A DNA stretch of 64,000 nt. Source: Oligoflexales bacterium (GTDB lineage: Bacteria > Bdellovibrionota_B > Oligoflexia > Oligoflexales > JALZUQ01). The translations under genes and the position numbers were made by a program. A model generated the notes under the pieces. That model did no database searches. It saw only the letters and a list, made by a program, of their open reading frames with translations, and was not told the DNA's origin. Where the stretch lies: contig JALZUQ010000007.1 of NCBI GenBank assembly GCA_023301465.1, forward strand, positions 1 through 64,000, read 5' to 3'. Positions 1 through 64,000 of the stretch are shown piece after piece; within the stretch, counting starts at the first letter, position 1, and every line of letters starts with the position of its first letter.

Positions 1-45
1 CTTAGGTCCAACTGGTTTCATGGGTTTTGCTCTCAGGCTGATAGT

Positions 46-492
46 TTAACGAAACAAAATATAGGCGATAACAACCGCCAAGGCTAAAAAAGTCAACGAT
101 ATAATGATAGTGAATGTATTGTTTTTCTTAGGAAACTCGTAGTACTGACTTACATCGGTGGTGGATGAGCCGTGACTAGAAAAATCGCTGATGGGTTCTT
201 GCTTCGATTTTGGGCGTGAAATAAGTTTTTTGTTTTTCTTTTTAGGGGCTTGCCTCTTTGGGCGAGGTTTTTTCTTTGGTGGTTTTACTGCTGGAGCATC
301 CGGTACCACAGGGATAGTGGAGGGTTTTGCAACCGGGGTGATATCATCGTGCGATAAGACCGTTTTTGTAAACTGCTTTGATTGGTTCACCATATTGGGA
401 AAATTTTGATCAATTAACTGATGCACCGATACTAGGGCACGGGCAACAATAGTGGCTTCATCTTGTTCTGGTAGTTGAGATAATTGATTCAT
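46..492 (-). CDS. Tail-anchored basic/proline-rich membrane protein of unknown function
   Basis: A 148-residue protein that I do not recognise. Residues about 1-60 are hydrophilic, about 66-95 form a strongly basic Pro/Lys stretch (PPKKKPRPKRQAPKKK), and the last ~22 residues are one hydrophobic helix ending in Arg at the C terminus. There is no N-terminal signal, so the bulk should be cytoplasmic with a C-terminal membrane anchor. The ATG lies 7 nt after the secA stop with no clear Shine-Dalgarno sequence, so it is probably co-transcribed and translationally coupled to secA. A role at the membrane near the Sec machinery is only suggested by position. Confidence 0.7.
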   Translation of the reverse strand: MNQLSQLPEQDEATIVARALVSVHQLIDQNFPNMVNQSKQFTKTVLSHDDITPVAKPSTIPVVPDAPAVKPPKKKPRPKRQAPKKKNKKLISRPKSKQEPISDFSSHGSSTTDVSQYYEFPKKNNTFTIIISLTFLALAVVIAYILFR

Positions 493-499
493 AAACTAA

Positions 500-3127
500 T
501 TATGTCACACTGAGTGATTCCGATCCAGCACGCCCGTGGCATTTTTTATATTTTTTGCCAGATCCACATGGACAGGAATCGTTACGCCCAACCTTGGGTT
601 GTTCTCTCTTAAAGGTCTCAACAGCTTTTTGCTGGGATTGCCCGCCTCCAGAGCCGTTGTAAACAAGATTATCGTTATTGCTCGGGTCTTCAGAAGCCGG
701 GTGAGTCATTTCAAGGTCAGATAAGTCTTCTTCAGGTGCCGAAGTTTCAATCTCGTATTGCTCAGCGTTTTCAGGCAGTGGCAACCTTATGATGGCTAGT
801 GCCGTATCAAACTCAATGCGTTCGATCATGTCTGAAAAGGAACGAAAACCTTCTTTTTTGTACTCTTGGAGTGGGTCACGCTGTCCGTAACCTCTGAGGC
901 TCACGGCGTCACGTAGTTGGTCCATAGATTGAAGGTGGTCTTTCCACGCATTATCAATAACTTGCAAATACATGTGATGCTCAAATTGCTTAAGGCTGTC
1001 TTCTCCAAAAATTTTGAGTTTTCTTTGGTGTTGTTCCATAACTTTAGCAGTTGCGACTTTGGCGATCATGTCAGGGCTGGCACCGTTGACGTCCGTATTT
1101 TCTCTTTCAAGGTCATGTGAATTGATGCGAATCTCGTTTTGGAACTCTAGCTTCACTGCGTCTGCAATGGTGCCGAGTTCCCAGCTTTCAGAGTTGATGG
1201 CTTCAGGAGAATGCTTTTGGACAATCCCATAAGACATTTGGTTGATAGCATCTTCTAAGAAGTCTACGCCTTTGCCGTCTTTTAGTATGCCGTTTCGTTT
1301 TTTGTAGACGACCTGACGCTGTTGGTTCATGACGTCATCATATTCTAGTAGGTTTTTACGAGAAGAAAAGTTTTGTTCTTCGACGCGTTTTTGTGCTTTT
1401 TCAATCGCCCTTGTCACCATCGGTGAAACGATGGACTCTCCTTCTTTCATGCCTCGTTGCATAAAAGCAGAAACACGGTCAGAGGCAAAAATTCTCATCA
1501 GGTCATCTTCTAGCGATAGATAAAAAATACTACGTCCCGGATCACCTTGACGACCTGCACGGCCTCGAAGCTGGTTATCAATTCGTCTTGAGTCATGACG
1601 CTCACTACCGATCACAAGTAGGCCGCCAGCTTCACGCACGCCTTCACCAAGAACAATATCGGTACCACGACCGGCCATGTTGGTGGAGATGGTGACTGTT
1701 CCAAGGTTGCCAGCGTTTTTAACAATTTCAGCTTCACGAGCATGGTTTTTTGCATTGAGGATTTCGTGCGGAACGCCTAGCTTTTTGAGAAACGAAGATA
1801 AAAGCTCAGACTTTTCTACAGATACCGTGCCCACCAAAACCGGTTGTTTCTTTTTGTTTGCTTCGGCGATTTCTTCTGCAATGGCTTGAAACTTTTCGCG
1901 AGCAGACCTAAAGATTCCATCAGGCTCATCTTTTCTGATAAGAGGTTTGTTGGTTGGAATCACCACGACATCTAATTCATAGATTTTTTTGAATTCGACA
2001 GCTTCCGTGTCGGCGGTGCCCGTCATACCAGAAAGAGTTTCATACATTCTAAAGAGGTTTTGAAATGTAATGGTTGCCATGGTCTGAGATTCGTTTTGAA
2101 CCTTTACGTTTTCTTTTGCTTCAAGGGCTCCGTGAAGCCCATCACTGTAGCGTCTGCCGGGCATGAGGCGTCCCGTGAATTCATCAACAATCAAAATTTG
2201 GCCGTCTCTTACAACGTAGTCGACATCTTTTTTAAATATAAAATGTGCTTTGAGTGCTTGTTCCACGTGGTGAAGGTATTTGATGTTTTTTGGTTCGTAG
2301 AGGTTTTTGAGTTTCAGTCTTCTCTCGATTTTTGCGATACCGTCTTCTGTTAGCATGATGCTATTAGATTTTTCATCAATGATGTAATCGCTGTCTTTTT
2401 GAAGGCCGGGTATGGTTCTGTCAACAGTGTAATAAAGATCAGTGTCAGTCTCAGATGGTCCAGAAATAATAAGAGGTGTTCTTGCTTCATCAATTAAAAT
2501 CGAGTCGACCTCATCGACAATGGCAAAAAAGTGTCCTCTTTGCACCATGCGGTTCACATCGGTTTTCATGTTGTCTCTTAGAAAGTCAAAACCAAATTCG
2601 TTGTTGGTTCCGTAAGTAATATCACATGCGTATGCGTCTCTTCTTTGGGAGTCACTAAGGCCGTGGGTAATACAGTCAGTAGACATTCCAAGGAAGTTAT
2701 AGACCTTTCCCATCCACTCACTATCACGTTTCGCGAGGTAGTCATTGACGGTAACAACATGGGAGCCTTTTCCGGCTAAAGCATTCAGATAAACAGGAGC
2801 GGTAGCGGTAAGTGTTTTACCTTCACCGGTTTTCATTTCTGCAATATCACCACGGTGAAGAACAATTCCACCCACTAGCTGAACATCGTAATGTCTCATG
2901 CCAAGAACTCTAACGGCGGCCTCTCTACAAACAGCAAATGCTTCATTTAATATATCATCAAGAGTTTTACCCGAAGCGATCTTTTCTTTGAGAACGTTTG
3001 TTTGGTTTTGAAGCTCTTCATCACTCATAGCTTGATAGGTTGGTTCAAGCTTATTGATGTCTTCAACGGTTTTGAGGATTTTTTTAACTTCTCGGTCGTT
3101 TTTTGTTCCAAAGATTTTGCTTAACAT
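500..3127 (-). CDS. secA: Preprotein translocase ATPase SecA
   Basis: SecA is the cytoplasmic motor that drives unfolded preproteins through SecYEG. This 875-residue protein has the usual SecA length and layout: Walker A GEGKT at residues 101-105, the DEVD Walker B box at 205-208 followed by [16 protein letters not shown], the preprotein cross-linking domain, the second ATPase fold with GRGTDIVLG and [12 protein letters not shown], and a C-terminal zinc-binding tail with [14 protein letters not shown] that normally contacts SecB and lipids. All key motifs are intact. The ATG at 3127 gives the family N terminus (MLSKIFG). An acidic linker sits before the zinc tail. It is followed after 7 nt by a small membrane-protein gene. 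Confidence 0.98.
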
Positions 3128-3164
3128 GGTGTATCAACTCGCAAGTGATGGTTAACAGGTTCGA

Positions 3165-3184
3165 ATCATAGAGTGTTCTATGAT
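3165..3184. promoter_or_regulatory. 8-bp inverted repeat in the secA leader
   Basis: The arms ATCATAGA and TCTATGAT are perfect complements around a 4-nt loop. The repeat lies about 40 bp upstream of the secA ATG, in the 264-bp gap before the antitoxin gene. It could be a leader hairpin or an operator; nothing in the sequence decides between them. Confidence 0.35.
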
Positions 3185-3342
3185 GATCTAACCATAAGGT
3201 AAAGTCATCCTCTTAGCTGTCAATATGAGTAATTTCTGACCAGCCTCTGGTCGCATAGGTTGGAATAGAGGGGGAGGTTTGTTGGGAATATAAGCACTTG
3301 TAAGCTGAATGGTGAGACTCGGTTTATGTGTTTGTTGTCAAA

Positions 3343-3368
3343 GAAAAAAACGCCCTGCAGGACGTTCA
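3343..3368 (-). terminator. Rho-independent terminator of the toxin-antitoxin operon
   Basis: Read on the minus strand, a GC-rich near-palindrome (AACGTCC-TGCA-GGGCGTT, 3349-3366) is followed directly by seven T residues. It lies about 25 bp past the antitoxin stop codon. A closely similar terminator occurs at 4064-4090 on the other side of the same module. Confidence 0.75.
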
Positions 3369-3391
3369 ATCAACAACTCTCTTTTTGAAGT

Positions 3392-3685
3392 TTAAGCTGC
3401 TTCATCTTCATTATTGACCCAATCAGGAAACACCAGTACAGCGGGGTGAACATTAAGAATTTTTGCTAAAACCTTTGATCTTTCAACTCCGAGGCTAATC
3501 CTATGGTTCTCAATACTTGATATTGTCGACTGAGCAATACCTGAAAGGTCTGCTAGTTCATTTTGAGACAACTCATTTTTTTCGCGTAGTATTCGAAGTA
3601 CCTCGCCTTGCTTAAGCTTAATTTGTTGTTTTGCTGGCATGAATCCATCGTTCAATGCTTCTTTAGCCTTTTTTCCTATAGTCAT
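3392..3685 (-). CDS. XRE-family HTH antitoxin (HigA-type)
   Basis: A 97-residue protein with an XRE/Cro-type helix-turn-helix at about residues 30-80 (LRILREKNELSQNELADLSG, then AQSTISSIEN). In higBA-type modules such a protein neutralises the toxin and represses the operon. It is the second gene of the module; its ATG lies inside the 3' end of the toxin gene (23-nt overlap), preceded by a GGAGG ribosome-binding site about 9 nt upstream. Toxin-before-antitoxin order is typical of higBA and differs from relBE. The short C-terminal part after the HTH ends in acidic residues. Confidence 0.88.
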   Translation of the reverse strand: MTIGKKAKEALNDGFMPAKQQIKLKQGEVLRILREKNELSQNELADLSGIAQSTISSIENHRISLGVERSKVLAKILNVHPAVLVFPDWVNNEDEAA

Positions 3686-3947
3686 GTGGGTTGACCTCCA
3701 ATACGTTTACGGTTATTTTTTTCTTATCGATATAGTAAAAAACTCGCCATTGATCATTAAGGTAAGAAGTGCGAACCCCTTTCCACTCACCTTTTAAGGC
3801 GTGATCATTATAGCCAGGCATTTTTCTGAGAGCATTAGGGCCTGAGAGACTCACAACGACCTTCCAAGTTTCGTACTCTTTTAAAATTCGTTTGGGGCAC
3901 TTACCGAGTTGTTTTTTAACTTTTTTATTTTCTAGTATTTGCCACAT
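3663..3947 (-). CDS. RelE/HigB-superfamily mRNA interferase toxin
   Basis: A 94-residue basic protein with the RelE/YafQ/HigB fold signature: Lys-rich N-terminal helices, then KGEWKGVRTSYLNDQWRVFY, IDKKKITVNVLEVNPHDY. Family members bind the ribosome and cleave mRNA; Arg/Tyr/His residues of the second half supply the active site and are present here (R-V-F-Y, H-D-Y). It overlaps the downstream XRE antitoxin by 23 nt. There is no Shine-Dalgarno sequence before the ATG; instead the start codon lies within an inverted repeat, which suggests weak or tightly repressed translation. Confidence 0.88.
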   Translation of the reverse strand: MWQILENKKVKKQLGKCPKRILKEYETWKVVVSLSGPNALRKMPGYNDHALKGEWKGVRTSYLNDQWRVFYYIDKKKITVNVLEVNPHDYRKKG

Positions 3948-3978
3948 TACTTAGTAGTAATATTATCATTAAGTAATG
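3945..3978. promoter_or_regulatory. Likely autoregulatory operator of the toxin-antitoxin module
   Basis: CATTACTTA at 3945-3953 and TAAGTAATG at 3970-3978 form a perfect 9-bp inverted repeat with a 16-bp AT-rich spacer. The left arm contains the toxin start codon (CAT on the plus strand). Operators overlapping the promoter and start are the rule for XRE-antitoxin autorepression; binding here is inferred. Confidence 0.55.
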
Positions 3979-4063
3979 TCAATCGTTGAAAAGGCATTCT
4001 ATGAAAATATTTTTAAAGAGCTCGCAAATTGTAAGTGGCTATTTTTACTTGAGATATTTTTTG

Positions 4064-4090
4064 AAAAAAACGCTCCGCAGGGCGTTCAAG
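4064..4090 (-). terminator. Rho-independent terminator downstream of the matrixin gene
   Basis: On the minus strand GAACGCCCTGCGGAGCGTT is followed by seven T residues. It lies about 110 bp beyond the stop of the matrixin lipoprotein gene and upstream of the toxin-antitoxin promoter. It resembles the 3343-3368 terminator. Confidence 0.7.
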
Positions 4091-4200
4091 AGACAATGGC
4101 TAAATGAATTGTTTTAAGCTTGCGTCAGTTATCTCAAAAAACCTTTTCAAGATTTTAGTTTTAAATGGCTATCATTTTATAATGAATCCAAGCTTGGTTG

Positions 4201-5031
4201 TTAAGAATCATTAGACCCATCACCAGAATCTTTATCCAAGTCCGACTCATGCATCTCTTTAATCTTTTCAATCGTCGCTTCAATATCACAAGAGTCGCCA
4301 ATACAGCCATAAATTTGCTGAATGCGGCGAACATCACCCTCAGATGGAATGCGAGTTGTAAGCCCTTCACCAATAAATAAAGAAGGGTTCATCAGAGAGT
4401 ATTCATCTACATCTTCCGTGACGTGAGCAAGTCCAAGTAAATGACCAAACTCATGAGTTGCAAGAGATTGTAAATCAACAATGATTTTTGATTCACTGCT
4501 ATAATCCACCAACGCATCTCCCATCAAGTACTCTTGGAGGTTGTAGCGGATGTCGGCAGTCACAATTTTATTCGTGGTGTTAAAAGGAGTAGACCAAATA
4601 GTGGTTCCAAGAACAGCTTTGTTCTTTCCTGTTTTATCCCAGTTAAAGTCAAAGTATTGAGAATTAAAGTCATCGCTTAAAGATGAGTATAGGTCAGGAA
4701 ATGAGTCGCCTGTTACGCCAGCATGTGTTCCTTCAAAAGAAAAGAGCGAACGTCCAACAGAGAGCTCCCAAGTTTGAATGGCCTTTTTAAGTTGTTCTCT
4801 GTTTTTTTCCGGAATATTTTCTCCGAAATTCATAGGTATGGGGAGGTTTATCCAGCCTTCACGTGCATGAATACCATAGTAGTCATTACTGTCTGATCCG
4901 GCTTGGGCCGTCAGTACAATGTCTTCTTTAAGGTCCGCTTGGTAGTTATCAGCACCACAAGCAATAAACCCTGAGAATAAGCTAATCAAAGAAGCGACAC
5001 ATATTAGGTATTTTGAAATCACATAACTCAA
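4201..5031 (-). CDS. Matrixin-like zinc metalloprotease, probable lipoprotein
   Basis: A 276-residue secreted protein. The N terminus has a hydrophobic signal ending in FIAC-GAD, a somewhat imperfect lipobox, so it is probably a lipoprotein. The catalytic site is the full metzincin motif HEFGHLLGLAH (HExxHxxGxxH), followed about 20 residues later by a Met-turn (SLMNPS), as in peptidase family M10A. Two Cys near the C terminus (YGCIGDSC) may form a disulfide, and the tail is acidic and Ser/Asp rich. The start is TTG at 5031 with AGGA about 8 nt upstream; a GTG at 5022 is an alternative. It is divergent from valS. The substrate is unknown; an extracellular or periplasmic protein-degrading role is inferred. 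Confidence 0.85.
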   Translation of the reverse strand: MSYVISKYLICVASLISLFSGFIACGADNYQADLKEDIVLTAQAGSDSNDYYGIHAREGWINLPIPMNFGENIPEKNREQLKKAIQTWELSVGRSLFSFEGTHAGVTGDSFPDLYSSLSDDFNSQYFDFNWDKTGKNKAVLGTTIWSTPFNTTNKIVTADIRYNLQEYLMGDALVDYSSESKIIVDLQSLATHEFGHLLGLAHVTEDVDEYSLMNPSLFIGEGLTTRIPSEGDVRRIQQIYGCIGDSCDIEATIEKIKEMHESDLDKDSGDGSNDS

Positions 5032-5223
5032 AGATAGAGTCCTTTCCTCTGGTAGGTTTCTAGTCGTCGCCTGAGCTCATAAACTTTATCTTTTAATAAA
5101 AAAAACAATAATAGTAAGTAATATTATGATGTTACATTAGCATACAGGACAGGGTGCCAAACCCATTTTTCTGATATATGATCTGAGGGTTTCAGAGATT
5201 TTACATATATAGGAGTCACCTCA

Positions 5224-7842
5224 GTGACACTTGAGTCTAAGACATATCAGCATCAGAGTTATGAAAGTAAATGGTATCAACAGTGGCTAGATAAAGGCTA
5301 CTTCACGGCAGATGCGAATAGCAAAAAACCTGCATACACAATTGTGATTCCTCCACCAAATGTGACTGATAGACTTCACATGGGACATGGTCTTAATAAT
5401 ACTATTCAAGATATATTGATTCGCTACAAAAGAATGACTGGTCATGAAGCTTGTTGGTTGCCGGGAACGGACCATGCTGGTATCGCCACACAAATGATGG
5501 TTGAAAAGTCTTTGGCAAAAGAAGGTAAAACAAAAACCCAAGTTGGCAGAAAAGCGTTTTTGCAGATGCTCCATGATTGGAAAGATAAAAACGGCGGGAT
5601 CATCATTGAACAACTAAAACGTTTAGGTTGTTCTGCAGATTGGAGTCGTGAAGCCTACACGATGGATCCAAAACTATCAGAAGCGGTTCGTGAAATATTT
5701 GTAAGACTCTATGAAGATGGTTTGATTTACCGAGGTAAAAGACTTGTCAACTGGGACCCGAAACTCTTAACGGCTATTTCTGATGACGAAGTAGAAAACA
5801 TAGACAAACAAGGTAAGATCTACCATTTTAAATACCCATTAAAAGATGGTGGTCACATTGAAATTGCAACCACTAGACCTGAGACACTTCTTGGTGATGC
5901 AGCGGTTGCAGTTCACCCAGAAGATGAACGCTACAAAGATCTAGTAGGAAAGATGGCAGTGGTTCCTTTTTGTAACCGAGAGATTCCCATCATTGCAGAT
6001 GAGTATGTAAAAATGGAGTTTGGTTCTGGAGCACTAAAGATTACTCCTGCCCATGATCATAATGACTTTGAAGTAGGTAAACGCCACGGTTTAGTTGCAA
6101 TCGATATTCTCAATAAAGATGCATCTTTAAATGATTCTGTGCCCGATGCTTATAGAGGCCTTGATCGTTTTGATGCCCGCGAAAAAATAGTAAAAGACTT
6201 AAAAACTTTAGATTTACTCGTAGAAATAAAATCTCACAAAATGTCTGTGCCTGTCTCATCGAGAAGTAAATCGGTGATAGAGCCAAAGCTTTCACTCCAG
6301 TGGTACGTAAATATGAAGGATTTAGCAGTCCCTGCAATAGAAGCTGCTAACAATGAAGATGTTCAGTTTTATCCTGCACTATGGAAAAAAACATGGTTGT
6401 ACTGGCTTGAAAACATTCAAGACTGGTGTATCTCAAGACAACTCTGGTGGGGACACCGCATTCCCATTTGGTATTGTGGCGATTGTGATCATGAGTTCAC
6501 CGCTAGAACCGACCCAGATGAGTGCCAAAAGTGTAAAAGTAAAAACATCAAGCAAGATGAAGATGTTCTCGACACTTGGTTTTCAAGCTGGTTGTGGCCC
6601 TTGTCTCCTTTTGGTTGGCCAGAAGAAACTCCGGATCTAAAAAAGTTTTTTCCGTCAAATGTTCTCGTAACAGGTGCTGATATTATTTTTCTTTGGGTGG
6701 CACGAATGGTCATGGTCAGCCAATATGTTTTCAAAAAGAACCCGTTTAAAGATGTGTATTTCAATAGTATTATCTGCGATAAAGACGGCAAGAAGTTCTC
6801 TAAAACCCTAGGAAACGGAATTGATCCACTTGAGATGATCGACGTACATGGAGCCGATGCGGTTCGTTATACATGTGTTAGCTTGGCTCCTCTAAAGGGT
6901 CGTGTTCGTATGGAAAAAGACGACTTTATTGTCGGTGCAAAATTTATGAATAAAATCTGGAACGCGACAAAGCTGTTGGTGAGCCTTTTAGGGAACGAAG
7001 CATCGGAGTCATTAGACGCCTCAAAAGTTTCCGAGCCTATAAAAGATCTTTTGTACCAGTATGATCAAGCTGTCATAGAGGTGCGTAGGAATATTGATAA
7101 CTACCGAATGAGCGACGCTATCAAAGTTTTCTATCAGTTTTTCTGGTATGAGTTTTGTGATTGGGGTTTGGAGTATGCAAAAATTCTTCATAAAAACCAA
7201 AAATTCCAAGCGGCAGATCAATCAGCGATGCTTTATATCTTCCAAGGCATGATGCGATTAGCTCACCCGTTTCTTCCTTTTATTACCGAAGAAATTCACT
7301 CTTATCTGCCATCTCATAAAGACTGGCAAAGCTCAGACTCTCTTTGTATTAGCTCGTTTCCAGAGGCAGGAAAGTTTAAACATGGTTCAAAGAAGTGGTC
7401 AGAGTCTAGAGTGTTGATTGCATCTATCAGAAAACTAAGAGCACAAACGAAACTAAAAAATGTAGACCTTGTTCACTATAGTGGTTTTAAAGAAGCCACT
7501 TCATTTATTCAAGACTCTCAAGAAGTTTTTTCTGCATTAGCAGGAGTTTCAAAATTAGAAATAAAGCCTCAAGGCATTCAAAATTGTTTAGTCGAAGTTT
7601 CCCGGCACGGTGAAGTGTTTCTTGGCATCCCTGAAAGCTTTGATGTTTCTGCAGAATTAGAAAGATTAAAAAAAGAGAGTGCTCGACTTCAAAAGATTTT
7701 ATTTGGAATTGAAAAAAAGCTATCAAATAAAAAGTTTGTGGATAATGCACCCGAAGATATTCTGACGAGCACTAAAGAGCAGTTTGAAAACCTGAGCACG
7801 CAAAAGCAAAGTGTGGAGAGGTCGATTCAGACTTTTGAGTGA
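5224..7842 (+). CDS. valS: Valyl-tRNA synthetase
   Basis: ValRS charges tRNA-Val. This 872-residue class I synthetase has the HIGH motif as HMGHG (residues 52-56, after PPPNVTDRL), the KMSKS motif as KFSKT (near residue 524), the editing-domain signature ATTRPETLLGDAAVAVHPED, the GTDHAGIATQ motif, DVLDTWFSSWLWP, and a C-terminal ~65-residue coiled-coil arm that is typical of ValRS. The start is GTG at 5224 with AGGAG at 5211-5215. The 192-bp upstream gap is shared with the divergent matrixin gene. I saw no T-box-like structure. Confidence 0.97.
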   Translation: MTLESKTYQHQSYESKWYQQWLDKGYFTADANSKKPAYTIVIPPPNVTDRLHMGHGLNNTIQDILIRYKRMTGHEACWLPGTDHAGIATQMMVEKSLAKEGKTKTQVGRKAFLQMLHDWKDKNGGIIIEQLKRLGCSADWSREAYTMDPKLSEAVREIFVRLYEDGLIYRGKRLVNWDPKLLTAISDDEVENIDKQGKIYHFKYPLKDGGHIEIATTRPETLLGDAAVAVHPEDERYKDLVGKMAVVPFCNREIPIIADEYVKMEFGSGALKITPAHDHNDFEVGKRHGLVAIDILNKDASLNDSVPDAYRGLDRFDAREKIVKDLKTLDLLVEIKSHKMSVPVSSRSKSVIEPKLSLQWYVNMKDLAVPAIEAANNEDVQFYPALWKKTWLYWLENIQDWCISRQLWWGHRIPIWYCGDCDHEFTARTDPDECQKCKSKNIKQDEDVLDTWFSSWLWPLSPFGWPEETPDLKKFFPSNVLVTGADIIFLWVARMVMVSQYVFKKNPFKDVYFNSIICDKDGKKFSKTLGNGIDPLEMIDVHGADAVRYTCVSLAPLKGRVRMEKDDFIVGAKFMNKIWNATKLLVSLLGNEASESLDASKVSEPIKDLLYQYDQAVIEVRRNIDNYRMSDAIKVFYQFFWYEFCDWGLEYAKILHKNQKFQAADQSAMLYIFQGMMRLAHPFLPFITEEIHSYLPSHKDWQSSDSLCISSFPEAGKFKHGSKKWSESRVLIASIRKLRAQTKLKNVDLVHYSGFKEATSFIQDSQEVFSALAGVSKLEIKPQGIQNCLVEVSRHGEVFLGIPESFDVSAELERLKKESARLQKILFGIEKKLSNKKFVDNAPEDILTSTKEQFENLSTQKQSVERSIQTFE

Positions 7843-7999
7843 TTTCAAGCTGTGTGTTTCCATTCTTTTTCTTGAGGGGCTCACTCATAACTCACTGTAT
7901 TTATTTATACTAGTTAAGTCCTTTAGTGTTTGGCCAGAAATTTTTTGGCATAAGCAAAAAAAATTGCAGCAACTCTAGTGATTATGCTACCTTGCGGCT

Positions 8000-9397
8000 A
8001 TGAAATGTATATTGACTCAATTAATGTTTATTTGCTTAGTCCCATGGCTATTGGGCTCTTTTGCAAACGCACAAACTCAAAAAATAGCCGCCTACAAGAA
8101 GTTAGAATCCTCTTTTATGCTTTTAAAAGATAAAGATACTTACAAAACTCTTTACGGTGAACATGCTTATCATCCGGCAAGTTGGACCATTGGTGCAAGG
8201 TTCGCCACTAAAAAACCAACCCGCACAAATGCAGATTGGAAAGAAGTGAAGCTTCCGTTTAAAAAATTAGACGGCATTAATTTTTCAAAATTATATAAAA
8301 ATGATGTGCCGGCTCATTTGCGGCTTTCAAAAAAAAGCGATCAGTTAGTCATTATTTTTAGTGGTAGTAGCTCTGATTTTAGTGGAGGTGCTTGGGTTAA
8401 TCAAACGGTTCACTATATTGATACTGTAGCAAAATCTAAAGGAGTCCGAGAGGTCCCAAATATTTTAGCCTTTGATGGGTATTTTACTCCAAAGTCATTG
8501 TCAGCAAAACCAAAGCTTCCACCCTTGACGACTGATTTACTTGCCAAAGACTTATTCATTCGTATTACCCATTACGCAAAAAAGTTCATGCCAAAAGTGA
8601 AAGACTGGGGTGTCGTGGGTTTTTCTGGCGGGGCTACCATCTCTGTTACGTTTACAAGAGCTGCTTCTGTAGCCCATGAAATTTTAGAGACTCCAAACCC
8701 GCTTCAAAGGCTTGGGACGGTGTCGTTCTCTCCTGTTATCGACGGTCGTATTTCCATGGTGAATATAGATAGAGGGGCAGACTTAGCGGTGAATGAAGGT
8801 GGCATTGGCAAGAGACATGGGTTTAGAAACCGAGCTTCCTGGATGTATTTTTGGTCTCCAGAAACGGCATTAAAACTTGTAGATAACAAAAACGACTTAG
8901 ATTGGTACCAAGCGATGCTTTACAACAATTTTGTGTCTCATGTTCTTTATGATGTGGTGGAAGCTTTTCCTGAGTTTAAATGGAACTGGGATTTGCAAAC
9001 GGATTCAGAGCGTACGGCTTTAGAGGGTAGTAGGTTTAGTCATTTCTTTTTAGATTATGCATTCAAAAAACACCAAGAAGCTTTTTCTTTAGAAGAAGAT
9101 TTTGATGAGTACTCTTCATTTGTAAATATCATCCATGAAATTAAGACAGATATTTATATGGTGTTTAGTTTGGACGACATGATGTTGCTTCGTCACCCTG
9201 ATGATGCAGACTCTGACTCTATAGACGTCGTAAAAGAACGTGCTGATACAGTAAATCAAATGGAAAACGTTCATTTATTTTTACCTGAGCGTGGTGGTCA
9301 TTTGGGTTATTTAGTGGATGGTAGTTGGCAAAAAAAAGTTATTGCTGAATTACTGAGCCCAATAAAAAAGCAAAGAGAGCTGTTAAGGGCCCAGTAG
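8000..9397 (+). CDS. Secreted alpha/beta-hydrolase-fold protein
   Basis: A 465-residue exported protein with a Sec signal peptide ending at FANA-QT (about residue 24). A serine-hydrolase triad is visible: nucleophile elbow GFSGG (about residues 207-211, in VVGFSGGAT), an acidic residue in the strand VFSLDDMM, and His in GGHLGY near residue 433. The early strand LVIIFSGSSSDFSGG fits the oxyanion-hole region. The substrate cannot be told; lipase/esterase-like activity in the periplasm or outside is inferred. It is monocistronic; its 3' end overlaps the convergent aminotransferase gene by 15 bp. Confidence 0.75.
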   Translation: MKCILTQLMFICLVPWLLGSFANAQTQKIAAYKKLESSFMLLKDKDTYKTLYGEHAYHPASWTIGARFATKKPTRTNADWKEVKLPFKKLDGINFSKLYKNDVPAHLRLSKKSDQLVIIFSGSSSDFSGGAWVNQTVHYIDTVAKSKGVREVPNILAFDGYFTPKSLSAKPKLPPLTTDLLAKDLFIRITHYAKKFMPKVKDWGVVGFSGGATISVTFTRAASVAHEILETPNPLQRLGTVSFSPVIDGRISMVNIDRGADLAVNEGGIGKRHGFRNRASWMYFWSPETALKLVDNKNDLDWYQAMLYNNFVSHVLYDVVEAFPEFKWNWDLQTDSERTALEGSRFSHFFLDYAFKKHQEAFSLEEDFDEYSSFVNIIHEIKTDIYMVFSLDDMMLLRHPDDADSDSIDVVKERADTVNQMENVHLFLPERGGHLGYLVDGSWQKKVIAELLSPIKKQRELLRAQ

Positions 9398-10651
9398 CTG
9401 GCTTAGAGCGAGAGCTAAACGTTTTGCTCCGTCTATGATTTCTTCTTCTTTGACGTTTAGTGGTGGAATGATGCTGATGCTTTGCCCTGACGAGCCACAT
9501 ACTAATGCAATGAGCCCATGCTCTCTACATGCATCCATAAGTTTTACGCCAAAGCCGTCTTGAATAAACTCAACATTCATCCAAAGCCCACAGCTACGGA
9601 TATCTTTAATGTGTTCTTTGAACGGATTTAATGCTTTCTCAAATCGAGATCGAAGTATTTTTTCATAGGGTAGAGCCCTAGAAAAAAGTTTTTGTTCGTC
9701 ATGTATGATCATGTTTTGGTTTGCGGTATAGCAAGACATCCCATGTCCAAAAAAAGTCCCAGTATGTATGGCTTCCCCTTTAGACTCAGGCCATGCACCC
9801 ATGACAGCTTCTGTTCCCACACAAGCCGATAGAGGCATGCCGCCTCCAAGGTTTTTTCCAAAGCAAGTTAAGTCGGCGTCAATTTCATCTGTAAAACTAA
9901 ATTTCCCGCACCTTCCAAGCCCACATAGAATTTCATCTAGAATGACTAATCCGCTGTGCTTATGAGTAAGGTCGGTGAGGGTTTTAACCCATTTCAAGTC
10001 TAGCGGTACAAGGCCACCGCGTCCAAGTACTGGCTCTAATATAACACCCGCAAACCCATGTTCACTCTCTTTGAGTATTTGGATGCTGCGAGTAATCTCT
10101 GCTTCAGAGCAATGGGGGTTGATATAAATAACATCGGGGTCTTTCTTAGGTTTAATAAATGGTTCTTTAAAATCGCTTCGATGCGTCAGTTTTAGTGCAC
10201 CAAACTCAACGCCGTGATAGCAGTCTTTGATGGCTAGAAAACCGTGTTTTTTTGTAGAGATTTGAGAGGTTTTTACCGCAGTAGCGATGGCGTCAGAACC
10301 GGTAAGGCTCAAAGAAACTCTTTTATACTTAGGCGGCAAGTGTTTTAGAATGTTTTCTATCAAGTGTATTTTAGAGGCGTGAGGATAAACATCTCCCATG
10401 CTTTGCCACTGGAGTTTTTGATCTAAAAATTTTTGTAAAGAGTCCACCAACTCAGGGTAGTTATGTCCCAGCCCAAGGGATCCAAAGCCCATACAAAAAT
10501 CAAGGTAAGTATTGCCGTCAATGTCATATACATACGAACCCTTAGCTCTGTGAAAAACTAAGGGTGGGCTAGATTTGTAAGTGCTATCAGGGCACTCAGC
10601 AGCTTTAAGTCTGTCTTGGTAATCTTGGTTTTTTGGGTAATTAAACGCCAC
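9383..10651 (-). CDS. Class III PLP-dependent aminotransferase
   Basis: A fold-type I aminotransferase of the class III group (relatives include ornithine and glutamate-semialdehyde enzymes). Landmarks are DIDGNTYLDFCMGFGSLGLGH near the N terminus, LTGSDAIATAVKTS (phosphate cup), the Asp of VILDEILCGLGR that holds the pyridine nitrogen, and the Schiff-base Lys in FGKNLGGGMPLSA. The open frame extends to 10711, but that would overlap queE by 71 nt; a GTG at 10651 with GGAG about 11 nt upstream begins MAFNYPKNQDY and is the better start (422 residues). It overlaps the queE stop, so the two are translationally coupled. The amine donor and pathway are not determinable; linkage to queuosine synthesis may be incidental. 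Confidence 0.88.
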   Translation of the reverse strand: MAFNYPKNQDYQDRLKAAECPDSTYKSSPPLVFHRAKGSYVYDIDGNTYLDFCMGFGSLGLGHNYPELVDSLQKFLDQKLQWQSMGDVYPHASKIHLIENILKHLPPKYKRVSLSLTGSDAIATAVKTSQISTKKHGFLAIKDCYHGVEFGALKLTHRSDFKEPFIKPKKDPDVIYINPHCSEAEITRSIQILKESEHGFAGVILEPVLGRGGLVPLDLKWVKTLTDLTHKHSGLVILDEILCGLGRCGKFSFTDEIDADLTCFGKNLGGGMPLSACVGTEAVMGAWPESKGEAIHTGTFFGHGMSCYTANQNMIIHDEQKLFSRALPYEKILRSRFEKALNPFKEHIKDIRSCGLWMNVEFIQDGFGVKLMDACREHGLIALVCGSSGQSISIIPPLNVKEEEIIDGAKRLALALSQLLGP

Positions 10652-11300
10652 GTTTACGCGGGCTCCAAATATACTTATGAAGTTGAAGGTTGAGTCTAGC
10701 TGGAACATCATTTTTGATCATCCAGTCTACAAGATCTTCTTCTTTAACGTGCCCCCAAGCTGGAGAAATTAAAACCTTAAAACGGTTTGAAAGATCGTGT
10801 TCTTTCATTTGGTGATTTGCCCATAAAAAATCTTCATAGCTTGCAACGACAAACTTAATTTCATCAGTAGGTTTGAGGTGTTCAAGGTTACTAAAAAGAT
10901 TATGATGACTCATTTTGGAGTCTGGGCACTTAAGATCCATGATGATGTGACAGTAGGGTGTAATCGGTGAGACATCAAAGCTTCCAGATGTTTCAATTAA
11001 AACTTTTTTGCCACGTTCGTGGAGCCTTTTGATTAATTCCGGGGTGTTTTTTTGAGCAAGTGGTTCACCACCTGTAATCTCCACAAGATTTACTGGTTTG
11101 CTATCGAGCTTATTGTAGATTTCATCAAAAGTTTTCTCGTCGCCTTTTTCGAATGCATATGCAGTATCGCACCACTTGCAACGAAGGGGGCACCCCTTTA
11201 GGCGAACAAACCAACAAGGCTTGCCACTGTAGGATGATTCACCTTGTATACTAAGGTAAATTTCGTTAATGCTTAAAGTATGATTCAAAGTCCAACTCAC
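10641..11300 (-). CDS. queE: 7-carboxy-7-deazaguanine synthase QueE (radical SAM)
   Basis: QueE converts 6-carboxytetrahydropterin to 7-carboxy-7-deazaguanine in queuosine biosynthesis. The 219-residue protein shows the family signature SIQGES, then the radical-SAM cluster GCPLRCKWCDT, ITGGEP for SAM binding, IETSG, MDLKCPDS, and the C-terminal LNLQLHKYIW. The start is GTG at 11300 without a clear Shine-Dalgarno; TTG at 11288 is possible. It is upstream of, and overlaps, the aminotransferase gene. queA, a later step of the same pathway, lies at 39868-40935. Confidence 0.95.
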   Translation of the reverse strand: MSWTLNHTLSINEIYLSIQGESSYSGKPCWFVRLKGCPLRCKWCDTAYAFEKGDEKTFDEIYNKLDSKPVNLVEITGGEPLAQKNTPELIKRLHERGKKVLIETSGSFDVSPITPYCHIIMDLKCPDSKMSHHNLFSNLEHLKPTDEIKFVVASYEDFLWANHQMKEHDLSNRFKVLISPAWGHVKEEDLVDWMIKNDVPARLNLQLHKYIWSPRKRGV

Positions 11301-11342
11301 TTATCATTTATATCGACCCTCCAAGGAGGGTGGAAAACCTTT

Positions 11343-12116
11343 GTGGCCTCACGACGCTTCATTATCATTTTGTGGCTCATATTGATAGTTTTTCACGCAG
11401 TATCAGAGGTTTATCTAGGCTGGAGAGCGGGACTGGCGGTTACTAAAACAAGCTTAAATGGCATACAACTAACTGAAATCAAAGAAATTTTTATGGGTTG
11501 GGTGACATGGGAGTGGTTTTTGATCAGATTCTTCGAGTGGTTTCTTTTGATCTTTTGTCTGGTGAAATGGTTCTACTGGTCAGAGAAAATCAGTGCATCA
11601 TTAATGCTGTCTATCCTACTTACTTTTAAGTGTCTTTTGGGTGGTTTTGTCCTTGCCGCGTCTAGCTTGATCGGGGCTGCATTCCCTCTATTGATATTTG
11701 TAGCAGGGTTGTTTGCTCCCATTTGGATGGAGCTTTGCTTTGGCGGCGGTAGGCTTTGGTCTAGTCTTAAAAACTGCTTAACTCTCAATTATGGCGGGGT
11801 AAAGACGAGTTCAACTGGAGACGGCATTCAAAGAGCTCTTTTAGTTTTAAGTGTTTGGGCATGTGGGTATATCTTGATCCATTGGCTAAGTATTATGAGC
11901 TCTTTTATGGTGAGTAAACTGGAATTTTTAGAGGTTCAGATTACAGAGTATAACCCCGTGACATGGGCGTATCTTTCACATGAATTATTATCATGGGCTT
12001 TTTTAGTTCTTGGTATTTTCTTTGTAAATCATTGCTACTACTTTTTTATTAAGTCTCTTCGCATTTTAAAAATATATTACGATGAGATTTCAATCGTTGA
12101 TAACCACGAAGTATAA
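11343..12116 (+). CDS. Multi-pass inner-membrane protein of unknown function
   Basis: An integral membrane protein with about five hydrophobic segments: one right after the start (FIIILWLILIVFHAV), one near FLIRFFEWFLLIF, a long Gly/Ala-rich pair around LLGGFVLAASSLIGAAFPLL, one at ALLVLSVWACGYILI, and one near the C terminus (ELLSWAFLVLGIFFV). No motif identifies it. The open frame can begin at ATG 11280, overlapping the divergent queE start, but the GTG at 11343 has a strong AAGGAGGG at 11323-11330 and starts directly before the first membrane helix, so I prefer it. The next gene follows after 31 bp and may be co-transcribed. Confidence 0.75.
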   Translation: MASRRFIIILWLILIVFHAVSEVYLGWRAGLAVTKTSLNGIQLTEIKEIFMGWVTWEWFLIRFFEWFLLIFCLVKWFYWSEKISASLMLSILLTFKCLLGGFVLAASSLIGAAFPLLIFVAGLFAPIWMELCFGGGRLWSSLKNCLTLNYGGVKTSSTGDGIQRALLVLSVWACGYILIHWLSIMSSFMVSKLEFLEVQITEYNPVTWAYLSHELLSWAFLVLGIFFVNHCYYFFIKSLRILKIYYDEISIVDNHEV

Positions 12117-12147
12117 AACCATTTAAGTCGCTTGAAGGAGAGATCTA

Positions 12148-12483
12148 GTGCCTCATATTATTGTGTCATATGCAAAACCAGTGTTAAATGAAACGACATC
12201 TGGTGAATTATTAAAACACCTTCATAAAGTAGCGTCTGGTTTTGAAACGGTTTCACCCGAGGCTCTTAAATTGAGAGCTTCTTGTTTTGATCAAGCTTGG
12301 AGTGGCAGCGGTTTTAACCCACATATTCATCTCTCATTTAACCTGTTAAGTGGGCGATCAGATGAGCTAAGGACTCGCATGGCAGAATCTCTTCATCAAG
12401 CGGTTGTAGGTTTTTTTCATGATCACCAAGAAAATCTGTCAGTAACAGTGGAAGTGAGTGAGCTTCAAACCTATATAAAATAA
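12148..12483 (+). CDS. Tautomerase-superfamily protein, CHMI (HpcD)-like
   Basis: A 111-residue protein of the 5-carboxymethyl-2-hydroxymuconate delta-isomerase type. The start is GTG at 12148 with GAAGGAGAG at 12134-12142, giving Met-Pro-His; removal of Met exposes Pro1, the catalytic base of the tautomerase superfamily. The HpcD-like core NPHIHLSFNLLSGRS and the C-terminal strand fit the family. CHMI acts in homoprotocatechuate degradation, but no other genes of that pathway are here except a distant FAH-family hydrolase (49165-50139), so the real substrate is uncertain. Confidence 0.8.
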   Translation: MPHIIVSYAKPVLNETTSGELLKHLHKVASGFETVSPEALKLRASCFDQAWSGSGFNPHIHLSFNLLSGRSDELRTRMAESLHQAVVGFFHDHQENLSVTVEVSELQTYIK

Positions 12484-12518
12484 ATTTTAGAATATTTGCT
12501 TAGTGTTTTATAGCTCTT

Positions 12519-12692
12519 TTATAAATTTTCGATGCCCAACTCGACCATTGTTTCTAAACACGGACGAATATTTTGCACCGCCCAGCCATTATTATAACTT
12601 TTATCAAGATCAAGGTTCTTAGATAAATCCAGGTTTTTTGTAGGGTTGTGAACGCATGAAACTAATAAGAATACAAAACTAAAATACTTCAT
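12519..12692 (-). CDS. Small lipoprotein (57 aa), unrecognised
   Basis: A short gene read directly from the sequence. It encodes MKYFSFVFLLVSC followed by a 44-residue hydrophilic mature part with one further Cys (NIRPCLETM). LVSC is a textbook lipobox, so the product should be lipidated at Cys13. A GAGGGG ribosome-binding site lies about 6 nt upstream of the ATG. The frame ends in TAA at 12519. No relative is recognised. It fills most of the 270-bp gap between the tautomerase and TerB-like genes. Confidence 0.7.
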   Translation of the reverse strand: MKYFSFVFLLVSCVHNPTKNLDLSKNLDLDKSYNNGWAVQNIRPCLETMVELGIENL

Positions 12693-12753
12693 GCGGGTCC
12701 CCTCGATGATGGTTTTAATTCAATCTTCTATTGTCTTTGTTAAGCGTAAATTT

Positions 12754-13317
12754 TTATGCGAAAACGTTAGCTATTCGGTCTAAAACTTTTTTCTCAACAT
12801 CAGATACCGAAGCAAAACCCAGTAATCCACCAGATGAAGAAGCAACTTCTTTTGCAAGAAGAATGGTTTCTTGGTGAAGTTCATGGATGGTGTTGGAGAG
12901 TTCGGGGTGTGATTTTAATTCTTTGATGTACTCTAGCCAAGTATCCCAAACAAGATTAGATGGTTTTGTGTGGAGCCAGCTTTTAAGAATTTTGTAACAA
13001 ATGGAGCCGGGGTTTACGCCTTTATCGTTTGCAAAACTAAGAATAGCAACACGTTCGCCTTCTTCAATACTGTCATCTGCCCATGCAACTTGAATCAATG
13101 GAACAAACTTAATCGCTGCAAGCGAGCTTGGGGATAAACCAATAGAGTGGAGGTGTTCAACTAGAGAGTCATTGTCGTAGTAACCGATAGCTGCTTTCAA
13201 ATCATCTAGTGAGTGTTTTGTCTCTCGGTCTTTATGAATTTCGTTGATGAGGCTCTCATCAAACTCAGAAAAGAATTTTTCTTCTAGTAATTTTCTGCGA
13301 GTATTAAATTCTGACAT
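12754..13317 (-). CDS. TerB-like cytoplasmic protein
   Basis: About 187 residues, soluble. The central segment LIQVAWADDSIEEGERVAIL resembles the TerB/DjlA N-terminal-like fold, where an acidic metal-binding pair sits in a helix of the form VAxADGxIxxxE. A Gly/Ser-rich stretch (SSSGGLLGF) near the C terminus precedes a final helix. The open frame allows a start at 13332 (MQEMTM), but AGGAG lies 6 nt before the ATG at 13317, so MSEFNTRR is the likely N terminus. It follows the glutathione-synthetase-like gene by about 24 nt. Function unknown; TerB-like proteins are linked with stress or membrane responses. Confidence 0.65.
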   Translation of the reverse strand: MSEFNTRRKLLEEKFFSEFDESLINEIHKDRETKHSLDDLKAAIGYYDNDSLVEHLHSIGLSPSSLAAIKFVPLIQVAWADDSIEEGERVAILSFANDKGVNPGSICYKILKSWLHTKPSNLVWDTWLEYIKELKSHPELSNTIHELHQETILLAKEVASSSGGLLGFASVSDVEKKVLDRIANVFA

Positions 13318-13341
13318 GGTCATCTCCTGCATTTTTCATAG

Positions 13342-14241
13342 TTATTCATAGTAGCTTGCGTAGGCTTGTGCAACCTTTGCAAGGTAACTTTGCCGCTCTT
13401 CGTAGCTAGGTGCTAATAAACGAGGCGATGTGATGTTGATTTCAGAGATTTTATCACCAATGATATCCATACCCGTGATGGAGACCCCTTTGGAGTCAAG
13501 GTGGTCTACGACATCTTGAACCATTTTCTCAATCTTGGGAGTTGGGGTGTAGCTGTGCAATGTTGCACCAGCACTGGTGTTTGCTAAGAACTCACCGGGA
13601 GTTGGTTTTTTAAGGCACCAGTGAATGATTTGTTTAAATGCTGTGAAAACTCGAATTTCTCCATCAGCAATAGCGGGGTTAAATGGCTGAATAATATGAG
13701 GTGCATCTAGCTCAGCATTTTTAAAGAAAGTATGGTCGACTCGCAGAACATCTTTACCCCCATAGAGGTCGAGAGGTTTGATGACAGCGTCATTGTCGCA
13801 TTCTTGTTGGACAAATTTTGCTGCTGATTCAAGGTCGTTACCAACGTAAACGGGGTCGATGTAGTTTGGGAACTCTAAGATAATCAGTTTTTCGTTATAT
13901 TTTCTAAGAGAGCTAGGAGAGTTAATGAGGCTGACGTTGAACTGCTCCATTAACCAAGTAATATTTAAAAAGGTTGTATCTACAGGTGGTTCACTTCTCA
14001 TGTGAGCGTGCTTGAAGCGGCTGACATCAAGTATTTCTGGTTGTGAAAATTCAACATTTGACTCATCAGCCGAGACCAAAAGACGTGCTCTTGTTTGTAG
14101 GGTGTTAGAATTCTTCCAGATTTCTGCTGGAGTGGTGTAATAAACCTTTTGGCCCAGTTTAGAAAATTGTAGGCCGAGTCCAAGAGAGGTGTCCATCTTG
14201 GGGTTGATTTGTCGAAAGGATTTGATGATGAACAGTTGCAA
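13342..14241 (-). CDS. ATP-grasp ligase related to glutathione synthetase (GshB)
   Basis: A 299-residue protein matching prokaryotic GshB in order and spacing: INPKMDTSLGLGLQ at the N terminus, MRSEPPVDTTFLNITWLME (compare the MRKDPPFD box of GshB), INSPSSLRKYNEKL, the ATP-binding VIKPLDLYGGKDVLRV, and the Mg-binding INITSPR near the C terminus. It likely ligates an amino acid to a gamma-glutamyl or similar peptide using ATP; glutathione as product is plausible, but no gshA is in view. The start is TTG at 14241, 54 bp from the divergent pgk start. It is followed by the TerB-like gene. Confidence 0.8.
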   Translation of the reverse strand: MQLFIIKSFRQINPKMDTSLGLGLQFSKLGQKVYYTTPAEIWKNSNTLQTRARLLVSADESNVEFSQPEILDVSRFKHAHMRSEPPVDTTFLNITWLMEQFNVSLINSPSSLRKYNEKLIILEFPNYIDPVYVGNDLESAAKFVQQECDNDAVIKPLDLYGGKDVLRVDHTFFKNAELDAPHIIQPFNPAIADGEIRVFTAFKQIIHWCLKKPTPGEFLANTSAGATLHSYTPTPKIEKMVQDVVDHLDSKGVSITGMDIIGDKISEINITSPRLLAPSYEERQSYLAKVAQAYASYYE

Positions 14242-14295
14242 AAGGTATTCTCAATAGGTAAATCAAGTAAGTATCTTAACAGTTTAGAGAGTTTA

Positions 14296-15480
14296 ATGGA
14301 ATTAAGAACTATAAAAGAAGCAAGCTTCGAGCGTAAGAAAGTCCTTTGTCGTCTTGACCTAAATGTACCAATGAGTGAAGGGCAAATTACAGATGAAACA
14401 CGCATCGATGCTGCCTTGCCAACCATTAGGCATATATTGGATCGTAGAGGAAAACTGTTAATCTGTTCTCACCTTGGAAGGCCAAAAGGGAAGTTTGATG
14501 TCAACTATAGCCTGGAGGCGGTTGCTGCAAGGCTTTCAGAGAAACTCGAAGTAGAAGTGCTTCTCATAAAAAATATTTTTCAAGAGCCGTTATCTTTTTT
14601 GTTAAATAACCTAAAAGATAATCAAGTAGCAATGCTAGAGAATATGCGGTTCTTTCCTGAAGAAAAAGAAAATGATCGTAAATTCTGTTCAAGACTAGCG
14701 GAAGGTTTAGACGTTTACGTCAATGATGCCTTCGGTACTCTTCACAGAGCACACGCTTCAACAGAAGGCGTTAGTAAGTTTTTTCCTGATGAGCAGTGCT
14801 TCGCCGGTTTGTTGGTAGAAAAAGAACTAAAAGCCCTTCAGCCGTTATTGGAAAGTCCAAAAGCACCTTTTGTTGCAGTCATCGGTGGTGCAAAGGTTTC
14901 TGATAAAGTGGGTGTTTGTTTAAAGCTTCTAGAAAAGTGCACGCATCTTTTGATTGGTGGTGCGATGGCTTATACATTTTTACGCTATAAAAAAATTGGT
15001 ATTGGTTTGTCAAAAGTTGAAATGGATAAGTTGGATTTGATAGAGACTATTTATCAGAACGCAGCACAAAGAAATGTTGAAATACACCTTCCTGTGGATC
15101 ATGTAACAGCAAAAGATTTTGCTGAGTCAGCACCAGCAGATATCGAAACCACTATTTCTGACGATGCAATGGCACTAGATATTGGTCCAAAAACCACAAG
15201 ACTTTATTCGTCGATTTTATCTGAAGCAAAGACAGTATTTTGGAATGGCCCTATGGGCGTTTTCGAATGGGAGGCTTTCTCAAATGGAACAATATCTATT
15301 GCAGAAACTCTGGCAACTTCCAATGCTTTTCGTGTTGTGGGTGGTGGTGATTCTGTTGCTGCTGTAAATAAAGCGGGAGTGTTTGATGCCATGGACCATG
15401 TCTCAACTGGCGGTGGAGCTACATTAGAATTGTTAGAAGGCAAAGTTCTTCCAGGTTTAATGCCTTTAATCAAAAAGTAG
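14296..15480 (+). CDS. pgk: Phosphoglycerate kinase
   Basis: PGK transfers phosphate from 1,3-bisphosphoglycerate to ADP in glycolysis. Diagnostic segments are KVLCRLDLNVP near the N terminus, SHLGRPKG, LENMRFFPEEKEND, YVNDAFGTLHRAHAST, the AVIGGAKVSDK box, WNGPMGVFEW and VGGGDSVAAV-STGGGATLELLEG. The open frame runs to 14209, but the ATG at 14296 (MELRTIKEA) gives the family N terminus and about 394 residues. The upstream part overlaps the divergent GshB-like gene. tpiA follows after 29 bp, a common pgk-tpiA operon. Confidence 0.97.
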   Translation: MELRTIKEASFERKKVLCRLDLNVPMSEGQITDETRIDAALPTIRHILDRRGKLLICSHLGRPKGKFDVNYSLEAVAARLSEKLEVEVLLIKNIFQEPLSFLLNNLKDNQVAMLENMRFFPEEKENDRKFCSRLAEGLDVYVNDAFGTLHRAHASTEGVSKFFPDEQCFAGLLVEKELKALQPLLESPKAPFVAVIGGAKVSDKVGVCLKLLEKCTHLLIGGAMAYTFLRYKKIGIGLSKVEMDKLDLIETIYQNAAQRNVEIHLPVDHVTAKDFAESAPADIETTISDDAMALDIGPKTTRLYSSILSEAKTVFWNGPMGVFEWEAFSNGTISIAETLATSNAFRVVGGGDSVAAVNKAGVFDAMDHVSTGGGATLELLEGKVLPGLMPLIKK

Positions 15481-15509
15481 AGAATTTCTTTGAATAATAG
15501 GAGAAGGTG

Positions 15510-16265
15510 ATGAGTAGAAAAAAATGTGTTTCAGCAAATTGGAAGATGAATATGGATAAAGATTCCATTCTGAAGTTTGCAAATCATATTAAGGAAAATC
15601 ACCAAGGCGATAACGTTGACGTGGTTGTAGGTGTTCCAAGTATTTACTTGATGATGGCAAAAGAAGCATTTACTGGGTCCCCGGTTAGAGTTGCGGCACA
15701 AAACGCCTACTTCAAAGATAGCGGAGCTTTCACAGGCGAGATTTCTGCTGTAATGCTCAAAGATTGTGGGATTGAGACCGTTATTATTGGGCACAGCGAA
15801 CGTCGAAACACATTTGGAGAAGGCGATCAGCTGATCCATGAAAAAGTGAAGTCTCTTTCTGGGCAAGGCTTTCAAGTGATTCTTTGTATAGGTGAAAGTT
15901 TAGAACAAAGAGAATCAGCTAAGACGTTTGATGTGGTTTCAAGTCAGTTAAAATCTGCTTTAGAGGGTGTGTCAGATTTGCAATATATCCGTATCGCTTA
16001 TGAGCCGATTTGGGCTATTGGCACAGGTGTAGCAGCTAGTGTAGAGCAAGCAGAAGAAGTACATGCATTTATCAGAAAATGGATAAAAGAAAACTACTCA
16101 AAAGATCAAGCGGAACAGACACAGATTCTTTATGGCGGAAGTGTAAAGCCAGCTAATTTTGACCAATTTTTACAGCAACCGAATATTGATGGTGGTTTAG
16201 TGGGCGGAGCTTCCCTAAAACCGGAAAGCTTTCTAGAGCTTATAAAACAAGCGGATAACGACTAA
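15510..16265 (+). CDS. tpiA: Triose-phosphate isomerase
   Basis: TIM interconverts glyceraldehyde-3-phosphate and dihydroxyacetone phosphate. The 251-residue protein has the substrate Lys in SANWKMN, the catalytic His in IIGHSERR, the catalytic Glu in AYEPIWAIGTG, and the phosphate-binding YGGSVKPAN and GGLVGGASL. The ATG at 15510 has GGAGAAGG directly upstream; the preceding in-frame GTG at 15507 is less likely. It ends at the stop of a convergent 65-residue gene, with 4 bp of overlap. Confidence 0.97.
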   Translation: MSRKKCVSANWKMNMDKDSILKFANHIKENHQGDNVDVVVGVPSIYLMMAKEAFTGSPVRVAAQNAYFKDSGAFTGEISAVMLKDCGIETVIIGHSERRNTFGEGDQLIHEKVKSLSGQGFQVILCIGESLEQRESAKTFDVVSSQLKSALEGVSDLQYIRIAYEPIWAIGTGVAASVEQAEEVHAFIRKWIKENYSKDQAEQTQILYGGSVKPANFDQFLQQPNIDGGLVGGASLKPESFLELIKQADND

Positions 16266-16459
16266 GACGCTCGCTTCTCATCGTCCTTCATTTCGCCAAT
16301 GACAAGATCAAGTAGTTCTGTAGAAAGGTTGATAATATCTGTGCCTTTGCAGCCTTGACCTTGTAGTAATACAAACAGTTCGTTCGCTAAGGTTTTACGA
16401 GACATGTCAGTTAATTGATCTCGTTTAAATGCTAAATCAGTTAGTGTAGATGCGTTCAT
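16262..16459 (-). CDS. Small conserved-looking soluble protein (65 aa), unknown
   Basis: A 65-residue helical protein with no signal or membrane segment and one Cys (GQGCKG). It has a strong ribosome-binding site (GGAGG, 8 nt before the ATG), which supports it as a real gene, and its own promoter region to the right. It is convergent with tpiA and the stop codons overlap. No family is recognised; it could be a small regulator or adaptor. Confidence 0.65.
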   Translation of the reverse strand: MNASTLTDLAFKRDQLTDMSRKTLANELFVLLQGQGCKGTDIINLSTELLDLVIGEMKDDEKRAS

Positions 16460-16582
16460 TTTAAGTACCTCCAGAGCAATTGGCTCGATTTTGTATCCCT
16501 ATACACTACAAGCTTTGTGCCATTGAGGATAAATCGAGCTTCTTATAAACCACTGTATTTACTTGTCTATTTTTAGTCATTA

Positions 16583-16599
16583 TTTGGCAAAATGCCAAA
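16583..16599. promoter_or_regulatory. TTTGGCA-N3-TGCCAAA palindrome upstream of psd
   Basis: A perfect 7-bp inverted repeat with a 3-nt centre in the 270-bp divergent region between the 65-residue gene and psd. The form suits a dimeric transcription-factor operator; no T tract follows, so it is not a terminator. The regulator is unknown. Confidence 0.4.
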
Positions 16600-16730
16600 A
16601 ATAAAGCCGTTGTGGATTTCTTTCAACGAAGTTGTTGTGAGAATTACACAGGCTGAGCTTAAATGAACGTTTGAAGAACAGCCTTGATGTGAAGTATTCA
16701 GGAAATGGTTTATAGTGTGCATAATATTTG

Positions 16731-17582
16731 ATGGATGATTTGATGCTTATTAAGTTCTTGGTTTTTGTTTTTGACGCTCTTCCTTGTAATCTGCTCTCTA
16801 GGCTTTTTGGCTTATGGGCTTCTATAGAGTTTCCTTATCCAGTTCAGGTTTTTTTTAATAAAGCATTTTGTTTTTTTTGTAGAATTGATCTGGCTGATTG
16901 CGGTAAACAACATGGAGATTTTCAAACTGTAAACGCCTTATTTACAAGGCAAGTCAATATGGAAACGCGTGCTGTGCAAGAAGGGTTTCCCAGCCCGTGT
17001 GATGGAAAACAACTGCAATTTTCAGAATCTTATCGAGGCGTAGCAGTACAAGCAAAATCATTAAACTACGATCTAAATACTTTATGTGCCACAAGCAGTG
17101 CTGATTTTGGATGGTACTCAACAATCTATTTATCTCCAAAAGACTATCATAGAGTTCATTGTCCTATTGATGGAGAAATCATTCAAGCAACTCATATTCC
17201 CGGAGATTTATTTCCGGTAAACGATGTTTTCTTGCCATTTAAAGAAGGAATTTTTTCTGAAAACGAACGCGTCGTTTTTCAGATCTTTAATCCCGAGATT
17301 CAAGCGAACCTGTATCTTGTTATGGTTGGGGCGTATAATGTTGGTTCGGTAACATCAAAGTACTTTCCTGAACTAAAAACCAATGTTTCAGGAAAACGCC
17401 GCAGTGTGCTTAAAGCTCCAGCAAGTGCAAAGATTGCTAAAGGTGATGAACTGGCTACATTTCAGCTAGGATCAACGGTAGTTTTGGCATTTGAGAAAGG
17501 GTTTAACTCTATTTATAAAATGACAGAGCTGGAGAGTTCAAGAAGTGTTAAGATGGGTGAGCAGCTTTTAGAGTTAAAATAA
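16731..17582 (+). CDS. psd: Phosphatidylserine decarboxylase proenzyme
   Basis: Psd makes phosphatidylethanolamine and self-cleaves at an LGST/GST site to form its pyruvoyl group. Here the site is FQLGSTVVLAFE (LGST at about residues 245-248). Other family marks are SPKDYHRVHCPIDGEI with the catalytic His, GDLFPVN, VGAYNVGSV and GKRR. The length (about 283) is normal. The ATG at 16731 lacks a clear Shine-Dalgarno; a second ATG at 16743 is possible. Pyruvate-kinase-like and CYTH genes follow closely (24-bp gap, then overlap), so the three probably form an operon. Confidence 0.93.
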   Translation: MDDLMLIKFLVFVFDALPCNLLSRLFGLWASIEFPYPVQVFFNKAFCFFCRIDLADCGKQHGDFQTVNALFTRQVNMETRAVQEGFPSPCDGKQLQFSESYRGVAVQAKSLNYDLNTLCATSSADFGWYSTIYLSPKDYHRVHCPIDGEIIQATHIPGDLFPVNDVFLPFKEGIFSENERVVFQIFNPEIQANLYLVMVGAYNVGSVTSKYFPELKTNVSGKRRSVLKAPASAKIAKGDELATFQLGSTVVLAFEKGFNSIYKMTELESSRSVKMGEQLLELK

Positions 17583-17606
17583 TTTTTTCAGCCAAAGGAA
17601 ACATCT

Positions 17607-19022
17607 TTGAAAAATCTTCAAATAACAAAAATTATTTGGTCGCTGAGTACGGGGCTTCAAGACGCAAAAAAAGTAACGAAAGTAGGCTTAAATAGGTTTG
17701 CAGGTCTAAAGCTTGATTACTCGACTCCAGAAAAATCTATCCAGTTCTTAGATGAGCTCTGTGATCTAAATGAGACACTGCCAGCCGTTGTGTTGGATCT
17801 TGCTCCTGCAACAAGAGCGTTTGTAAAGAGCATTTCCATTGATATTGATGCTATCCAAATTGGTTCTATCTTAAAGCTTGGGACAGGTTCTGATGCGGAT
17901 ATTCAGATTTCTGCAACCGTACCACTATCTGAAATCTATCAAAAAGGAGCACGTGCGTACCTTGGTGCGGGTGGTACTTTTTTAAAGTTAGAAGACTTTA
18001 ATGGAAAAGATACGATGCAAGCTGAGGTGGTCCAGCTGGGAGGGATCAAGATTGGTAGCCCGCTTCATGTTCCCTCTACAAGAGAAGTAGATACCAAAGG
18101 GGATTACCTTGTAGATCTAGCAAAGTATGAAGAGCTTCTCAATCATCACATCACACACGTTATTCTTCCGGGTTTTTTATCACCGGGCGTTTTCAAAAAA
18201 CTTCGCGACCATATTCAAAAAGTAACAGAGCGTCCTATTTGGTTTGTAGCAAAGGTCGCTTCTCAGTCTGATTTTGAGAATCTTCAGAGCATTTTTGAGC
18301 ATATAAGTGGTGTTTATGTGTCAAGGCTAGACTGGGCCATGACTGTTGAACCTGCAAGTATTCCTGTCAAAACAAAAGAGCTTCACCAAAAGTGTGTAAT
18401 GAACGGAAAATTCTTTGTTACTGCTTCTCAAATGTTGCTTTCTATGGCTAGTAATATTACGCCTACAAGAGCTGAGGTGTCGGATATTGCGAATGCGTTA
18501 GTAGATAAGTCTGATGCTATTGTTCTCACAAAAGAAATAGATTCTTTTGAAGCTGTAAGCAGAACATTAGACATGATGGAAAAAATTATTTTTGACGTAG
18601 AGCAAAATTACAAAAAAATGTCTGGTTGGGTTATGCAAGAGCCAACGGTAGATTCACCGTTTTCTGCGGTGGCGTATGGTGCTGTAGAAGCAGCTAGAAA
18701 CGTTGGTGCAAAAGCGATTGTTGCTTTAACTCACTCTGGAAACACCGTCCAAGCTATCTCTACTTTTAATCCTCCAATCCCAGTAATCGCTATTAGCTTT
18801 GATGATTGTTTGTTACGAAGTCTTGCTTTAATTCGTGGTGTCTACGGATTTTGCTTGTCCTCTACTCCGAAGTTAGATGAGGTTTTGAATGTTGTAAATG
18901 CACAGTTAATCAAACAAGGTTTATTAGACAAGGATGATCTTTATGTATTTGCAAGTGTTACTCTTTCAAGCTTAGGTTCTGATGCTAGTAATTTATTTAC
19001 CATCCAAAAGGTGCGTGGATGA
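17607..19022 (+). CDS. Divergent pyruvate-kinase-like protein, probably catalytically altered
   Basis: A 471-residue protein with the pyruvate kinase fold order: N-terminal barrel strand TKIIWSLST, the lid domain, a second barrel half with VTASQMLLSM and TPTRAEVSDIANALVD, and a C-terminal domain with AIVALTHSGNTVQAIS. Several catalytic positions differ from active enzymes: the substrate Arg region (usual ARLNFSHG) reads AGLKLDYST, the usual LDTKGPEIR reads LDLAPATRAF, and the metal-binding Glu after the catalytic Lys (usual AKIE) is missing (VAKVAS, Lys near residue 216). The Asp of the usual RGDLG region appears as RLDW. The start is TTG at 17607 with AAAGGA about 7 nt upstream. It overlaps the CYTH gene by 4 nt. 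Confidence 0.82.
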   Translation: MKNLQITKIIWSLSTGLQDAKKVTKVGLNRFAGLKLDYSTPEKSIQFLDELCDLNETLPAVVLDLAPATRAFVKSISIDIDAIQIGSILKLGTGSDADIQISATVPLSEIYQKGARAYLGAGGTFLKLEDFNGKDTMQAEVVQLGGIKIGSPLHVPSTREVDTKGDYLVDLAKYEELLNHHITHVILPGFLSPGVFKKLRDHIQKVTERPIWFVAKVASQSDFENLQSIFEHISGVYVSRLDWAMTVEPASIPVKTKELHQKCVMNGKFFVTASQMLLSMASNITPTRAEVSDIANALVDKSDAIVLTKEIDSFEAVSRTLDMMEKIIFDVEQNYKKMSGWVMQEPTVDSPFSAVAYGAVEAARNVGAKAIVALTHSGNTVQAISTFNPPIPVIAISFDDCLLRSLALIRGVYGFCLSSTPKLDEVLNVVNAQLIKQGLLDKDDLYVFASVTLSSLGSDASNLFTIQKVRG

Positions 19023-19549
19023 AAGGGTTTGAGTACGAAAAAAAGTACCAACTTCACGACCATCAAGTTCAAGTGTTTGTAGACCGAATTCTTTCATTAG
19101 GGCCAATAAAAACATACAAAACCTCTTCGAGAGACTGTTACTATTATCCCAAAAATTTATCTCATGTTCTTCGCTATAGATATGGCGAAGGAAAAAGTGA
19201 ATTCACTTTTAAGCAAAATGTAGAAGATAGTTTTTCTTTGCGTAAAGAGCTGAATATTGATTTAAAAGATTGCGATCAGAAAGCGGATATTGAAGGCTTT
19301 ATTACTCAACTTTCGTATCTGGTAGGCCCAGAGATTCAGAAGAAAATCGAGGTGTTCGATTTTCCTGATAGCGAGTTATGTATCTATGAGGCGGTTTCAA
19401 AGGCTAAAAAATTAGTATGTTTAGAAATAGAGGCAAAAAACGTTGCAGACCTTACATCAGCTCGGTCTGTGGTTCAAAGTTATGCCGCAGCTCTTTCGCT
19501 TAAAGACTCGGATGAGTTTTTAGTTAATAATTTTGATTATTTTCACTAA
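19019..19549 (+). CDS. CYTH-domain (triphosphate tunnel) protein
   Basis: A 176-residue protein with the N-terminal ExExK signature of the CYTH superfamily (FEYEKKY), followed by alternating charged strands expected of the tunnel fold: LRYRYGEG, FTFKQ, LRKELNI and VCLEIEAK. Family members are class IV adenylate cyclases, thiamine triphosphatases or inorganic triphosphatases; which activity applies cannot be told. Its ATG overlaps the stop of the pyruvate-kinase-like gene (ATGA). It is convergent with the next gene, 1 bp apart, with no terminator between. Confidence 0.8.
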   Translation: MKGFEYEKKYQLHDHQVQVFVDRILSLGPIKTYKTSSRDCYYYPKNLSHVLRYRYGEGKSEFTFKQNVEDSFSLRKELNIDLKDCDQKADIEGFITQLSYLVGPEIQKKIEVFDFPDSELCIYEAVSKAKKLVCLEIEAKNVADLTSARSVVQSYAAALSLKDSDEFLVNNFDYFH

Positions 19550-19550
19550 A

Positions 19551-20399
19551 CTACTTTGATGTCTCTGGGTTTACTGTATAAGAATCGAAGGCCTTTTTTA
19601 TAAGGTTCAGGGCATCTCCTACGGAGACAAGACTCTTTGCAAAAAAGACATTAACAGACTCTCGAATAGTTGTTTTCGTCTGTCTTACTTCATCTGTTTT
19701 TAATATTAGCTTGTTTTTATGGTAATCTTCAAACTTCAAGGCAGCTGTTTTTTGATTGAGCTGTGGTTGCAGTGTTAGTTTTTTTAGAAGATCTTCTCCA
19801 AGCTCTTTGTGGAAAGCCTCAGCTGAAATAGACGCGTCAAGCATGGTGATAATAAAATTCCCGTTTGGAAAGTTATTAATACTGTGTTTTTCGTTGCTTT
19901 CCATCATTTCTATTAATTTTGTAAAGCTTGCATTCGCTTCTTTGGTGAGCCCGTCATTGCTTTCAGCTCTTTTTAAGCTGCCTCGAAACGCCTGAATAAT
20001 ATAATAACTATTAAGTAGCGAACTTCTGGTGGCGTCGAAGTTTTTAATGTCTTGGTCGTTTTTTAACTCAAGGTCTTTGTAATAATCAGTTTCTTTATAT
20101 TCAGTTGAGCTAAGACTTTTATAAACATTCTCGGCATTAGCGTGAAAATCTGAGTCAGAGTTTAGGAGTTTTTCTTGAATGTTTTTTATGTTTTGACCTT
20201 GTTCAAATAATAAAAACTCTTTGCGTGATTTTTGCTCTTCATTGACGGTCTTGTAAAACTTGCCATCTTTGACTTCATAGGTTGCAGTAAAACCGAATGA
20301 ATCTGTTGCGGTGATGTCTTTGAGACTCGCGTTTTCTGTGGACTTACATGCTGTGAAAAAAAATATTATTGAAAATATAAGAACAGAAGTTTTCGTCAT
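19551..20399 (-). CDS. Lipoprotein of unknown function (282 aa)
   Basis: The N terminus MTKTSVLIFSIIFFFTAC is a lipoprotein signal with lipobox FTAC, giving a mature protein of about 264 residues. The mature part is helical and highly charged (many Lys/Glu/Asp), with no recognisable motif. The upstream 133-bp gap separates it from another exported, helical protein on the same strand; the two may be co-transcribed. Confidence 0.72.
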   Translation of the reverse strand: MTKTSVLIFSIIFFFTACKSTENASLKDITATDSFGFTATYEVKDGKFYKTVNEEQKSRKEFLLFEQGQNIKNIQEKLLNSDSDFHANAENVYKSLSSTEYKETDYYKDLELKNDQDIKNFDATRSSLLNSYYIIQAFRGSLKRAESNDGLTKEANASFTKLIEMMESNEKHSINNFPNGNFIITMLDASISAEAFHKELGEDLLKKLTLQPQLNQKTAALKFEDYHKNKLILKTDEVRQTKTTIRESVNVFFAKSLVSVGDALNLIKKAFDSYTVNPETSK

Positions 20400-20532
20400 T
20401 TTAAATTCACCTTTATTATGTGTTGTGAGTATTAATCGACAAAAACGACTAAAGTATAAATAAGTTCAAAAACAAGAGTTTAGAAAAACACTATAAAAAT
20501 TGAGTTTTATTCGCAATAATAAGTAGTTATGA

Positions 20533-22212
20533 CTACTCAGTAGTTTGTTCTTGTGTGCTTTTTAGAAACTGTTTTAAGCTTGAGATACTTTCGGCATCAG
20601 TGTTCGATGCAGTATTGTCTTGTGTGATGATAATAGTTTGTTTCTCTTCTGTTACAATGGCATAGTATTCGTCTTTTCTTGTTAATTCATGAGTTTTTAG
20701 AATGTCTACGGTTTCACTAAATTTTACGCGAATGTCTTTTAAGTTAATAGATTCTGTTTGAGGCCTTGTGGTGGCTGTTGCAACGCGTACATCTTCACCA
20801 AATGAACTATCAAACTTTATGAGTTTTCCTATGGTAGTTGCTTCAATTGAGCTTTTGGGGATAAGAATAAAAGCATCGTCGCCCCCGACCCAAATAATTG
20901 GTTTTACACCAAACTTCGCTGTGTACTGAAAAATAAGAGCCTTCATTTCTTTGTGTAGTTCTGTGGTAAAATCAATGGAATTTTCTAAAACACGTTTGTG
21001 GAGGTCAATGAACTTTTGATATTTTTCTTTGAGTACTTCTGAATTAATTTCGCCATTTTCTTGTGAGAGCACGTATTGCTTTAGTTCTTTTAAGCTTTGG
21101 TGTATGCCCTCTATGTTGTTGTCGACGTCAACCAGATTTCTGGCACCTAGTCCTTTAATGTCTATGTATACCATGAGTTCTGGGTTTTTCATGGTTGGAA
21201 ACTGATCTCTTGAGGTGGCGGCCGTTTTGCTTATAACTTCAGAAGGAAGTTCTTTTAAAATAGATAGGTACTCGATGTAGGATTGCAACTCATTATGTGC
21301 TTGTTCCAAAGTACTTTGTTTTTTTTGTTTTAGTAATGCTGTGTATTCAGGGGGCCACAAACTTGGGTCTTTCGATCGATTTTGTCTTATGGTTTTAAAT
21401 AGTTGAAGTTTTCTTTCGTTGTTGTCGTTTTTGGAAAAAGCCCAATTATATACAGACTTTTGTAGTTTTTTTGCTGTGCTAAAGTAACTAAAAACTCTGC
21501 TTAAATTCCCAATGTCTTCTCGAATTTCGAAGGGCTCTATTTTCGACATTGCTCGTGCTTCAATGTTTGCAAGTTGTCTGTGAGGTGATACGCCTATTGC
21601 TAGTTGTTTGCGAAGTAAATCTCGAAACTCTTGACCCCCGATTTTTTCGTCTATGAGTAGTCTTATAAAGTCAATTTGAAACTCATCTATAGGGTTTAGT
21701 TTTAAGTTTTTTTCGAAAAAAACAACTTTATTCCCTATTTCATTAAGAAGTTTTGTTCGCTTTTCTGTTTTAGATGTTAAAAAATAATTGGAGATATCTA
21801 GTGCTATTTGTTTTCGCATGGTTTTAAGAAGTTTTATAAATTCTGTTTCGTTGTGCACCTCTAACTTAAGCTCAGTTGTCTTGATGTAGTTAGAAGTAAC
21901 TTCTTTTATTGTGCCAATATCAGGGTTTTCATCTAGGGCTTTTTCAAGCCTCACTTGAAGAAGGCCGTGGTATAGCAAGGTGAGATGTTCTGCATACACT
22001 TGTCCGTCACTCTCACTTTCACCAAAAATTTGATTAAGTGTTTTGAGCGTGTTGTTAGAGCTAGTAATATGAATTTCGTTTGAAGAAAATGGAACGTGTT
22101 TATCATTTAGTAGTACTTCTGTTGTGAGGCATTCATCGGCATGGAGTGTGTTGACTGGGTTGAATATGGAGATTAATAACCACAGAAAAATCATGTATAA
22201 GCGTAAAAACAC
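20533..22212 (-). CDS. Exported helical protein with a C-terminal GGDEF-like domain
   Basis: A 559-residue protein with a signal peptide ending near TLHA-DE and no other membrane segment, so it should be periplasmic or secreted. Residues about 60-340 are helical. The C-terminal half contains YIDIKGLGARNLVDVDNN and, about 90 residues later, WVGGDDAFILIP (near residue 440). This arrangement, a D-x-D strand followed by a GGDD hairpin, mirrors the palm domain of GGDEF nucleotidyl cyclases with GGDEF changed to GGDDA. A long helical insertion separates the motifs. Start GTG at 22212 with GAGGT about 10 nt upstream; ATG 22194 is an alternative. Activity is uncertain because the substrate GTP is not normally available outside the cytoplasm. 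Confidence 0.65.
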   Translation of the reverse strand: MFLRLYMIFLWLLISIFNPVNTLHADECLTTEVLLNDKHVPFSSNEIHITSSNNTLKTLNQIFGESESDGQVYAEHLTLLYHGLLQVRLEKALDENPDIGTIKEVTSNYIKTTELKLEVHNETEFIKLLKTMRKQIALDISNYFLTSKTEKRTKLLNEIGNKVVFFEKNLKLNPIDEFQIDFIRLLIDEKIGGQEFRDLLRKQLAIGVSPHRQLANIEARAMSKIEPFEIREDIGNLSRVFSYFSTAKKLQKSVYNWAFSKNDNNERKLQLFKTIRQNRSKDPSLWPPEYTALLKQKKQSTLEQAHNELQSYIEYLSILKELPSEVISKTAATSRDQFPTMKNPELMVYIDIKGLGARNLVDVDNNIEGIHQSLKELKQYVLSQENGEINSEVLKEKYQKFIDLHKRVLENSIDFTTELHKEMKALIFQYTAKFGVKPIIWVGGDDAFILIPKSSIEATTIGKLIKFDSSFGEDVRVATATTRPQTESINLKDIRVKFSETVDILKTHELTRKDEYYAIVTEEKQTIIITQDNTASNTDAESISSLKQFLKSTQEQTTE

Positions 22213-22330
22213 TATAAATGGTACCTCTATTTATGATGGAGTTTAGACATATTAATATTTTAAAACTTTATGAATGGCTTTGTTTTAAATATTTAGTAAA
22301 AAGATTAAAAATTAAAGTTATTACAAGTGT

Positions 22331-24130
22331 TTAAATGTTTTTTGGTTCACGTTTTTTTGGTGAAAAACAAATAAAACTCAATGGGATGAGAAACCACAGG
22401 AACATCCAAGGATTTTTCTCGTGATTATTTGAAAGACATCCACATGTTGGTGTTACTCGTGTCCCAACCTCTGGGTTGGGTACTGGGCTAATAGAAGGTG
22501 AATTGGTCACAGCGGCTGAAGCGTCTAGTAATCCAGTACCAAGTAGTGGTACCCGTGTAAGTTCTCCTTGGGGTTTGATGAAGTAGTTGAAGTTATCATC
22601 GTAGTCTCGGTACATCGAGGTATTTGTTGTTTGTACTAGGCGGTTTTTTAACTCTTGAGCTGAGATGTTTGGTTCTTGCGATAGGATAAGGCCTGCTACT
22701 CCTGCAACTACCGGAGCAGCCATAGAGGTTCCGTTTCTTTTTATGATTAAAGAGTCGCTGGATGACTCTGTAGAAGGTATTTGATAACCCGGAGCAGCAA
22801 TGTCTACCCATGTTCCAAAATTACTAAATTTAGATTTGACGGTACGGTCTCCAGACGCTTCTTGCACAGAAGATACAGCAACAACTGAGGGTAAACTTGC
22901 TGGGTACGATTGAACGTTAGTATCTTCGTTTCCAGCCGCTGCTATTACCAGAATATTTAAATTATCAAACAGATGTTGAATCAATGCTGTCACAGCTCGT
23001 GACCGGATTGATTTTCCAAGCGACATGTTGATAACTCTAACAAGGCTTGTGTTTGGTTTTGATCTAAAGTTTGAAATGTACTTAAGGCCTGCAATTATTG
23101 CAGAATCAGCAATGGTTTGTTCTCCGTCTGTGGGAACTGCTTTGATAGCTAGTATCTTGCAGACTGGGCAGATCGAAATAGCTCTTTCACCGGAAACATA
23201 GTTGTGATTTCCAGCTGCTATCCCTGCAACATGAGTCCCATGACTGCAACTATTCCTTGAGCCTCCTGATTCACAAAATTTTTTACCTTGAGAGTCTTCA
23301 GATTTAGGAGTGATATCCCCATTTCCAAAGCTATAACGAAAAGCAGCACCAGTGTTACAGCCATTAATATCATTAGCACATCCTGCTTTTCCTATACTTG
23401 CATCGTCATTCTCCCAAATTTGACCAGCTAATCCGTCATGATCTGTTTGAACTCCTGTATCAAGAATAGCAATGACAGGTTCAACAATGATGTCTGCGTT
23501 GCTTAAGTGGTTGAATGCATCGAGTAACTTAATCTCAGAATGGTACCACTGCGGGTTAGAGCCAGTTGCGTTTTGATAGTCTTGTAAGTGTTCAACATAA
23601 GGGTTTTGAAAAGTTTTGTTGATATAGTTTGGCTCAGCAAACCAAATAGCGTCTTCGTTGGACCATTTCTCGAGGGTTTCCCGAGCCTCTTTGCTTGATC
23701 GAAAAATAATATTGGTTAGGATCATTTCGTCTGGTTGTTTGCCTGGTTGACTAGGCTGTGTATACAAAAAATTAGTATTAATAGGGTTTGGATGAACCTT
23801 TTGCTTTGTCATGGGTATACGGCCAAACATTTGGAAGTCACTCATAGCAATTTGATGGTTAAGGGCTGAGGAAAGATAGACAGTATTGTAGCGATTCTCA
23901 TTTTTTGGTGAAAGCCACTTGCCTCTGTAGTCTTCGCCAGCCTTGAAAGCAACAATATACTCATTCGATTGCATGGGAGTATTTAACAACTCGCTCGAAT
24001 GGATGATCGTTCGAGTGATAAAGCTCAAGTCATTTTCTGAGCCACAGCTTTGGAGAAGCTGCAAAGCTAGAACCATGAGAGTTAGAGTGACATTATTTAC
24101 GTTTTTTATAGAAATTTTCATCCTCTTCAT
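22331..24130 (-). CDS. Subtilisin-family (S8) serine protease with C-terminal membrane tail
   Basis: A 599-residue exported protease. The signal ends in LLQSC, a probable lipobox. The S8 triad is complete: Asp in VIAILDTGV (near residue 223), His in HGTHVAGIAAG (near 295) and Ser in GTSMAAPVVAG (near 467); the oxyanion Asn lies in AAAGNED. Residues 40-190 look like a propeptide/inhibitor domain (ending WFAEPNY). The last 37 residues hold a CGC motif, a hydrophobic helix and a basic end (KKREPK), the arrangement of C-terminal sorting signals. A paired lipobox and C-terminal tail is unusual. Start codons ATG 24130 or 24121 are possible. Function: extracellular protein degradation (inferred). 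Confidence 0.93.
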   Translation of the reverse strand: MKRMKISIKNVNNVTLTLMVLALQLLQSCGSENDLSFITRTIIHSSELLNTPMQSNEYIVAFKAGEDYRGKWLSPKNENRYNTVYLSSALNHQIAMSDFQMFGRIPMTKQKVHPNPINTNFLYTQPSQPGKQPDEMILTNIIFRSSKEARETLEKWSNEDAIWFAEPNYINKTFQNPYVEHLQDYQNATGSNPQWYHSEIKLLDAFNHLSNADIIVEPVIAILDTGVQTDHDGLAGQIWENDDASIGKAGCANDINGCNTGAAFRYSFGNGDITPKSEDSQGKKFCESGGSRNSCSHGTHVAGIAAGNHNYVSGERAISICPVCKILAIKAVPTDGEQTIADSAIIAGLKYISNFRSKPNTSLVRVINMSLGKSIRSRAVTALIQHLFDNLNILVIAAAGNEDTNVQSYPASLPSVVAVSSVQEASGDRTVKSKFSNFGTWVDIAAPGYQIPSTESSSDSLIIKRNGTSMAAPVVAGVAGLILSQEPNISAQELKNRLVQTTNTSMYRDYDDNFNYFIKPQGELTRVPLLGTGLLDASAAVTNSPSISPVPNPEVGTRVTPTCGCLSNNHEKNPWMFLWFLIPLSFICFSPKKREPKNI

Positions 24131-24249
24131 TATATTCTGAATTGATTGAGCTGCCCACTGTTAAATTTTTATAAATTAAGTAGGCAAATATTGCGGATCA
24201 CTTCATGCAGTTTAAGTGTGCTCCGACTGATTTAATGTAGGAGTTTAAT

Positions 24250-25986
24250 TTGAAAATAATTTATGTATTAAGCATGTTTTTACTGCCAACCTTGTTGGTG
24301 GCTCAAGACATTCATGCACCCGAAAGCCATGAGGGGTCAATGAATGCTTATGATAATGATCAAAATCAAAAAAACTTTAAAGAGGACCCAATTGTTCTTG
24401 ATGTTGATGAGCTAAATGGTGTTCCTAAAGTATTAAAGCCAAGAAAAGAACAAATAATCAAAGTTGATAACTCGTTGAATTATATATCTGAAAAGGGTGG
24501 ATTTTTGGATTTGACCAAGTACTTGAGCGATGACATTCAAGTATTTGTCCGTGACGAGAGTATTTTAAGCTGGGAAGAGCCTAAACTTATCTCAAATGTT
24601 GCTAATGGTTATACAGAGGCATTTTTAGTTGATAAAGACAAAATGGATATAGTTCGCGTGCAGGTGAACTCAAAGCAAAAAAAAGAAACTACGAATGATC
24701 TTGTTAGCAAGGTTATTGCTTCAAAACCACTGATTCAAAACTATGAAGACCCCCAAAAGCCTATTAGAAGAAGCTCAGGCGTGGGTGAGTCCACAACAGC
24801 AGAGTTGCAAATGATGCAAGTGGTCCCTACTGAACCAGGTAGTCCTAGGCCTTTAGATAGAGTAGCTCTTCAAGTAGTCGGGTTTGAACGTGTTTATCAG
24901 TCTAATGACTTTGGCGTTGTGATTATTGATGATATCCCCGCTAAAGGTGATTTCTTAGTGCGGGTTTCAGATCCTGTCTATCAAAGATTCTTGCCAACAA
25001 CTGTCAGCGTTCATAGTGATACAGAAGTGATAGAGCTTGTTTCTGCTAAAGACATGACTTGGATGCTTTCTGCTAGTGCGTCAACTCTTGATTATAAAAA
25101 TCACGCAAATGTTTGTGGTCAAATCCCAGTTGCTGGAAAAGATAAAGTAGAAGTGGTTTTTAACCAGAAGCCTCTAAAGAGTTTTTATTTTCAAAACTAC
25201 TCCAGTGATAAAGTAGTTTTTAGCCTAAAGGCAAATCATGCTAGTAAGTCGGGTGTATTTTGTGCTTTTGATGTAAAGCCTGGCCCTGTTATGATGGATG
25301 TCATTGTAAATGGAAAGCTTGAGTCTAGTGGGATGCACTTTCTTCATGCTGGAAACAATGAATTTATTAGAATACCAGAAATAAAAACGGAGTTTCATCT
25401 TCAGGCAGGACTTAAGCCATCTGCTGCAATCTATGGCGGGGGTAAAGACCTTGATAGCCAACACCTTTTAAGATTGGAAGACGTAAGTCTTAATGATGTT
25501 GCACTTGATAGTGAGCTTTTTAGAAAACAGTCTTCTGGTGCGTATTATTTTGAAAATCTTTCACCAAAAGGTGACTCGTATATTTATACTAAGGATAATG
25601 TTCTTGAGCCTACAGTCTACAAGGTTAATGGTTTTGATCAGGTTCTGCCAATGGTAAATTTAGGTACTTTTGAATTTCTCATGCATTCGAATGAAATATA
25701 TTGTGATTCAGATCAAGGTTCTATTTATGCTGAATATATAGATCAATCAAGAGGTGGCCCGTATCAGGTAGAAATACTGAACTCTAAAGGTGAGCTAATT
25801 ACAAAAGACACTATGAATATTCCGGGCAAAGTCTCTTCAAAATCATTTACTTGTAACCTACCTGTAGATCTTTACAGTGTTCATGTAAGGGATGTAGAAG
25901 GTAATTGGCTTGCTTCTGAAACCCTCCAAGTATTTGAGGCTTCAACCAGTGTTGTAGCAATGGGTTCTGGATATAAGTTTCGTTAA
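24250..25986 (+). CDS. Secreted beta-rich protein of unknown function (578 aa)
   Basis: The start is TTG at 24250 with TAGGAG about 6 nt upstream, giving MKIIYVLSMFLLPTLLVAQ, a signal peptide cleaved after VAQ or nearby. The mature 560 residues are rich in beta-forming stretches and contain several Asp/Gly loops, consistent with repeated beta-sandwich domains, for example the segment around RVALQVVGFERVYQSNDFGVV. Four or five Cys are scattered late in the chain. I recognise no family. Its 3' end overlaps the convergent rarD gene by 4 bp. Confidence 0.7.
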   Translation: MKIIYVLSMFLLPTLLVAQDIHAPESHEGSMNAYDNDQNQKNFKEDPIVLDVDELNGVPKVLKPRKEQIIKVDNSLNYISEKGGFLDLTKYLSDDIQVFVRDESILSWEEPKLISNVANGYTEAFLVDKDKMDIVRVQVNSKQKKETTNDLVSKVIASKPLIQNYEDPQKPIRRSSGVGESTTAELQMMQVVPTEPGSPRPLDRVALQVVGFERVYQSNDFGVVIIDDIPAKGDFLVRVSDPVYQRFLPTTVSVHSDTEVIELVSAKDMTWMLSASASTLDYKNHANVCGQIPVAGKDKVEVVFNQKPLKSFYFQNYSSDKVVFSLKANHASKSGVFCAFDVKPGPVMMDVIVNGKLESSGMHFLHAGNNEFIRIPEIKTEFHLQAGLKPSAAIYGGGKDLDSQHLLRLEDVSLNDVALDSELFRKQSSGAYYFENLSPKGDSYIYTKDNVLEPTVYKVNGFDQVLPMVNLGTFEFLMHSNEIYCDSDQGSIYAEYIDQSRGGPYQVEILNSKGELITKDTMNIPGKVSSKSFTCNLPVDLYSVHVRDVEGNWLASETLQVFEASTSVVAMGSGYKFR

Positions 25987-26870
25987 TGAATTCGTTTTTT
26001 ATATGACCATCTTTCAGCAAGTAGCACAATAATAGCAAACCAGACCACAGAGAAGCTCATTAGCTTTGGTGTCGGAATGGTCTCATGGAAGTAGAAAACC
26101 CCAACCAAAAATTGAAGGCTTGGGGCTAGGTACTGAATGAGGCCAACCACTTTTAATTCTAAGTACTTAGCCCCGTATGAAAATAACCCTAGTGGAGCAA
26201 GTGTCATTGCACCGCCGATCACGAGTAAAATGAGATTTGTTGAAAGCCCTTCACTAAATTCAGACATTTCGATTGTCCCAAAACATAGAACAACAGGTAA
26301 GATAACGGCGGTTTCTATATATAGTGAAGTAAAACCTGTAGTTACACGGAGTTTTTTGGTTACTCCATACAGGCAAAAAGTAACAGCTAAAACAATGGCA
26401 ATCCATCCGAATGAGCCAGTTAATATAGACTCAAGAGCTATAGCAAGAAAGATCATAGCAAAAAGGAAGTATTGAAGTCTGCTAGAGCGTTCTCCAAATA
26501 CAATGATTCCAGCAATGACGTTGCATAGGGGGCTTAAGAAATAACCTAATGAGACTTCTAATAGGCGATGTTGGCTAACCCCGTAGATAAAAACATACCA
26601 ATTTATGCCTATACAAGCCCCGCTTGCTAGGGAGAGAAGGAGTTCCTTAGGTTGTTTGATCAGTTGTATAAGCAAGCATGGTATTTTTTTGTTTAAGCAC
26701 GCACTTAAAATGATAAATGACCAAAGGACTCTGTGAGTGAATACTTTTCCGGTTTCAATGTGACTAAGCAGGTCCCAAAAGAGTGCGGCAAGACCCCAGA
26801 TGATAAAGGCGGTGATCGTGGCTGTATAAGCTTGAGGAGTTGCGGGTTTTTTGTCGGTTGGGGAAGGCAT
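25983..26870 (-). CDS. rarD: RarD-type EamA/DMT permease
   Basis: A 295-residue inner-membrane protein with ten hydrophobic helices in the DMT (drug/metabolite transporter) pattern. RarD-specific segments include FIIWGLAALFWDLL near the N terminus, FTHRVLWSFIIL, GINWYVFIYGV, LEVSLGYFLSPL (RarD proteins typically have EASLGYFINPL), and ELKVVGLIQYLAPSLQFLVGV. The transported substrate is not established for the family. The gene is single, between two convergent or divergent secreted-protein genes. Confidence 0.9.
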   Translation of the reverse strand: MPSPTDKKPATPQAYTATITAFIIWGLAALFWDLLSHIETGKVFTHRVLWSFIILSACLNKKIPCLLIQLIKQPKELLLSLASGACIGINWYVFIYGVSQHRLLEVSLGYFLSPLCNVIAGIIVFGERSSRLQYFLFAMIFLAIALESILTGSFGWIAIVLAVTFCLYGVTKKLRVTTGFTSLYIETAVILPVVLCFGTIEMSEFSEGLSTNLILLVIGGAMTLAPLGLFSYGAKYLELKVVGLIQYLAPSLQFLVGVFYFHETIPTPKLMSFSVVWFAIIVLLAERWSYKKRIH

Positions 26871-27123
26871 TGAGGTTTTGTCCTAATTGAAAAGAGGAGT
26901 GGAGCTCAATTAACTTGGCAGGGTATTCGGGTCAAGTTAAATAACTTGCTTTTTGACTGTTTTGTGGGCATGCAAATTTTTCCTAACGGAAATCTTTTGT
27001 TTGTTGAAAAGCCTTGCTTTAAAGGGTTTCTAGAAACTTTAACGATTTATTTAAAAAAAAGCTAAACCATTTTTGTGGCCTTCCGAATACATATTGAAAT
27101 TTTATGTTTTGAAGGAGAATAAA

Positions 27124-28098
27124 ATGAAATTAACTCAAGTAATGATGAAAGCATTGCTTATAGTTGGAATGACTCTAGCTATGATCAATTGCTCAGGTGC
27201 ACACGAAGACGATGCGTCTTTAGAAGCAAGCCAACAACAAGCAGAAGACGGCCAGGTAATCGTTTATGACGAGCAAGGCGAACAACAAGAACAACAACAA
27301 GAAGAAGTAACTCAACAAGACTCACAACAACAAGAAGAAGTAGCTCAACAAGATTCACAACAACAAGAAGAAATAGTAGAAGACGACAACACAGACTACG
27401 CGAACGAAGAAGTAGTTTCAGATAACAACAACGAACAAGAAGAAAACTTAAACAACATGCTCAACAGAATTAGTGATGACCAAGAACCAGTCGCTGATGA
27501 TCAACCAGAATATGATAATGCAGAAACTGCCGACTCAACAGATGATCAAAATTCTTATGATGACCAAGCTCAAAATGATGACCAAGAAATAAACGCAGTG
27601 AGCAATAATGACTCTGAACAAATGAATAAGAGTGTTGATCAAGAATATGTATCAACATCAGGTGATAACCAAAACTACCAAACATCAGGAAAAATTCACG
27701 TTGTTAAGCAAGGTGAGTCTTTAAGTAAAATAAGTAAAATGTACTACGGTAAATATAGATTTTGGAGAGGGCTTGCTTCTGTAAACTCTATTACTAACCC
27801 AAATGTGATTTATCCGGGACAAAGGATTCAAATGGTTGAGGCAGGTGAAACAGCTGCGATGGATTCTGGTTCTTCAAATTACGAAAGTGGTAATTATGTA
27901 GTTAGGACTGGCGATACATTAGGAACCATAAGTAAAAATGTATACGGGTCTTCTCGTTATTGGAAAGCTCTATATTATAAAAATAAATCCGAGCTCTCTA
28001 ATCCTGATATGATTTATAAAGGACAATCTTTATCGGTGGTTCCTAAAGCAGATATAGCTAGCTATCAGAAACAAGCTTTAGAGGCAGTTGCACATTAA
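27124..28098 (+). CDS. Lipoprotein with Gln/Glu repeats and two LysM domains
   Basis: The ATG at 27124 follows GAAGGAGA and starts a lipoprotein signal (lipobox MINC). The mature chain is acidic and Gln-rich up to about residue 190, including an 11-residue tandem repeat. Two LysM domains follow: IHVVKQGESLSKISKMYYG to GQRIQMVE (about 195-245) and YVVRTGDTLGTISKNVYG to GQSLSVVP (about 258-310). LysM binds peptidoglycan glycan strands, so the protein is predicted to sit between the outer membrane and the wall. In-frame codons up to 27073 are not needed. A strong terminator follows at 28146. Confidence 0.88.
   Translation: MKLTQVMMKALLIVGMTLAMINCSGAHEDDASLEASQQQAEDGQVIVYDEQGEQQEQQQEEVTQQDSQQQEEVAQQDSQQQEEIVEDDNTDYANEEVVSDNNNEQEENLNNMLNRISDDQEPVADDQPEYDNAETADSTDDQNSYDDQAQNDDQEINAVSNNDSEQMNKSVDQEYVSTSGDNQNYQTSGKIHVVKQGESLSKISKMYYGKYRFWRGLASVNSITNPNVIYPGQRIQMVEAGETAAMDSGSSNYESGNYVVRTGDTLGTISKNVYGSSRYWKALYYKNKSELSNPDMIYKGQSLSVVPKADIASYQKQALEAVAH
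27292..27375 (+). repeat. 33-bp tandem repeat (about 2.5 copies) in the LysM lipoprotein gene
   Basis: Units at 27292-27324 and 27325-27357 differ at only two positions, and a partial third copy continues to about 27375. Each encodes QQQEEV-T/A-QQDS. CAA is used for every Gln. The repeat keeps the frame, so copy number could vary without breaking the protein. Confidence 0.85.
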
Positions 28099-28145
28099 AC
28101 TAGCTAAAAATTTAAAGTAAATTTATAAACCCTTCAAAACTTATG

Positions 28146-28170
28146 ACCCGGCTTTCGAGCCGGGTTTTTG
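28146..28170 (+). terminator. Rho-independent terminator after the LysM lipoprotein gene
   Basis: A perfect 8-bp GC-rich stem (ACCCGGCT / AGCCGGGT) with a stable TTCG tetraloop is followed by TTTTTGTGTTTT. It is about 50 bp past the stop codon. Confidence 0.92.
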
Positions 28171-28200
28171 TGTTTTATGGTATTGTGATATCCTTTTATT

Positions 28201-29058
28201 ATGCCTGTACTATCTTTTCCAACATTGTCAGCTCCTTCTAATAAACTTTTATTGGAACAAAGATTAAAATACATATTTCAATCTAAAAACTTCACACAGA
28301 AGACTCTTTCGGAAGTGAAGTTTGATGAAAACTGGGGTTTTTATGGCGATTTAAGCTCTCGACTAAATCAGTTAAATCTAAGCTTAAATGCTAGCGTTGA
28401 TTATCTTTGGGCCTCTAGAGGGGGTTATGGAGTTTCTGATCTACTTGGTAAAATAGAATTAAAAAACCATGAAAACACTATTTTTATAGGTTTTTCTGAT
28501 TTCACATCGTTGATGAGTGCACGTTATGCTGAATGTGGAGGACTAAGTTGGCATGCGAGTATGCCCGGCGGTGCATTTTGGTATGACGACGAGCTGCTTG
28601 ATGATTTTTTATTGCAGCTAGAATCCTCAGAACCTTCGGGAGAAGTTTTAATAGAAGAAAACATAGAAGAGCCAATAAAGGGGAAAGTATATGGCGGTTG
28701 TTTTTCTGTGCTCACAAATCTTATCGGCACACCATATTTTCCAAAATCTTTAGATAAACACATCCTAATTCTGGAAGATATTGAAGAGCACCCTGCCAGG
28801 TTAATGCGGTACTGGCGACAATGGGAAAATAGCGGAGTCTTGCAAGGTGTAAGTGCTGTAGTCTTTGGCAGGCTTGTGTATAAAGACCCTGCTTACCGTG
28901 AATATCACGATATTTTTATTCAGTTTCTTAAAAAAAACTCACATGTCCCCATATACACTTCTAATGAGATCGGGCATATTCATAACAATAAGCCTTTTCT
29001 GATAGGTGCAGATGCGGTATTGGAAGAAAACAAATTAAAATTTTCAGCTGTTTTATAA
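28201..29058 (+). CDS. LD-carboxypeptidase, peptidase family S66
   Basis: LdcA-type enzymes remove the terminal D-Ala from murein tetrapeptides during recycling. The 285-residue protein has LWASRGGYGVSDLLG, the nucleophile region IGFSDFTSL (Ser), GKVYGGCFSVLTNLIGTPYFP, the Glu in LILEDIEEHPARLMRYW, and the His in IGHIHNNKPFLIG, so the Ser-Glu-His triad of S66 is present. No signal peptide, hence cytoplasmic as expected. The N terminus is a little short of the usual family start. It is followed after 39 bp by mpl, which uses the tripeptide product. Confidence 0.9.
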   Translation: MPVLSFPTLSAPSNKLLLEQRLKYIFQSKNFTQKTLSEVKFDENWGFYGDLSSRLNQLNLSLNASVDYLWASRGGYGVSDLLGKIELKNHENTIFIGFSDFTSLMSARYAECGGLSWHASMPGGAFWYDDELLDDFLLQLESSEPSGEVLIEENIEEPIKGKVYGGCFSVLTNLIGTPYFPKSLDKHILILEDIEEHPARLMRYWRQWENSGVLQGVSAVVFGRLVYKDPAYREYHDIFIQFLKKNSHVPIYTSNEIGHIHNNKPFLIGADAVLEENKLKFSAVL

Positions 29059-29097
29059 TTAGCTAATATTAAAGATAACCAAAGGAACCAATTAAAG

Positions 29098-30549
29098 ATG
29101 TCCCATCCTGTCGAGCCAAATACACTGTCGGACTTTAGTGATTTAAAAAACATTTACTTTATGGGAATTGCTGGCACAGGCATGGCTGCCGCTGCTGGGC
29201 TTTGTCATGAGGCGGGGTATCAAATTTCTGGAAGCGACCAAAAAGTCTTTCCTCCCATGTCGGATTTACTTGCTGATCTTGGAGTTGAGGTAAAACAGCC
29301 TTACAAAGCAAATCAGTTTGAGGCTGAAAGCCCTGATGTTGTTGTTGTTGCAAACGCATTGTCTAGGGGGCACGAAGAGCTAGAAAGTGCTCTTGAAAAA
29401 AAAATTCCCGTCACTAGCTTTGCTGAACTTGTGGGTAATCTTTTTCTTCAGAAGCCCAGCTCGGTAGTAGTCAGTGGCACTCACGGAAAAACAACCACCT
29501 CAAGCTTGATATCTCACATGTTAAGGCAGTTAAATGCTGATCCGGGTTACTTGATTGGAGGCTTGCCTCAAGGTTTTGATAAAGGTTTTGCCTTGGGCTC
29601 GGGTAAGTTCTTTGTGATTGAAGGCGATGAATACGATACGGCTTTCTGGGACAAAGACTCTAAATTCTTACATTATAGACCGGACTACCTTGTGATTAAT
29701 AATCTTGAGTTTGATCACGTCGATATTTTTTCTTCAATTGAAGATATCTATCGACAGTTTACAATGTTGATTGAAAAGGTGTCTGATTCATCTAAAATAT
29801 TTGTTCATCCGCTCCCAGTGGTAAAAGAGCTCATTCATAGACTTAAACTTCAAGAAAAAGTGACATGGGTTGATCAACAGTGCAAAGTCTTAAATACAAG
29901 CTACGACGACAATGGAGCTCGCCTTGATGTAGAGCTGACGGGGTTTGGTAAGGTTCAACTAAAGACGAGCCTGATTGGAAACCACAATATTCAAAACATC
30001 CAAATGATGAGTGCTGTTCTAAACAAGATGGTTCAATCTGGTGAGCTTTCGCCATTCACGATAAAAGAGTTTCAAGATGCCTTGCAAAGCTTTGGTGGCG
30101 TAAAAAGACGAATGGATCACCTTGCTTCAAATGATGGGATAGATGTCTTTGAAGACTTTGCACATCATCCAACAGCCATTAAGAGTGTTATTCATGGATT
30201 TCGTATGCGGTATCCATCAAAAAGACTCTGGGTTGCCTTTGAGCCTAAAAATGCGACATCTCGTCGAAACTTTTTTATGAAAGAGTTCGCTTCTTCTTTA
30301 TCACTTGCGGACCATGTTTTGATCGGAGAGTGTGCCCAAGATCTCAGGATTCCAGAAGAAAATAGAATGAACACAAAACAATTGTCGGACTTGATTGGAG
30401 AGCATTCCAAGAGTTTTGAAACAAACGAAAAGCTTTATGATCACGTGGTGGATAAACTAAAAAAAGACGACGCAATTATTTTTATGACACCGGGTAGTTT
30501 TTCGGGTGTTCAACATAAGCTTAAAAAATTTCTTGAAAACCTCGATTGA
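29098..30549 (+). CDS. mpl: UDP-MurNAc:L-Ala-gamma-D-Glu-meso-DAP ligase Mpl
   Basis: Mpl reattaches recycled murein tripeptide to UDP-MurNAc. The 483-residue Mur ligase has an N-terminal GIAGTGMAAAAGL Rossmann motif, ISGSDQKVFPPMSDLL, the ATP loop VSGTHGKTTTSSL, the Mpl-type FVIEGDEYDTAFWDKDSKF and YLVINNLEFDHVDIF, and GVKRRMD. The EGDEYDTAFWDK stretch separates Mpl from MurC. It directly follows the LD-carboxypeptidase, giving a compact murein-recycling pair. Confidence 0.95.
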   Translation: MSHPVEPNTLSDFSDLKNIYFMGIAGTGMAAAAGLCHEAGYQISGSDQKVFPPMSDLLADLGVEVKQPYKANQFEAESPDVVVVANALSRGHEELESALEKKIPVTSFAELVGNLFLQKPSSVVVSGTHGKTTTSSLISHMLRQLNADPGYLIGGLPQGFDKGFALGSGKFFVIEGDEYDTAFWDKDSKFLHYRPDYLVINNLEFDHVDIFSSIEDIYRQFTMLIEKVSDSSKIFVHPLPVVKELIHRLKLQEKVTWVDQQCKVLNTSYDDNGARLDVELTGFGKVQLKTSLIGNHNIQNIQMMSAVLNKMVQSGELSPFTIKEFQDALQSFGGVKRRMDHLASNDGIDVFEDFAHHPTAIKSVIHGFRMRYPSKRLWVAFEPKNATSRRNFFMKEFASSLSLADHVLIGECAQDLRIPEENRMNTKQLSDLIGEHSKSFETNEKLYDHVVDKLKKDDAIIFMTPGSFSGVQHKLKKFLENLD

Positions 30550-30615
30550 GGTGTGTTTAAATTATAGTAGACTTTTATATATTGGAATTACTAAGAATTT
30601 TAAGGAGATATTCCC

Positions 30616-31107
30616 ATGTTGGTTAAAACCGTTTTACGTATTACGTTGATTGGAACAATGGTTCTTTTTGGGTCAGTAGCCTGTACTGATGATGAAGTGG
30701 TAGATCCAGTTCAGCCAGGTGTAACGGATCCTATTCCAACGGATATTCCTCCAGGACCTTCATCAGCAGACTTTGTTCCGGAAACTGTTTACTTTGGATA
30801 CGATCAGTATTCTTTAACTGGTGAAACAAAAGCAAAGCTAAAAGTGCTTGCTTCTCACTTACAAGGTAACAGCGGAGATGTTGTGCAAGTTGAAGGTCAC
30901 TGTGACTCTCGTGGGTCAGTAGAGTATAATATTGCTCTGGGTCAAAAGCGTGCAGAAGCAGTTCGTCGTTACTTGACAGACTCAGGAGTTGATCCTTCTA
31001 GAGTGAGCACGATTAGTTTCGGTGAAGAAAAGCCAGCATTTGACGGAGACGGCGAATCAGCTTGGTCTCAAAATCGTCGTAGTGAATTTGTGCTGACACA
31101 ACCGTAG
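30616..31107 (+). CDS. pal: Peptidoglycan-associated lipoprotein (Pal/OmpA-C domain)
   Basis: A 163-residue lipoprotein with signal lipobox SVAC, a Pro-rich linker, and an OmpA-like peptidoglycan-binding domain: VYFGYDQYSL, VEGHCDSRGSVEYNIALGQKRAEAVRRYL and QNRRSEFVL. The Asp and Arg of these motifs bind meso-DAP. The size and domain match Pal of the Tol-Pal system, although no tol genes are in the window, so a Pal-like paralogue is possible. AAGGAGA precedes the ATG. A clear terminator follows. Confidence 0.88.
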   Translation: MLVKTVLRITLIGTMVLFGSVACTDDEVVDPVQPGVTDPIPTDIPPGPSSADFVPETVYFGYDQYSLTGETKAKLKVLASHLQGNSGDVVQVEGHCDSRGSVEYNIALGQKRAEAVRRYLTDSGVDPSRVSTISFGEEKPAFDGDGESAWSQNRRSEFVLTQP

Positions 31108-31140
31108 CTTATCGCAAGATTACGAAATCAAGCTTAAAGC

Positions 31141-31167
31141 GGCGGGACATGTTCCCGCCCTTTTTTT
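31141..31167 (+). terminator. Rho-independent terminator after pal
   Basis: Stem GGCGGGA / TCCCGCC with a 5-nt loop, followed by C and seven T residues, 33 bp after the pal stop. Confidence 0.92.
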
Positions 31168-31244
31168 GATCACGCTTTTGTGACTGCTGTCGTGTAGTAT
31201 AAACCCGCTGTTAATCTTGTGGTTGATAATGAGGAGTAGCTCTA

Positions 31245-32813
31245 ATGGAGCAGTATATATATTTAATCGTAACCTTTGTTGCGATTGCATTTGGTGTTTT
31301 TGGTGTAGGGATGTTTGCGTTTAAAGGCAAGGCCAACAAGGCTTTGGAACATGCAGAAACTGAGGCGGAACAGGTTCTTAAACAAGCAAGAAGTGACGCA
31401 GACCAGACTGTAAAAGAAGCACAACAAGAGTTTAAACGCGAAAGTAAAAAACGTCGTCAATCATTCGAAAAAGAAGCAAAGCAACGACGGTCAGAAATTT
31501 CAAAACTCGAAAACAAAATTAAACAACGCGAGGAGTCTTTAGACAAGAAGCTTCAAATCCTCGATGCGAGAGAGACCGATGTTGAGTCTCTTAACCAAAA
31601 GATTAGAAATGAAGAACGTAAAGCGATCGCACTCACACAAGAGTACGAAACCATGCTTGCGGACACTCAGTCAGCACTCAGACGCATTTCTGGTATGACA
31701 CCAGAAGAAGCTAAGCGAGAATTAATTAAGACCTTAGAAAATGATGCTCGCAAAGAAGCGAGTGAAAAAATTCAAAAAATAGAAGAACAAGCAAAGCAAG
31801 ATGCTGAACGAGTGAGTCAATCGGTGATCAGTGTTGCAGTGCAAAGACTTGCGGGTGAGTACGTGAATGACTCTACCGTTGCGGTTGTTGGTTTGCCATC
31901 CGATGAGATGAAAGGTCGAATCATCGGTAGAGAAGGTCGAAATATTCGAGCTATTGAGCAATTTACGGGTGTTGATCTTATTATTGACGATACCCCAGAA
32001 GCGGTGATTGTCTCTTGTTTTAATCCAATCAGAAGAGAAATTGCCAAGATTACAATTGAACGCCTAGTGGCAGATGGTCGTATCCACCCAGCACGTATCG
32101 AAGAAACAGCAATGCGTGTTACCGAAGAGATGGACTCTATTGTTGCTGACCTTGGTGATCAAGCTTGCTTTGAGCTTGGAATTACAGACCTTGATAGTGA
32201 GTTGGTTTCTTATGTTGGAAAACTGAGGTTCTTGTCCACTGGGCAGCAAACTGTTTTGGCTCATAGTATTGAAGTCGCTCAAATATGCGGTTTCATGGCC
32301 TCAGAAATGAAACTAAACGTTAAAGTCGCAAAGCGTGCAGGCTTGCTACACGATATTGGTAAAGCACTTGATCAAGATCATGATGGTCATCACGCAAAGA
32401 TTGGAACAGAGCTTTTAGAAAAGCACAACGAACACCCAGATGTGATTTCTGCGGTTCAACTTCATCATGAAGAGGATCTTACGAACGCTAACCCTATTGC
32501 TGTTGTCGTGCATGCTGCGAATATCTTATCTTCTCAAAGACCGGGAGCTCGTAAAGAAGTGATGGATAGTTACATACAAAGACTTGAAGACATGGAAGGC
32601 CTTGTCAAAGGTTTCCGTGGGGTAGATGGTGCTTTCGTTATGCAGGCAGGTCGAGAAGTTCGAGCTATTGTCAGCCCGGTAGGTATTAGTGACAAAGAAG
32701 TGAATGGGCTGTCTTCTGATATTGCACACAAGATTCGTTCGGAACTTACATTTCCGGGCCAAGTAAAAGTAACCGTTATTCGTGAGAGTCAGGCTGTGGA
32801 TTTCGCTAAGTGA
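31245..32813 (+). CDS. rny: Ribonuclease Y
   Basis: RNase Y is a membrane-anchored endoribonuclease that starts mRNA decay. The 522-residue protein has an N-terminal membrane helix, a long coiled coil (about residues 30-200), a KH domain with MKGRIIGREGRNIRAIEQ, the IHPARIEE link, and an HD domain with the metal-binding pair in LLHDIGKALD and HH in DGHHAKIG. Length and layout are standard. GAGGAG precedes the ATG. The ymdB-like gene overlaps its stop (GTGA), as in many bacteria. Confidence 0.97.
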   Translation: MEQYIYLIVTFVAIAFGVFGVGMFAFKGKANKALEHAETEAEQVLKQARSDADQTVKEAQQEFKRESKKRRQSFEKEAKQRRSEISKLENKIKQREESLDKKLQILDARETDVESLNQKIRNEERKAIALTQEYETMLADTQSALRRISGMTPEEAKRELIKTLENDARKEASEKIQKIEEQAKQDAERVSQSVISVAVQRLAGEYVNDSTVAVVGLPSDEMKGRIIGREGRNIRAIEQFTGVDLIIDDTPEAVIVSCFNPIRREIAKITIERLVADGRIHPARIEETAMRVTEEMDSIVADLGDQACFELGITDLDSELVSYVGKLRFLSTGQQTVLAHSIEVAQICGFMASEMKLNVKVAKRAGLLHDIGKALDQDHDGHHAKIGTELLEKHNEHPDVISAVQLHHEEDLTNANPIAVVVHAANILSSQRPGARKEVMDSYIQRLEDMEGLVKGFRGVDGAFVMQAGREVRAIVSPVGISDKEVNGLSSDIAHKIRSELTFPGQVKVTVIRESQAVDFAK

Positions 32814-33622
32814 TCATTGCCGTTATCGGTGATGTTGTTGCTAGAGCCGGAAGAGAAGCACTTGACTTATACATCCCAAAGCTAAAAGAAAAATATTCCA
32901 TTGATGGATTAATCATAAATGGTGAAAATCTATCTGGCGGGTTTGGAATTTCAAAAAAAATATTTGAAGAGATAACCGACAAACACCATATTGATGCAAT
33001 TACTTTAGGGAACCACTGGCATAAGAACCGTGATGTTTATCACCTTGGCTATGAAAATGAAAAGCTGGTTTTTCCAGGTAATGCTTGGAACCTCAAAAAG
33101 AAAAACATTTCGGCTAAAGTTATCACTTTAAAAAATGGCAATAAACTAGGTGTCATCAATGTTTTGGGTCAGGTATTTATGCACCCAGAAAATGATTCCC
33201 CATTTCTTCAAATCAAAAAATGTTTAGAAGAGCTATCGGTGAAAGCCATTCTTGTAGATATTCACTGTGAAGCAACCAGTGAAAAACAAGCAATCGCTTG
33301 GGGTTTTGCGGAACAAGTAAGTTTTGTATATGGGACCCACAGTCATGTTCCAACGCTTGACCATAGAATTCTTAAATCTCATACAGGTTTTGTGACAGAT
33401 CTGGGGATGACTGGTTCGTATGATTCTGTGATTGGGATGGATATAAAAGCAGCAGTAAAGCGATTCGAAGGTGACTCCTCATCTAAATATAAGCCAGCTC
33501 AGGATAATCTGTGGATGCCAACGATTCTTTGTGAACTTGATCACCACAGTGGAGTATGTATCTCTTTGAAAAGATTGGTTTTTACGGATTCAGGTGTCAA
33601 GGAGTGGGACCCAGCCTTTTAA
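32810..33622 (+). CDS. ymdB: YmdB-family metallophosphoesterase
   Basis: A 270-residue calcineurin-like phosphoesterase of the TIGR00282/YmdB type, associated with cyclic-nucleotide 2',3' or 3',5' hydrolysis and RNase Y. Metal-binding motifs are GDVVARAGR, NGENLSGGFGI, TLGNHWHKNRDV, VDIHCEATSEKQAIAW and YGTHSHVPTLDHRIL; TDLGMTGSYDSVIG follows. The start is GTG at 32810, overlapping the rny stop by 4 nt, so the two are translationally coupled. Confidence 0.92.
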   Translation: MIIAVIGDVVARAGREALDLYIPKLKEKYSIDGLIINGENLSGGFGISKKIFEEITDKHHIDAITLGNHWHKNRDVYHLGYENEKLVFPGNAWNLKKKNISAKVITLKNGNKLGVINVLGQVFMHPENDSPFLQIKKCLEELSVKAILVDIHCEATSEKQAIAWGFAEQVSFVYGTHSHVPTLDHRILKSHTGFVTDLGMTGSYDSVIGMDIKAAVKRFEGDSSSKYKPAQDNLWMPTILCELDHHSGVCISLKRLVFTDSGVKEWDPAF

Positions 33623-33705
33623 GGTTCTGTTGTATGAGAGATTATGTTGCATTAAATGCTGAGCATTCTATAGTCGAGGCTAGGCGAGAAATCAGGAGAA
33701 ATAAA

Positions 33706-35211
33706 GTGAATTTTGTTCATTCAAAAGCAATACATTCGGCGATCCTTTTGGGGACGCTTTGTTTTAGTCTGCAGGCATCTGCGTGGTATTTAAATGGTTC
33801 CGGTCATTATTCTATTCGACCAGAATTTAAGGAGCACCCAATGTTCCAAAAGGGAACGGGAAACCACGATGCGATTGATCATAATCTTCGCCTTGGGATA
33901 GAAGGTCGAGCTACGGAAAAAGCTTCATTGTTTTTCGAGTTCCGTGTTTCTGATGACTTAAGAGAATCTTACTTAGGAGATCAAGCACAGTGCGAAGGTG
34001 CAAACTGTCAAGATCAAAACCCATTAGACCCCAAGTACGATAACTATATCCCAAAACTTTCTCAGCTATATATGCAGTATGCATTTGATCTTTGCCTTCT
34101 TAAAGCAGGTCGACGTGGAAGAGATTGGGGTTTAGGTGTTCTTTACGATTCAGGAAAAGGCTTATTTGATCCTGAGTACAGTGTTTTTGATGGTGTCAGT
34201 TGTGAAATGAATCTCACTTCTTCTCAAACCCTTGGTTTTGAAGTGGGTTATGACAAGCTTCAAGAAACAAGCCGCGTTGCTGGTCTAAACAGCGGTGCAA
34301 CTTCTAGGTCGGATGATTTGTCTCAGGTGTACTTATCGGTTGAATTGGATGACCGCCACGTTGGTTCTGCCAGCAGTTTCAAAAAGCACATTGGACTATA
34401 TGGTAGTTGGATTTTTGGGGAAAGACACGAGACGGATATTCAGTTTATTGATGTGTATACTGCCCTTTATTACAAAGGTTTTTCATTCGCCAATGAGTTT
34501 GTCTTTCGCTTAGGTGAGAGTAAAGACCCTGCATTAACTAGCTTTGGTGGCAGGGGAAGTAGAACCAATGGAGACCCAATAGCAAAGTCAGCAGAGTCTG
34601 TTGCATTCGCTGGTTACTTTGACTATGTGTTTCTTGAGAGTGGCGACATGAGTGCTCCAAACCGTTTCAACAAAGGAACATCTTCAAGACATGGTGTTCG
34701 TCTTGAGTACGCGTTTGCTCCGGGTGATGCCGATGGATACCTTGCAGAAGACGATACAGAGCGTGATGAGCGTGCTGCAGCATTTGCTTTTCACAGGAAT
34801 TTTCAACCAGCCCAAATTTTATTTCGTGAAAGAAACTATTCTGACAATAATATTGTGCCGGGAGCTTTTGATCCGGGAAGGTTAGTGAATGCTTATCTTC
34901 TTGGTTTATCTTATCGTTATGAAGATATGAAATACGGTAATTTTAATCTTAAGCTATTAACAGCTAGTTTGTTAGAGAGCATGCCAGATTCTGTAAAAGC
35001 AGCACAAGCGAATCAAGCAGTGAAGTCTGTCGGTTATGAAGGTAATGATCTAGGTTTTGAAGTTGATTTTAACTACACTTACAAGTGGGGTGAAAATATC
35101 GAAGCCGGTTTGGATGCTGCTTATGCCATCGCTGGAAAAGCATTTGAGATCCAAGACGACCAAACAAGCGATTCATTTCTAGTTTCTGTTTTTGCTGGAT
35201 ACAAGTTTTGA
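33706..35211 (+). CDS. Outer-membrane beta-barrel protein
   Basis: The GTG at 33706 with AGGAGA upstream gives a signal peptide MNFVHSKAIHSAILLGTLCFSLQASA-WY. The mature ~470 residues are rich in alternating amphipathic strands separated by acidic loops and end in FAGYKF; a terminal aromatic is the usual signal for BAM-mediated insertion. The character resembles alginate-export or other long-barrel porins, but no specific family is certain. Reading upstream to 33556 would overlap the ymdB-like gene and is unlikely. A tiny lipoprotein gene overlaps its stop. Confidence 0.82.
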   Translation: MNFVHSKAIHSAILLGTLCFSLQASAWYLNGSGHYSIRPEFKEHPMFQKGTGNHDAIDHNLRLGIEGRATEKASLFFEFRVSDDLRESYLGDQAQCEGANCQDQNPLDPKYDNYIPKLSQLYMQYAFDLCLLKAGRRGRDWGLGVLYDSGKGLFDPEYSVFDGVSCEMNLTSSQTLGFEVGYDKLQETSRVAGLNSGATSRSDDLSQVYLSVELDDRHVGSASSFKKHIGLYGSWIFGERHETDIQFIDVYTALYYKGFSFANEFVFRLGESKDPALTSFGGRGSRTNGDPIAKSAESVAFAGYFDYVFLESGDMSAPNRFNKGTSSRHGVRLEYAFAPGDADGYLAEDDTERDERAAAFAFHRNFQPAQILFRERNYSDNNIVPGAFDPGRLVNAYLLGLSYRYEDMKYGNFNLKLLTASLLESMPDSVKAAQANQAVKSVGYEGNDLGFEVDFNYTYKWGENIEAGLDAAYAIAGKAFEIQDDQTSDSFLVSVFAGYKF

Positions 35212-35333
35212 AAGAAATTTTCGTGACGCTTGGTTTATTCATGCTTCTTGCTGGGTGTGGTGTCAAAACCAAACCTGTTAGCGATGTGATGGATGAAGTT
35301 ATCAAGCTGAAGTCTTCAGACAAAAAAAGATAG
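35208..35333 (+). CDS. Tiny lipoprotein (41 aa), LptM-like
   Basis: A short gene starting at TTG 35208, overlapping the TGA of the barrel gene (TTGA). It encodes a short lipoprotein signal with a perfect lipobox (LLAGC) followed by GVKTKPVSDV and a charged tail ending KKR. The GCGVKTKP start of the mature part recalls LptM/YifL (GCGxKGPL), a small lipoprotein that helps LptD assembly and often sits beside lysine/DAP genes; here dapB follows 30 bp later. The LptM identity is inference from pattern and context; the lipoprotein itself is well supported. Confidence 0.65.
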   Translation: MKEIFVTLGLFMLLAGCGVKTKPVSDVMDEVIKLKSSDKKR

Positions 35334-35363
35334 AATAAACCACAAAAATAGGTCTATAACGCC

Positions 35364-36128
35364 ATGAGTAAAAAATCAGTGATCATTCATGGGCATACTG
35401 GTCGCATGGGTCAGATGCTTGTCTCTGAGCTTTCAAACCATAAGAACCTTACATTTGGTGGTGGTATTTCTCAAAGTGAAACGATTGACTCTGGTGGCTC
35501 AACCACCGTTTCAGATGATCATTCTCACCTCCAATTATTACAGTCAAGTTCTGGGTTGATTGATTTTTCATTGCCCTCAAGTGCAAAAAATCTTTTGAGC
35601 CTGGCTTCAAAATCAAAAAATAAGAGTTTTTTGATTTGTACGACTGGTCTTGATGAGAGTGTTATTGATGGTTGGCAAAAATCAGCTAAAGACTATCAGC
35701 ATAAGGTGATGGTTGCTCCTAACACAAGTGTAGGCATTGCTTTGTTTCGAAAGGTCTTAGATCAGTTTGGAAAAACACTCCAAAAATATGGTTTTGACGC
35801 TGAAGTTATTGAAACTCATCATCGTTACAAAAAAGATGCACCTAGTGGAACAGCTCTTTATTTAGCAGAGGCATTACAAACTTCTAAAACAGAGCTTGTG
35901 GGTGAATATCAAGGTGAGCGTAAAGAACACCAAATTGGCATGCATGCTATTCGTGGCGGTGGAGTATATGGTGAGCACGAAGTAAGGTTTATTAGTGATC
36001 ATGAAGAGGTTAGCTTTAGCCACCGTGCTCTTGATCGCAAGTTGTTTGCTTCTGGGGCTCTGGTTTTGCTGAACTGGTTAGAAGCCCAGTCTTCAGGCTT
36101 CTACCACTTTAAAGATGTTGATTTGTAA
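35364..36128 (+). CDS. dapB: 4-hydroxy-tetrahydrodipicolinate reductase
   Basis: DapB makes tetrahydrodipicolinate for lysine and meso-DAP. The 254-residue protein has the NAD(P)H loop HGHTGRMGQ, DFSLPSSA, CTTGLDE, APNTSVGIALF, the substrate motif IETHHRYKKDAPSGTAL with the catalytic His/Lys, and AIRGGGVYGEHEV. All family landmarks are intact. It lies between the LptM-like lipoprotein gene and lspA in a plus-strand envelope cluster. Confidence 0.96.
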   Translation: MSKKSVIIHGHTGRMGQMLVSELSNHKNLTFGGGISQSETIDSGGSTTVSDDHSHLQLLQSSSGLIDFSLPSSAKNLLSLASKSKNKSFLICTTGLDESVIDGWQKSAKDYQHKVMVAPNTSVGIALFRKVLDQFGKTLQKYGFDAEVIETHHRYKKDAPSGTALYLAEALQTSKTELVGEYQGERKEHQIGMHAIRGGGVYGEHEVRFISDHEEVSFSHRALDRKLFASGALVLLNWLEAQSSGFYHFKDVDL

Positions 36129-36153
36129 GCCCTAATGCGGGTATCTTATTAAG

Positions 36154-36774
36154 ATGAATATGAAAAAAATCAACTTATCCATTATCCTTTTGTTTCTCGT
36201 GTTTTTCTCTACGGTGGTTTTAGATCAGGTGTCTAAGATTCATGCTGAAGAAGAACTTCTACTCAGCTCAAATAAAGAAAATGTCAAAATGTATCACGGA
36301 AAGCAGATCCCTCTGTATTCTGCCGGAGATCGTGCAGAAGGCGGCTATTTCGCTTTCGGTTTTCAGTATGTAAGAAACCAAGGTGCTGCATGGGGTGCTC
36401 TTCAAAATGTTGATGATCATATTCGAGAGCCATTTTTCTACGGTGTGACTTTACTTGCTGTGATTATGATTCTTTATTTTTTCAGAACAACTCCTAGCTC
36501 TCATAAGCTAGCTAGAATGGCTTTGGTCTTAGTTTTATCAGGAGCTATTGGGAATTTCCTAGATCGTATTCGATTAACATATGTTATCGACTGGATAGAT
36601 GTTCGTTGGAGGATCTTTGGTTGGTATTATGATTTCCCCAAATTCAATATCGCAGACTCATGTATTACGGTTGGGGTGACCTTTTTGTTGATTGATATGT
36701 TACTCCTTGAAACAAAACGCAATAAGCTACAAAAATTAGCTGAAGCAAATAAAAACGCAACTCAAGAAGCCTAA
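36154..36774 (+). CDS. lspA: Lipoprotein signal peptidase (signal peptidase II)
   Basis: LspA cleaves prolipoproteins in the inner membrane; the window encodes about a dozen lipobox substrates. The 206-residue protein has four hydrophobic helices, LDQVSK after the first, YVRNQGAAWG, GAIGNFLDRIR with the first catalytic Asp and FNIADSCITVG with the second. It is longer than the usual ~160 residues because the loop between helices 1 and 2 carries about 30 extra residues before YVRNQGAAW, and the C terminus has a short charged extension. Confidence 0.95.
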   Translation: MNMKKINLSIILLFLVFFSTVVLDQVSKIHAEEELLLSSNKENVKMYHGKQIPLYSAGDRAEGGYFAFGFQYVRNQGAAWGALQNVDDHIREPFFYGVTLLAVIMILYFFRTTPSSHKLARMALVLVLSGAIGNFLDRIRLTYVIDWIDVRWRIFGWYYDFPKFNIADSCITVGVTFLLIDMLLLETKRNKLQKLAEANKNATQEA

Positions 36775-36911
36775 TCAAGTTCATTCGCTGCGAATATAAG
36801 CAAGTGCAGGTAGATTTTTAAATTACCGAAAACTCTTCATAAAATCCGATTTTTTTGCCCGAATGCCAATGCTTGATGCCGTGAATTTTTCTATTCAAAC
36901 TTAAAAAATGC

Positions 36912-36917
36912 TATAAT
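36912..36917 (+). promoter_or_regulatory. Candidate -10 element upstream of the HTH/coiled-coil gene
   Basis: A perfect TATAAT lies 39 bp before the start codon at 36956. No good -35 hexamer is seen 16-18 bp upstream, so either an activator is needed or the match is chance in AT-rich DNA. Confidence 0.4.
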
Positions 36918-36955
36918 AGAGATAGAAACTACCTAAAAAATATAAGAGGCTCATT

Positions 36956-37546
36956 ATGGCACAACAATGGATGTCAATTGTTGAATACGCACGGACTTTC
37001 GCTATTTCTGATATGACAGTGAGAAGACGTATTCGTACAGGAAAGCTTGGTGCAGAACTTCGCGAAGGGAAATACTTTATCCCAGTTGATACTGACTCCA
37101 GCGGGAACCCCGTAAGAGGAAAACCAAGTATTTCACCACTTCAGCAGTCTCATACTGCTCCAATACGTACAACGCCAGAATTAACGGTCCCAGCGATTCC
37201 AGCTGTCCAACAGGTAGTGCCTAAAGTTTCATTTAATGCTCTAGAGCCAAAGGGTGTAACAACAAATGTAGCTCCTAACACCCCACATATACCGGCGTCT
37301 TTAGCGTCAAAGATTATGAACCATACGAAAGCGACATCTGATTCAAGTGAGTTGCTTCGTTTTTGTAATGAAGCAATATCCAGTCAGGTACAACTGGCAA
37401 TAAAAACAACATTACTACAAGAGCAGAAAGCAAAGACTTTATCTGCACAAAATGAAACACGCAACCTTGAGATTCAACAACTTAGACAGCAGGTTGAAGA
37501 TTTACAGTTATTGGTTCAAGTGCTAGAGCAGCAAATTCAGCAATAA
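36956..37546 (+). CDS. Helix-turn-helix protein with C-terminal coiled coil
   Basis: A 196-residue soluble protein. Residues 1-45 resemble an excisionase/MerR-type winged helix (WMSIVEYARTFAISDMTVRRRIRTGKLGA, with REGKYFIP as wing). A Pro/Thr-rich linker covers about 50-110. The C terminus (about 140-196) is a Gln/Leu coiled coil, so it likely dimerises or oligomerises. The N-terminal module suggests DNA binding; targets are unknown. AAGAGG lies before the ATG and TATAAT further up. Confidence 0.72.
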   Translation: MAQQWMSIVEYARTFAISDMTVRRRIRTGKLGAELREGKYFIPVDTDSSGNPVRGKPSISPLQQSHTAPIRTTPELTVPAIPAVQQVVPKVSFNALEPKGVTTNVAPNTPHIPASLASKIMNHTKATSDSSELLRFCNEAISSQVQLAIKTTLLQEQKAKTLSAQNETRNLEIQQLRQQVEDLQLLVQVLEQQIQQ

Positions 37547-37800
37547 GTAAATTTTTTATATTGCCACTATTTGGTTTTACTAAATTACCGCATGATTCAG
37601 AGTGTGAATTCGATTAAGCTAAAGTAATATGAGAATACTATAAAAATCCCTCCGTGGTTTAAATGTGATCATAAAAAATACAAAAAAAATTAAACTAGCC
37701 TGAGTACTTCTATTGCCCGGGTTTCTTGCTGTTCATAAATATTTGAAGTACGATGCAATAAATTATCTTAATGAACAAATAATACAGTGGGAGGAATTGT

Positions 37801-39672
37801 ATGATTTTCAACAGACTAGTGGTGTCTATCGTTGCTTTACTTGTAGTTGGTTGCGGAAGTTTAACCAATGAAAAGTTAACAAAATTTGAAAGAAAAGTTG
37901 AATTGGATTGGGTAGTTGCAAACATAGAAGCAAATTATGCTCCACTTGAATACAAACAAAAACTCCATGGGTTTGACTTCGAAGAAGAAAAGAAAAAATT
38001 CGCAAAACGTGCTGAAGAAGACATGACCAACCATGAATTTAACGTTTTATTAAAAGAGTTTGTGGCTTTATTTAAAGATGGTCATGTAAATTTAATGACA
38101 AGTTGGAATAGTCTTCCGGGTACAATGAATGTAGCCCATATCGGATTGATTGGTGGATTGGTTGAAGTAGATATTAATATTATTGAAGAACCTAAAAAGG
38201 ATTCTAAAGACAAGACCACAGAGCAAGAAAAAGTAGAAGCAAGTAAAAAGAAAGCAGATAAAACACCAGACTTAAAAGAGGTTTTTTATGTAAAGAATTT
38301 GCTTCCGACCATGAGACAAAACAGGGTTGGTTTTCCTGTGATGGTTGGTGATTATATTTATAAGATTGACGGAAAGTCAGTTGACGCCTATGTTTCAGAG
38401 TATTGTCCAGCTAATATCGGTAATGATCTTTCAAATAAAAATATTCGATTCAGAAATTTACAAATTTTTAGTAGCGTTATGTGTAAGATGCCAGAGGCAG
38501 ATTCAGTTGAGTTGACGATATACCGCGGTGGTAAAGAAATAAAAGAAACAGTCTCTTGGGTCAAGAAAGATTATGCTGATTTTGTGAAAGAACAGCGTGA
38601 AGCAAGCAAGAATCTTCCAAAAGCAGAAAATCAAACTACGGATGTAGATTCTGATTTTGAAAATTTAAAAAACAGAATATCGTCACGTTATTCTTGGAGC
38701 TATGATCAATATCTTTCAAATTTGATTTTTAAGGATGAGCGTGCATTAGTAGATATCGCTCGTGATCAATTTATCATTCAGGTTCCAACAGCAGATCTTT
38801 TCTTAAGCCATATTGCTCCACTATTAGAAGAGACAAAGAAAAAAGAAGAAGCTACTAAAAAGAACGAAAAAGAGACTGTAACAAACGGTACCATTATGCA
38901 ATTAAAAGTTGAAAATAAGTTTTTCGACACAAGAATCTTCTTTATGGGCGACAAAAAAATTGGTTACATCAAGATCCCGGGCTTTAGTGGAGGAGACACA
39001 GCTGTAGCAGCCTTTGCAGAGGCACTAGCAAAGTTTAAGGATTTTAATGTTTCTGGGAAAATCATTGATTTAGTTGATAATGGCGGCGGCTCATTGTTGT
39101 ACGGAATGAATTTGGCGGCACTTCTTAAAGAAGAAAATCACAAGGAGATGTCTGTCAAGGTTCGTTTAAATGATGGTTGGGTTAATAACTTCCATTCGAG
39201 CTCTCTGTACAACAGCTCTGAATATATGAGAAGTCATTTCGATAGAATCTACGGTGACGTTCTTGAAGCCCAAGAAAAAGATCAGCGGCTTTCAAACTCA
39301 CTATCACTTCGCGACATCATGCCTTCTATTAAAAAAGCAACTGGTGCAAAAGGCGAAAAAGTGGTTCTGATGGTTAACGAGATGTGTGCAAGTATGTGTG
39401 ATATCTTCACTGCAGACTTAAAAGATAACGGCATTGCAAAAATCATTGGTACTCAAACCATGGGTGCTGGTGGAAACGTAACTCCACACTTAGCGTCGCC
39501 TAGGCTTGGAAATGTCTTGTCTACGACGGAGTCGTTAATTGTGCGTCATAATGGTGAATTACTTGAGAACAAAGGTGTTAAGCCAGACCTTGAGTACAAA
39601 AAATCACTCAATGATTTCAATAATAAAAATATTGATTTTATTAACGCAGCTGTAAAATACGCACTTAAGTAA
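37801..39672 (+). CDS. S41-family (tail-specific-type) protease-like lipoprotein
   Basis: A 623-residue lipoprotein (lipobox VVGC). The fold follows S41 peptidases: an N-terminal helical region, a PDZ-like core around VMVGDYIYKIDGKSV, and the protease half with IDLVDNGGGSLLYG and VNEMCASMCDIFTADLKDNG, where Ser of CASMCD fits the nucleophile position. The usual catalytic Lys of the TxGKG motif is replaced: TMGAGGNV. Two Lys/Glu-rich insertions interrupt the PDZ region. GGGAGG precedes the ATG. It is presumably periplasmic; activity is uncertain because of the missing Lys. A terminator follows. Confidence 0.85.
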   Translation: MIFNRLVVSIVALLVVGCGSLTNEKLTKFERKVELDWVVANIEANYAPLEYKQKLHGFDFEEEKKKFAKRAEEDMTNHEFNVLLKEFVALFKDGHVNLMTSWNSLPGTMNVAHIGLIGGLVEVDINIIEEPKKDSKDKTTEQEKVEASKKKADKTPDLKEVFYVKNLLPTMRQNRVGFPVMVGDYIYKIDGKSVDAYVSEYCPANIGNDLSNKNIRFRNLQIFSSVMCKMPEADSVELTIYRGGKEIKETVSWVKKDYADFVKEQREASKNLPKAENQTTDVDSDFENLKNRISSRYSWSYDQYLSNLIFKDERALVDIARDQFIIQVPTADLFLSHIAPLLEETKKKEEATKKNEKETVTNGTIMQLKVENKFFDTRIFFMGDKKIGYIKIPGFSGGDTAVAAFAEALAKFKDFNVSGKIIDLVDNGGGSLLYGMNLAALLKEENHKEMSVKVRLNDGWVNNFHSSSLYNSSEYMRSHFDRIYGDVLEAQEKDQRLSNSLSLRDIMPSIKKATGAKGEKVVLMVNEMCASMCDIFTADLKDNGIAKIIGTQTMGAGGNVTPHLASPRLGNVLSTTESLIVRHNGELLENKGVKPDLEYKKSLNDFNNKNIDFINAAVKYALK

Positions 39673-39687
39673 TTTAGATATACATTT

Positions 39688-39732
39688 GAAAGCCCCTTTG
39701 GTTAAAGACCAAAGGGGGCTTTCGTGTTTTTT
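39688..39732 (+). terminator. Rho-independent terminator after the S41 gene
   Basis: A 15-bp stem with one bulged G (39688-39702 with 39708-39723) and a 5-nt loop is followed by GTGTTTTTT. Confidence 0.88.
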
Positions 39733-39787
39733 GCAGAGCCAGAATATATCAGAATACCGAATAATAAAGTTATTAAAGGAGAATGGA

Positions 39788-39894
39788 ATGAAAAAAGAAA
39801 AGCATATATCATGATTGCGGCTAGTGTATTGAGTTTGAATTTATACGGTTGTGGTGTTGTAGAAGAATTAAAAGAGGAGTGTGTTCAATTTTAA
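39788..39894 (+). pseudogene. Small lipoprotein gene with an apparent -1 frameshift at an A6 run
   Basis: AAAGGAG lies 8 nt before ATG 39788, but the frame stops after eight codons. A one-base slip at the run of six A (39791-39796) joins it to a second frame that ends at TAA 39892; the joined product would be MKKRKAYIMIAASVLSLNLY followed by GCGVVEELKEECVQF, a proper lipoprotein signal with Cys at the cleavage position. The two halves are useless apart and sensible together. Options are a real inactivating deletion, a sequencing error in the A run, or slippage on A-rich sequence. The 3' end overlaps queA by 27 bp. Confidence 0.55.
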
Positions 39895-40935
39895 TAGGCT
39901 AGTGTCACCATAACTAAATAAACGGTAATGATGATCTAGTGCATGGTTATAAATTTTAAAAGCTTGTTCTTTGCCTATAAGAGCACAAATCAACATTAAT
40001 AAAGTCGATTTTGGTTGATGGAAATTAGTCATGATATGGCTAAAAACCTGCGATGAATACAGTTCAGCCTTTTGAGGGTATAGGAACCAGTCGGTACTTA
40101 GTTCTGTGTCCAGACTTTGAGTGCGAAGAGTGTTGGTTGAGTGTGAATTCCAAAAGGATTCAACCGCTCGAAAAACAGTAGTACCAACAGATACTATTTG
40201 TTTACCGTTTTTTTGATAAGCAAGAATTTTTTCATAAGTCTCTTTTGGTATCATATATTTTTCAGAGTGCATCTCGTGATCTTCTAGCCGGTTTGTTTTA
40301 ACAGGTAAAAAAGTACCGCCGCCAATATGGAGAGTGATAGGTGCAAACTCGCAGCGATTTGATTTTAATTTTTCTTTAAGTGAGTCCGTAAAGTGAAAAG
40401 AAGCTGTTTGAGCAGCGACGCTCCCTCTTTTTTTTGCGAACATGGATTGATAGTCATGTTTATCCTGAGAGTTCGCAAGCCGCTTTAGGTATGGAGGGAT
40501 TGGAATATTTCCTTTAGCTTCAATGTATTGCCACATTTTTTCTTCAGAGCATAGAAAGCGAACAAAAGCATAACCATCGGCTTTGCGTGTAAATTCAAGC
40601 TCAATGTTTTTATCTAGTTCAAAGCGATCGCCAATATTAATCCGCTTTAATGGCCTTGCAAGAGCCTTCCACTCACACTTGGATTGTTGTTGTTCGAGGA
40701 GAAACGCTTCTCCCGATTTGATTTTTGGAGACGTTAAGTACAGTCTAGCATTAAGAACCTTTGTGTTATTTACAATAATAAGGGTGTCTTTCAAGATTTT
40801 ATCAAGGTCGCCAACTTTGTAGTCATAGATACTGGAATCATAATGGAGTAGTTTGGCTTGGTTCCGATCTTCTAGAGGTTTCGTGGCAATCAGTTCAGGG
40901 TCAAATTCAAAGTCAAAATCATTTAGGCTATACAT
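39868..40935 (-). CDS. queA: S-adenosylmethionine:tRNA ribosyltransferase-isomerase QueA
   Basis: QueA transfers the ribosyl moiety of SAM to preQ1-modified tRNA to form epoxyqueuosine. The 355-residue protein starts MYSLNDFDFEFDPELIATKP (ATG 40935; the upstream TTG 40953 is less likely) and has LIIVNNTKVLNARL, FTRKADGYAFVRF, PPYLKR, the SVAAQTASFHFTD motif (usual GSVAAPTAGLHFT), ITLHIGGGTFLPVKT, HSEKY, TNFHQPKSTLLML and YRLFSYGD. It complements queE in this window. The AQTAS variant of the usual APTAG is a mild deviation. The end overlaps the small lipoprotein remnant. Confidence 0.95.
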   Translation of the reverse strand: MYSLNDFDFEFDPELIATKPLEDRNQAKLLHYDSSIYDYKVGDLDKILKDTLIIVNNTKVLNARLYLTSPKIKSGEAFLLEQQQSKCEWKALARPLKRINIGDRFELDKNIELEFTRKADGYAFVRFLCSEEKMWQYIEAKGNIPIPPYLKRLANSQDKHDYQSMFAKKRGSVAAQTASFHFTDSLKEKLKSNRCEFAPITLHIGGGTFLPVKTNRLEDHEMHSEKYMIPKETYEKILAYQKNGKQIVSVGTTVFRAVESFWNSHSTNTLRTQSLDTELSTDWFLYPQKAELYSSQVFSHIMTNFHQPKSTLLMLICALIGKEQAFKIYNHALDHHYRLFSYGDTSLLKLNTLLF

Positions 40936-40985
40936 CAAATATCTGCTCTCCAAGAGTTACATGTCACGACGTTGCTAAGTGAAAC

Positions 40986-42239
40986 ATGAACCGTTATGCT
41001 GAAACAATGAAAATATTAAACCTCTTGATTTTATGCAGTATTTTTTTTGAGCAGCCCCTTGGAGCTTGCCCTGTTTACCTTGGTCGTGGACAAGTAAAAC
41101 CTGAGCGTTTTACCAAAAGAAACCAACTAGCAGTATTTGCAAAATCAGGCTCTCAGTGGATTGCCATCCCCTTTCAAATAGACGAAAGAACGGCCAGACT
41201 AAAATTGGTTTTTCATTCTAACAAAAGCTGGTTGAATTCAAAAACGCATCCTCGTGATCGTATTTTATTTGAGTCTAATCAAGCTCACCCTAAAGTTACT
41301 AATTTTACAGGTTTTCCATGTGCATCAAAGTCTGTCTATGAAATAAAATACAAAAAAAACGGTAGTACTAGTTACGCATATGTTGCTTGGTGTAAGGGTG
41401 TTTCAAAAGTACCGGCAACCAAAAGAGAGCTGGAATATGACTTAGGTGTTGGGAGGGTGCGATCAAATAATTATGTTTACGACCTTAATAAAGCAAACTA
41501 CATGCTTTTTCACGCGATTTACGCAAATGATAAAAAAGGAAATTTTATAAAAGTAATCGAAAATTCGAATTTACATATTAAAGGAGATGTAAAAAACTTC
41601 TTAAACCTTAGGTTTGGATCTAATGATATAAAATCAACCTTAGAAGCTCACGAAAAATCCAGTATGGGTATTTTTGCAAGGATTGATTTTTTTCTTCATG
41701 TTCTGTTTTTTAAGGTTAAACTAAAACTTCTTACGGATATTAGTTTTTACAATACAAGTGCTCATATTCCCATGCGAGTGTCTTTGCCTGTGAATGGTTA
41801 TGACTATTTAAATATGGGGAGCAGGCTTTATTACTATTGGCAACTTTCAAAAGATAAGCCTTGGAAATTTAGAGCTAAAATGCCGGTTCACGGGTTAAAC
41901 GTCAAAAAATCAGAGGTGCTTAAGAAATACTGTAACCGTTATTATTGTCACTTTCGTTTAGATATTTACCATGGTGATATTAGTCTTCAGCTTCATTTTA
42001 ATATCAACAGACGTGTCGTTGATAAATTAGATTTTTATCCAACGATGGTAGACAACCGAGAACTCACAAAAGACAGGGTGGTTCGCTCTACTGACGGTAA
42101 AGATCATTTGGGTGTTTATTTTGAGGGTTCAAGGTTACCAAAAGGCAGTCATCCTTGGGACTTTTGGATGAAAGTAAATGATGATTCCAAAGACTCTTGT
42201 CCCACAAAACCGTTATCAACCAGAAAAATCAAAATCTAA
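40986..42239 (+). CDS. Exported protein of unknown function (417 aa)
   Basis: A signal peptide MKILNLLILCSIFFEQPLGA (from the internal ATG 41007, or slightly later than the outer start 40986) precedes a ~390-residue mature protein. It contains several Cys (CPVYLG, FPCAS, AWCKG, KKYCNRYYCHF) likely paired in the periplasm, and aromatic-rich strands. No known motif. It is divergent from queA and overlaps the 3' end of a small minus-strand gene by 4 bp. Confidence 0.7.
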   Translation: MNRYAETMKILNLLILCSIFFEQPLGACPVYLGRGQVKPERFTKRNQLAVFAKSGSQWIAIPFQIDERTARLKLVFHSNKSWLNSKTHPRDRILFESNQAHPKVTNFTGFPCASKSVYEIKYKKNGSTSYAYVAWCKGVSKVPATKRELEYDLGVGRVRSNNYVYDLNKANYMLFHAIYANDKKGNFIKVIENSNLHIKGDVKNFLNLRFGSNDIKSTLEAHEKSSMGIFARIDFFLHVLFFKVKLKLLTDISFYNTSAHIPMRVSLPVNGYDYLNMGSRLYYYWQLSKDKPWKFRAKMPVHGLNVKKSEVLKKYCNRYYCHFRLDIYHGDISLQLHFNINRRVVDKLDFYPTMVDNRELTKDRVVRSTDGKDHLGVYFEGSRLPKGSHPWDFWMKVNDDSKDSCPTKPLSTRKIKI

Positions 42240-42412
42240 AATTTATCTTTTAATTTTTTAAAGTCTGGGATTAAAGAGCTGGAGTTGATTTCAGTTGTGG
42301 TGGGAATTTGTGAACGTTGTGCTTCACTTTGGAAAACATGGTTCAAACACAGAGCAATAATTGCAAATAAAATGCTGTATATTAAGTCTTTGTGTTCTTC
42401 TATGATTTTCAC
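42236..42412 (-). CDS. Small exported/membrane protein (58 aa), unrecognised
   Basis: A short gene read directly from the sequence. It begins at GTG 42412 with a strong GGAGG 4 nt upstream and encodes a hydrophobic helix (DLIYSILFAIIALCLNHVF) followed by SEAQRSQIPTTTEINSSS and a basic end. It looks like either a cleaved secretory peptide or a single-pass membrane protein. Its TAG overlaps the stop of the convergent exported-protein gene. Function unknown. Confidence 0.65.
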   Translation of the reverse strand: MKIIEEHKDLIYSILFAIIALCLNHVFQSEAQRSQIPTTTEINSSSLIPDFKKLKDKF

Positions 42413-42675
42413 TGTTCCTCCAGATGAGCCCTATCGGTGCTTTTAAATTTTTTAAATAAAAACCAATAAAGTTCAATAAAATCAGAAAATTGCAAGAGTA
42501 GTTTTTCTAGCCTTTATCGGTCATGAGTTCCTGTTTTTGTCATTTGGTGTGATCATGTGTTCGTGGTTGGTGATGAGAATATAAATAGGTTTACTTAGTA
42601 ATTCATGCAGAATTTCTATGTATTTAGTATAATGGTTTTAATGCTTAGAATACAATTTATGCGGAGGATACGAAG
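42413..42675. other. Intergenic region before the FGE-like gene
   Basis: AT-rich, no reading frame with a ribosome-binding site. A TATAAT at 42628-42633 is a possible -10 element for the FGE-like gene, and GGAGG precedes its ATG. Nothing else is evident. Confidence 0.4.
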
Positions 42676-43959
42676 ATGTTTAAATGGATTCTTGTGTGGG
42701 TTTTTGCCGCTCCTTTATTCGCTGCGAATGGTTTTGATTATCTCGAAAAAGCTGAACTTAAAAAGAATGGAAAAGTAGAAGTAAGTTGTGTCAAAGAAAA
42801 TACACGTTGGAAGCAATCACTTGATTTTGAAGGCTTTCAGTTGGGTGAATTTTGTATAAAAACAAAGTGGATTAGTTCTGGTTTCTTTAAAAGTAAGTCC
42901 ATTAAAAATTGTTATTTAAATGTAGATGTTTTGTACTCTAAGAATTTTATTAAAGAAATGCAGATTTCTGAAGTAGAGGGTTGCTCAAGATTTTCGTCGA
43001 TGCTTGGAACTTATCAATGTAAAAATGCAAAGTGCAAAAACAGTTCCGGCAAACAAATTGAAGTATTAACAAACAAGATAAATCTGTTAACTAAAAATAA
43101 GAGTGAATATTTTTTGTTTGAAACGACTGGAAACATAACCCTTCTTGGTAAAGCAAGAATACAGATGGCCTATATTCCCAGCGGGGAGTTTATGATAGGG
43201 TCTCCTACTTCAGAATATGGGAGGTACTATTCAGAAGGCCGTAGGCCTGTAAGGATTACCAGGCCTTTTTTATTGCAAAAGTATGAATTAAATCAAAAAC
43301 AATGGAAACAAATAAACAAAAAAGAAAAACTTACTTTTGCAGATTGTGATGAAGTAGATAAGGGTGGTGATATTTGCTCTGACTACCCAATTAATTTTGT
43401 GCGATTAAAATCTATTCAAGACTTTATCAATTCACTAAATAAGCTAAAAAATCCAAAGAAAGACTGTGGAAATCTACGCACTGATAAAGGGTATGCGAAA
43501 GCATTCGCAACTTCTGGTTGTTTTAGATTGCCAACAGAAGCGGAGTGGGAGTATGCATCTCGCGGTGGTTTAGAGGGTTCTTATGGTTTGCCTGCTTCGA
43601 TAAATCAAAATAACGCACGTAAGTATATGAATGTAGGGTCTTCAGAATTAAAACCTGTAGGGTCTTATCCGTATTCAAACCTATGGGGTCTTTTTGACAT
43701 GCATGGGAATGTTCAGGAGTTTGTTCAAGATCATTATAAAAGTAGGTATGATGCATTGGTAAAAACCCCAGAAAACGACCCTTTGCATTTTAGTGTTAGC
43801 GAAGCTGAAGCCAAAAAATCTACTTTTTGGAAGAGCCATGTTGTCAAAGGCGGTGACTTTGTCTACGGGTTTGAGAGAGCTCGTTGTGCAACGAGGGAAT
43901 CCTATTATTCAGACTCTAAGCGTGAAAGAACAGGTTTTAGGTTGGCAAGGACACTATAG
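42676..43959 (+). CDS. Exported protein with a formylglycine-generating-enzyme-type (SUMF1) domain
   Basis: Signal peptide MFKWILVWVFAAPLFA-AN. An N-terminal ~140-residue Cys-rich segment is unrecognised. Residues about 155-427 are an FGE-sulfatase fold: AYIPSGEFMIGSPTSEYGR, LLQKYELNQKQW, FRLPTEAEWEYASRGG, LWGLFDMHGNVQEFVQD, VVKGGDF, and RCATRESYYSD to TGFRLAR. One Cys (RCATR) fits the second FGE active-site Cys, but the first position is not Cys, so it is probably not a sulfatase-maturing enzyme; such domains also serve in binding or hydroxylation. Single gene, convergent with a SprT-like gene. Confidence 0.85.
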   Translation: MFKWILVWVFAAPLFAANGFDYLEKAELKKNGKVEVSCVKENTRWKQSLDFEGFQLGEFCIKTKWISSGFFKSKSIKNCYLNVDVLYSKNFIKEMQISEVEGCSRFSSMLGTYQCKNAKCKNSSGKQIEVLTNKINLLTKNKSEYFLFETTGNITLLGKARIQMAYIPSGEFMIGSPTSEYGRYYSEGRRPVRITRPFLLQKYELNQKQWKQINKKEKLTFADCDEVDKGGDICSDYPINFVRLKSIQDFINSLNKLKNPKKDCGNLRTDKGYAKAFATSGCFRLPTEAEWEYASRGGLEGSYGLPASINQNNARKYMNVGSSELKPVGSYPYSNLWGLFDMHGNVQEFVQDHYKSRYDALVKTPENDPLHFSVSEAEAKKSTFWKSHVVKGGDFVYGFERARCATRESYYSDSKRERTGFRLARTL

Positions 43960-43963
43960 AGCC

Positions 43964-44557
43964 TTAAGCAGAAACTCTTTGTTCTGTTCTGTACACTCTG
44001 TTTAAATAATTTTTGCCTTTTTCCAGATCATGGCAGTGACCACAATATGAAATGCCTCGATATGCTTTCGCATTAAAAAATATATTTTCACAACTTGGGC
44101 ATTGGTAAATATATTTTGATTCTTTTAGTAGTCTTGAGTGAATATGTACTTTTGTATCAACAGGTAGGTTTGTTTTTTCGAAGTCTTCCATTTTTTTGTA
44201 AAATCTAGCGGTGTGATTTGGGTCATACCAACAATCGTAAAGCCACTGATGAACAAGTTCATGAAAAATTGTATAAGGCATAAGGCTAGGGCAAGTGGCA
44301 AAATAAGTAAGGTTTAACCTCATTTTTCTTTCAAAAAGAAGTGATAGCCCAAGTTTAGATTTCATTCTTGTGCTGAACTCAATGACGAGGCCTGTTTTGA
44401 GGCTTCCTTCTTTTTGGTTTCTAAAAAAAGGCATAAATTTTAAAAAATAATGGTAAGCCATGGCATGTATTTCTTCACGACTCAAATGCTGGGTGACTTC
44501 CTCTTTATAAAGATGAGGATGATACCATGGACTATTAGGTGTGAGTATGGGTTCCAT
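43964..44557 (-). CDS. SprT-like zinc metalloprotein
   Basis: About 197 residues from ATG 44557 (MEPILTPN); the open frame to 44614 would overlap the upstream gene. The HELVH motif (TIFHELVHQWLYD) followed by HTARFYKKM matches the SprT-like metal site, and the C-terminal CPSC...CGHC pair forms a zinc ribbon, as in SprT/Spartan N-terminal family members. Bacterial SprT proteins are cytoplasmic and poorly characterised; Spartan in eukaryotes degrades DNA-protein crosslinks. It lies just downstream of the LuxE-LuxC fusion gene on the same strand, and their ends overlap slightly if the longer start is used. Confidence 0.82.
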   Translation of the reverse strand: MEPILTPNSPWYHPHLYKEEVTQHLSREEIHAMAYHYFLKFMPFFRNQKEGSLKTGLVIEFSTRMKSKLGLSLLFERKMRLNLTYFATCPSLMPYTIFHELVHQWLYDCWYDPNHTARFYKKMEDFEKTNLPVDTKVHIHSRLLKESKYIYQCPSCENIFFNAKAYRGISYCGHCHDLEKGKNYLNRVYRTEQRVSA

Positions 44558-44573
44558 GTTTTTATAATAGCAT

Positions 44574-46520
44574 TTACTCTGGGTAAAACAAAGGTTTCCC
44601 AAGGTGCTTGCCATTCCATAATGGGAATTGTGTGTTCTTTTGGTCTAGGGCGTATGTAATGGTGGGAGCTAAAGTTTTTTTGGCTTTTAAGAGACCGTCT
44701 CTGTTTTTGTATCGTAATAAATACACACCAAAATAATCACCGCCATGATTTGAAAGTAAGTTTGCATCTTTTAAAGATATCTCATGTACCCATGGCAAAT
44801 GAAGGTCCTTGGAAGCCTTGATGATAAAGGGTTTGTGGGCTTCTTGATAGCGGTGAGCTGCAAAGAGCCATTTAGAGTTGAGAGGATTGCCCCAGAAATT
44901 TTTAAAAGCTGTATGTAGCTTTTCAGTAAATTGATCAAATGACATATCATGTGGAGCAATAATAATTCTTGGGTTCATGCAGCCAGCTTGGCCTAGGTGA
45001 AAGACCTCTTCGCACAGCATATTAATTTTGCTCATATCCCCAGAGAATTCATATGCAGTTTGATGATGCCCCCAGAACACCCCTGAATTTTTTGAGGTTA
45101 ACTGATTTGCGTTTTGGGTATTGCCAAAAAACACAATTGGAATATCTATATTATTTTGAATGTAATAATTTTTTGGAATAGAAGAAACCTTGAGGCCGAT
45201 CTCTTTTAATGCGTGAACCATAAAATTGAGTAACGGCAGAGATGTGTCATTAGGTGTTTTTAGATGTATGTGTATATCTAGGCAATAAGCAATAAACAAG
45301 TGCTGCATGGTGGCGATAGAGTGGTTGCTGGGTGCAAGTAAAGCCCAAGCACCTTGGTATGTCGGATTTTTTTGGGAGGTAAAAGTAGCGTTTTCGCAAG
45401 CTTTGATCCAGTATTCTTGATCTTTAGGGATTGAATAAGTTAATAGCGACTCCAAAAATAAAACGGAGGCATTTAGAGAGCCAGTTTCTAGAGCAAAAAG
45501 TTCAGTTAGGTTTTGTAGGCGATTTTTCAAGAGCTCTAATATTTTAAGAGAGCGTTCTTTTATTTGTTGTTGGTTTATTTTTTTTGTAGTGGGTTTTTGT
45601 TTCGGGTAAGCTTTTCTTATATTTGTGTGTTTGTTCTTTAAAGAGCAACCTCTAGGTTGAGTGCCGTTAACTCTTCCTTTGATCTGAAATTGGTTGTTTT
45701 TAAGAAGTACCATGTCTTCTGTCTTAATAGCGTATGGATAGTCAGTTCTTTTTTTGTCCCAGACAACTAACCGGCCTAAACCCTCTTTTTTTAGTTCGTT
45801 GCTGCAATCATCTATAAACACATCGACATCTTCTTCAAAGGCGTAATGCTCACCAAAGACTTTATAAGCTTGCCGGCTTAATTCACAGCTTCCATATTCA
45901 CTCAATATTTTTTGGGGAGCGAAGTTTTTTGCGAGCATTTCATAGTATTCATGTAGATTTAAAAACGGTCGAGATTTTATGCCGCCTGTTTCAAATAAAA
46001 AAGCATTCTTTGGTATTCGGCTTCCATTTTCAATGAATTGTAAAATTTGCTCCCCTGTCGCAAAAATCCAAATAGGAGTTTTTGAGGAGGGGTTGCTTGG
46101 GATTGAAAATTTTTGATGGTCGACATATTGAATATTCGAGAGTTCCGAAAACCAATGAATCATTTGTGCCAATGAAGAGTCTTTCCAAACCTCAGTGGAT
46201 GGAATAAAACTGTATCCGTTGATTTTAGAGAATGTTTGATGAAGCTTTTTTTTGATGACTGCTTCAAAGTCGGTGGTAGATTTTCTTTGGTACTGTTTGA
46301 GGGACTCTTCAGAGTAAAATACCTCAGAGCGGTGTTCTGAGGTAGATCCAGATGACTTAAAAACAGACAGATTATCTCTCGTGCCTTGATAGATAAGGCT
46401 TTTGTAGGTCTTAAAGTAGCTTACAGGAATAACAGGTACCACTAGATTTTGACAACCCATGACTTGGATAAGCTGATCAATATCAGGTACTTGCCTATGA
46501 TTTGGTCCTTGTTGTGACAT
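44574..46520 (-). CDS. LuxE-LuxC fusion: acyl-protein synthetase joined to acyl-CoA reductase
   Basis: A 648-residue two-domain protein. The first half resembles LuxE acyl-protein synthetase: FKSSGSTSEHRSEVFYSEES (nucleotide loop, about residues 54-73), LFETGGIKSR and ILSEYGSCELSRQAY. A Lys-rich linker follows near residue 300-320. The second half resembles LuxC acyl reductase: GAWALLAPSNHSIATMQ and the nucleophile-Cys block CEEVFHLGQAGCMNPRIII (Cys near residue 511). In bioluminescent operons LuxE activates and LuxC reduces fatty acid to aldehyde; here both lie on one chain and no luciferase genes are near. The ATG at 46520 is preferred over the TTG at 46544. Product aldehyde use is unknown. 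Confidence 0.82.
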   Translation of the reverse strand: MSQQGPNHRQVPDIDQLIQVMGCQNLVVPVIPVSYFKTYKSLIYQGTRDNLSVFKSSGSTSEHRSEVFYSEESLKQYQRKSTTDFEAVIKKKLHQTFSKINGYSFIPSTEVWKDSSLAQMIHWFSELSNIQYVDHQKFSIPSNPSSKTPIWIFATGEQILQFIENGSRIPKNAFLFETGGIKSRPFLNLHEYYEMLAKNFAPQKILSEYGSCELSRQAYKVFGEHYAFEEDVDVFIDDCSNELKKEGLGRLVVWDKKRTDYPYAIKTEDMVLLKNNQFQIKGRVNGTQPRGCSLKNKHTNIRKAYPKQKPTTKKINQQQIKERSLKILELLKNRLQNLTELFALETGSLNASVLFLESLLTYSIPKDQEYWIKACENATFTSQKNPTYQGAWALLAPSNHSIATMQHLFIAYCLDIHIHLKTPNDTSLPLLNFMVHALKEIGLKVSSIPKNYYIQNNIDIPIVFFGNTQNANQLTSKNSGVFWGHHQTAYEFSGDMSKINMLCEEVFHLGQAGCMNPRIIIAPHDMSFDQFTEKLHTAFKNFWGNPLNSKWLFAAHRYQEAHKPFIIKASKDLHLPWVHEISLKDANLLSNHGGDYFGVYLLRYKNRDGLLKAKKTLAPTITYALDQKNTQFPLWNGKHLGKPLFYPE

Positions 46521-46578
46521 TGCAATTGCCCCATCTACGTGCAAAGGCTACGATGTTCCAGTGTTTAACCTGCAATGA

Positions 46579-47415
46579 GTGAAGATGCCAAGTCGATATT
46601 TTCTCAAACTTGATCAGTTTGAAGGCCCGTTGGACCTACTGCTGCACCTTATTAAAGATAATGAAATAGATGTCTTTGATATTGATATTTATATGCTGTC
46701 GACTCAGTACTTAAACTATCTTCGTCTCATTAAGTTTGATGATCTTAGTGATGCTGGTGATTTTCTTTCTATGGCAGCACATCTAATCGAAATCAAAACG
46801 CAGATGCTACTTCCAAGACCAAAGAGCAAAGATACGGATGACGGTGATGACCCGCGTCTTCCTCTTCAAGAGCGTTTACTCTTATACGAAAAATTCAAAG
46901 ACGCCGGTGCAAATATTGGGAAACTACCTATGGTGGGTTACCTCGTCTGGGCAAGTACAGATCATAAACGCCTAGACGCAATGGTTGAAAAACCAAAAGA
47001 CGCACCTGTCAAAGCAGACCCGAGTCGTTTAATTGTTCTGTACGAACAAATGCTTAAGAATATGAACCTTCGCCGCAAACCATCAAAGGTGACCATCAAA
47101 AACCAGGTCATCGGCATTGAAACGGTGATTGAACAAATGCAAAAACGAATTGAAAAACTTCGGTTTGTGATGTTTCAAAATTTGTACTCAAGGTTTTCGT
47201 CTCGTTATGAGTTTGTCATTAACATCATGGCGATGCTTGAGCTTGCAAAGTACGGTGATTTAAAAGTTTATCAAGACCGTATCTTTGGACCAATTTGGCT
47301 ATTTAAACAAGATGAACTCGTTGAGTATGTAGACTTAAATACAGACTTAGACCAGTTTGATCCAGAAGCATTGGCGGTTGCCATCTCTGAACTTCAAGGA
47401 GAAAAAGTCATATGA
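46579..47415 (+). CDS. scpA: Segregation and condensation protein ScpA
   Basis: ScpA is the kleisin of the SMC-ScpAB complex. The 278-residue protein has the canonical N-terminal FEGPLDLLLHLIKDNEIDVFDIDI and YLNYLR, AAHLIEIKTQMLLP, and a C-terminal winged-helix region (FLELL-type, here FVINIMAMLELAKYGDLKVYQ, split over LELAKYG). Start GTG 46579 or ATG 46585. It overlaps scpB by 4 nt (ATGA). Confidence 0.95.
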   Translation: MKMPSRYFLKLDQFEGPLDLLLHLIKDNEIDVFDIDIYMLSTQYLNYLRLIKFDDLSDAGDFLSMAAHLIEIKTQMLLPRPKSKDTDDGDDPRLPLQERLLLYEKFKDAGANIGKLPMVGYLVWASTDHKRLDAMVEKPKDAPVKADPSRLIVLYEQMLKNMNLRRKPSKVTIKNQVIGIETVIEQMQKRIEKLRFVMFQNLYSRFSSRYEFVINIMAMLELAKYGDLKVYQDRIFGPIWLFKQDELVEYVDLNTDLDQFDPEALAVAISELQGEKVI

Positions 47416-48347
47416 CAGATCAAAACAATCATGTTGAACCAAACGAAGAGTTACTTGAAGAAGTGATTGACGAGTCTGCTGTTCAGGCAGAAGAGGCGTA
47501 CGAATCAACGGATGAAGAAACAGAGCTAGAAGCTGGTGCTGAGGAATCTTCTGAGGTTGAAACAGGTGAAACAAAAGCTGAAGAAGAACCAGAAGAAGAG
47601 TATACTTGTGATTTAAATACTCTTGCACAGGTAGAGGCGTTACTTCTTGCGTCTACAAAACCAATGAAGATACCAGAGATTGCCGATTACTTAACTGAAG
47701 ACTTAGATCATCAGTCTATTAAGTATTTGATTGAAGAGCTTCAAGAATCCTATTCTGAGCGTGAGAGTGGAATCGAAGTAGCATCTATTAAGGGTCAAGG
47801 TTACCGAATTCAAACAAGACCTGAAGCGGCTCCTTTGATGCAGCGACTATTTGCCTGTAGGCCAAGACCGCTATCTAGGTCTGCACAAGAAACGATTGCT
47901 ATTATTGTTTACCGTCAACCTGTGACGAGATCTGAAATCGAATTTATCCGTGGTGTAGATGCAGGGAGTATCGTTAAGAGCCTCATGGACCGTGGATTTG
48001 TAAAATGCGTGGGTAGAAAAGACGTTCCGGGACGACCTATGCTCTTTGGGACAACCGACGAATTTCTGAGGGTTTTTGGGTTATCCTCCATCAAGGAATT
48101 GCCGAATCTAGAGAGCTTCCAGAGCCAAGATGAGGTCTTAAACCAAGCTGAGAAGGCAATAGAGCGATTTGATCGAGAAGAAGCTGGCGAAGAAGTTCCT
48201 GACGTGTTAGAGCCCAATCTGGAGCAAGTTGCTGATGACACTGATGCCAAGGCCGTTTTAGATGCGGTAGAGGTCCCAGATGAAGTCAAGGAGCTTGAAG
48301 CCCAAACAAAAAGAGGCGAAGGTCTCATCAACGAAGTTTTAGATTAA
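47412..48347 (+). CDS. scpB: Segregation and condensation protein ScpB
   Basis: ScpB binds the ScpA kleisin. The core (about residues 70-240) has VEALLLASTKPMKIPEIA, GYRIQTRPEAAPLMQRL, RPLSRSAQETIAIIVYRQPVTRSEIEFIRGVD, and RPMLFGTTDEFLRVFGL. Unusually, about 65 very acidic residues precede the core and another ~70 acidic residues follow it, so the 311-residue protein is longer than typical (~200). It overlaps scpA and is followed by rluB. Confidence 0.94.
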   Translation: MTDQNNHVEPNEELLEEVIDESAVQAEEAYESTDEETELEAGAEESSEVETGETKAEEEPEEEYTCDLNTLAQVEALLLASTKPMKIPEIADYLTEDLDHQSIKYLIEELQESYSERESGIEVASIKGQGYRIQTRPEAAPLMQRLFACRPRPLSRSAQETIAIIVYRQPVTRSEIEFIRGVDAGSIVKSLMDRGFVKCVGRKDVPGRPMLFGTTDEFLRVFGLSSIKELPNLESFQSQDEVLNQAEKAIERFDREEAGEEVPDVLEPNLEQVADDTDAKAVLDAVEVPDEVKELEAQTKRGEGLINEVLD

Positions 48348-48362
48348 ATACGGAAAACAAAA

Positions 48363-49124
48363 ATGCAACAAGAAATGATGAAGCTACATGCTTGGCTAGC
48401 GAAGCAAGGGTATGGCTCACGCCGTTATTGTGAAAATCTCATCCGCGAAGGAAAGGTTTCTGTCAACGGTCACAAAGTAGGTCGTTTAGGCGAAAGAATC
48501 ACACCGGGATTAGATGACGTCGAAGTCTCAGGTGAAGTCGTCAAAGAAAAAGCTCCAAAAAAATCTTATTTTGTTTTGAATAAACCTAAGTTCACGATGA
48601 GTACTCACCGAGATGAAGACGACCGTCAAACAGTTTTTGATTTACCAAGTGTGAAGCAAGTTCATAAGTCTTTGCAGTTTGTGGGAAGACTTGATTATGA
48701 ATCAGAAGGCATGATGCTTCTGACAAACGATGGTGACTTAAACTATAAGATTACACATCCAAGTTTTCACGTTGAAAAAGAATACTTAGTACTCACCAAT
48801 AAAAAAATGAGTAAGCCTCAGATGGCAAGTATTGTTGAAGGCATAAAAATTGATAAATCTAAGATCCTTGCAAAAGGTTCAATAGAGTACATTGCCTCCG
48901 AGAGACTTGGAAAAACAATCGGTGGTTGGTATAGTATTAAAATTCATGAAGGTCGAAAGCGTGTTATTCGTAAGATGTTTGAGGCCCTTGATCTGAAAGT
49001 CATAAGATTGGTTCGTGTTGCAATTGGTCCACTAAAACTAAGCAACCATTTAAAACCGGGTGCGATTCAAAAACTTTCACCACGCCAGTTAGATGCAATA
49101 CGATCTTGTGTGGGTGAAAATTAA
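48363..49124 (+). CDS. rluB: Ribosomal large-subunit pseudouridine synthase (RluB/RsuA type)
   Basis: A 253-residue enzyme with an N-terminal S4 RNA-binding domain (LHAWLAKQGYGSRRYCENLI, VSVNGHKVGRLGERI) and the RsuA/RluB/E/F catalytic domain: YFVLNKPKFTMSTHRDE, the catalytic Asp in FVGRLDYESEGMMLLTNDG, and EGRKRVIRKMF. In this family the third gene after scpA-scpB is usually rluB, which modifies 23S rRNA. The assignment to RluB over RsuA rests on the conserved gene order. Confidence 0.92.
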   Translation: MQQEMMKLHAWLAKQGYGSRRYCENLIREGKVSVNGHKVGRLGERITPGLDDVEVSGEVVKEKAPKKSYFVLNKPKFTMSTHRDEDDRQTVFDLPSVKQVHKSLQFVGRLDYESEGMMLLTNDGDLNYKITHPSFHVEKEYLVLTNKKMSKPQMASIVEGIKIDKSKILAKGSIEYIASERLGKTIGGWYSIKIHEGRKRVIRKMFEALDLKVIRLVRVAIGPLKLSNHLKPGAIQKLSPRQLDAIRSCVGEN

Positions 49125-49164
49125 TTTTTAAGGTCTGATAACTGTTGGTCTGAAGGAGAGAACT

Positions 49165-50139
49165 GTGAAGCTTGGAACCCTTGATAATCAAACGAGAGAT
49201 GGTCGTTTAGTAGTTGTTAGTTCTGATAATAAACGCCAAATGTTAGCAGAATCTGCAGAAACACTTCAATCGGCATTAGACGATTGGGCGAGTGTTTCAC
49301 CAAAACTTCAAAAGCAGTTCGAACACCTAGAGTCTAATCAAGATGCTGGTGAACCAGTAGACGAAGCAAAAATGCATTCACCTCTGCCTCGTGCATACGA
49401 GTGGATTGATGGTTCAGCGTATATCAATCATATTGTCTTAGTTCGAAAAGCTCGCGGTGCAGAGCCGCCAGAAACCCTAAGAACAGAGCCTCTTGTTTAT
49501 CAAGGTGGTTCAAGTGTTTTTTTAAGACCAACTCAAGACATCCGTTTTCCAACAGCAGATTGGGGAATTGACTTTGAGTCAGAAGTTGCTGTGATCATGG
49601 GGGATACACCAATGGGAACAAAAGCTTCTGAAGCATCAAAGTACATAAAGTTAGTCATGATCTGTAATGACGTTAGTTTAAGAAATCTAATACCGGGTGA
49701 GCTCAAAAAGGGGTTCGGATTTTTTAACTCAAAACCATCTAGTGCTTTTTCACCTCTATGCGTAACTCCTGAATCACTAGGCGATGCTTGGAAGGACGGA
49801 AGACTACATTTAAATATGCTGACAGATTACAATGGTAGCAAGTTTGGTGACCCAAATGCTGGGCCAGAAATGTTCTTTGGTTTTAATGAGCTTGTAGAGC
49901 ACGTTTGCCGTTCAAGAGCAATTTCAGCAGGAACCATCATTGGTAGCGGAACCGTTTCTAATGAGGACCGAAGCCGTGGCAGTTCTTGTCTTGCAGAAAA
50001 ACGTATGATTGAAAAAATTGATAGCGGTGAGTTTAAGACTCCGTTTATGCAAGACGGGCACACTGTTAAGATTCGTGTGAATGATGCGTCGGGTCAAAAT
50101 ATTTTTGGAACGATTGAGCAAAAAGTTACGATTAATTAG
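49165..50139 (+). CDS. Fumarylacetoacetate hydrolase (FAH) family protein
   Basis: A 324-residue FAH-family protein. Metal and fold marks are DWGIDFESEVAVIMG, MICNDVSLRNLI, KPSSAFSPLCVTPESLG, and GTIIGSGTVSNEDRSRGSSCLAEKRMIE. The N-terminal ~90-residue domain matches FAH proper more than the smaller YcgM-type members. It could act in tyrosine catabolism or on another beta-diketone. Start GTG 49165 with GAAGGAGAG. It follows scpA-scpB-rluB after 40 bp and may be read from the same promoter, without an obvious functional link. Confidence 0.9.
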   Translation: MKLGTLDNQTRDGRLVVVSSDNKRQMLAESAETLQSALDDWASVSPKLQKQFEHLESNQDAGEPVDEAKMHSPLPRAYEWIDGSAYINHIVLVRKARGAEPPETLRTEPLVYQGGSSVFLRPTQDIRFPTADWGIDFESEVAVIMGDTPMGTKASEASKYIKLVMICNDVSLRNLIPGELKKGFGFFNSKPSSAFSPLCVTPESLGDAWKDGRLHLNMLTDYNGSKFGDPNAGPEMFFGFNELVEHVCRSRAISAGTIIGSGTVSNEDRSRGSSCLAEKRMIEKIDSGEFKTPFMQDGHTVKIRVNDASGQNIFGTIEQKVTIN

Positions 50140-50339
50140 TTTGTCAGATGTGTATAGTCTTTGAATCACATTTTTTATTTAGAACGCCCAGTCTAACGAG
50201 ACCCATTACATTGAATGAGTAATCCGTTACTTGGAACCTAATAGCCTGAAATTAAAAAGAATTTAACTGATTATTTTTTATATACTGATTTGTTACCGTC
50301 CGTTTGTTCGCTAATTAATCCGTTTTATGAGGTCTATCA

Positions 50340-50756
50340 ATGAGAGCATTTCAATTTTCATATTTAACACTTTTTTTCATATTGTATTTTTGTTCTGGTA
50401 CACAGATTTTTGCAGAGAGTTGTATTGAATCATTTTCTGGTGAAGAAAAGGAGTTTTTAGATACCATCATAGAAGTTGGTGCTGAAAGTGGTTCATTAGA
50501 TTATTCTGACCCTCATGAAAAAAGGACTATCAGCACTTCAGAAGTAACGGAGGTTTTTGAGGACTTTAGAGAAAATATTGGGTTTGAGCATGAATACACT
50601 TTCAATGATTTTGCTTTAGATGTTGCAACATCTTTGATAAAAAGAACAGATGACCCTAGGTACGCAAATCATCACTGGAGAAAAAGCCCAGACTATCAAA
50701 GAATGATCCTTTGGGAATATAGTGTAACGCAATTACTATTTTTTCAGTCAATTTAG
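50340..50756 (+). CDS. Exported small protein, frame continuing in-phase beyond an amber codon
   Basis: A 138-residue protein with a signal peptide (MRAFQFSYLTLFFILYFCSGTQIFA-ES). The mature part has acidic helices and no known motif. Its TAG at 50754-50756 is followed in the same frame by 35 further sense codons up to a TAA at 50862-50864, coding for a plausible Asp/Asn/Ser-rich tail. This suggests an original protein of about 174 residues with a nonsense mutation, or occasional readthrough. The upstream gap (200 bp) holds an AT-rich promoter region. Confidence 0.6.
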   Translation: MRAFQFSYLTLFFILYFCSGTQIFAESCIESFSGEEKEFLDTIIEVGAESGSLDYSDPHEKRTISTSEVTEVFEDFRENIGFEHEYTFNDFALDVATSLIKRTDDPRYANHHWRKSPDYQRMILWEYSVTQLLFFQSI

Positions 50757-50982
50757 TTAAATTCAAACTCAGCAAATGATTTTGATATTAGAAATGCACT
50801 TGATAATATTGATGCTGCAGTTGTTGACCCTAAACGTTCAAATACCGATAGCACTGAAGATTAAAAAAAGAGCTTGCACGGAGCAACACATCTTTGAAGT
50901 GTTGAGTTTATTGATAATGTCCGCTTGATTTTTTGTAATGAACATATAAACAAATATATTAATTAAGTTGAGATAAATTAGT

Positions 50983-51774
50983 TTATTTAAAAGCATCGTA
51001 AGTTAGTTTTTTACGAAAATTGTTTATTAAATCTGAGTTAACTGAAGGGCACATTGAGGTTAGGAAGTTTTCTGTGTTTTGATATTCTGTTGCAATATCT
51101 GTTATAAAATCTGTAATTCTGCCTTTATAACTATCTGAGAGAGTGGGGTATTTTTGATAATCACATTCTAAAGCAGAAACTATTTTATCAAATGAGACGA
51201 TTTTTTCTAGTGCAACTCCAGCCAAGACAGCTGAAGCCATTCCAGTTCGATCTCTGCCCGCATCACAATGTACCAAAACTTTTTCTTCATTGGATATATC
51301 AAGCATGATGCTTTTTATAAACTTGCAGCTTGTCTCTCTAATGTGTGTATCGGTATGCCACTTTTTTAAAAATTCCGCGTCTTGGAAGCGTTTTTTATTT
51401 AAAATAAGGCCTTTTTTTATGCTTAACCCTTCTAGGCAATAATAAGACCTAGGTCTGTTGTGGTTGAAGTTCAAAGAGTATATTTTATCTGGGCTGCCTA
51501 CAAAAGAGCAGGGCCATCCAGAAAATTGTCGGTTTGCACGTAAAAGCACACCGGGGTTTAGTTGGTGATCTCCTAGGCATTTGTTAATGCTATCTCCGAC
51601 ATCACGAAAATTAGCGTTAGTACTACCAAAGATACCTTCTATGTGAAACTTCAAGTTTTTTTCGCCAAGTATCACATGCCCTAAGTAAGCGCTTAAGGAA
51701 AAAATAAGAGGGGATAGTGCTAAAATAATAGCGGTAAATATCAAGTTTCTTTTAGTTTGTTTTTTTAACTTCAT
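50983..51774 (-). CDS. Membrane-anchored Cys-based protein phosphatase
   Basis: A 263-residue protein with one N-terminal membrane helix (about residues 8-30), then a tyrosine/dual-specificity phosphatase fold. The P-loop is HCDAGRDRTG (C-x5-R), with upstream NFRDVGDSIN and GVLLRANRQ as in bacterial TYR-type phosphatases. The general-acid Asp may lie in the WHTDTHIRE region. The active domain is probably periplasmic. It starts 11 nt after the LTA-synthase-like gene stop, so the two probably form an operon. Confidence 0.82.
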   Translation of the reverse strand: MKLKKQTKRNLIFTAIILALSPLIFSLSAYLGHVILGEKNLKFHIEGIFGSTNANFRDVGDSINKCLGDHQLNPGVLLRANRQFSGWPCSFVGSPDKIYSLNFNHNRPRSYYCLEGLSIKKGLILNKKRFQDAEFLKKWHTDTHIRETSCKFIKSIMLDISNEEKVLVHCDAGRDRTGMASAVLAGVALEKIVSFDKIVSALECDYQKYPTLSDSYKGRITDFITDIATEYQNTENFLTSMCPSVNSDLINNFRKKLTYDAFK

Positions 51775-51784
51775 GATGTTTTTT

Positions 51785-53638
51785 TTAATTTCGTAATACT
51801 TTAAAGTAGGGTTCTAGTACGTTTTGAATGAAATGATTTTTCGTTTGTTCATCCTTGATTTTGTCTAGAGAAAGATCCCACGTGTTCTTATGTGAGTAAG
51901 AAAAATACTCTCCATTAGAGTTTAGTTTTATTAGTTTGTCTTTGTCTAAGTACCAATAGACTTTTCCAAGTTTATTAAATGCAAAGCCCTGTTGATCTTT
52001 GCGTAGCAAGGATCGCCCAAAACCAGAGTACCCTTTACCGTGGTGTCCAACAAGATCTAAGATTGTGGGTTTGATGTCGATATGTTGGCCTATTTTTTCA
52101 CTTTCGATTGCACTTAGATCTTTGTTTGGGTGCATAATTATCAGAGGAACCCTGAATTTTCCGATCAAATCTTGAAATTGCACTTGCTCTGAAGAGTAGG
52201 CGTGGTCTGCGGTGATGATGAAAATAGTATTTTCATACCAACCTTCCTTTTTCGCACTTTCAAAAAATTTTTTAACAGCATAGTCAGAATAAGAAATGGT
52301 TTTATGGATTTTTAATGGACCTGATTTGAATTTTTCTTTGTGTTTATCTGGAACAACAAAAGGATCGTGAGAGCTTAAAGTAAATATACTCGTAAAAAAT
52401 GGCTTTGAAGACCTTGATAAAACCTTTACAGAGTGCTGAAGGAATTCTTCGTCAAAAATACCCCAATAACCATTGTAATGACCTTTGTGAGGGTAGTTAT
52501 CTAATCCATGGTATTGTTTGAAACCTACACGAGCTGCAAAGCTATCAAAATACATGGAATTGTTTTTTGTGCCGTGAAAAAATGAGGTGTCGTATCCTTC
52601 AAAGCTAAGAATTTCAGCTAAACCATTTAATTTTACATGCTGAAATGAACTACGTACAAAAGGTTGATCTAAAAAGTTTGGTAATCCAGCTTGAATAGAA
52701 GGAGATATGTCTATGGATCTTCTACCGTTAGCAAAAAATTTAGGGAAAAATGCATTTTTTTTGTTATTTGCTATTTCACTTATAAAGGGTGCCCAAGATG
52801 CTTTGTCATTGTTGATGTTAAGATATTCTAGTGCAAGGCTTTCTACAATGAGAAGTACTATGTTCGAATCTTTGAAAACCGGTACGTCTACTCTTTTTGT
52901 GTGTGATTGGTCTAATTGTTTTGTGTGTATGCCTTGATGTGCTGTCTGAATAAAGCTAGGAATTTCCTCTGCGGAACTTGATCTTAATATATTAAAACTA
53001 GTGTTTAGGCTAATATTTGCAAGCCGTTCATCTGAGTTTAGGTAGGCGTGTACTGGAGCGAGTGGTTTGCTTTGTAGCCCTCCACGTACACAAAGACCAG
53101 CGATGCACATAAGAACTAACACAAAAATAAAGACAGTTTTTGGTGGTTTTTGTGTGTGTGCTTTGTATCTTGGTGCCGTTTTATAAATAATCCAGAACGT
53201 TATGAATGATACAAGCAGAAGGTGCCAGTAGTTTGTTAATAAGCTAATATTTTGTTCAGAAGCCTCTTTAGAAAATGAAAAAATATCTTTTCCTAAGTGT
53301 CGTTCGATGAATTTAAAGTAACCTAAGTTAGCAATAATGGGCGTTAAAAAAAGACAGTGTATTACAATAAATAAAAACCGTCCGGCGAGTATTACTTTTT
53401 GGTGATTTATACCAACCAGAAAACAAACAATAATGAGTAATTGCGGGATAGTTGCTAAGCCAATACAATAGAGATCAAACCTAACTCCATGGATAAAACT
53501 CTCAAGAAGTTCAAACCCAGAGAATGAGATTCCTCTATAGTATGTTCCGTAGAGCAAAAATCTTAATGAAGAGTAAATAACTAAAACACATAGCGAGCTT
53601 TTAAAAAGCCTCATAAAGTTTTTGTGGTGAGATTCCAT
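51785..53638 (-). CDS. LTA-synthase-family sulfatase-fold membrane enzyme
   Basis: A 617-residue protein with about five N-terminal membrane helices and a periplasmic alkaline-phosphatase/sulfatase domain. Metal and nucleophile motifs are IVLLIVESLALEYL, FANGRRSIDISPSI (Ser where LtaS has its catalytic Thr), FHGTKNNSMYFDSFA, TLSSHDPFVVP, and TADHAYSSE. Relatives transfer phosphoglycerol or phosphoethanolamine to glycans or lipids (LtaS, OpgB, EptA); the acceptor here is unknown. A DSP-like phosphatase gene follows. Confidence 0.88.
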   Translation of the reverse strand: MESHHKNFMRLFKSSLCVLVIYSSLRFLLYGTYYRGISFSGFELLESFIHGVRFDLYCIGLATIPQLLIIVCFLVGINHQKVILAGRFLFIVIHCLFLTPIIANLGYFKFIERHLGKDIFSFSKEASEQNISLLTNYWHLLLVSFITFWIIYKTAPRYKAHTQKPPKTVFIFVLVLMCIAGLCVRGGLQSKPLAPVHAYLNSDERLANISLNTSFNILRSSSAEEIPSFIQTAHQGIHTKQLDQSHTKRVDVPVFKDSNIVLLIVESLALEYLNINNDKASWAPFISEIANNKKNAFFPKFFANGRRSIDISPSIQAGLPNFLDQPFVRSSFQHVKLNGLAEILSFEGYDTSFFHGTKNNSMYFDSFAARVGFKQYHGLDNYPHKGHYNGYWGIFDEEFLQHSVKVLSRSSKPFFTSIFTLSSHDPFVVPDKHKEKFKSGPLKIHKTISYSDYAVKKFFESAKKEGWYENTIFIITADHAYSSEQVQFQDLIGKFRVPLIIMHPNKDLSAIESEKIGQHIDIKPTILDLVGHHGKGYSGFGRSLLRKDQQGFAFNKLGKVYWYLDKDKLIKLNSNGEYFSYSHKNTWDLSLDKIKDEQTKNHFIQNVLEPYFKVLRN

Positions 53639-53871
53639 ATAAAAACGTTTCTATTATTAAATAGCATTCACAATATTCAGAGTCATAGAAATACTGAAAG
53701 GTTTGCCGGATGTCAAGTTTCTAAGCAGTGCTTCCTGCTATCGTTTTGGAAGCCCTAGAGAATTTTTATTTTGAATATAAGGTTCTTTATAATCGACAGT
53801 AAGTCATTTACGCTTCTCAAAAAGAATGAGTAGTAATTATAAAATAACATGACAAATAAGTTAAGAAACTC

Positions 53872-54055
53872 AACTACAACGACCCACCAAAACACAAATT
53901 ATAAGCAAAATCTGTGGTTTAGTGAGATAGATTTTAATAACTCTTTAAGGTTGCTGCGGCTAATAAATTCTTTGTCATAAGGAAGTAGATTTTCATGAGA
54001 TGTCTGATAATAATCACAAAGAATCAAATTAGGAATATTCTGAGGACTTAGACAG
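53872..54055 (-). pseudogene. Decayed C-terminal fragment of a second radical SAM gene
   Basis: On the minus strand this stretch reads LLPYDKEFISRSNLKELLK-SISLNHRFC, then a stop; the intact radical SAM gene at 54890-55810 reads LLPYDEEFISRSNLKDSLK-PISLNHRFC at its C terminus. The DNA match (53881-53990 against 54903-55013) is about 80 percent by eye with a 2-bp deletion, and the CX(n)C tail (VLGGSSC) is lost. Weaker similarity (SPQNI against KPQDI) continues to about 54050. No start codon or full domain remains. It is a relic of a duplication separated from the source by the lipoprotein gene. Confidence 0.85.
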
Positions 54056-54065
54056 AACGACACCA

Positions 54066-54092
54066 CCCCGCGATTGTCTTTATCGCGGTGGC
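54066..54092 (-). terminator. GC-rich hairpin at the end of the lipoprotein gene
   Basis: CCACCCCGCGAT and ATCGCGGTGG form a stem around TGTCTTT, overlapping the stop codon of the minus-strand gene. There is no T tract, so it may act as a 3' stabilising hairpin or a weak terminator. Confidence 0.45.
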
Positions 54093-54781
54093 AGTTTAAA
54101 TGGTTTTAACTCTTCTGGTAGATTATCAATTCGTTTATATAATACGCTCCAAGAAGCCTCTTTTGCTTCCCCTGGTTTTACCCAAAAATTTTCTAAGCGT
54201 TTTTCCATGTCTCCTTCAAATCTAATGCTAAAATTCATGCGAATGATTGTTCGATCAATGTGAATGATTTCAAGAACCTTTGTTTTTTTAGATTTGGAAT
54301 CTTCATTAGAAGTTGTTGTAACAGTTTGTTTTAATCCCGATACAGTAATTTCAAATACAGATTCTTCAGAAAGTTTGTCGTCTGGGGTTCCAATAGAGTA
54401 ACGTTTATGATCTTTATGTGAGTCTTTTTTTATGTAGACTAAGTGAGTTGCACCTCTTTGTTTTGTATCATAATGGTGGAGAGTTAAGAGCTTTCCTTCT
54501 TTGGAAGCTATTTCTTTTTTTAGTTCTTCATGAACTTTAACAGGAGAGTTTCGTGTGGTTTCAATTAGTGGGGTAGTATTAATCTCTATCGCTTGACCCA
54601 TAGCGTCCTCTGCGTGTAAGTCAAGATTTTCTTGTGCAAGGTAGAGTCCCGATAACGTTGAGAGTTTGATATCAAGGTTATTTGTTTTAACTTGCTTTAC
54701 TGAGTTTGTGTTTGCACGATCTTTGCAACCTAAACCCATAAGTAAAAAAAACATCAGACACATGAATGTAAATTTCTTCAT
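54080..54781 (-). CDS. Lipoprotein of unknown function (233 aa)
   Basis: Lipoprotein signal MKKFTFMCLMFFLLMGLGC with lipobox GLGC. The mature part is charged and predicted beta-rich, with no recognised motif. It lies between the intact radical SAM gene and its decayed copy on the same strand, 108 bp past the intact radical SAM gene stop. Function unknown. Confidence 0.72.
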   Translation of the reverse strand: MKKFTFMCLMFFLLMGLGCKDRANTNSVKQVKTNNLDIKLSTLSGLYLAQENLDLHAEDAMGQAIEINTTPLIETTRNSPVKVHEELKKEIASKEGKLLTLHHYDTKQRGATHLVYIKKDSHKDHKRYSIGTPDDKLSEESVFEITVSGLKQTVTTTSNEDSKSKKTKVLEIIHIDRTIIRMNFSIRFEGDMEKRLENFWVKPGEAKEASWSVLYKRIDNLPEELKPFKLPPR

Positions 54782-54889
54782 ATATACCTCATAAAATAAA
54801 CGCTCATTTTATTATAACATCTTTTAAGGAAAAATGAGTCTATGAGAGTCGGTAGCGGGCACTATATTTGTTGATTGTATTCTAGATCT

Positions 54890-55810
54890 CTAGCTACAAC
54901 TAGAACCACCAAGGACACAAAACTGTGAACAAAATCGGTGGTTTAGCGATATCGGTTTTAATGAATCTTTCAGGTTGCTGCGGCTAATAAACTCTTCGTC
55001 ATAAGGAAGTAGCGTGCAAGCTGCCACAGACATTTTATTCGTGGATTTTTCTTTCATCACCATTCTACTAGATGAACACATAATATCTTGAGGTTTTTTG
55101 TTGAGGATTCCCCAACACTCGGTAGTTATTTCTGGTGTGTCTGCATTCGGTTTCATCTCAGCAAAGATAACAAATTTTTCTTTAGAATGTTCAGATTCGA
55201 TGCCTTCGTGTCTAAGAGCTTTACGGTAATTGTCTATCATGGTCTCGTCAGATTCTTTCGTCAGAGACCTACCGGCAATACTCCAAGAGATATTTTGTTC
55301 GTCAAGCCACTTAATGCCTTTCATGGCTATTTTCCATGCTTGAGGGCCACGTTCTTGGTTGTGTATTTCTTCTGTGTGGTGATCCAGTGAAATTCTGAAT
55401 TTAAGTTTGTCGCCGTATAGGTTGTGTAGATTTAGAATAGATTCTCTTCTTCTCATCATTGGGTGCATAGCGTTTGTGAGCACTAAGCATTCATAACCGT
55501 GTGATAAACTAAGCTCTAATACTTCAGAAAAGTGCGGATTCATATATGGCTCGCCACCCGTAAAACCGATAATTGGTTTTGTGGCTTGATCCACTGACAT
55601 TTCACTTAGTTCTTCAATATAACTTTGAACGTCATCTTTTGTGATGTAGAGCAAACGGTCGTTTTTTGGAGAAGACTCGATATAACAGTTTTTGCACTGA
55701 AGGTTACACTGCGTGCCAGTATTAAACCACAAAGTATCAAACTCTTGAAAGCCAATATGGGCACGTTTTTTTTGATTAGCAGTGATGAGGGGGTTAGAGA
55801 ATTTTTCCAT
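54890..55810 (-). CDS. Radical SAM protein paired with an ArsM-like methyltransferase
   Basis: A 306-residue radical SAM enzyme: CX3CX2C cluster motif at residues 35-42 (CNLQCKNC) in LWFNTGTQCNLQCKNCYIES, GFTGGEPYMNP for SAM binding, and FRISLDHH in the barrel. The C terminus is Cys-rich (FCSQFCVLGGSSCS). It is not the classic ArsS sequence, but ArsM-linked radical SAMs are known from arsenosugar loci, so an arsenic-related role is inferred. ATG 55810 overlaps the arsM stop as TAATG. Confidence 0.82.
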   Translation of the reverse strand: MEKFSNPLITANQKKRAHIGFQEFDTLWFNTGTQCNLQCKNCYIESSPKNDRLLYITKDDVQSYIEELSEMSVDQATKPIIGFTGGEPYMNPHFSEVLELSLSHGYECLVLTNAMHPMMRRRESILNLHNLYGDKLKFRISLDHHTEEIHNQERGPQAWKIAMKGIKWLDEQNISWSIAGRSLTKESDETMIDNYRKALRHEGIESEHSKEKFVIFAEMKPNADTPEITTECWGILNKKPQDIMCSSSRMVMKEKSTNKMSVAACTLLPYDEEFISRSNLKDSLKPISLNHRFCSQFCVLGGSSCS

Positions 55811-56913
55811 TAACAACAGCCGCCAGCAGCAGTATCAGTATTGGTGTCATTATTAGTGCTATTGTTTTTAGCGGTGGAATCAATATTTGAGTAAGGAATG
55901 TTCATGCCGCAATCTTTATAGATTCCGTAGTGTGTGGAGAAGTCTCCATAAAAGTTAAAGTACTTTTTAAATCTTGTTTTGTGAATCATGTTGTAAGAGT
56001 TTCCACAAACAGACTCAATTTTTCCTTTTTGAAAAACATGGTGCCCATCAAGCATAAATGCATTCGGTGCTTCGTCCATCCCGCCTTTGTACTCAATGGC
56101 TTGGCCGTACTCTTCACAGTGTGGTTCTAACTCGGAGATTTTAAACAGTCTGTAGACAACAGAATAAAATTCAAAGCCTGCAAGCATTTGCTGAAGTCTC
56201 GGGTTTTCAATGGTGATTGGTTTTGACTCTACGATGCGAGGGTCAGAAAAACCGACTTTTTTAGAAAGGTTTTCAAAATCATTCCAATACATCGCACCAC
56301 TTAAACACTCACCATAGAGTTCTTTGTCGTTAACGAGTTCTTGTGGGATGCGTCTGTTACAGTACACATCAGAAAAGTATAATTCGCCGCCTTCTCTGAG
56401 TAAGCGGTGCGTGTTTGCTAGCACAGACTCTTTGTTTGGAATCAGGTTGATCACACAGTTAGAAACAACCGCGTCATAAGATCCATCTTTTAAGCCCAAC
56501 TCATCTAGCTTTTCAAGATCACCTTTTAAAAACTCAACGTTTGGTTTTTTGTAGCCAAATTTTTCTGTGTGGTACGAGATATTACGGTTGGCAACTTCTA
56601 GCTGAGCATCTGTCATATCAACGCCTGTTACTTTGCCGTTTTCTCCAACAAGTTTTGAAAGTAAAAAGCAGTCTCTACCTGCACCAGAACCAAGGTCCAA
56701 AACACTAAGCCCATTTAATTCAGTGGGAATCGTCAGCCCGCAACCGTAATATTTAGAGACCACTTCATCAGAAATTTCTGATAAAGCAGTTTTTATGTGG
56801 TTTGGCATAGAGTAAGGATCGCAACAAGCATTGGTTTGGAGATCAGAGCTCGTTTTGAGGGTTTCCCCGTAGTACTCTTTGACGCCTTCTTTAATTTCGT
56901 TTTGATCTAACAT
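55810..56913 (-). CDS. arsM: ArsM-like As(III) S-adenosylmethionine methyltransferase
   Basis: A 367-residue class I methyltransferase: SAM motif LDLGSGAGRD (residues 72-81), VDMTDAQLEVA and SNCVINLIP. Cysteines at about 30/31, 58, 153 and 202 match the four positions of ArsM (Cys pair near the N terminus, YYGCG, SNCV, GECLSGA), and the tail ends GGCC. ArsM methylates arsenite. ATG 56913 with AAAGGA about 7 nt upstream is preferred to ATG 56931. It follows aspS directly and is coupled to the radical SAM gene. Confidence 0.87.
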   Translation of the reverse strand: MLDQNEIKEGVKEYYGETLKTSSDLQTNACCDPYSMPNHIKTALSEISDEVVSKYYGCGLTIPTELNGLSVLDLGSGAGRDCFLLSKLVGENGKVTGVDMTDAQLEVANRNISYHTEKFGYKKPNVEFLKGDLEKLDELGLKDGSYDAVVSNCVINLIPNKESVLANTHRLLREGGELYFSDVYCNRRIPQELVNDKELYGECLSGAMYWNDFENLSKKVGFSDPRIVESKPITIENPRLQQMLAGFEFYSVVYRLFKISELEPHCEEYGQAIEYKGGMDEAPNAFMLDGHHVFQKGKIESVCGNSYNMIHKTRFKKYFNFYGDFSTHYGIYKDCGMNIPYSNIDSTAKNNSTNNDTNTDTAAGGCC

Positions 56914-56931
56914 GACTGATCCTTTATTCAT

Positions 56932-58743
56932 TTAAGAGTCTAATGGTTTTTCTTCCAAAGCTTGTTTTGCTTTTGGGTTTAACTGTAAGTGTACATCACG
57001 TAGTTGAGTGTCCTTCACCGGTGATGGAGCACCCATCATTAAATCTTGTGCTTTTTGATTTAATGGGAATGCAATGACTTCTCTAATGTTTTGTTCTCCG
57101 GCTAGTAACATAACAATACGATCAACTCCCGGAGCAATACCACCGTGAGGAGGAGCACCGTATGTGAAGGCTTGAAACATTCCTCCAAATTCTTCTTTGA
57201 CAGTATCCTCGCTATAGCCAGCAATTTCAAATGCTTTAATCATCACATCTGTTCGGTGGTTTCGGATAGCTCCCGACGAAAGCTCAATACCGTTGCAAAC
57301 GATGTCGTATTGGTATGCCAAAATGTCTAGAGGATCTTTGGTTTGAAGAGCTTCCATACCGCCTTGTGGCATTGAAAAAGGATTGTGGGAGAACATGATT
57401 TCTCCAGAATCTTCATCTTTTTCAAACATGGGAAAGTCTACAATCCAACAAAACTTAAAAATATTCTTATCAATTAACTCTAGGTCTGTTCCAAGCTTTG
57501 TTCTCACAAGGCCGGCAACACGTGCTGCGGCGTTTGGTTTGTCGCATGCAAAGAACACAGCTGAGCCGTCTTTTACGTCGTTGGTTTGAGCAATTTGCTG
57601 GATAACCTCATCAGATAGAAATTTAGCGATAGGGCCTTTTGGTTTTTCTTTGGCGTCTTTCCAAACTAAATAAGCAAGACCTTTTGATCCTTCAGAAACG
57701 GCGTAATCGACGAGTTTGTCAAAGAAGCTTCTTGGTTTATCTGAAACATTATCGACAGGAATAGAGCGAACAGCACAACCTTTTGCAACAGCTCCTGCAA
57801 ACGCCTTAAAGTCGGAGTTTGCAAACGCTTCAGAAACATCTCGGATCTCAATTGGGTTTCGAAGATCGGGTTTGTCGTTTCCGTATTTGAGCATAGACTC
57901 TTTATAAGGGATGCGAACAAATGGCGGTTTCGCGAAACTCTTATCCGGTGCGAAGGTTGTGAATAAGGTGTGAAGAAGTTTTTCGTTGATTTCAAAAACA
58001 TCATCTTGAGTTGCAAACGCAAGCTCCATATCAAGCTGATAAAATTCACCCGGCGATCGGTCGGCCCTTGCGTCTTCATCGCGAAAACATGGAGCAATCT
58101 GAAAGTAACGGTCGAACCCAGATACCATTAATAGTTGTTTAAATTGCTGAGGGGCTTGTGGTAGTGCGTAGAATTTCCCGGGATGCATTCTAGAAGGTAC
58201 AAGAAAATCACGTGCTCCTTCTGGAGAGCTGCTTGTAAGGATTGGAGTTTGAATCTCTAAGAAACCGTTGTTCGTCATTTCTTCACGAATTTTACTGATG
58301 ACCTTTGACCTTAAAACAATATTATTATGTAGTTTTTCACGTCTAAGATCTAAAAATCTATTCTTAAGCCTGATTTCTTCGTTTGGAAGATCATCGCTAT
58401 CAATTAACAGTGGAAGGACTTCAGCAGTAGACTGAATCTCAAATTGATCGACAACAACTTCAATGGCACCAGTGCTCATTTCTTTGTTGATGGTGCTGTC
58501 CATTCTTTTTAAAACTTTACCAGTAACCGTAACAACACTTTCAGGTCTTACTTTTGATGCGAGGTCAAAAAATTCTCTAGAGGGTTGAAAGACTACTTGA
58601 GTAACTCCGTAGTGATCTCGTAGATCGAAAAACAATAATTGTCCGTGATCTCGTTTTCGAAAAACCCAGCCAGAAAGCTTTACTTCTTGGTCTACGTGAT
58701 TAGCAGTTAATTCACCACAATGGTGTGTTCTGTATGTTTGCAA
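56932..58743 (-). CDS. aspS: Aspartyl-tRNA synthetase
   Basis: A 603-residue class II synthetase with an N-terminal OB domain ([25 protein letters not shown]), catalytic motifs 1-3 (motif 2 in [19 protein letters not shown], motif 3 in [15 protein letters not shown]), [11 protein letters not shown], and the bacterial GAD insertion domain. Length and motifs are standard for bacterial AspRS. It is the first gene of a minus-strand run aspS-arsM-radical SAM. Confidence 0.96.
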
Positions 58744-59020
58744 GAAAACCTCGTTTTATCGTTCTCATAGAAATAGGAGGCTATAATAGCCTGCTTAGGC
58801 CAAGCCGTCGTCATGTTTAATCATAAATGCTACAATAAGTAGATAGTTTTACCCGGGAATTTAAGTTTTTTTATCAAAATCCGAAATGAAAAGGGTGAAC
58901 CATGACGGTCCTTTTAAAGGATGATCGCTACAAAGTTTAAAGTTTTTTATCAATAAAATTAGTACTTTAATAATAAGCCTGTTCTCACTCTTCAAGAAAT
59001 CTATGAAAGTCCGAAATTAT
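58744..59020. other. Divergent intergenic region aspS / nucleotidyltransferase
   Basis: AT-rich, 277 bp. It holds GGCTAT-A-ATAGCC (an inverted repeat around TATAAT, near 58780), which could carry an aspS-directed or opposite promoter. A 12-codon frame at 58902-58940 with a fair ribosome-binding site is noted but not called. Confidence 0.35.
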
Positions 59021-59040
59021 AGTATATACTGGTATATACT
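59021..59040. promoter_or_regulatory. 9-bp perfect palindromic operator abutting the nucleotidyltransferase start
   Basis: AGTATATAC and GTATATACT flank a 2-bp centre (TG), ending exactly at the ATG at 59041. Each half is itself almost palindromic, so the site could bind an RHH tetramer in tandem. The element also includes TATACT boxes that would place transcription start close to the ATG, and no ribosome-binding site fits between. Confidence 0.6.
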
Positions 59041-59502
59041 ATGAAGATTCAAACACTATGCAAAGCACTAGAGCAAGCAAAGATTCCATACGCGTTAGTT
59101 GGCGGGTATGCCGTTGCTCTACATGGTGCCGTTCGTGGAACCATGGATATTGACTTAGTCATTAAGCAAGAGCGGCAGTATTTCGTGAAGATCGAAGAAG
59201 CCATGCATAAGCTCGGCCTTAAATCAAAGTTACCCGTGACCGCTGTGGAGATTTATGAATTTCGTAAAGAGTATATCCAAAATAGAAATATGATTGCATG
59301 GAGCTTTTATAATCCGAAGGTTCCGTCTGAGATCGTAGATATCGTGATCTCTCTTGACCTAGGATCTGCAAAGAAAGTTAAAAAAGAGTACGCAGGGCAG
59401 TCCATTTATATATTAGGAATGGATGATCTTATTAAAATGAAAAAAGAATCTGGAAGACCACAAGATATCGCAGATGTACAATCCTTGGAGTTATTAAAAT
59501 GA
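59041..59502 (+). CDS. Nucleotidyltransferase-fold protein, putative toxin
   Basis: A 153-residue minimal nucleotidyltransferase. The core GGYAVALHGAVRGTMDIDLV has the GG start and the DID metal pair (usual GS...DxD). Such proteins include AbiEii, MenT and DUF6036 relatives, which act as toxins that modify tRNA or protein. The downstream RHH gene starts inside its stop (ATGA overlap), giving a toxin-antitoxin-like arrangement. The C-terminal helical part (LGMDDLIKMKKESGRPQD) resembles the usual helper helices. Function inferred. Confidence 0.75.
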   Translation: MKIQTLCKALEQAKIPYALVGGYAVALHGAVRGTMDIDLVIKQERQYFVKIEEAMHKLGLKSKLPVTAVEIYEFRKEYIQNRNMIAWSFYNPKVPSEIVDIVISLDLGSAKKVKKEYAGQSIYILGMDDLIKMKKESGRPQDIADVQSLELLK

Positions 59503-59765
59503 TAAAGACAGTACAATATTTATCTAAAGAACAAATTGAGACAAGTAGACATATGACAACAGAACATATTTTAGACTTTCTCGAAAACTTCAGGGAGATG
59601 CATATATCCATGCAAGCCCCGCCCAAAAAATCAAAGCTTATCTCAATGAAAGTAAAAGAACCGCTTCTTGATGCGTTTAAAGCAAAAGCAAAAGTGGTAG
59701 GGCAGCCTTACCAAACTCTTATCAAGCAACTAATGCAAGATTATTTATATCAAAATAATGATTAA
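59499..59765 (+). CDS. Ribbon-helix-helix (CopG/BrnA-type) protein, putative antitoxin
   Basis: An 88-residue protein. The C-terminal half LISMKVKEPLLDAFKAKAKVVG then PYQTLIKQLMQDYL is the ribbon-helix-helix pattern of BrnA/CopG antitoxins, which dimerise and bind operator palindromes. The N-terminal ~40 residues may bind the toxin. Its ATG overlaps the nucleotidyltransferase stop. The 59021-59040 palindrome is the obvious operator. Confidence 0.75.
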   Translation: MIKTVQYLSKEQIETSRHMTTEHILDFLENFREMHISMQAPPKKSKLISMKVKEPLLDAFKAKAKVVGQPYQTLIKQLMQDYLYQNND

Positions 59766-60542
59766 TCACCGATAAAAATGTACTTTGCTTTTTTTTCCTG
59801 ACGGATCTCTGAGCTCTAATGATCCATCTAGAATAGTATTGTTTTTCGATAGTTTAAGTTTGATATAGTCTTCTTTGCTTTTGTCCTTGGACCAACTAAT
59901 CCACTCTTGAGTATTGTCATTTTTTAGGTGTTTTGTGACATCTTTAAGATCAAACGTGTTTTTAAGTAGTTTTGTTCTGTGGGTTAATAAAACGACAAGT
60001 CCACCGTTTTTTTCAGAGATGAATATTTTACATGGTGTCTGGTTAGTCTTAATTTGGCATTTGCCAGTTTGTGATCCGGTTACTAGTTTATTGTTCGTGT
60101 TGAGATGAAGGTCATAAATTTTTGCTTGGTCTTTGCGGTTTACGATACTTAGCAATACTCGAGTAGGTTTTTGTGTTTTGTCTTTATAAATAACACCATT
60201 ATATAACTGACCATTATCATCGTTGTATTGATAAAATTTTGATTTTGAAGACCTGGGGTTTTTGTGGGCTTTGATTGTCTGAGTGGATTGTCCATTTGGG
60301 GTGATATCAATATGATAGTTTTTAGCAGTTTCTGTTATGACGACATCACAACTTAAATTACTATTTTTGTAGCATGGAGTTTTTGTGTGAAAAGTGTTTT
60401 TAGATTCTTTTAGATCTTTTTTTTCAACTTTGGAGGCATTAAAATATTGAAAAAGAGTCGTTTGACAACCAACAGATAAACTAACGAGGATAAAGAGGAG
60501 CCCAGTTAAACATAGTTTTTTTGATTTAAAGTTTGTTTTCAT
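59766..60542 (-). CDS. Lipoprotein of unknown function (258 aa)
   Basis: Lipoprotein signal ending LSVGC. The mature ~230 residues are Lys/Asn/Thr rich with likely beta strands and several Cys pairs (TPCYKNSNLSC, KCQIKTNQTPC), so it may be a disulfide-stabilised surface protein. No family recognised. It is convergent with the RHH gene and its stop directly follows it. Confidence 0.7.
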   Translation of the reverse strand: MKTNFKSKKLCLTGLLFILVSLSVGCQTTLFQYFNASKVEKKDLKESKNTFHTKTPCYKNSNLSCDVVITETAKNYHIDITPNGQSTQTIKAHKNPRSSKSKFYQYNDDNGQLYNGVIYKDKTQKPTRVLLSIVNRKDQAKIYDLHLNTNNKLVTGSQTGKCQIKTNQTPCKIFISEKNGGLVVLLTHRTKLLKNTFDLKDVTKHLKNDNTQEWISWSKDKSKEDYIKLKLSKNNTILDGSLELRDPSGKKSKVHFYR

Positions 60543-60663
60543 TTTTTAATATTAACCTATTCATACAGCTGATGCTATGGTTAACGACATCCTTAATCTA
60601 GTTTATTCTTGCTTGCTGCCTCAGTCAGCGATAAAGTCTGAGCTACGAATAAAGGGGTCTCTT

Positions 60664-61674
60664 ATGTTTTTACGATTTTTTAATTATAGTATCAGTGTGA
60701 GTGCTGTTGTTTTGTTCAGTTCTTTATCTTATGGGGTTCCAAAGCCCACAAACAGTGAGCCAATTCAACCTATCCGCAAACCTAAAGGATTAAATACCAA
60801 TAAGGTAGAGCTTGGTAAAAAATTATTTTTTGAGCCAAGGCTATCAAAGTCTGGGTTTATTTCATGTAACTCATGCCATAACGTTATGTTGAGTGGCACG
60901 GATAATATGCCTGTCAGTATTGGGCATAAGTGGCAATTAGGCCCCGTAAACTCTCCAACCGTTTTTAACTCTTCATACAACTTTGTGCAGTTTTGGAACG
61001 GTCGAGCAAAAGACTTAGAAGAACAGGCTGGTGGGCCTATTGAAGCAGATAAAGAAATGGCATCGTCTCATACGGCAGCAGTTGCAGTGATGAATTCTAT
61101 ACCTGGCTACATTTCGGAATTCAGAAAAGTATACGGCTCAAAGCCAATCAGTATTAAAATGATTCAAAATGCGATGGCCGAGTTTGAAAAGTCTCTTGTT
61201 ACAACAGGTTCAAGGTTTGATAAGTGGCTAGACGGAGACACCAAAGCCATTACTCAGACGGAGTATGATGGTTACCAGTTGTTTAAAGCAAAGGGTTGTA
61301 CAAGTTGTCATATGGGAGCTGCTGTTGGTGGTACAATGTATCAAAAGCTAGGACTTGTAAAAGAGTATAAATATGACAAAAAAAACATGGGTAGATATGA
61401 AATCACCAAAAAAAATGCTGATAAACGATTCTTTAAGGTTCCAATTTTAAGAAACATTGAATTAACTTATCCGTATTTTCACGACGGTGCTGTTTGGGAT
61501 CTAAAAGAAGCTGTAGAAATTATGGCTGAGATTCAACTTGGACTGAAAGTAAACCCTAAAGAGCGTGATGCAATTGTAGCTTTTTTAAAGACATTAACCG
61601 GTGAGATTCCAAAGTTAACTTTACCTGTGTTGTATCCTTCTTCATTATCTACGGCAAAACCTTCTACATTATAA
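60664..61674 (+). CDS. Di-haem cytochrome c peroxidase family protein
   Basis: A ~336-residue exported protein with a signal peptide and two haem c sites, SCNSCH and GCTSCH (CxxCH), in the bacterial CCP/MauG order. Typical blocks follow: LGKKLFFEPRLS, VNSPTVFNSSYNFVQFWNGRAKDLEEQ, RFFKVPILRNIELTYPYFHDG, and a C-terminal VAFLKTLTG. Such enzymes reduce peroxide in the periplasm. ATG 60664 has AAGGGG about 6 nt upstream; the frame to 60577 is not needed. A strong terminator overlaps its stop region. Confidence 0.9.
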   Translation: MFLRFFNYSISVSAVVLFSSLSYGVPKPTNSEPIQPIRKPKGLNTNKVELGKKLFFEPRLSKSGFISCNSCHNVMLSGTDNMPVSIGHKWQLGPVNSPTVFNSSYNFVQFWNGRAKDLEEQAGGPIEADKEMASSHTAAVAVMNSIPGYISEFRKVYGSKPISIKMIQNAMAEFEKSLVTTGSRFDKWLDGDTKAITQTEYDGYQLFKAKGCTSCHMGAAVGGTMYQKLGLVKEYKYDKKNMGRYEITKKNADKRFFKVPILRNIELTYPYFHDGAVWDLKEAVEIMAEIQLGLKVNPKERDAIVAFLKTLTGEIPKLTLPVLYPSSLSTAKPSTL

Positions 61675-61715
61675 TAAAAAAAGACCTGAAAAAAATCTTA
61701 GGTCTTTTTTTATTA
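61674..61715 (+). terminator. Rho-independent terminator after the peroxidase gene
   Basis: A 12-bp stem (AAAAAAAGACCT with AGGTCTTTTTTT, 61676-61687 and 61700-61711) with a 12-nt A/T loop; the T-rich arm serves as the T tract. It can also act on the opposite strand. Confidence 0.88.
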
Positions 61716-61864
61716 AGGTTGATGAGTTCAAGTGTGCCAATGTGTAAGGGCTATTTGTTCGTCGCACAAGGTGTCTCATGTAGTTTCAAGGGACGTTTTT
61801 TTGAAGTTCTAAACGACGATATAAAGAGAGATGACAGAAATGTTTTCTCTCTTCACTCTTAACA

Positions 61865-61966
61865 CTATTTCGGTAGTCGGATGTTTTTTGCGTATTCAAT
61901 GAGTCGAGTGGTTAGCTTTTTTCCGACTCCGTTCTTTCGGGCAGATGGCATGATCCACGCCCATTG
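61865..61966 (-). pseudogene. Remnant of a GNAT acetyltransferase gene
   Basis: On the minus strand a stop-bounded 33-codon fragment reads QWAWIMPSARKNGVGKKL followed by TTRLIEYAKN. R-K-N-G-V-G fits the acetyl-CoA loop (Q/R-x-x-G-x-G/A) and the following helix is typical of GNAT motif A. An upstream TGA and a downstream TAG close the frame, and no start or rest of the domain remains in any frame nearby. The rest of the 300-bp gap (61716-61864) shows nothing convincing. Confidence 0.5.
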
Positions 61967-61974
61967 TCAGTTCT

Positions 61975-63018
61975 TTAATTGTTGTTGAGTTTTTGCATCT
62001 TTGAAATCACACGGTCTAAAATAATTGGTTGCGAGTTAGTGTCAAATACACAGTGTTGCCCATTTCCTTGACGAACATAAGTCACGCGATCACTTCCAAG
62101 AAGATCGGTGTAATAATCTCTAGACTGAATAATTTCTTGAGTGATAGAAGAATCTTCATTAATGGTAGTCTCAAAATGTAGAGGTAAAAATTCTTTTAGT
62201 TTATCTAGTTCATTCACGTCATTTTTTTCAATAGCAGGTTCACCGCCACATAGCATAATAATGCCACCTTTATAGTGGTGCCCGTATTTTGTAATAAAAG
62301 TCGAAGAAAGAAAAAATGCTCCACCTGATTGTCCTGCAAAAAATACATTTTCAAGATCAACATTGTATTGGCTGAAAATTTTATTTTGAATTAAATCATG
62401 TAAGAAAGCAGCATGATTATTTAATAACTGAGTGCTAAGATCCGTGCTCCAAGTAAGGGTCCTCGATGAGTTAATGGTTGGTGTTAATACGCTGACAAAA
62501 ATGGTTTCGGCCCATCTCTTTGTTGTGTTTTGACCTTCTAAAACGGCTTGATCAAGTGTTGGGAGGCCTTGTCCAAATGCAGCAAATTGAGAGACTATAT
62601 TTGGGTCAAGGCTCGCTGGGCCAAAGTTTGATCCTGTATTCCCGTGAAGATAAACCACTAAAGAATGGGGCGACGAAGAACTGTTATTGGCAGGTGCCCA
62701 AACCCGGTATTGACTTGATAAGCTATTATGCTCGTGACGTAACCCGTTTACGATGCGACCTTTTTGTCCGCCGGTGCCAGAGCTGGTAGTTTTGGGGCTT
62801 TCTTGCTGGTCTTTTTCTTCTTTAGTATTTTTTTTGTCATCTTCACCAGGCTCTGAATCTTTAGGAGCAATAAAATTAGAGTTGTTGCCTTCTGGTACCA
62901 ACGGATCATACCCGCCATCATCAAAAACTCCACCATTTGAAGCTTGAGTTGGAACTACTTCAGCCGCTTTGCAGCTACAAAGCACAATAAAAAGTATTGA
63001 AAGTAAAAGATAGTGCAT
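61975..63018 (-). CDS. Secreted alpha/beta-hydrolase lipoprotein (esterase/depolymerase-like)
   Basis: A 347-residue lipoprotein (signal ending VLCSC). After an acidic, Ser/Gly-rich linker (about residues 30-95) comes an alpha/beta hydrolase: oxyanion strand VVYLHGNTGSN, nucleophile elbow FAGQSGGAFF, and catalytic His in GNGQHCVFD near residue 322. The layout resembles extracellular PHB-depolymerase/feruloyl-esterase-like enzymes. The substrate is unknown. The next gene on the same strand (S28 peptidase) lies 10 bp upstream, so the pair is probably an operon of extracellular hydrolases. Confidence 0.8.
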   Translation of the reverse strand: MHYLLLSILFIVLCSCKAAEVVPTQASNGGVFDDGGYDPLVPEGNNSNFIAPKDSEPGEDDKKNTKEEKDQQESPKTTSSGTGGQKGRIVNGLRHEHNSLSSQYRVWAPANNSSSSPHSLVVYLHGNTGSNFGPASLDPNIVSQFAAFGQGLPTLDQAVLEGQNTTKRWAETIFVSVLTPTINSSRTLTWSTDLSTQLLNNHAAFLHDLIQNKIFSQYNVDLENVFFAGQSGGAFFLSSTFITKYGHHYKGGIIMLCGGEPAIEKNDVNELDKLKEFLPLHFETTINEDSSITQEIIQSRDYYTDLLGSDRVTYVRQGNGQHCVFDTNSQPIILDRVISKMQKLNNN

Positions 63019-63027
63019 GTTTATTTC

Positions 63028-64000
63028 CTATTTAATCCAGTTTTTAAAAATGTTGTTCGTTAAAGTGAAAACAAATTGGGCGCTCTTGTTTTTGTTGATC
63101 TTACTTATCCGTAAGTCATCACAATGAGCGGCTTTTTTGATGAAGTAGCTGAGTAGGTTAGGAAAAGGCCCGGATGTTTTTATGGTGTCTGGGGTAATTG
63201 AAAGCTGTAACCATGGGTCTTCTAATCCATTAGTCATAATAATGGGAGCATTTGTGTTTGATGTTTTTAATGAGTTCAACCAGACCTTATTAAAAGCACT
63301 TGTGTCAGCTAGTTTGTCAATTCCAAACAATCGTTTGCACACAGATTGGTGGTATTTTAAGTTGATCATGGTTGAACGAGACCTTTTGTTTGAGTCTGGG
63401 TGTGCATTTTGCCAATAGCCATATTCAGTACAGCTTTGATAGATCCACTGTCTCATGCCAATTCCAATACTGTGGTTTTTGAGTGAAATAGGTTCAGCAG
63501 ACTGAAAAGAAAAACCTTCTGCTGCTGTGCCCCAAATTTTAAAAAGTTTTTTTCCAAAATCAGCGTAGGCTTTCACTTTATCATTGCCGTTTAATGCTTT
63601 GCAAAAATCATCTCTAAAACCATATTGAACAGCTGCGGCTGAAATATCTGCAACCATATACATAAAGTCAGTTTTCCTGATAATTTTCTCTGCGGTAAAT
63701 AGTTTTTTAAATCTATGGAAGTCTGAGTTTATGTTTTTTTCTATTTTATTTGTGACATGCAAAATATCTGAAACGCACTTTGGTCCTGCTACCTTGTGAA
63801 TATGTGCGTCGTATTCAATGAAGTTGTTTTTTGCAATGACGGGAGCAGAAGAAGAAAGAGCACCGACAATCTGCTTGGGATAAAGAACGCTATAAAACGC
63901 AGATAGATTCCCAGCATAGGATCCACCTATAGCAATCCACTTTCCGTTCCACCCTAGCATTTGATAGTGAGACTGAACGCTTCTGAGATCTTTAAGTGCG
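63028..64000 (-). CDS. Serine carboxypeptidase family S28 (prolyl-type), cut at window edge
   Basis: The visible 324 codons (open through the right edge, so the N terminus and signal are outside) show the S28 signature WIAIGGSYAGNLSAFYSVLYP with the nucleophile Ser in GGSYAG, RDDFCKAL, MRQWIYQSCTEYGYW, the Asp region NGLEDPW and the His in KKAAHCDDL. S28 enzymes (prolyl carboxypeptidase, dipeptidyl peptidase II) cut after Pro and are mainly eukaryotic, with scattered bacterial members. It precedes the hydrolase lipoprotein gene by 9 bp. Confidence 0.88.
   Translation of the reverse strand, partial: ALKDLRSVQSHYQMLGWNGKWIAIGGSYAGNLSAFYSVLYPKQIVGALSSSAPVIAKNNFIEYDAHIHKVAGPKCVSDILHVTNKIEKNINSDFHRFKKLFTAEKIIRKTDFMYMVADISAAAVQYGFRDDFCKALNGNDKVKAYADFGKKLFKIWGTAAEGFSFQSAEPISLKNHSIGIGMRQWIYQSCTEYGYWQNAHPDSNKRSRSTMINLKYHQSVCKRLFGIDKLADTSAFNKVWLNSLKTSNTNAPIIMTNGLEDPWLQLSITPDTIKTSGPFPNLLSYFIKKAAHCDDLRISKINKNKSAQFVFTLTNNIFKNWIK

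Follow-up and report, generated by a model that had tools for sequence, protein, structure and literature searches.

Does the window, a stretch of 64,000 nucleotides from an Oligoflexales bacterium, encode a palm domain of the nucleotide-cyclase type that is sent out of the cytoplasm? GGDEF and Cas10-clade palms are known as nucleotide enzymes working in the cytoplasm, and an exported one would mean either that the fold has been put to another use or that nucleotide chemistry takes place outside the cytoplasm. The question is raised by the open reading frame at 20533-22212 on the minus strand, which starts with GTG, is open from end to end and encodes 559 aa. Our results point to a real, rare and probably exported orphan with a palm-like signature. 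Its novelty as a palm variant depends on the palm reading holding; if the fold is unrelated, the protein is another rare exported orphan of Oligoflexales.

Distribution of the gene and export of its product

Judged by its homology with a relative of the same length (559 aa), the frame is a genuine gene. This single relative, found in a genome of the same order (Oligoflexales, here G009), matches residues 43-515 with 25% identity at E 2.6e-20, and the full alignment of the two proteins contains 125 identities in 517 aligned columns (24% identity); residues 28-300 taken separately show 60 identities in 245 aligned columns. A scan of a genome contig collection returned the same gene as the G009 relative, in contig JANQHA010000480.1. 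The gene is present as one copy in its own genome and in 2 of the 58 genomes of the phylum, the window's own counted, and the same two genomes stand out among 383 wider relatives. Nothing matched in the only other genome of the family, which is 92% complete. The phyla of three further genomes, guessed from SecA similarity, were also searched (77, 2 and 1 genomes), as were viral contigs, plasmids, phages and genome contigs. Beyond the one relative, no family member was found in the 58 phylum genomes, the 383 wider relatives, the three further phyla, the genome contigs or the viral, plasmid and phage sequences.

Several weak matches were obtained. The 383 wider relatives gave three at E 0.002-0.004, and a second search of the wider relatives gave one at E 0.0009 in G111, a match that the first search had also returned and that contains 5 internal stops; chance would produce about this number in so many genomes. 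The phylum search gave five at E 0.003-0.2. Two of the weak matches (L008 and L010) were looked at, and the former falls in or beside a Peptidase_M28 gene; the remainder were assumed to be due to chance. The favoured reading takes the protein to be lineage-restricted.

The N-terminus of the protein, MFLRLYMIFLWLLISIFNPVNTLHA followed by DE, resembles a Sec signal peptide by eye and by hydropathy. Residues 1-25 (22138..22212, minus strand) contain R4, then a hydrophobic core, and then LHA before DE, where cleavage would be expected. The earlier note had described a signal peptide and no transmembrane helix. The mean Kyte-Doolittle value in 19-residue windows is 1.81 at the N-terminus and at most 1.13 in all windows starting past residue 30, so that nothing further along is as hydrophobic. 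No lipobox was seen by eye in the 559-aa protein, whose sole Cys is Cys28. The relative also opens with a signal-like segment. The location outside the cytoplasm that the note had proposed is likely, as far as the two sequences indicate. The note had also supposed that an uncleaved anchor would leave the domain in the cytoplasm; this argument is flawed, because an uncleaved N-in signal anchor still puts the C-terminal domain outside.

Genomic surroundings

The gene lies between a subtilase gene (22331-24130, minus strand; PF00082 at E 7.1e-41) and a gene at 19551-20399 (minus strand) whose product is lipoprotein-like by eye and gave no match in the family search. All three are on the minus strand, separated by gaps of 118 and 133 bases. 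A site scan counted 13 promoter-like sites against 13.1 in shuffles, and 2 terminator-like sites against 3.5. The subtilase itself has a lipobox-like start and a C-terminal tail made of Cys-x-Cys, a hydrophobic segment and a basic end, which we take to resemble C-terminal sorting tails; no sorting-tail model appeared among its family matches.

Gene order was compared in eight stretches around relatives of the pyruvate-kinase-like gene at 17607-19022, taken from 8 of the order's 43 genomes. This gene (plus strand) occurs in 41 of the 43, and its product resembles pyruvate kinase but has diverged (TIGR01064 at E 2.4e-47, with 161.6 bits where the cut-off is 306.4). A relative of 16728-17582 adjoins it in seven of the eight stretches, and a relative of 24250-25986 comes next in six. 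The latter gene (plus strand) encodes a signal-bearing protein of 578 aa, a conserved unknown of the order whose best Pfam match is at E 0.027. Neither the query gene nor the lipoprotein-like gene was found in any of the eight stretches (ORFs of at least 110 aa, E 1e-4), and a relative of the subtilase occurs in one (L029, genome G030). The G009 stretch stops early at a contig end. In that genome the relative of the query sits elsewhere, flanked on one side by an RF-1-domain gene and a DNA polymerase I gene and on the opposite side by a Peptidase_M14 gene. Taken from these eight regions, the query gene looks like an accessory gain within an otherwise conserved stretch.

Between the G009 relatives of 17607-19022 and 19019-19549 there is a frame of 344 aa (L026:3061-4092) that opens with a signal-like segment and carries a GDD close to its end; it matched neither the query gene nor any Pfam family. 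In the window, no cas families were detected in nine other proteins scanned, including the four nearest the gene. Further along, at 54890-56931 (minus strand), an arsenite-methyltransferase-like gene (NF008823 at E 1.4e-55, below cut-off) adjoins a radical SAM gene, which also shows likeness to the arsenosugar biosynthesis protein ArsS (TIGR04167 at E 2.3e-15, below cut-off). The gene at 44574-46544 (minus strand) encodes a 656-aa protein with no NCBIfam match at E 0.001, which by eye resembles a fusion of an acyl-protein synthetase with part of an acyl-CoA reductase.

Motifs compared with GGDEF and Cas10 palms

The two motifs on which the earlier note based its reading, YIDIKG and GGDDAF, are both present in the protein, and no GGDD other than that of the second occurs in open frames of 150 aa or more in the window. 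They lie in a candidate palm-like region (residues 341-520, 20653..21192, minus strand), whose motifs are conserved in the relative and whose fold is putative. The putative strand-1 motif, D351-I-K-G-L-G-A (residues 351-357, 21142..21162, minus strand), shares its D and GLGA (354-357) with the relative. The putative hairpin, PIIWVGGDDAFILIP (residues 438-452, 20857..20901, minus strand), scores like Cas10, and its G444-D445-D446 is conserved. Both proteins keep D-[IV]-x-GLGA and then, some 90 residues later, a GDD-x-F hairpin; the distance from the strand-1 Asp to the hairpin motif is 92 residues in the query and 89 in the relative. The D-x-D that the note had described is not there: the query has D-I-K-G and the relative D-V-M-G at this place, and a D-V-D a few residues downstream (LVDVDNN) is not conserved in the relative. 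In the C-terminal alignment (A4), no Asp upstream of the GDD is conserved except D351. Identical runs of at least three residues occur four times in the whole alignment (GLGA, GDD, VNT and LPS), but shuffling the alignment is expected to yield at least one run of four identities in 0.75 of cases.

The GGDEF family (PF00990) was considered as a home for the protein and rejected, with no Pfam or NCBIfam match and with profile-profile and HMM comparisons no better than shuffles. No family of Pfam or NCBIfam matched the query at E up to 10. A scan of its own genome found five PF00990 domains above the cut-off and no match at the query gene at E up to 10. Aligned by hhalign with these five cyclases, the query obtained a probability of 0.3%, and 21 of 100 full shuffles scored as well. 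With filters off and E up to 1000, the GGDEF HMM gave no match in the query; its match in the relative covers residues 258-291, outside the motif. When only the half-domain from the motif onward was considered, the query scored 2.5 bits, a value equalled or exceeded by 44 of 500 motif-keeping shuffles; for the relative the score was -1.2 bits, equalled or exceeded by 469 of 500. The resemblance consists of GGDD, which is similar to GG[DE]EF, of an Asp that ends the putative first strand of the query, and of N359, at the place of the GGDEF Asn, where the relative has Ala. The differences are as follows: D-x-[DN]-x-F-K-x-x-N, kept in all five cyclases of the genome, reads D-I-K-G-L-G-A-R-N in the query and D-V-M-G-L-G-A-H-A in the relative, so that F-K is replaced in both; the hairpin is GGDDAF in the query and LGDDSF in the relative, with one extra residue before the Phe; and the spacing of 92 and 89 residues compares with 41-43 in the five domains. 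The earlier note was right in its view that the protein does not look like an ordinary diguanylate cyclase.

For comparison with Cas10/Csm1, itself chosen after the sequence had been seen, we used nine plasmid-borne palms of type III-A CRISPR, two of them annotated as hypothetical proteins beside csm2. These examples were fetched by a typed consensus containing the motifs, so that motif counts among them are not independent. They have the strand-1 pattern D-[VAI]-x-x-[LM]-G and the GDD-x-F hairpin as in the query, with one residue between the acids and the Phe (GGDD-x-F) in 8 of the 9, and their spacing of 54-107 residues spans the 92 and 89 of our two proteins. However, D-x-D ends strand 1 in all nine, against D-x-K in the query and D-x-M in the relative, and the query, which lacks this second acid, has a signal-like N-terminus and no similarity to them outside the hairpin. 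The C-terminal alignment scored 35.6 against the nine palms in hhalign, a value reached by none of 100 full column shuffles, by 1 of 100 that kept GGDDAF, by 26 of 100 that kept the 15-residue hairpin and by 36 of 100 that kept DIKGLGA too. Given that hairpin-keeping shuffles score as well, the Cas10 signal is confined to these 15 residues. A forced global alignment places D351 on the Cas10 strand-1 Asp. The plain Cas10 HMM gave 1.9 bits for the query (as good in 32 of 500 full and 140 of 500 motif-keeping shuffles) and -0.8 bits for the relative (82 and 106 of 500). A conserved D-[VAIL]-x-x-[LM]-G at a suitable distance arose in 3 of 20,000 column shuffles, and a conserved Asp that closes a hydrophobic stretch in 2262 of 20,000; both patterns were picked after seeing the sequences, so these odds are a description and not a test. 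PADLOC gave no match to the protein. By sequence, Cas10/Csm1 palms are a somewhat better fit than GGDEF for the motifs and for the distance between them.

The earlier note had called for structure prediction and comparison with GGDEF and Cas10 palms. This was run with a two-sequence input, and the AlphaFold models, one of the entire protein and one of residues 300-559, reached a mean pLDDT of 34 and 41 respectively, too poor for a usable comparison; the helical insertion that the note had proposed has only these unreliable models as its basis. The model of residues 300-559 (pLDDT 41) has a strand at 345-352, two long helices, a strand at 440-444, the GDD turn, a strand at 447-453 and a helix. 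In palms, an Asp ends strand 1 and the hairpin of strands 2 and 3 carries two acids after a small residue, and acids at these two places are common to palm enzymes (PMC2904730). The order of elements in the model agrees with this anatomy, which is only a hint: the palm residues are present in the query and conserved in the relative, and their strands come from a model of mean pLDDT 41. Foldseek gave no significant match with the low-confidence model; among its rows are DNA polymerases and, at rank 6 with E 0.98, the cyclase DgcZ, but with such a model these rows are uninformative. VIA-align rows were mostly helical bundles, and the lack of GGDEF or Cas10 among the 50 rows shown is, with such a model, no evidence against a palm. 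The best match was at E 0.043 in PHROGs, of unknown function, and at E 0.16 among PDB sequences.

Competing readings and known systems

Tentatively, and with somewhat less than even confidence, we favour a Sec-exported protein, not a diguanylate cyclase, whose palm-like domain has diverged far and may bind a metal and a phosphate ligand. The signal peptide would lead to Sec export. It would be followed by an N-terminal region of about 270 residues (residues 28-300, 21313..22131, minus strand), probably helical according to the model of mean pLDDT 34, and by a C-terminal palm (RRM-fold) domain, whose motifs would lie nearer those of Cas10 than those of GGDEF. A divalent metal would be held by D351, which would end strand 1, together with the hairpin acids D445/D446. 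Through this metal the protein would bind, outside the cytoplasm, a ligand that bears phosphate or is otherwise anionic, and the N-terminal region may couple ligand binding to a partner. Synthesis of c-di-GMP is unlikely: GGDEF domains have a second acid on strand 1 and an F-K that are replaced here, their Asn is matched by N359 in the query but by Ala in the relative, and no GTP is expected outside the cytoplasm. As for the repurposed palm-like fold that the earlier note had suggested, the conserved D351 and GDD and the Cas10-like spacing speak for it, and the lack of a family match and of a usable fold against it.

It is nearly as likely that an exported orphan of unrelated fold conserves D351, GLGA and GDD for other structural reasons, and that its likeness to GGDEF and Cas10 is due to chance. 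Nothing similar to Cas10 extends past the 15-residue hairpin, the GGDEF and Cas10 HMM scores are inside the shuffle range, Pfam and NCBIfam gave no match, and the best Pfam hit of the C-terminal piece alone, a helical family at E 0.056, is also below cut-off. Chance does not readily account for both conserved motifs sitting where a palm needs them with a Cas10-like spacing, or for a hairpin that beats bare GGDDAF in shuffled surroundings (1/100). Another reading is an exported palm enzyme with catalytic activity, which would synthesize or modify nucleotides either extracellularly or inside another, NTP-containing cell to which it is delivered. Both proteins keep the acidic residues that palm enzymes share according to PMC2904730, one closing strand 1 and two within the hairpin, and the N-terminus is signal-like. 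However, neither protein has the second strand-1 acid found in Cas10 and GGDEF, the neighbours scanned included nothing recognized as a secretion system or delivery module, and NTPs are not expected in the periplasm, all of which makes such an enzyme unlikely. Slightly less probable again is a Cas10-clade palm relocated outside the cytoplasm, as a metal-dependent nucleotide sensor or nucleotidyltransferase, or one delivered into another cell. Least credible of all is a cytoplasmic palm or cyclase-like protein, its hydrophobic start misread or its true start further in: the case for export does come from hydropathy and inspection, but the diverged relative has its own signal-like start, and an N-in anchor would still place the remainder outside.

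In the open-access literature searched (including PMC4243431, PMC10225642 and PMC12943098), no description of an exported GGDEF or palm domain was found. A palm outside a CRISPR complex is known from mCpol/OptS, the minimal CRISPR polymerase of Panoptes, which is reported to have an acid-bearing hairpin and to belong to a defence operon making cyclic dinucleotides (PMC12657218). Going by that description, and not by sequence, the present protein is alike in having a candidate palm domain with an acid-bearing hairpin; it differs in bearing a signal, and no such defence partner was noticed among the neighbours scanned. The D-I-x-G after putative strand 1 of the query may resemble the motif of class III nucleotide cyclases. 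These cyclases have a single hairpin acid (PMC2904730), whereas the hairpin of the query carries two.

Follow-up and report, generated by a model that had tools for sequence, protein, structure and literature searches.

A compact LuxE-LuxC fusion protein encoded at a housekeeping locus throughout a non-luminous bacterial phylum

INTRODUCTION

LuxE and LuxC have been discussed almost always as light-organ enzymes. LuxE Cys364 and the matching cysteine of LuxC are the acyl carriers, as established by Photobacterium and Vibrio biochemistry. The kind of each domain is already known (PF04443 for LuxE and PF05893 for LuxC), as is the two-subunit LuxC-LuxE complex, whose structure has been solved (PDB 7xc6). 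Carboxylic acid reductases (CAR) follow an adenylate-thioester-reduce logic in a single chain, in which a phosphopantetheine carrier domain is paired with an SDR-type reductase. Vibrio cholerae RfbN is probably a LuxE/LuxC fusion. RfbN, which belongs to O-antigen tetronate synthesis, is described with a LuxE domain (PMC4772473).

Here we describe a LuxE-LuxC fusion that is new in being compact, vertically inherited, phylum-wide and located among housekeeping genes. In the literature searched, we found no paper on this LuxE-LuxC fusion or on LuxE/LuxC genes behind a TPP riboswitch, which is not proof that there is none.

RESULTS

The window, the 64,000-nucleotide stretch that we analyzed, is part of a 2.77-Mb Oligoflexales genome (G000). 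The Silvanigrellaceae belong to the same class. The fused gene lies in a single uninterrupted minus-strand frame (ORF 44574..46544), with an in-frame TTG at 46544 upstream of the ATG (Table 1). The protein consists of a LuxE/PaaK-type adenylating domain (the first ~295 residues) and an ALDH-fold LuxC-type reductase (the last ~335). A preliminary description had placed LuxE and LuxC domains in one polypeptide, and the 648-aa ORF, the family profiles and the predicted folds bear this out. The motifs it had named are all present: FKSSGSTS (residues 54 to 61), LFETGG (175 to 180), YGSCEL (209 to 214) and GQAGCMNP (510 to 517).

Table 1. Features of the fused gene and its neighbors in the window, and TPP riboswitches at separate luxE-luxC loci
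Locus	Feature	Position	Strand	Remarks
Window	Fused LuxE-LuxC CDS	44574..46520	-	648 aa, ATG at 46520, stop included
Window	LuxE / PaaK-type adenylating (ANL) domain	45636..46439	-	Residues 28-295; hhalign, Foldseek, PDB 7xc6_E
Window	LuxC / ALDH-fold acyl reductase domain	44577..45587	-	Residues 312-648; hhalign, Foldseek, PDB 7xc6_A
Window	FKSSGS, ATP/AMP loop	46344..46361	-	F54, S56, S57, G58 invariant (alignments A1, A2)
Window	ETGG motif	45981..45992	-	Residues 177-180; T178, G179, G180 invariant (alignments A1, A2)
Window	YGSCEL, ANL 'YGxxE' motif	45879..45896	-	Residues 209-214; Y209, E213 invariant (alignments A1, A2)
Window	Cys292 in RGCSL	45645..45647	-	Predicted LuxE acyl-carrying cysteine; alignment with 7xc6 LuxE C364
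Window	Hinge	45588..45647	-	Residues 292-311; low pLDDT; little conserved except GCSL
Window	Cys514 in GQAGCMNP	44979..44981	-	Invariant; predicted LuxC/ALDH nucleophile
Window	scpA + scpB, divergent	46579..48347	+	Conserved neighbors on one side
Window	SprT-like metallopeptidase gene	43964..44614	-	Conserved neighbor on the other side; 41-nt ORF overlap with fusion end
L153	TPP riboswitch	7598-7724		luxE at 7824
L154	TPP riboswitch	7497-7629		luxE at 7782; ABC transporter also there
L155	TPP riboswitch	1390-1497		NCS2 permease also there
L156	TPP riboswitch	5644-5752		luxE at 5815; ABC transporter also there
L165	TPP riboswitches	3784-4080		Two in tandem
L166	TPP riboswitch	5743-5870
L167	TPP riboswitch	5773-5902		luxE at 5971
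L168	TPP riboswitch	5792-5921

The preliminary description had proposed a Pfam search as a check on the two halves. The window protein by itself fell below the cut-offs of both PF04443 and PF05893, and it matched no NCBIfam model. On the terms set by the preliminary description, a half without a Pfam match would count as a refutation. But orthologous fused ORFs exceeded the PF04443 cut-off in three genomes (G050, G035 and G011) and the PF05893 cut-off, around the Cys region, in G009, G031, G034, G023, G011, G015 and others. A single-sequence search of the PDB with the window protein gave noise only, and a scan of genome contigs with that protein alone gave no match; an alignment-based scan did. 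When a profile of 31 orthologues (alignment A1) was run against 177,635 PDB sequences, just two chains fell within an E value of 1, namely, LuxE (5e-9) and LuxC (1e-4) of 7xc6, the former matching the N-half and the latter the C-half. Profile-profile comparison with hhalign paired canonical LuxE with the N-half at 99.6% and canonical LuxC with the C-half at 98.9%. In view of these family-level tests, the missed Pfam cut-offs are probably a matter of sensitivity.

Structure prediction of the two halves, also proposed earlier, agreed with these assignments. The AlphaFold model had a moderate pLDDT of 79.6 over the full length and 84.7 for the N-half, and Foldseek matched the N-half to PaaK/ANL enzymes and the C-half to ALDHs. 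The solved structures nearest to the N-domain are PaaK-type ligases of aryl or other small acids. No carrier or SDR domain was found in the window protein by Pfam.

The fusion shares with the lux complex both catalytic folds, the ATP loop, the YGxxE-type motifs, the C-terminal LuxE cysteine (KGCSL/RGCSL) and, in register, the LuxC nucleophile (GQxxC/DQxxC context). It differs in being one chain rather than separate subunits, in having no luxA/B/D, in its genomic setting, in the shortening of both domains and, for the window protein, in falling below the Pfam cut-offs. The fused domains measure ~300 and 343 aa, versus 370 to 373 and 477 to 480 in lux operons. By sequence, the fusion lacks a counterpart to the first ~150 residues of LuxC, and alignments begin at LuxC residue ~148 to 154. 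AlphaFold predicts four helices in the fused chain where this region would be.

Twelve residues are invariant in the 31 sequences: F54, S56, S57, G58, T178, G179, G180, Y209, E213, C292, G513 and C514. Thus both the ATP loop and the nucleophile Cys, on which the preliminary description had staked its domain calls, are conserved across the orthologues. When alignment A1 is set against 7xc6, C292 pairs with the cysteine of KGCSL in LuxE, at chain position 364, and C514 pairs with that of QQACFST in LuxC. The plasmid-borne luxCDE genes of a lux operon (L169) have the same cysteine register, with KGCAL in LuxE and DQRACFSA in LuxC. The reductase half evolves fast, with a mean column identity of 25%; the best conserved positions in alignments A1 and A2 are the catalytic cysteines and the adenylation motifs.

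In the full-length model, residues 292 to 301 have a pLDDT below 50 (mean, 43), the only such stretch besides the N-terminal tail, and residues 302 to 310 are still low. This low-confidence hinge starts exactly at the acyl cysteine and continues into the LuxC domain. In both natural two-gene forms of the protein, LuxE ends a few residues after GCSL. The low-pLDDT segment from C292 and the splits right behind GCSL therefore suggest that the LuxE cysteine is carried at the junction by a mobile arm, which is what one would expect of a swinging thioester relay.

The window protein used as a query found a match in 50 of 56 relatives, and the alignment used as a query found the gene in 52 of 58 genomes of the phylum (Oligoflexales/Silvanigrellales). 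Genomes without it include G013, G018, G021 and G033. Our reading of the open frames gave one frame in ~48 of the 52 carriers, a two-gene form in two genomes (G027 and G029) and broken frames in two draft genomes (MAGs G039 and G040). The two genes are overlapping ORFs in G027 (locus L088), and in G029 the halves lie on separate contigs. The window protein is divergent, with 18 to 28% identity to its orthologues in alignment A1. A LuxE-domain tree unites the fused proteins and the two splits in one clade (support 99/89), with the splits nested inside, and sets them apart from the separate LuxE proteins of Verrucomicrobiota, Bacteroidota, Rhodothermota, Hydrogenedentota and others. A second LuxE tree, computed without the two split forms, again placed the fused set in one clade (99/96), with plasmid LuxE genes falling elsewhere. 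The simplest reading is a single fusion at the base of the phylum, followed by at least two splits. We are unsure where the long branch of the window protein belongs within the fusion clade.

The preliminary description had also suggested a survey of gene neighborhoods among the homologues, and this revealed conserved genes around the fusion. Across the phylum the fusion mostly adjoins scpA/scpB. The usual order in Oligoflexales is FAA hydrolase - rluB - scpB - scpA, divergent from the fusion, and then sprT - M14 peptidase, with queA. These conserved neighbors are housekeeping genes, and none of them is a lipid gene. A 417-aa protein without a Pfam or NCBIfam match (window 40986-42239, plus strand; cluster 11) is kept near queA in ~15 Oligoflexales loci.

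The whole genome of the window contains no luciferase-type gene (PF00296), so the earlier statement that there is no luciferase holds well beyond the window, and it contains no second LuxE or LuxC besides the fusion. We also looked for PF10520 (plasmalogen/lipid desaturase) and PF03007 (wax ester synthase), which mark sinks for fatty aldehydes and fatty alcohols and are just two among the possible ones. Both are absent from this genome. PF10520 was over its cut-off in 9 of 56 genomes, 7 of them Silvanigrellaceae, and PF03007 was present in 3 of 56.

The LuxE domains closest to the fusion come from separate luxE-luxC pairs (hmm E values mostly 1e-43 to 1e-68). Such pairs occur in non-luminous Verrucomicrobiota, Bacteroidota, Rhodothermota, Hydrogenedentota and Binatota and on plasmids (Pantoea, Azospirillum and others). 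They are two genes, adjacent or overlapping in many cases, where the fusion is one, and unlike the fusion, several have MFS/ABC/NCS2 transporter, SDR or PTPS neighbors and some have a TPP riboswitch. A gene of the 6-pyruvoyl tetrahydropterin synthase (PTPS) family follows luxE-luxC in ~15 Verrucomicrobiota loci (L096, L098, L104, L106, L136 and others), some with an MFS gene in between. At L103, L105, L118, L119, L133, L135 and L139, the surroundings of the separate pair include a class-III aminotransferase gene, hinting at an aldehyde-to-amine conversion in those lineages.

TPP riboswitches (Table 1) lie upstream of plasmid luxE-luxC pairs in Pantoea, Azospirillum, Lactiplantibacillus, Priestia, Niallia and Pseudomonas. 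The matches exceed the gathering score in all of these genera except Priestia, where the match is just under it (49 bits; E, 1.5e-6). Where annotated, an SDR gene follows these pairs, either directly or beyond transporter genes. This arrangement suggests that the TPP-linked LuxE/LuxC/SDR sets convert a thiamin-related carboxylate to its alcohol, as in thiamin salvage. With such plasmid cassettes behind TPP riboswitches, LuxE/LuxC chemistry is therefore probably not confined to fatty acids. At the Oligoflexia loci scanned, the fusion has no upstream TPP riboswitch, and it falls outside the clade of these cassettes.

DISCUSSION

From the conserved residues, we consider it quite probable that the fused protein reduces carboxylic acids by itself, at the expense of ATP and NAD(P)H, through a cysteine-to-cysteine thioester relay in one chain. 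In this mechanism, the N-domain would adenylate a carboxylic acid, and the acyl group would then move to the domain's own Cys292 on the flexible arm that ends it. The arm would then pass the thioester on to Cys514 in the C-domain, and hydride transfer there would free the aldehyde. We infer these steps of adenylation, relay and reduction from LuxE/LuxC biochemistry. The idea that one chain channels an acyl group to aldehyde, put forward in the preliminary description, is thus a good inference from the conserved residues, with the catalysis itself a prediction.

The single-chain adenylate-thioester-reduce logic would be shared with CAR. In the fusion, however, a cysteine arm takes the place of the carrier domain and an ALDH-type reductase that of the SDR-type reductase. 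The contrast drawn earlier, separate subunits in lux operons and a fusion here, is right, yet the fusion has a probable precedent in RfbN. RfbN, compared here by description only, belongs to an accessory O-antigen cluster, whereas the Oligoflexales fusion occupies a housekeeping locus.

Because this locus is fixed and retention is near-universal, the pattern suggests a role in a basic metabolite or a membrane component rather than in light or a mobile accessory trait. Almost the whole phylum, which does not glow, keeps the gene as a fixed housekeeping gene; therefore, the aldehyde probably serves some basic purpose.

By analogy with lux, a fatty acid would be the default substrate. In this specific form of our explanation, the enzyme would turn long-chain fatty acids into fatty aldehydes, as precursors of fatty alcohols, amines or ether lipids in the envelope. 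Among proteins with a known function, the subunits of the lux fatty acid reductase are indeed the closest. A membrane component would fit the near-universal retention, and an aminotransferase gene is close to several separate pairs in other phyla. However, the conserved neighborhood lacks a lipid gene, PF10520 and PF03007 are missing from the genome, and the N-domain most resembles ligases of aryl or other small acids. We regard the fatty-acid form as quite possible, if somewhat short of an even chance. The fate first proposed for the aldehyde, an envelope or signaling lipid, is not supported by the housekeeping neighbors or by these two sinks, which are rare in the order; for the branch of two-gene relatives, the TPP-riboswitch sets point away from lipids. 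A rival to be taken seriously, given the different gene settings of relatives outside the phylum, is a small or heterocyclic carboxylate, such as a cofactor- or vitamin-type acid; an acid of this kind is probably the substrate of the TPP-linked relatives. The riboswitches on plasmids of six genera, the pterin-enzyme gene in the ~15 Verrucomicrobiota loci and the PaaK-like fold argue for it. Against it, the second tree separates the fused clade from the TPP-linked clade, no Oligoflexia locus scanned has a TPP riboswitch near the fused gene, and the genome's own TPP riboswitch is elsewhere, before a transporter-like ORF. In addition, retention of the fusion does not track thiC, and FolB is mostly present. 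We hold the small-acid substrate to be possible, but only tentatively. A bolder combination, in which a carrier-free, cysteine-arm, single-chain carboxylic acid reductase has a housekeeping role throughout the phylum, acting on a non-fatty cofactor- or vitamin-type carboxylate and serving neither lipids nor light, seems to us rather unlikely, though worth stating.

Two readings would deny the fusion an enzymatic role or its existence. Low overall identity and the fast-evolving reductase half might indicate a dead, non-catalytic relic with a structural or regulatory role, but the positions conserved best are precisely the catalytic ones, and we judge a relic very improbable. A frame error, the concern raised in the preliminary description, or an assembly artefact might have joined two genes, as could be suspected from the two-gene forms and the broken frames in the two MAGs. 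However, a frame error or chance join is for practical purposes excluded, because ~48 genomes, at 18 to 28% identity to the window protein, have the single ORF in common.

The LuxE-LuxC fusion is a core gene in a phylum that does not glow and has cultured genera, Fluviispira among them, in which its role is testable by deleting the gene. For biocatalysis, an acid reductase that consists of one chain and works without phosphopantetheine activation would be useful. The TPP riboswitches before separate LuxE/LuxC/SDR sets suggest that vitamin metabolism, too, uses LuxE/LuxC chemistry.

We rejected thiamin salvage as the leading idea for the fused gene on the grounds of riboswitch position, clade and retention independent of thiC. 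A folate/pterin route replacing FolB was also rejected, since 47 of 56 genomes have FolB. No ThiC was found in the genome of the window. Its one TPP riboswitch (L170, 1856-1958) overlaps the listed start of a 484-aa ORF (1914-3368) that reads like a sodium:solute symporter, perhaps for thiamin uptake.

A few Oligoflexales have, in addition to the LuxE-LuxC fusion, a second, canonical LuxE gene adjacent to a LuxC gene. At L046 (142-2964, minus strand), the LuxC frame, of 941 aa, also has a C-terminal AMP-binding domain. Similar long frames occur at L044, L047 and L048.
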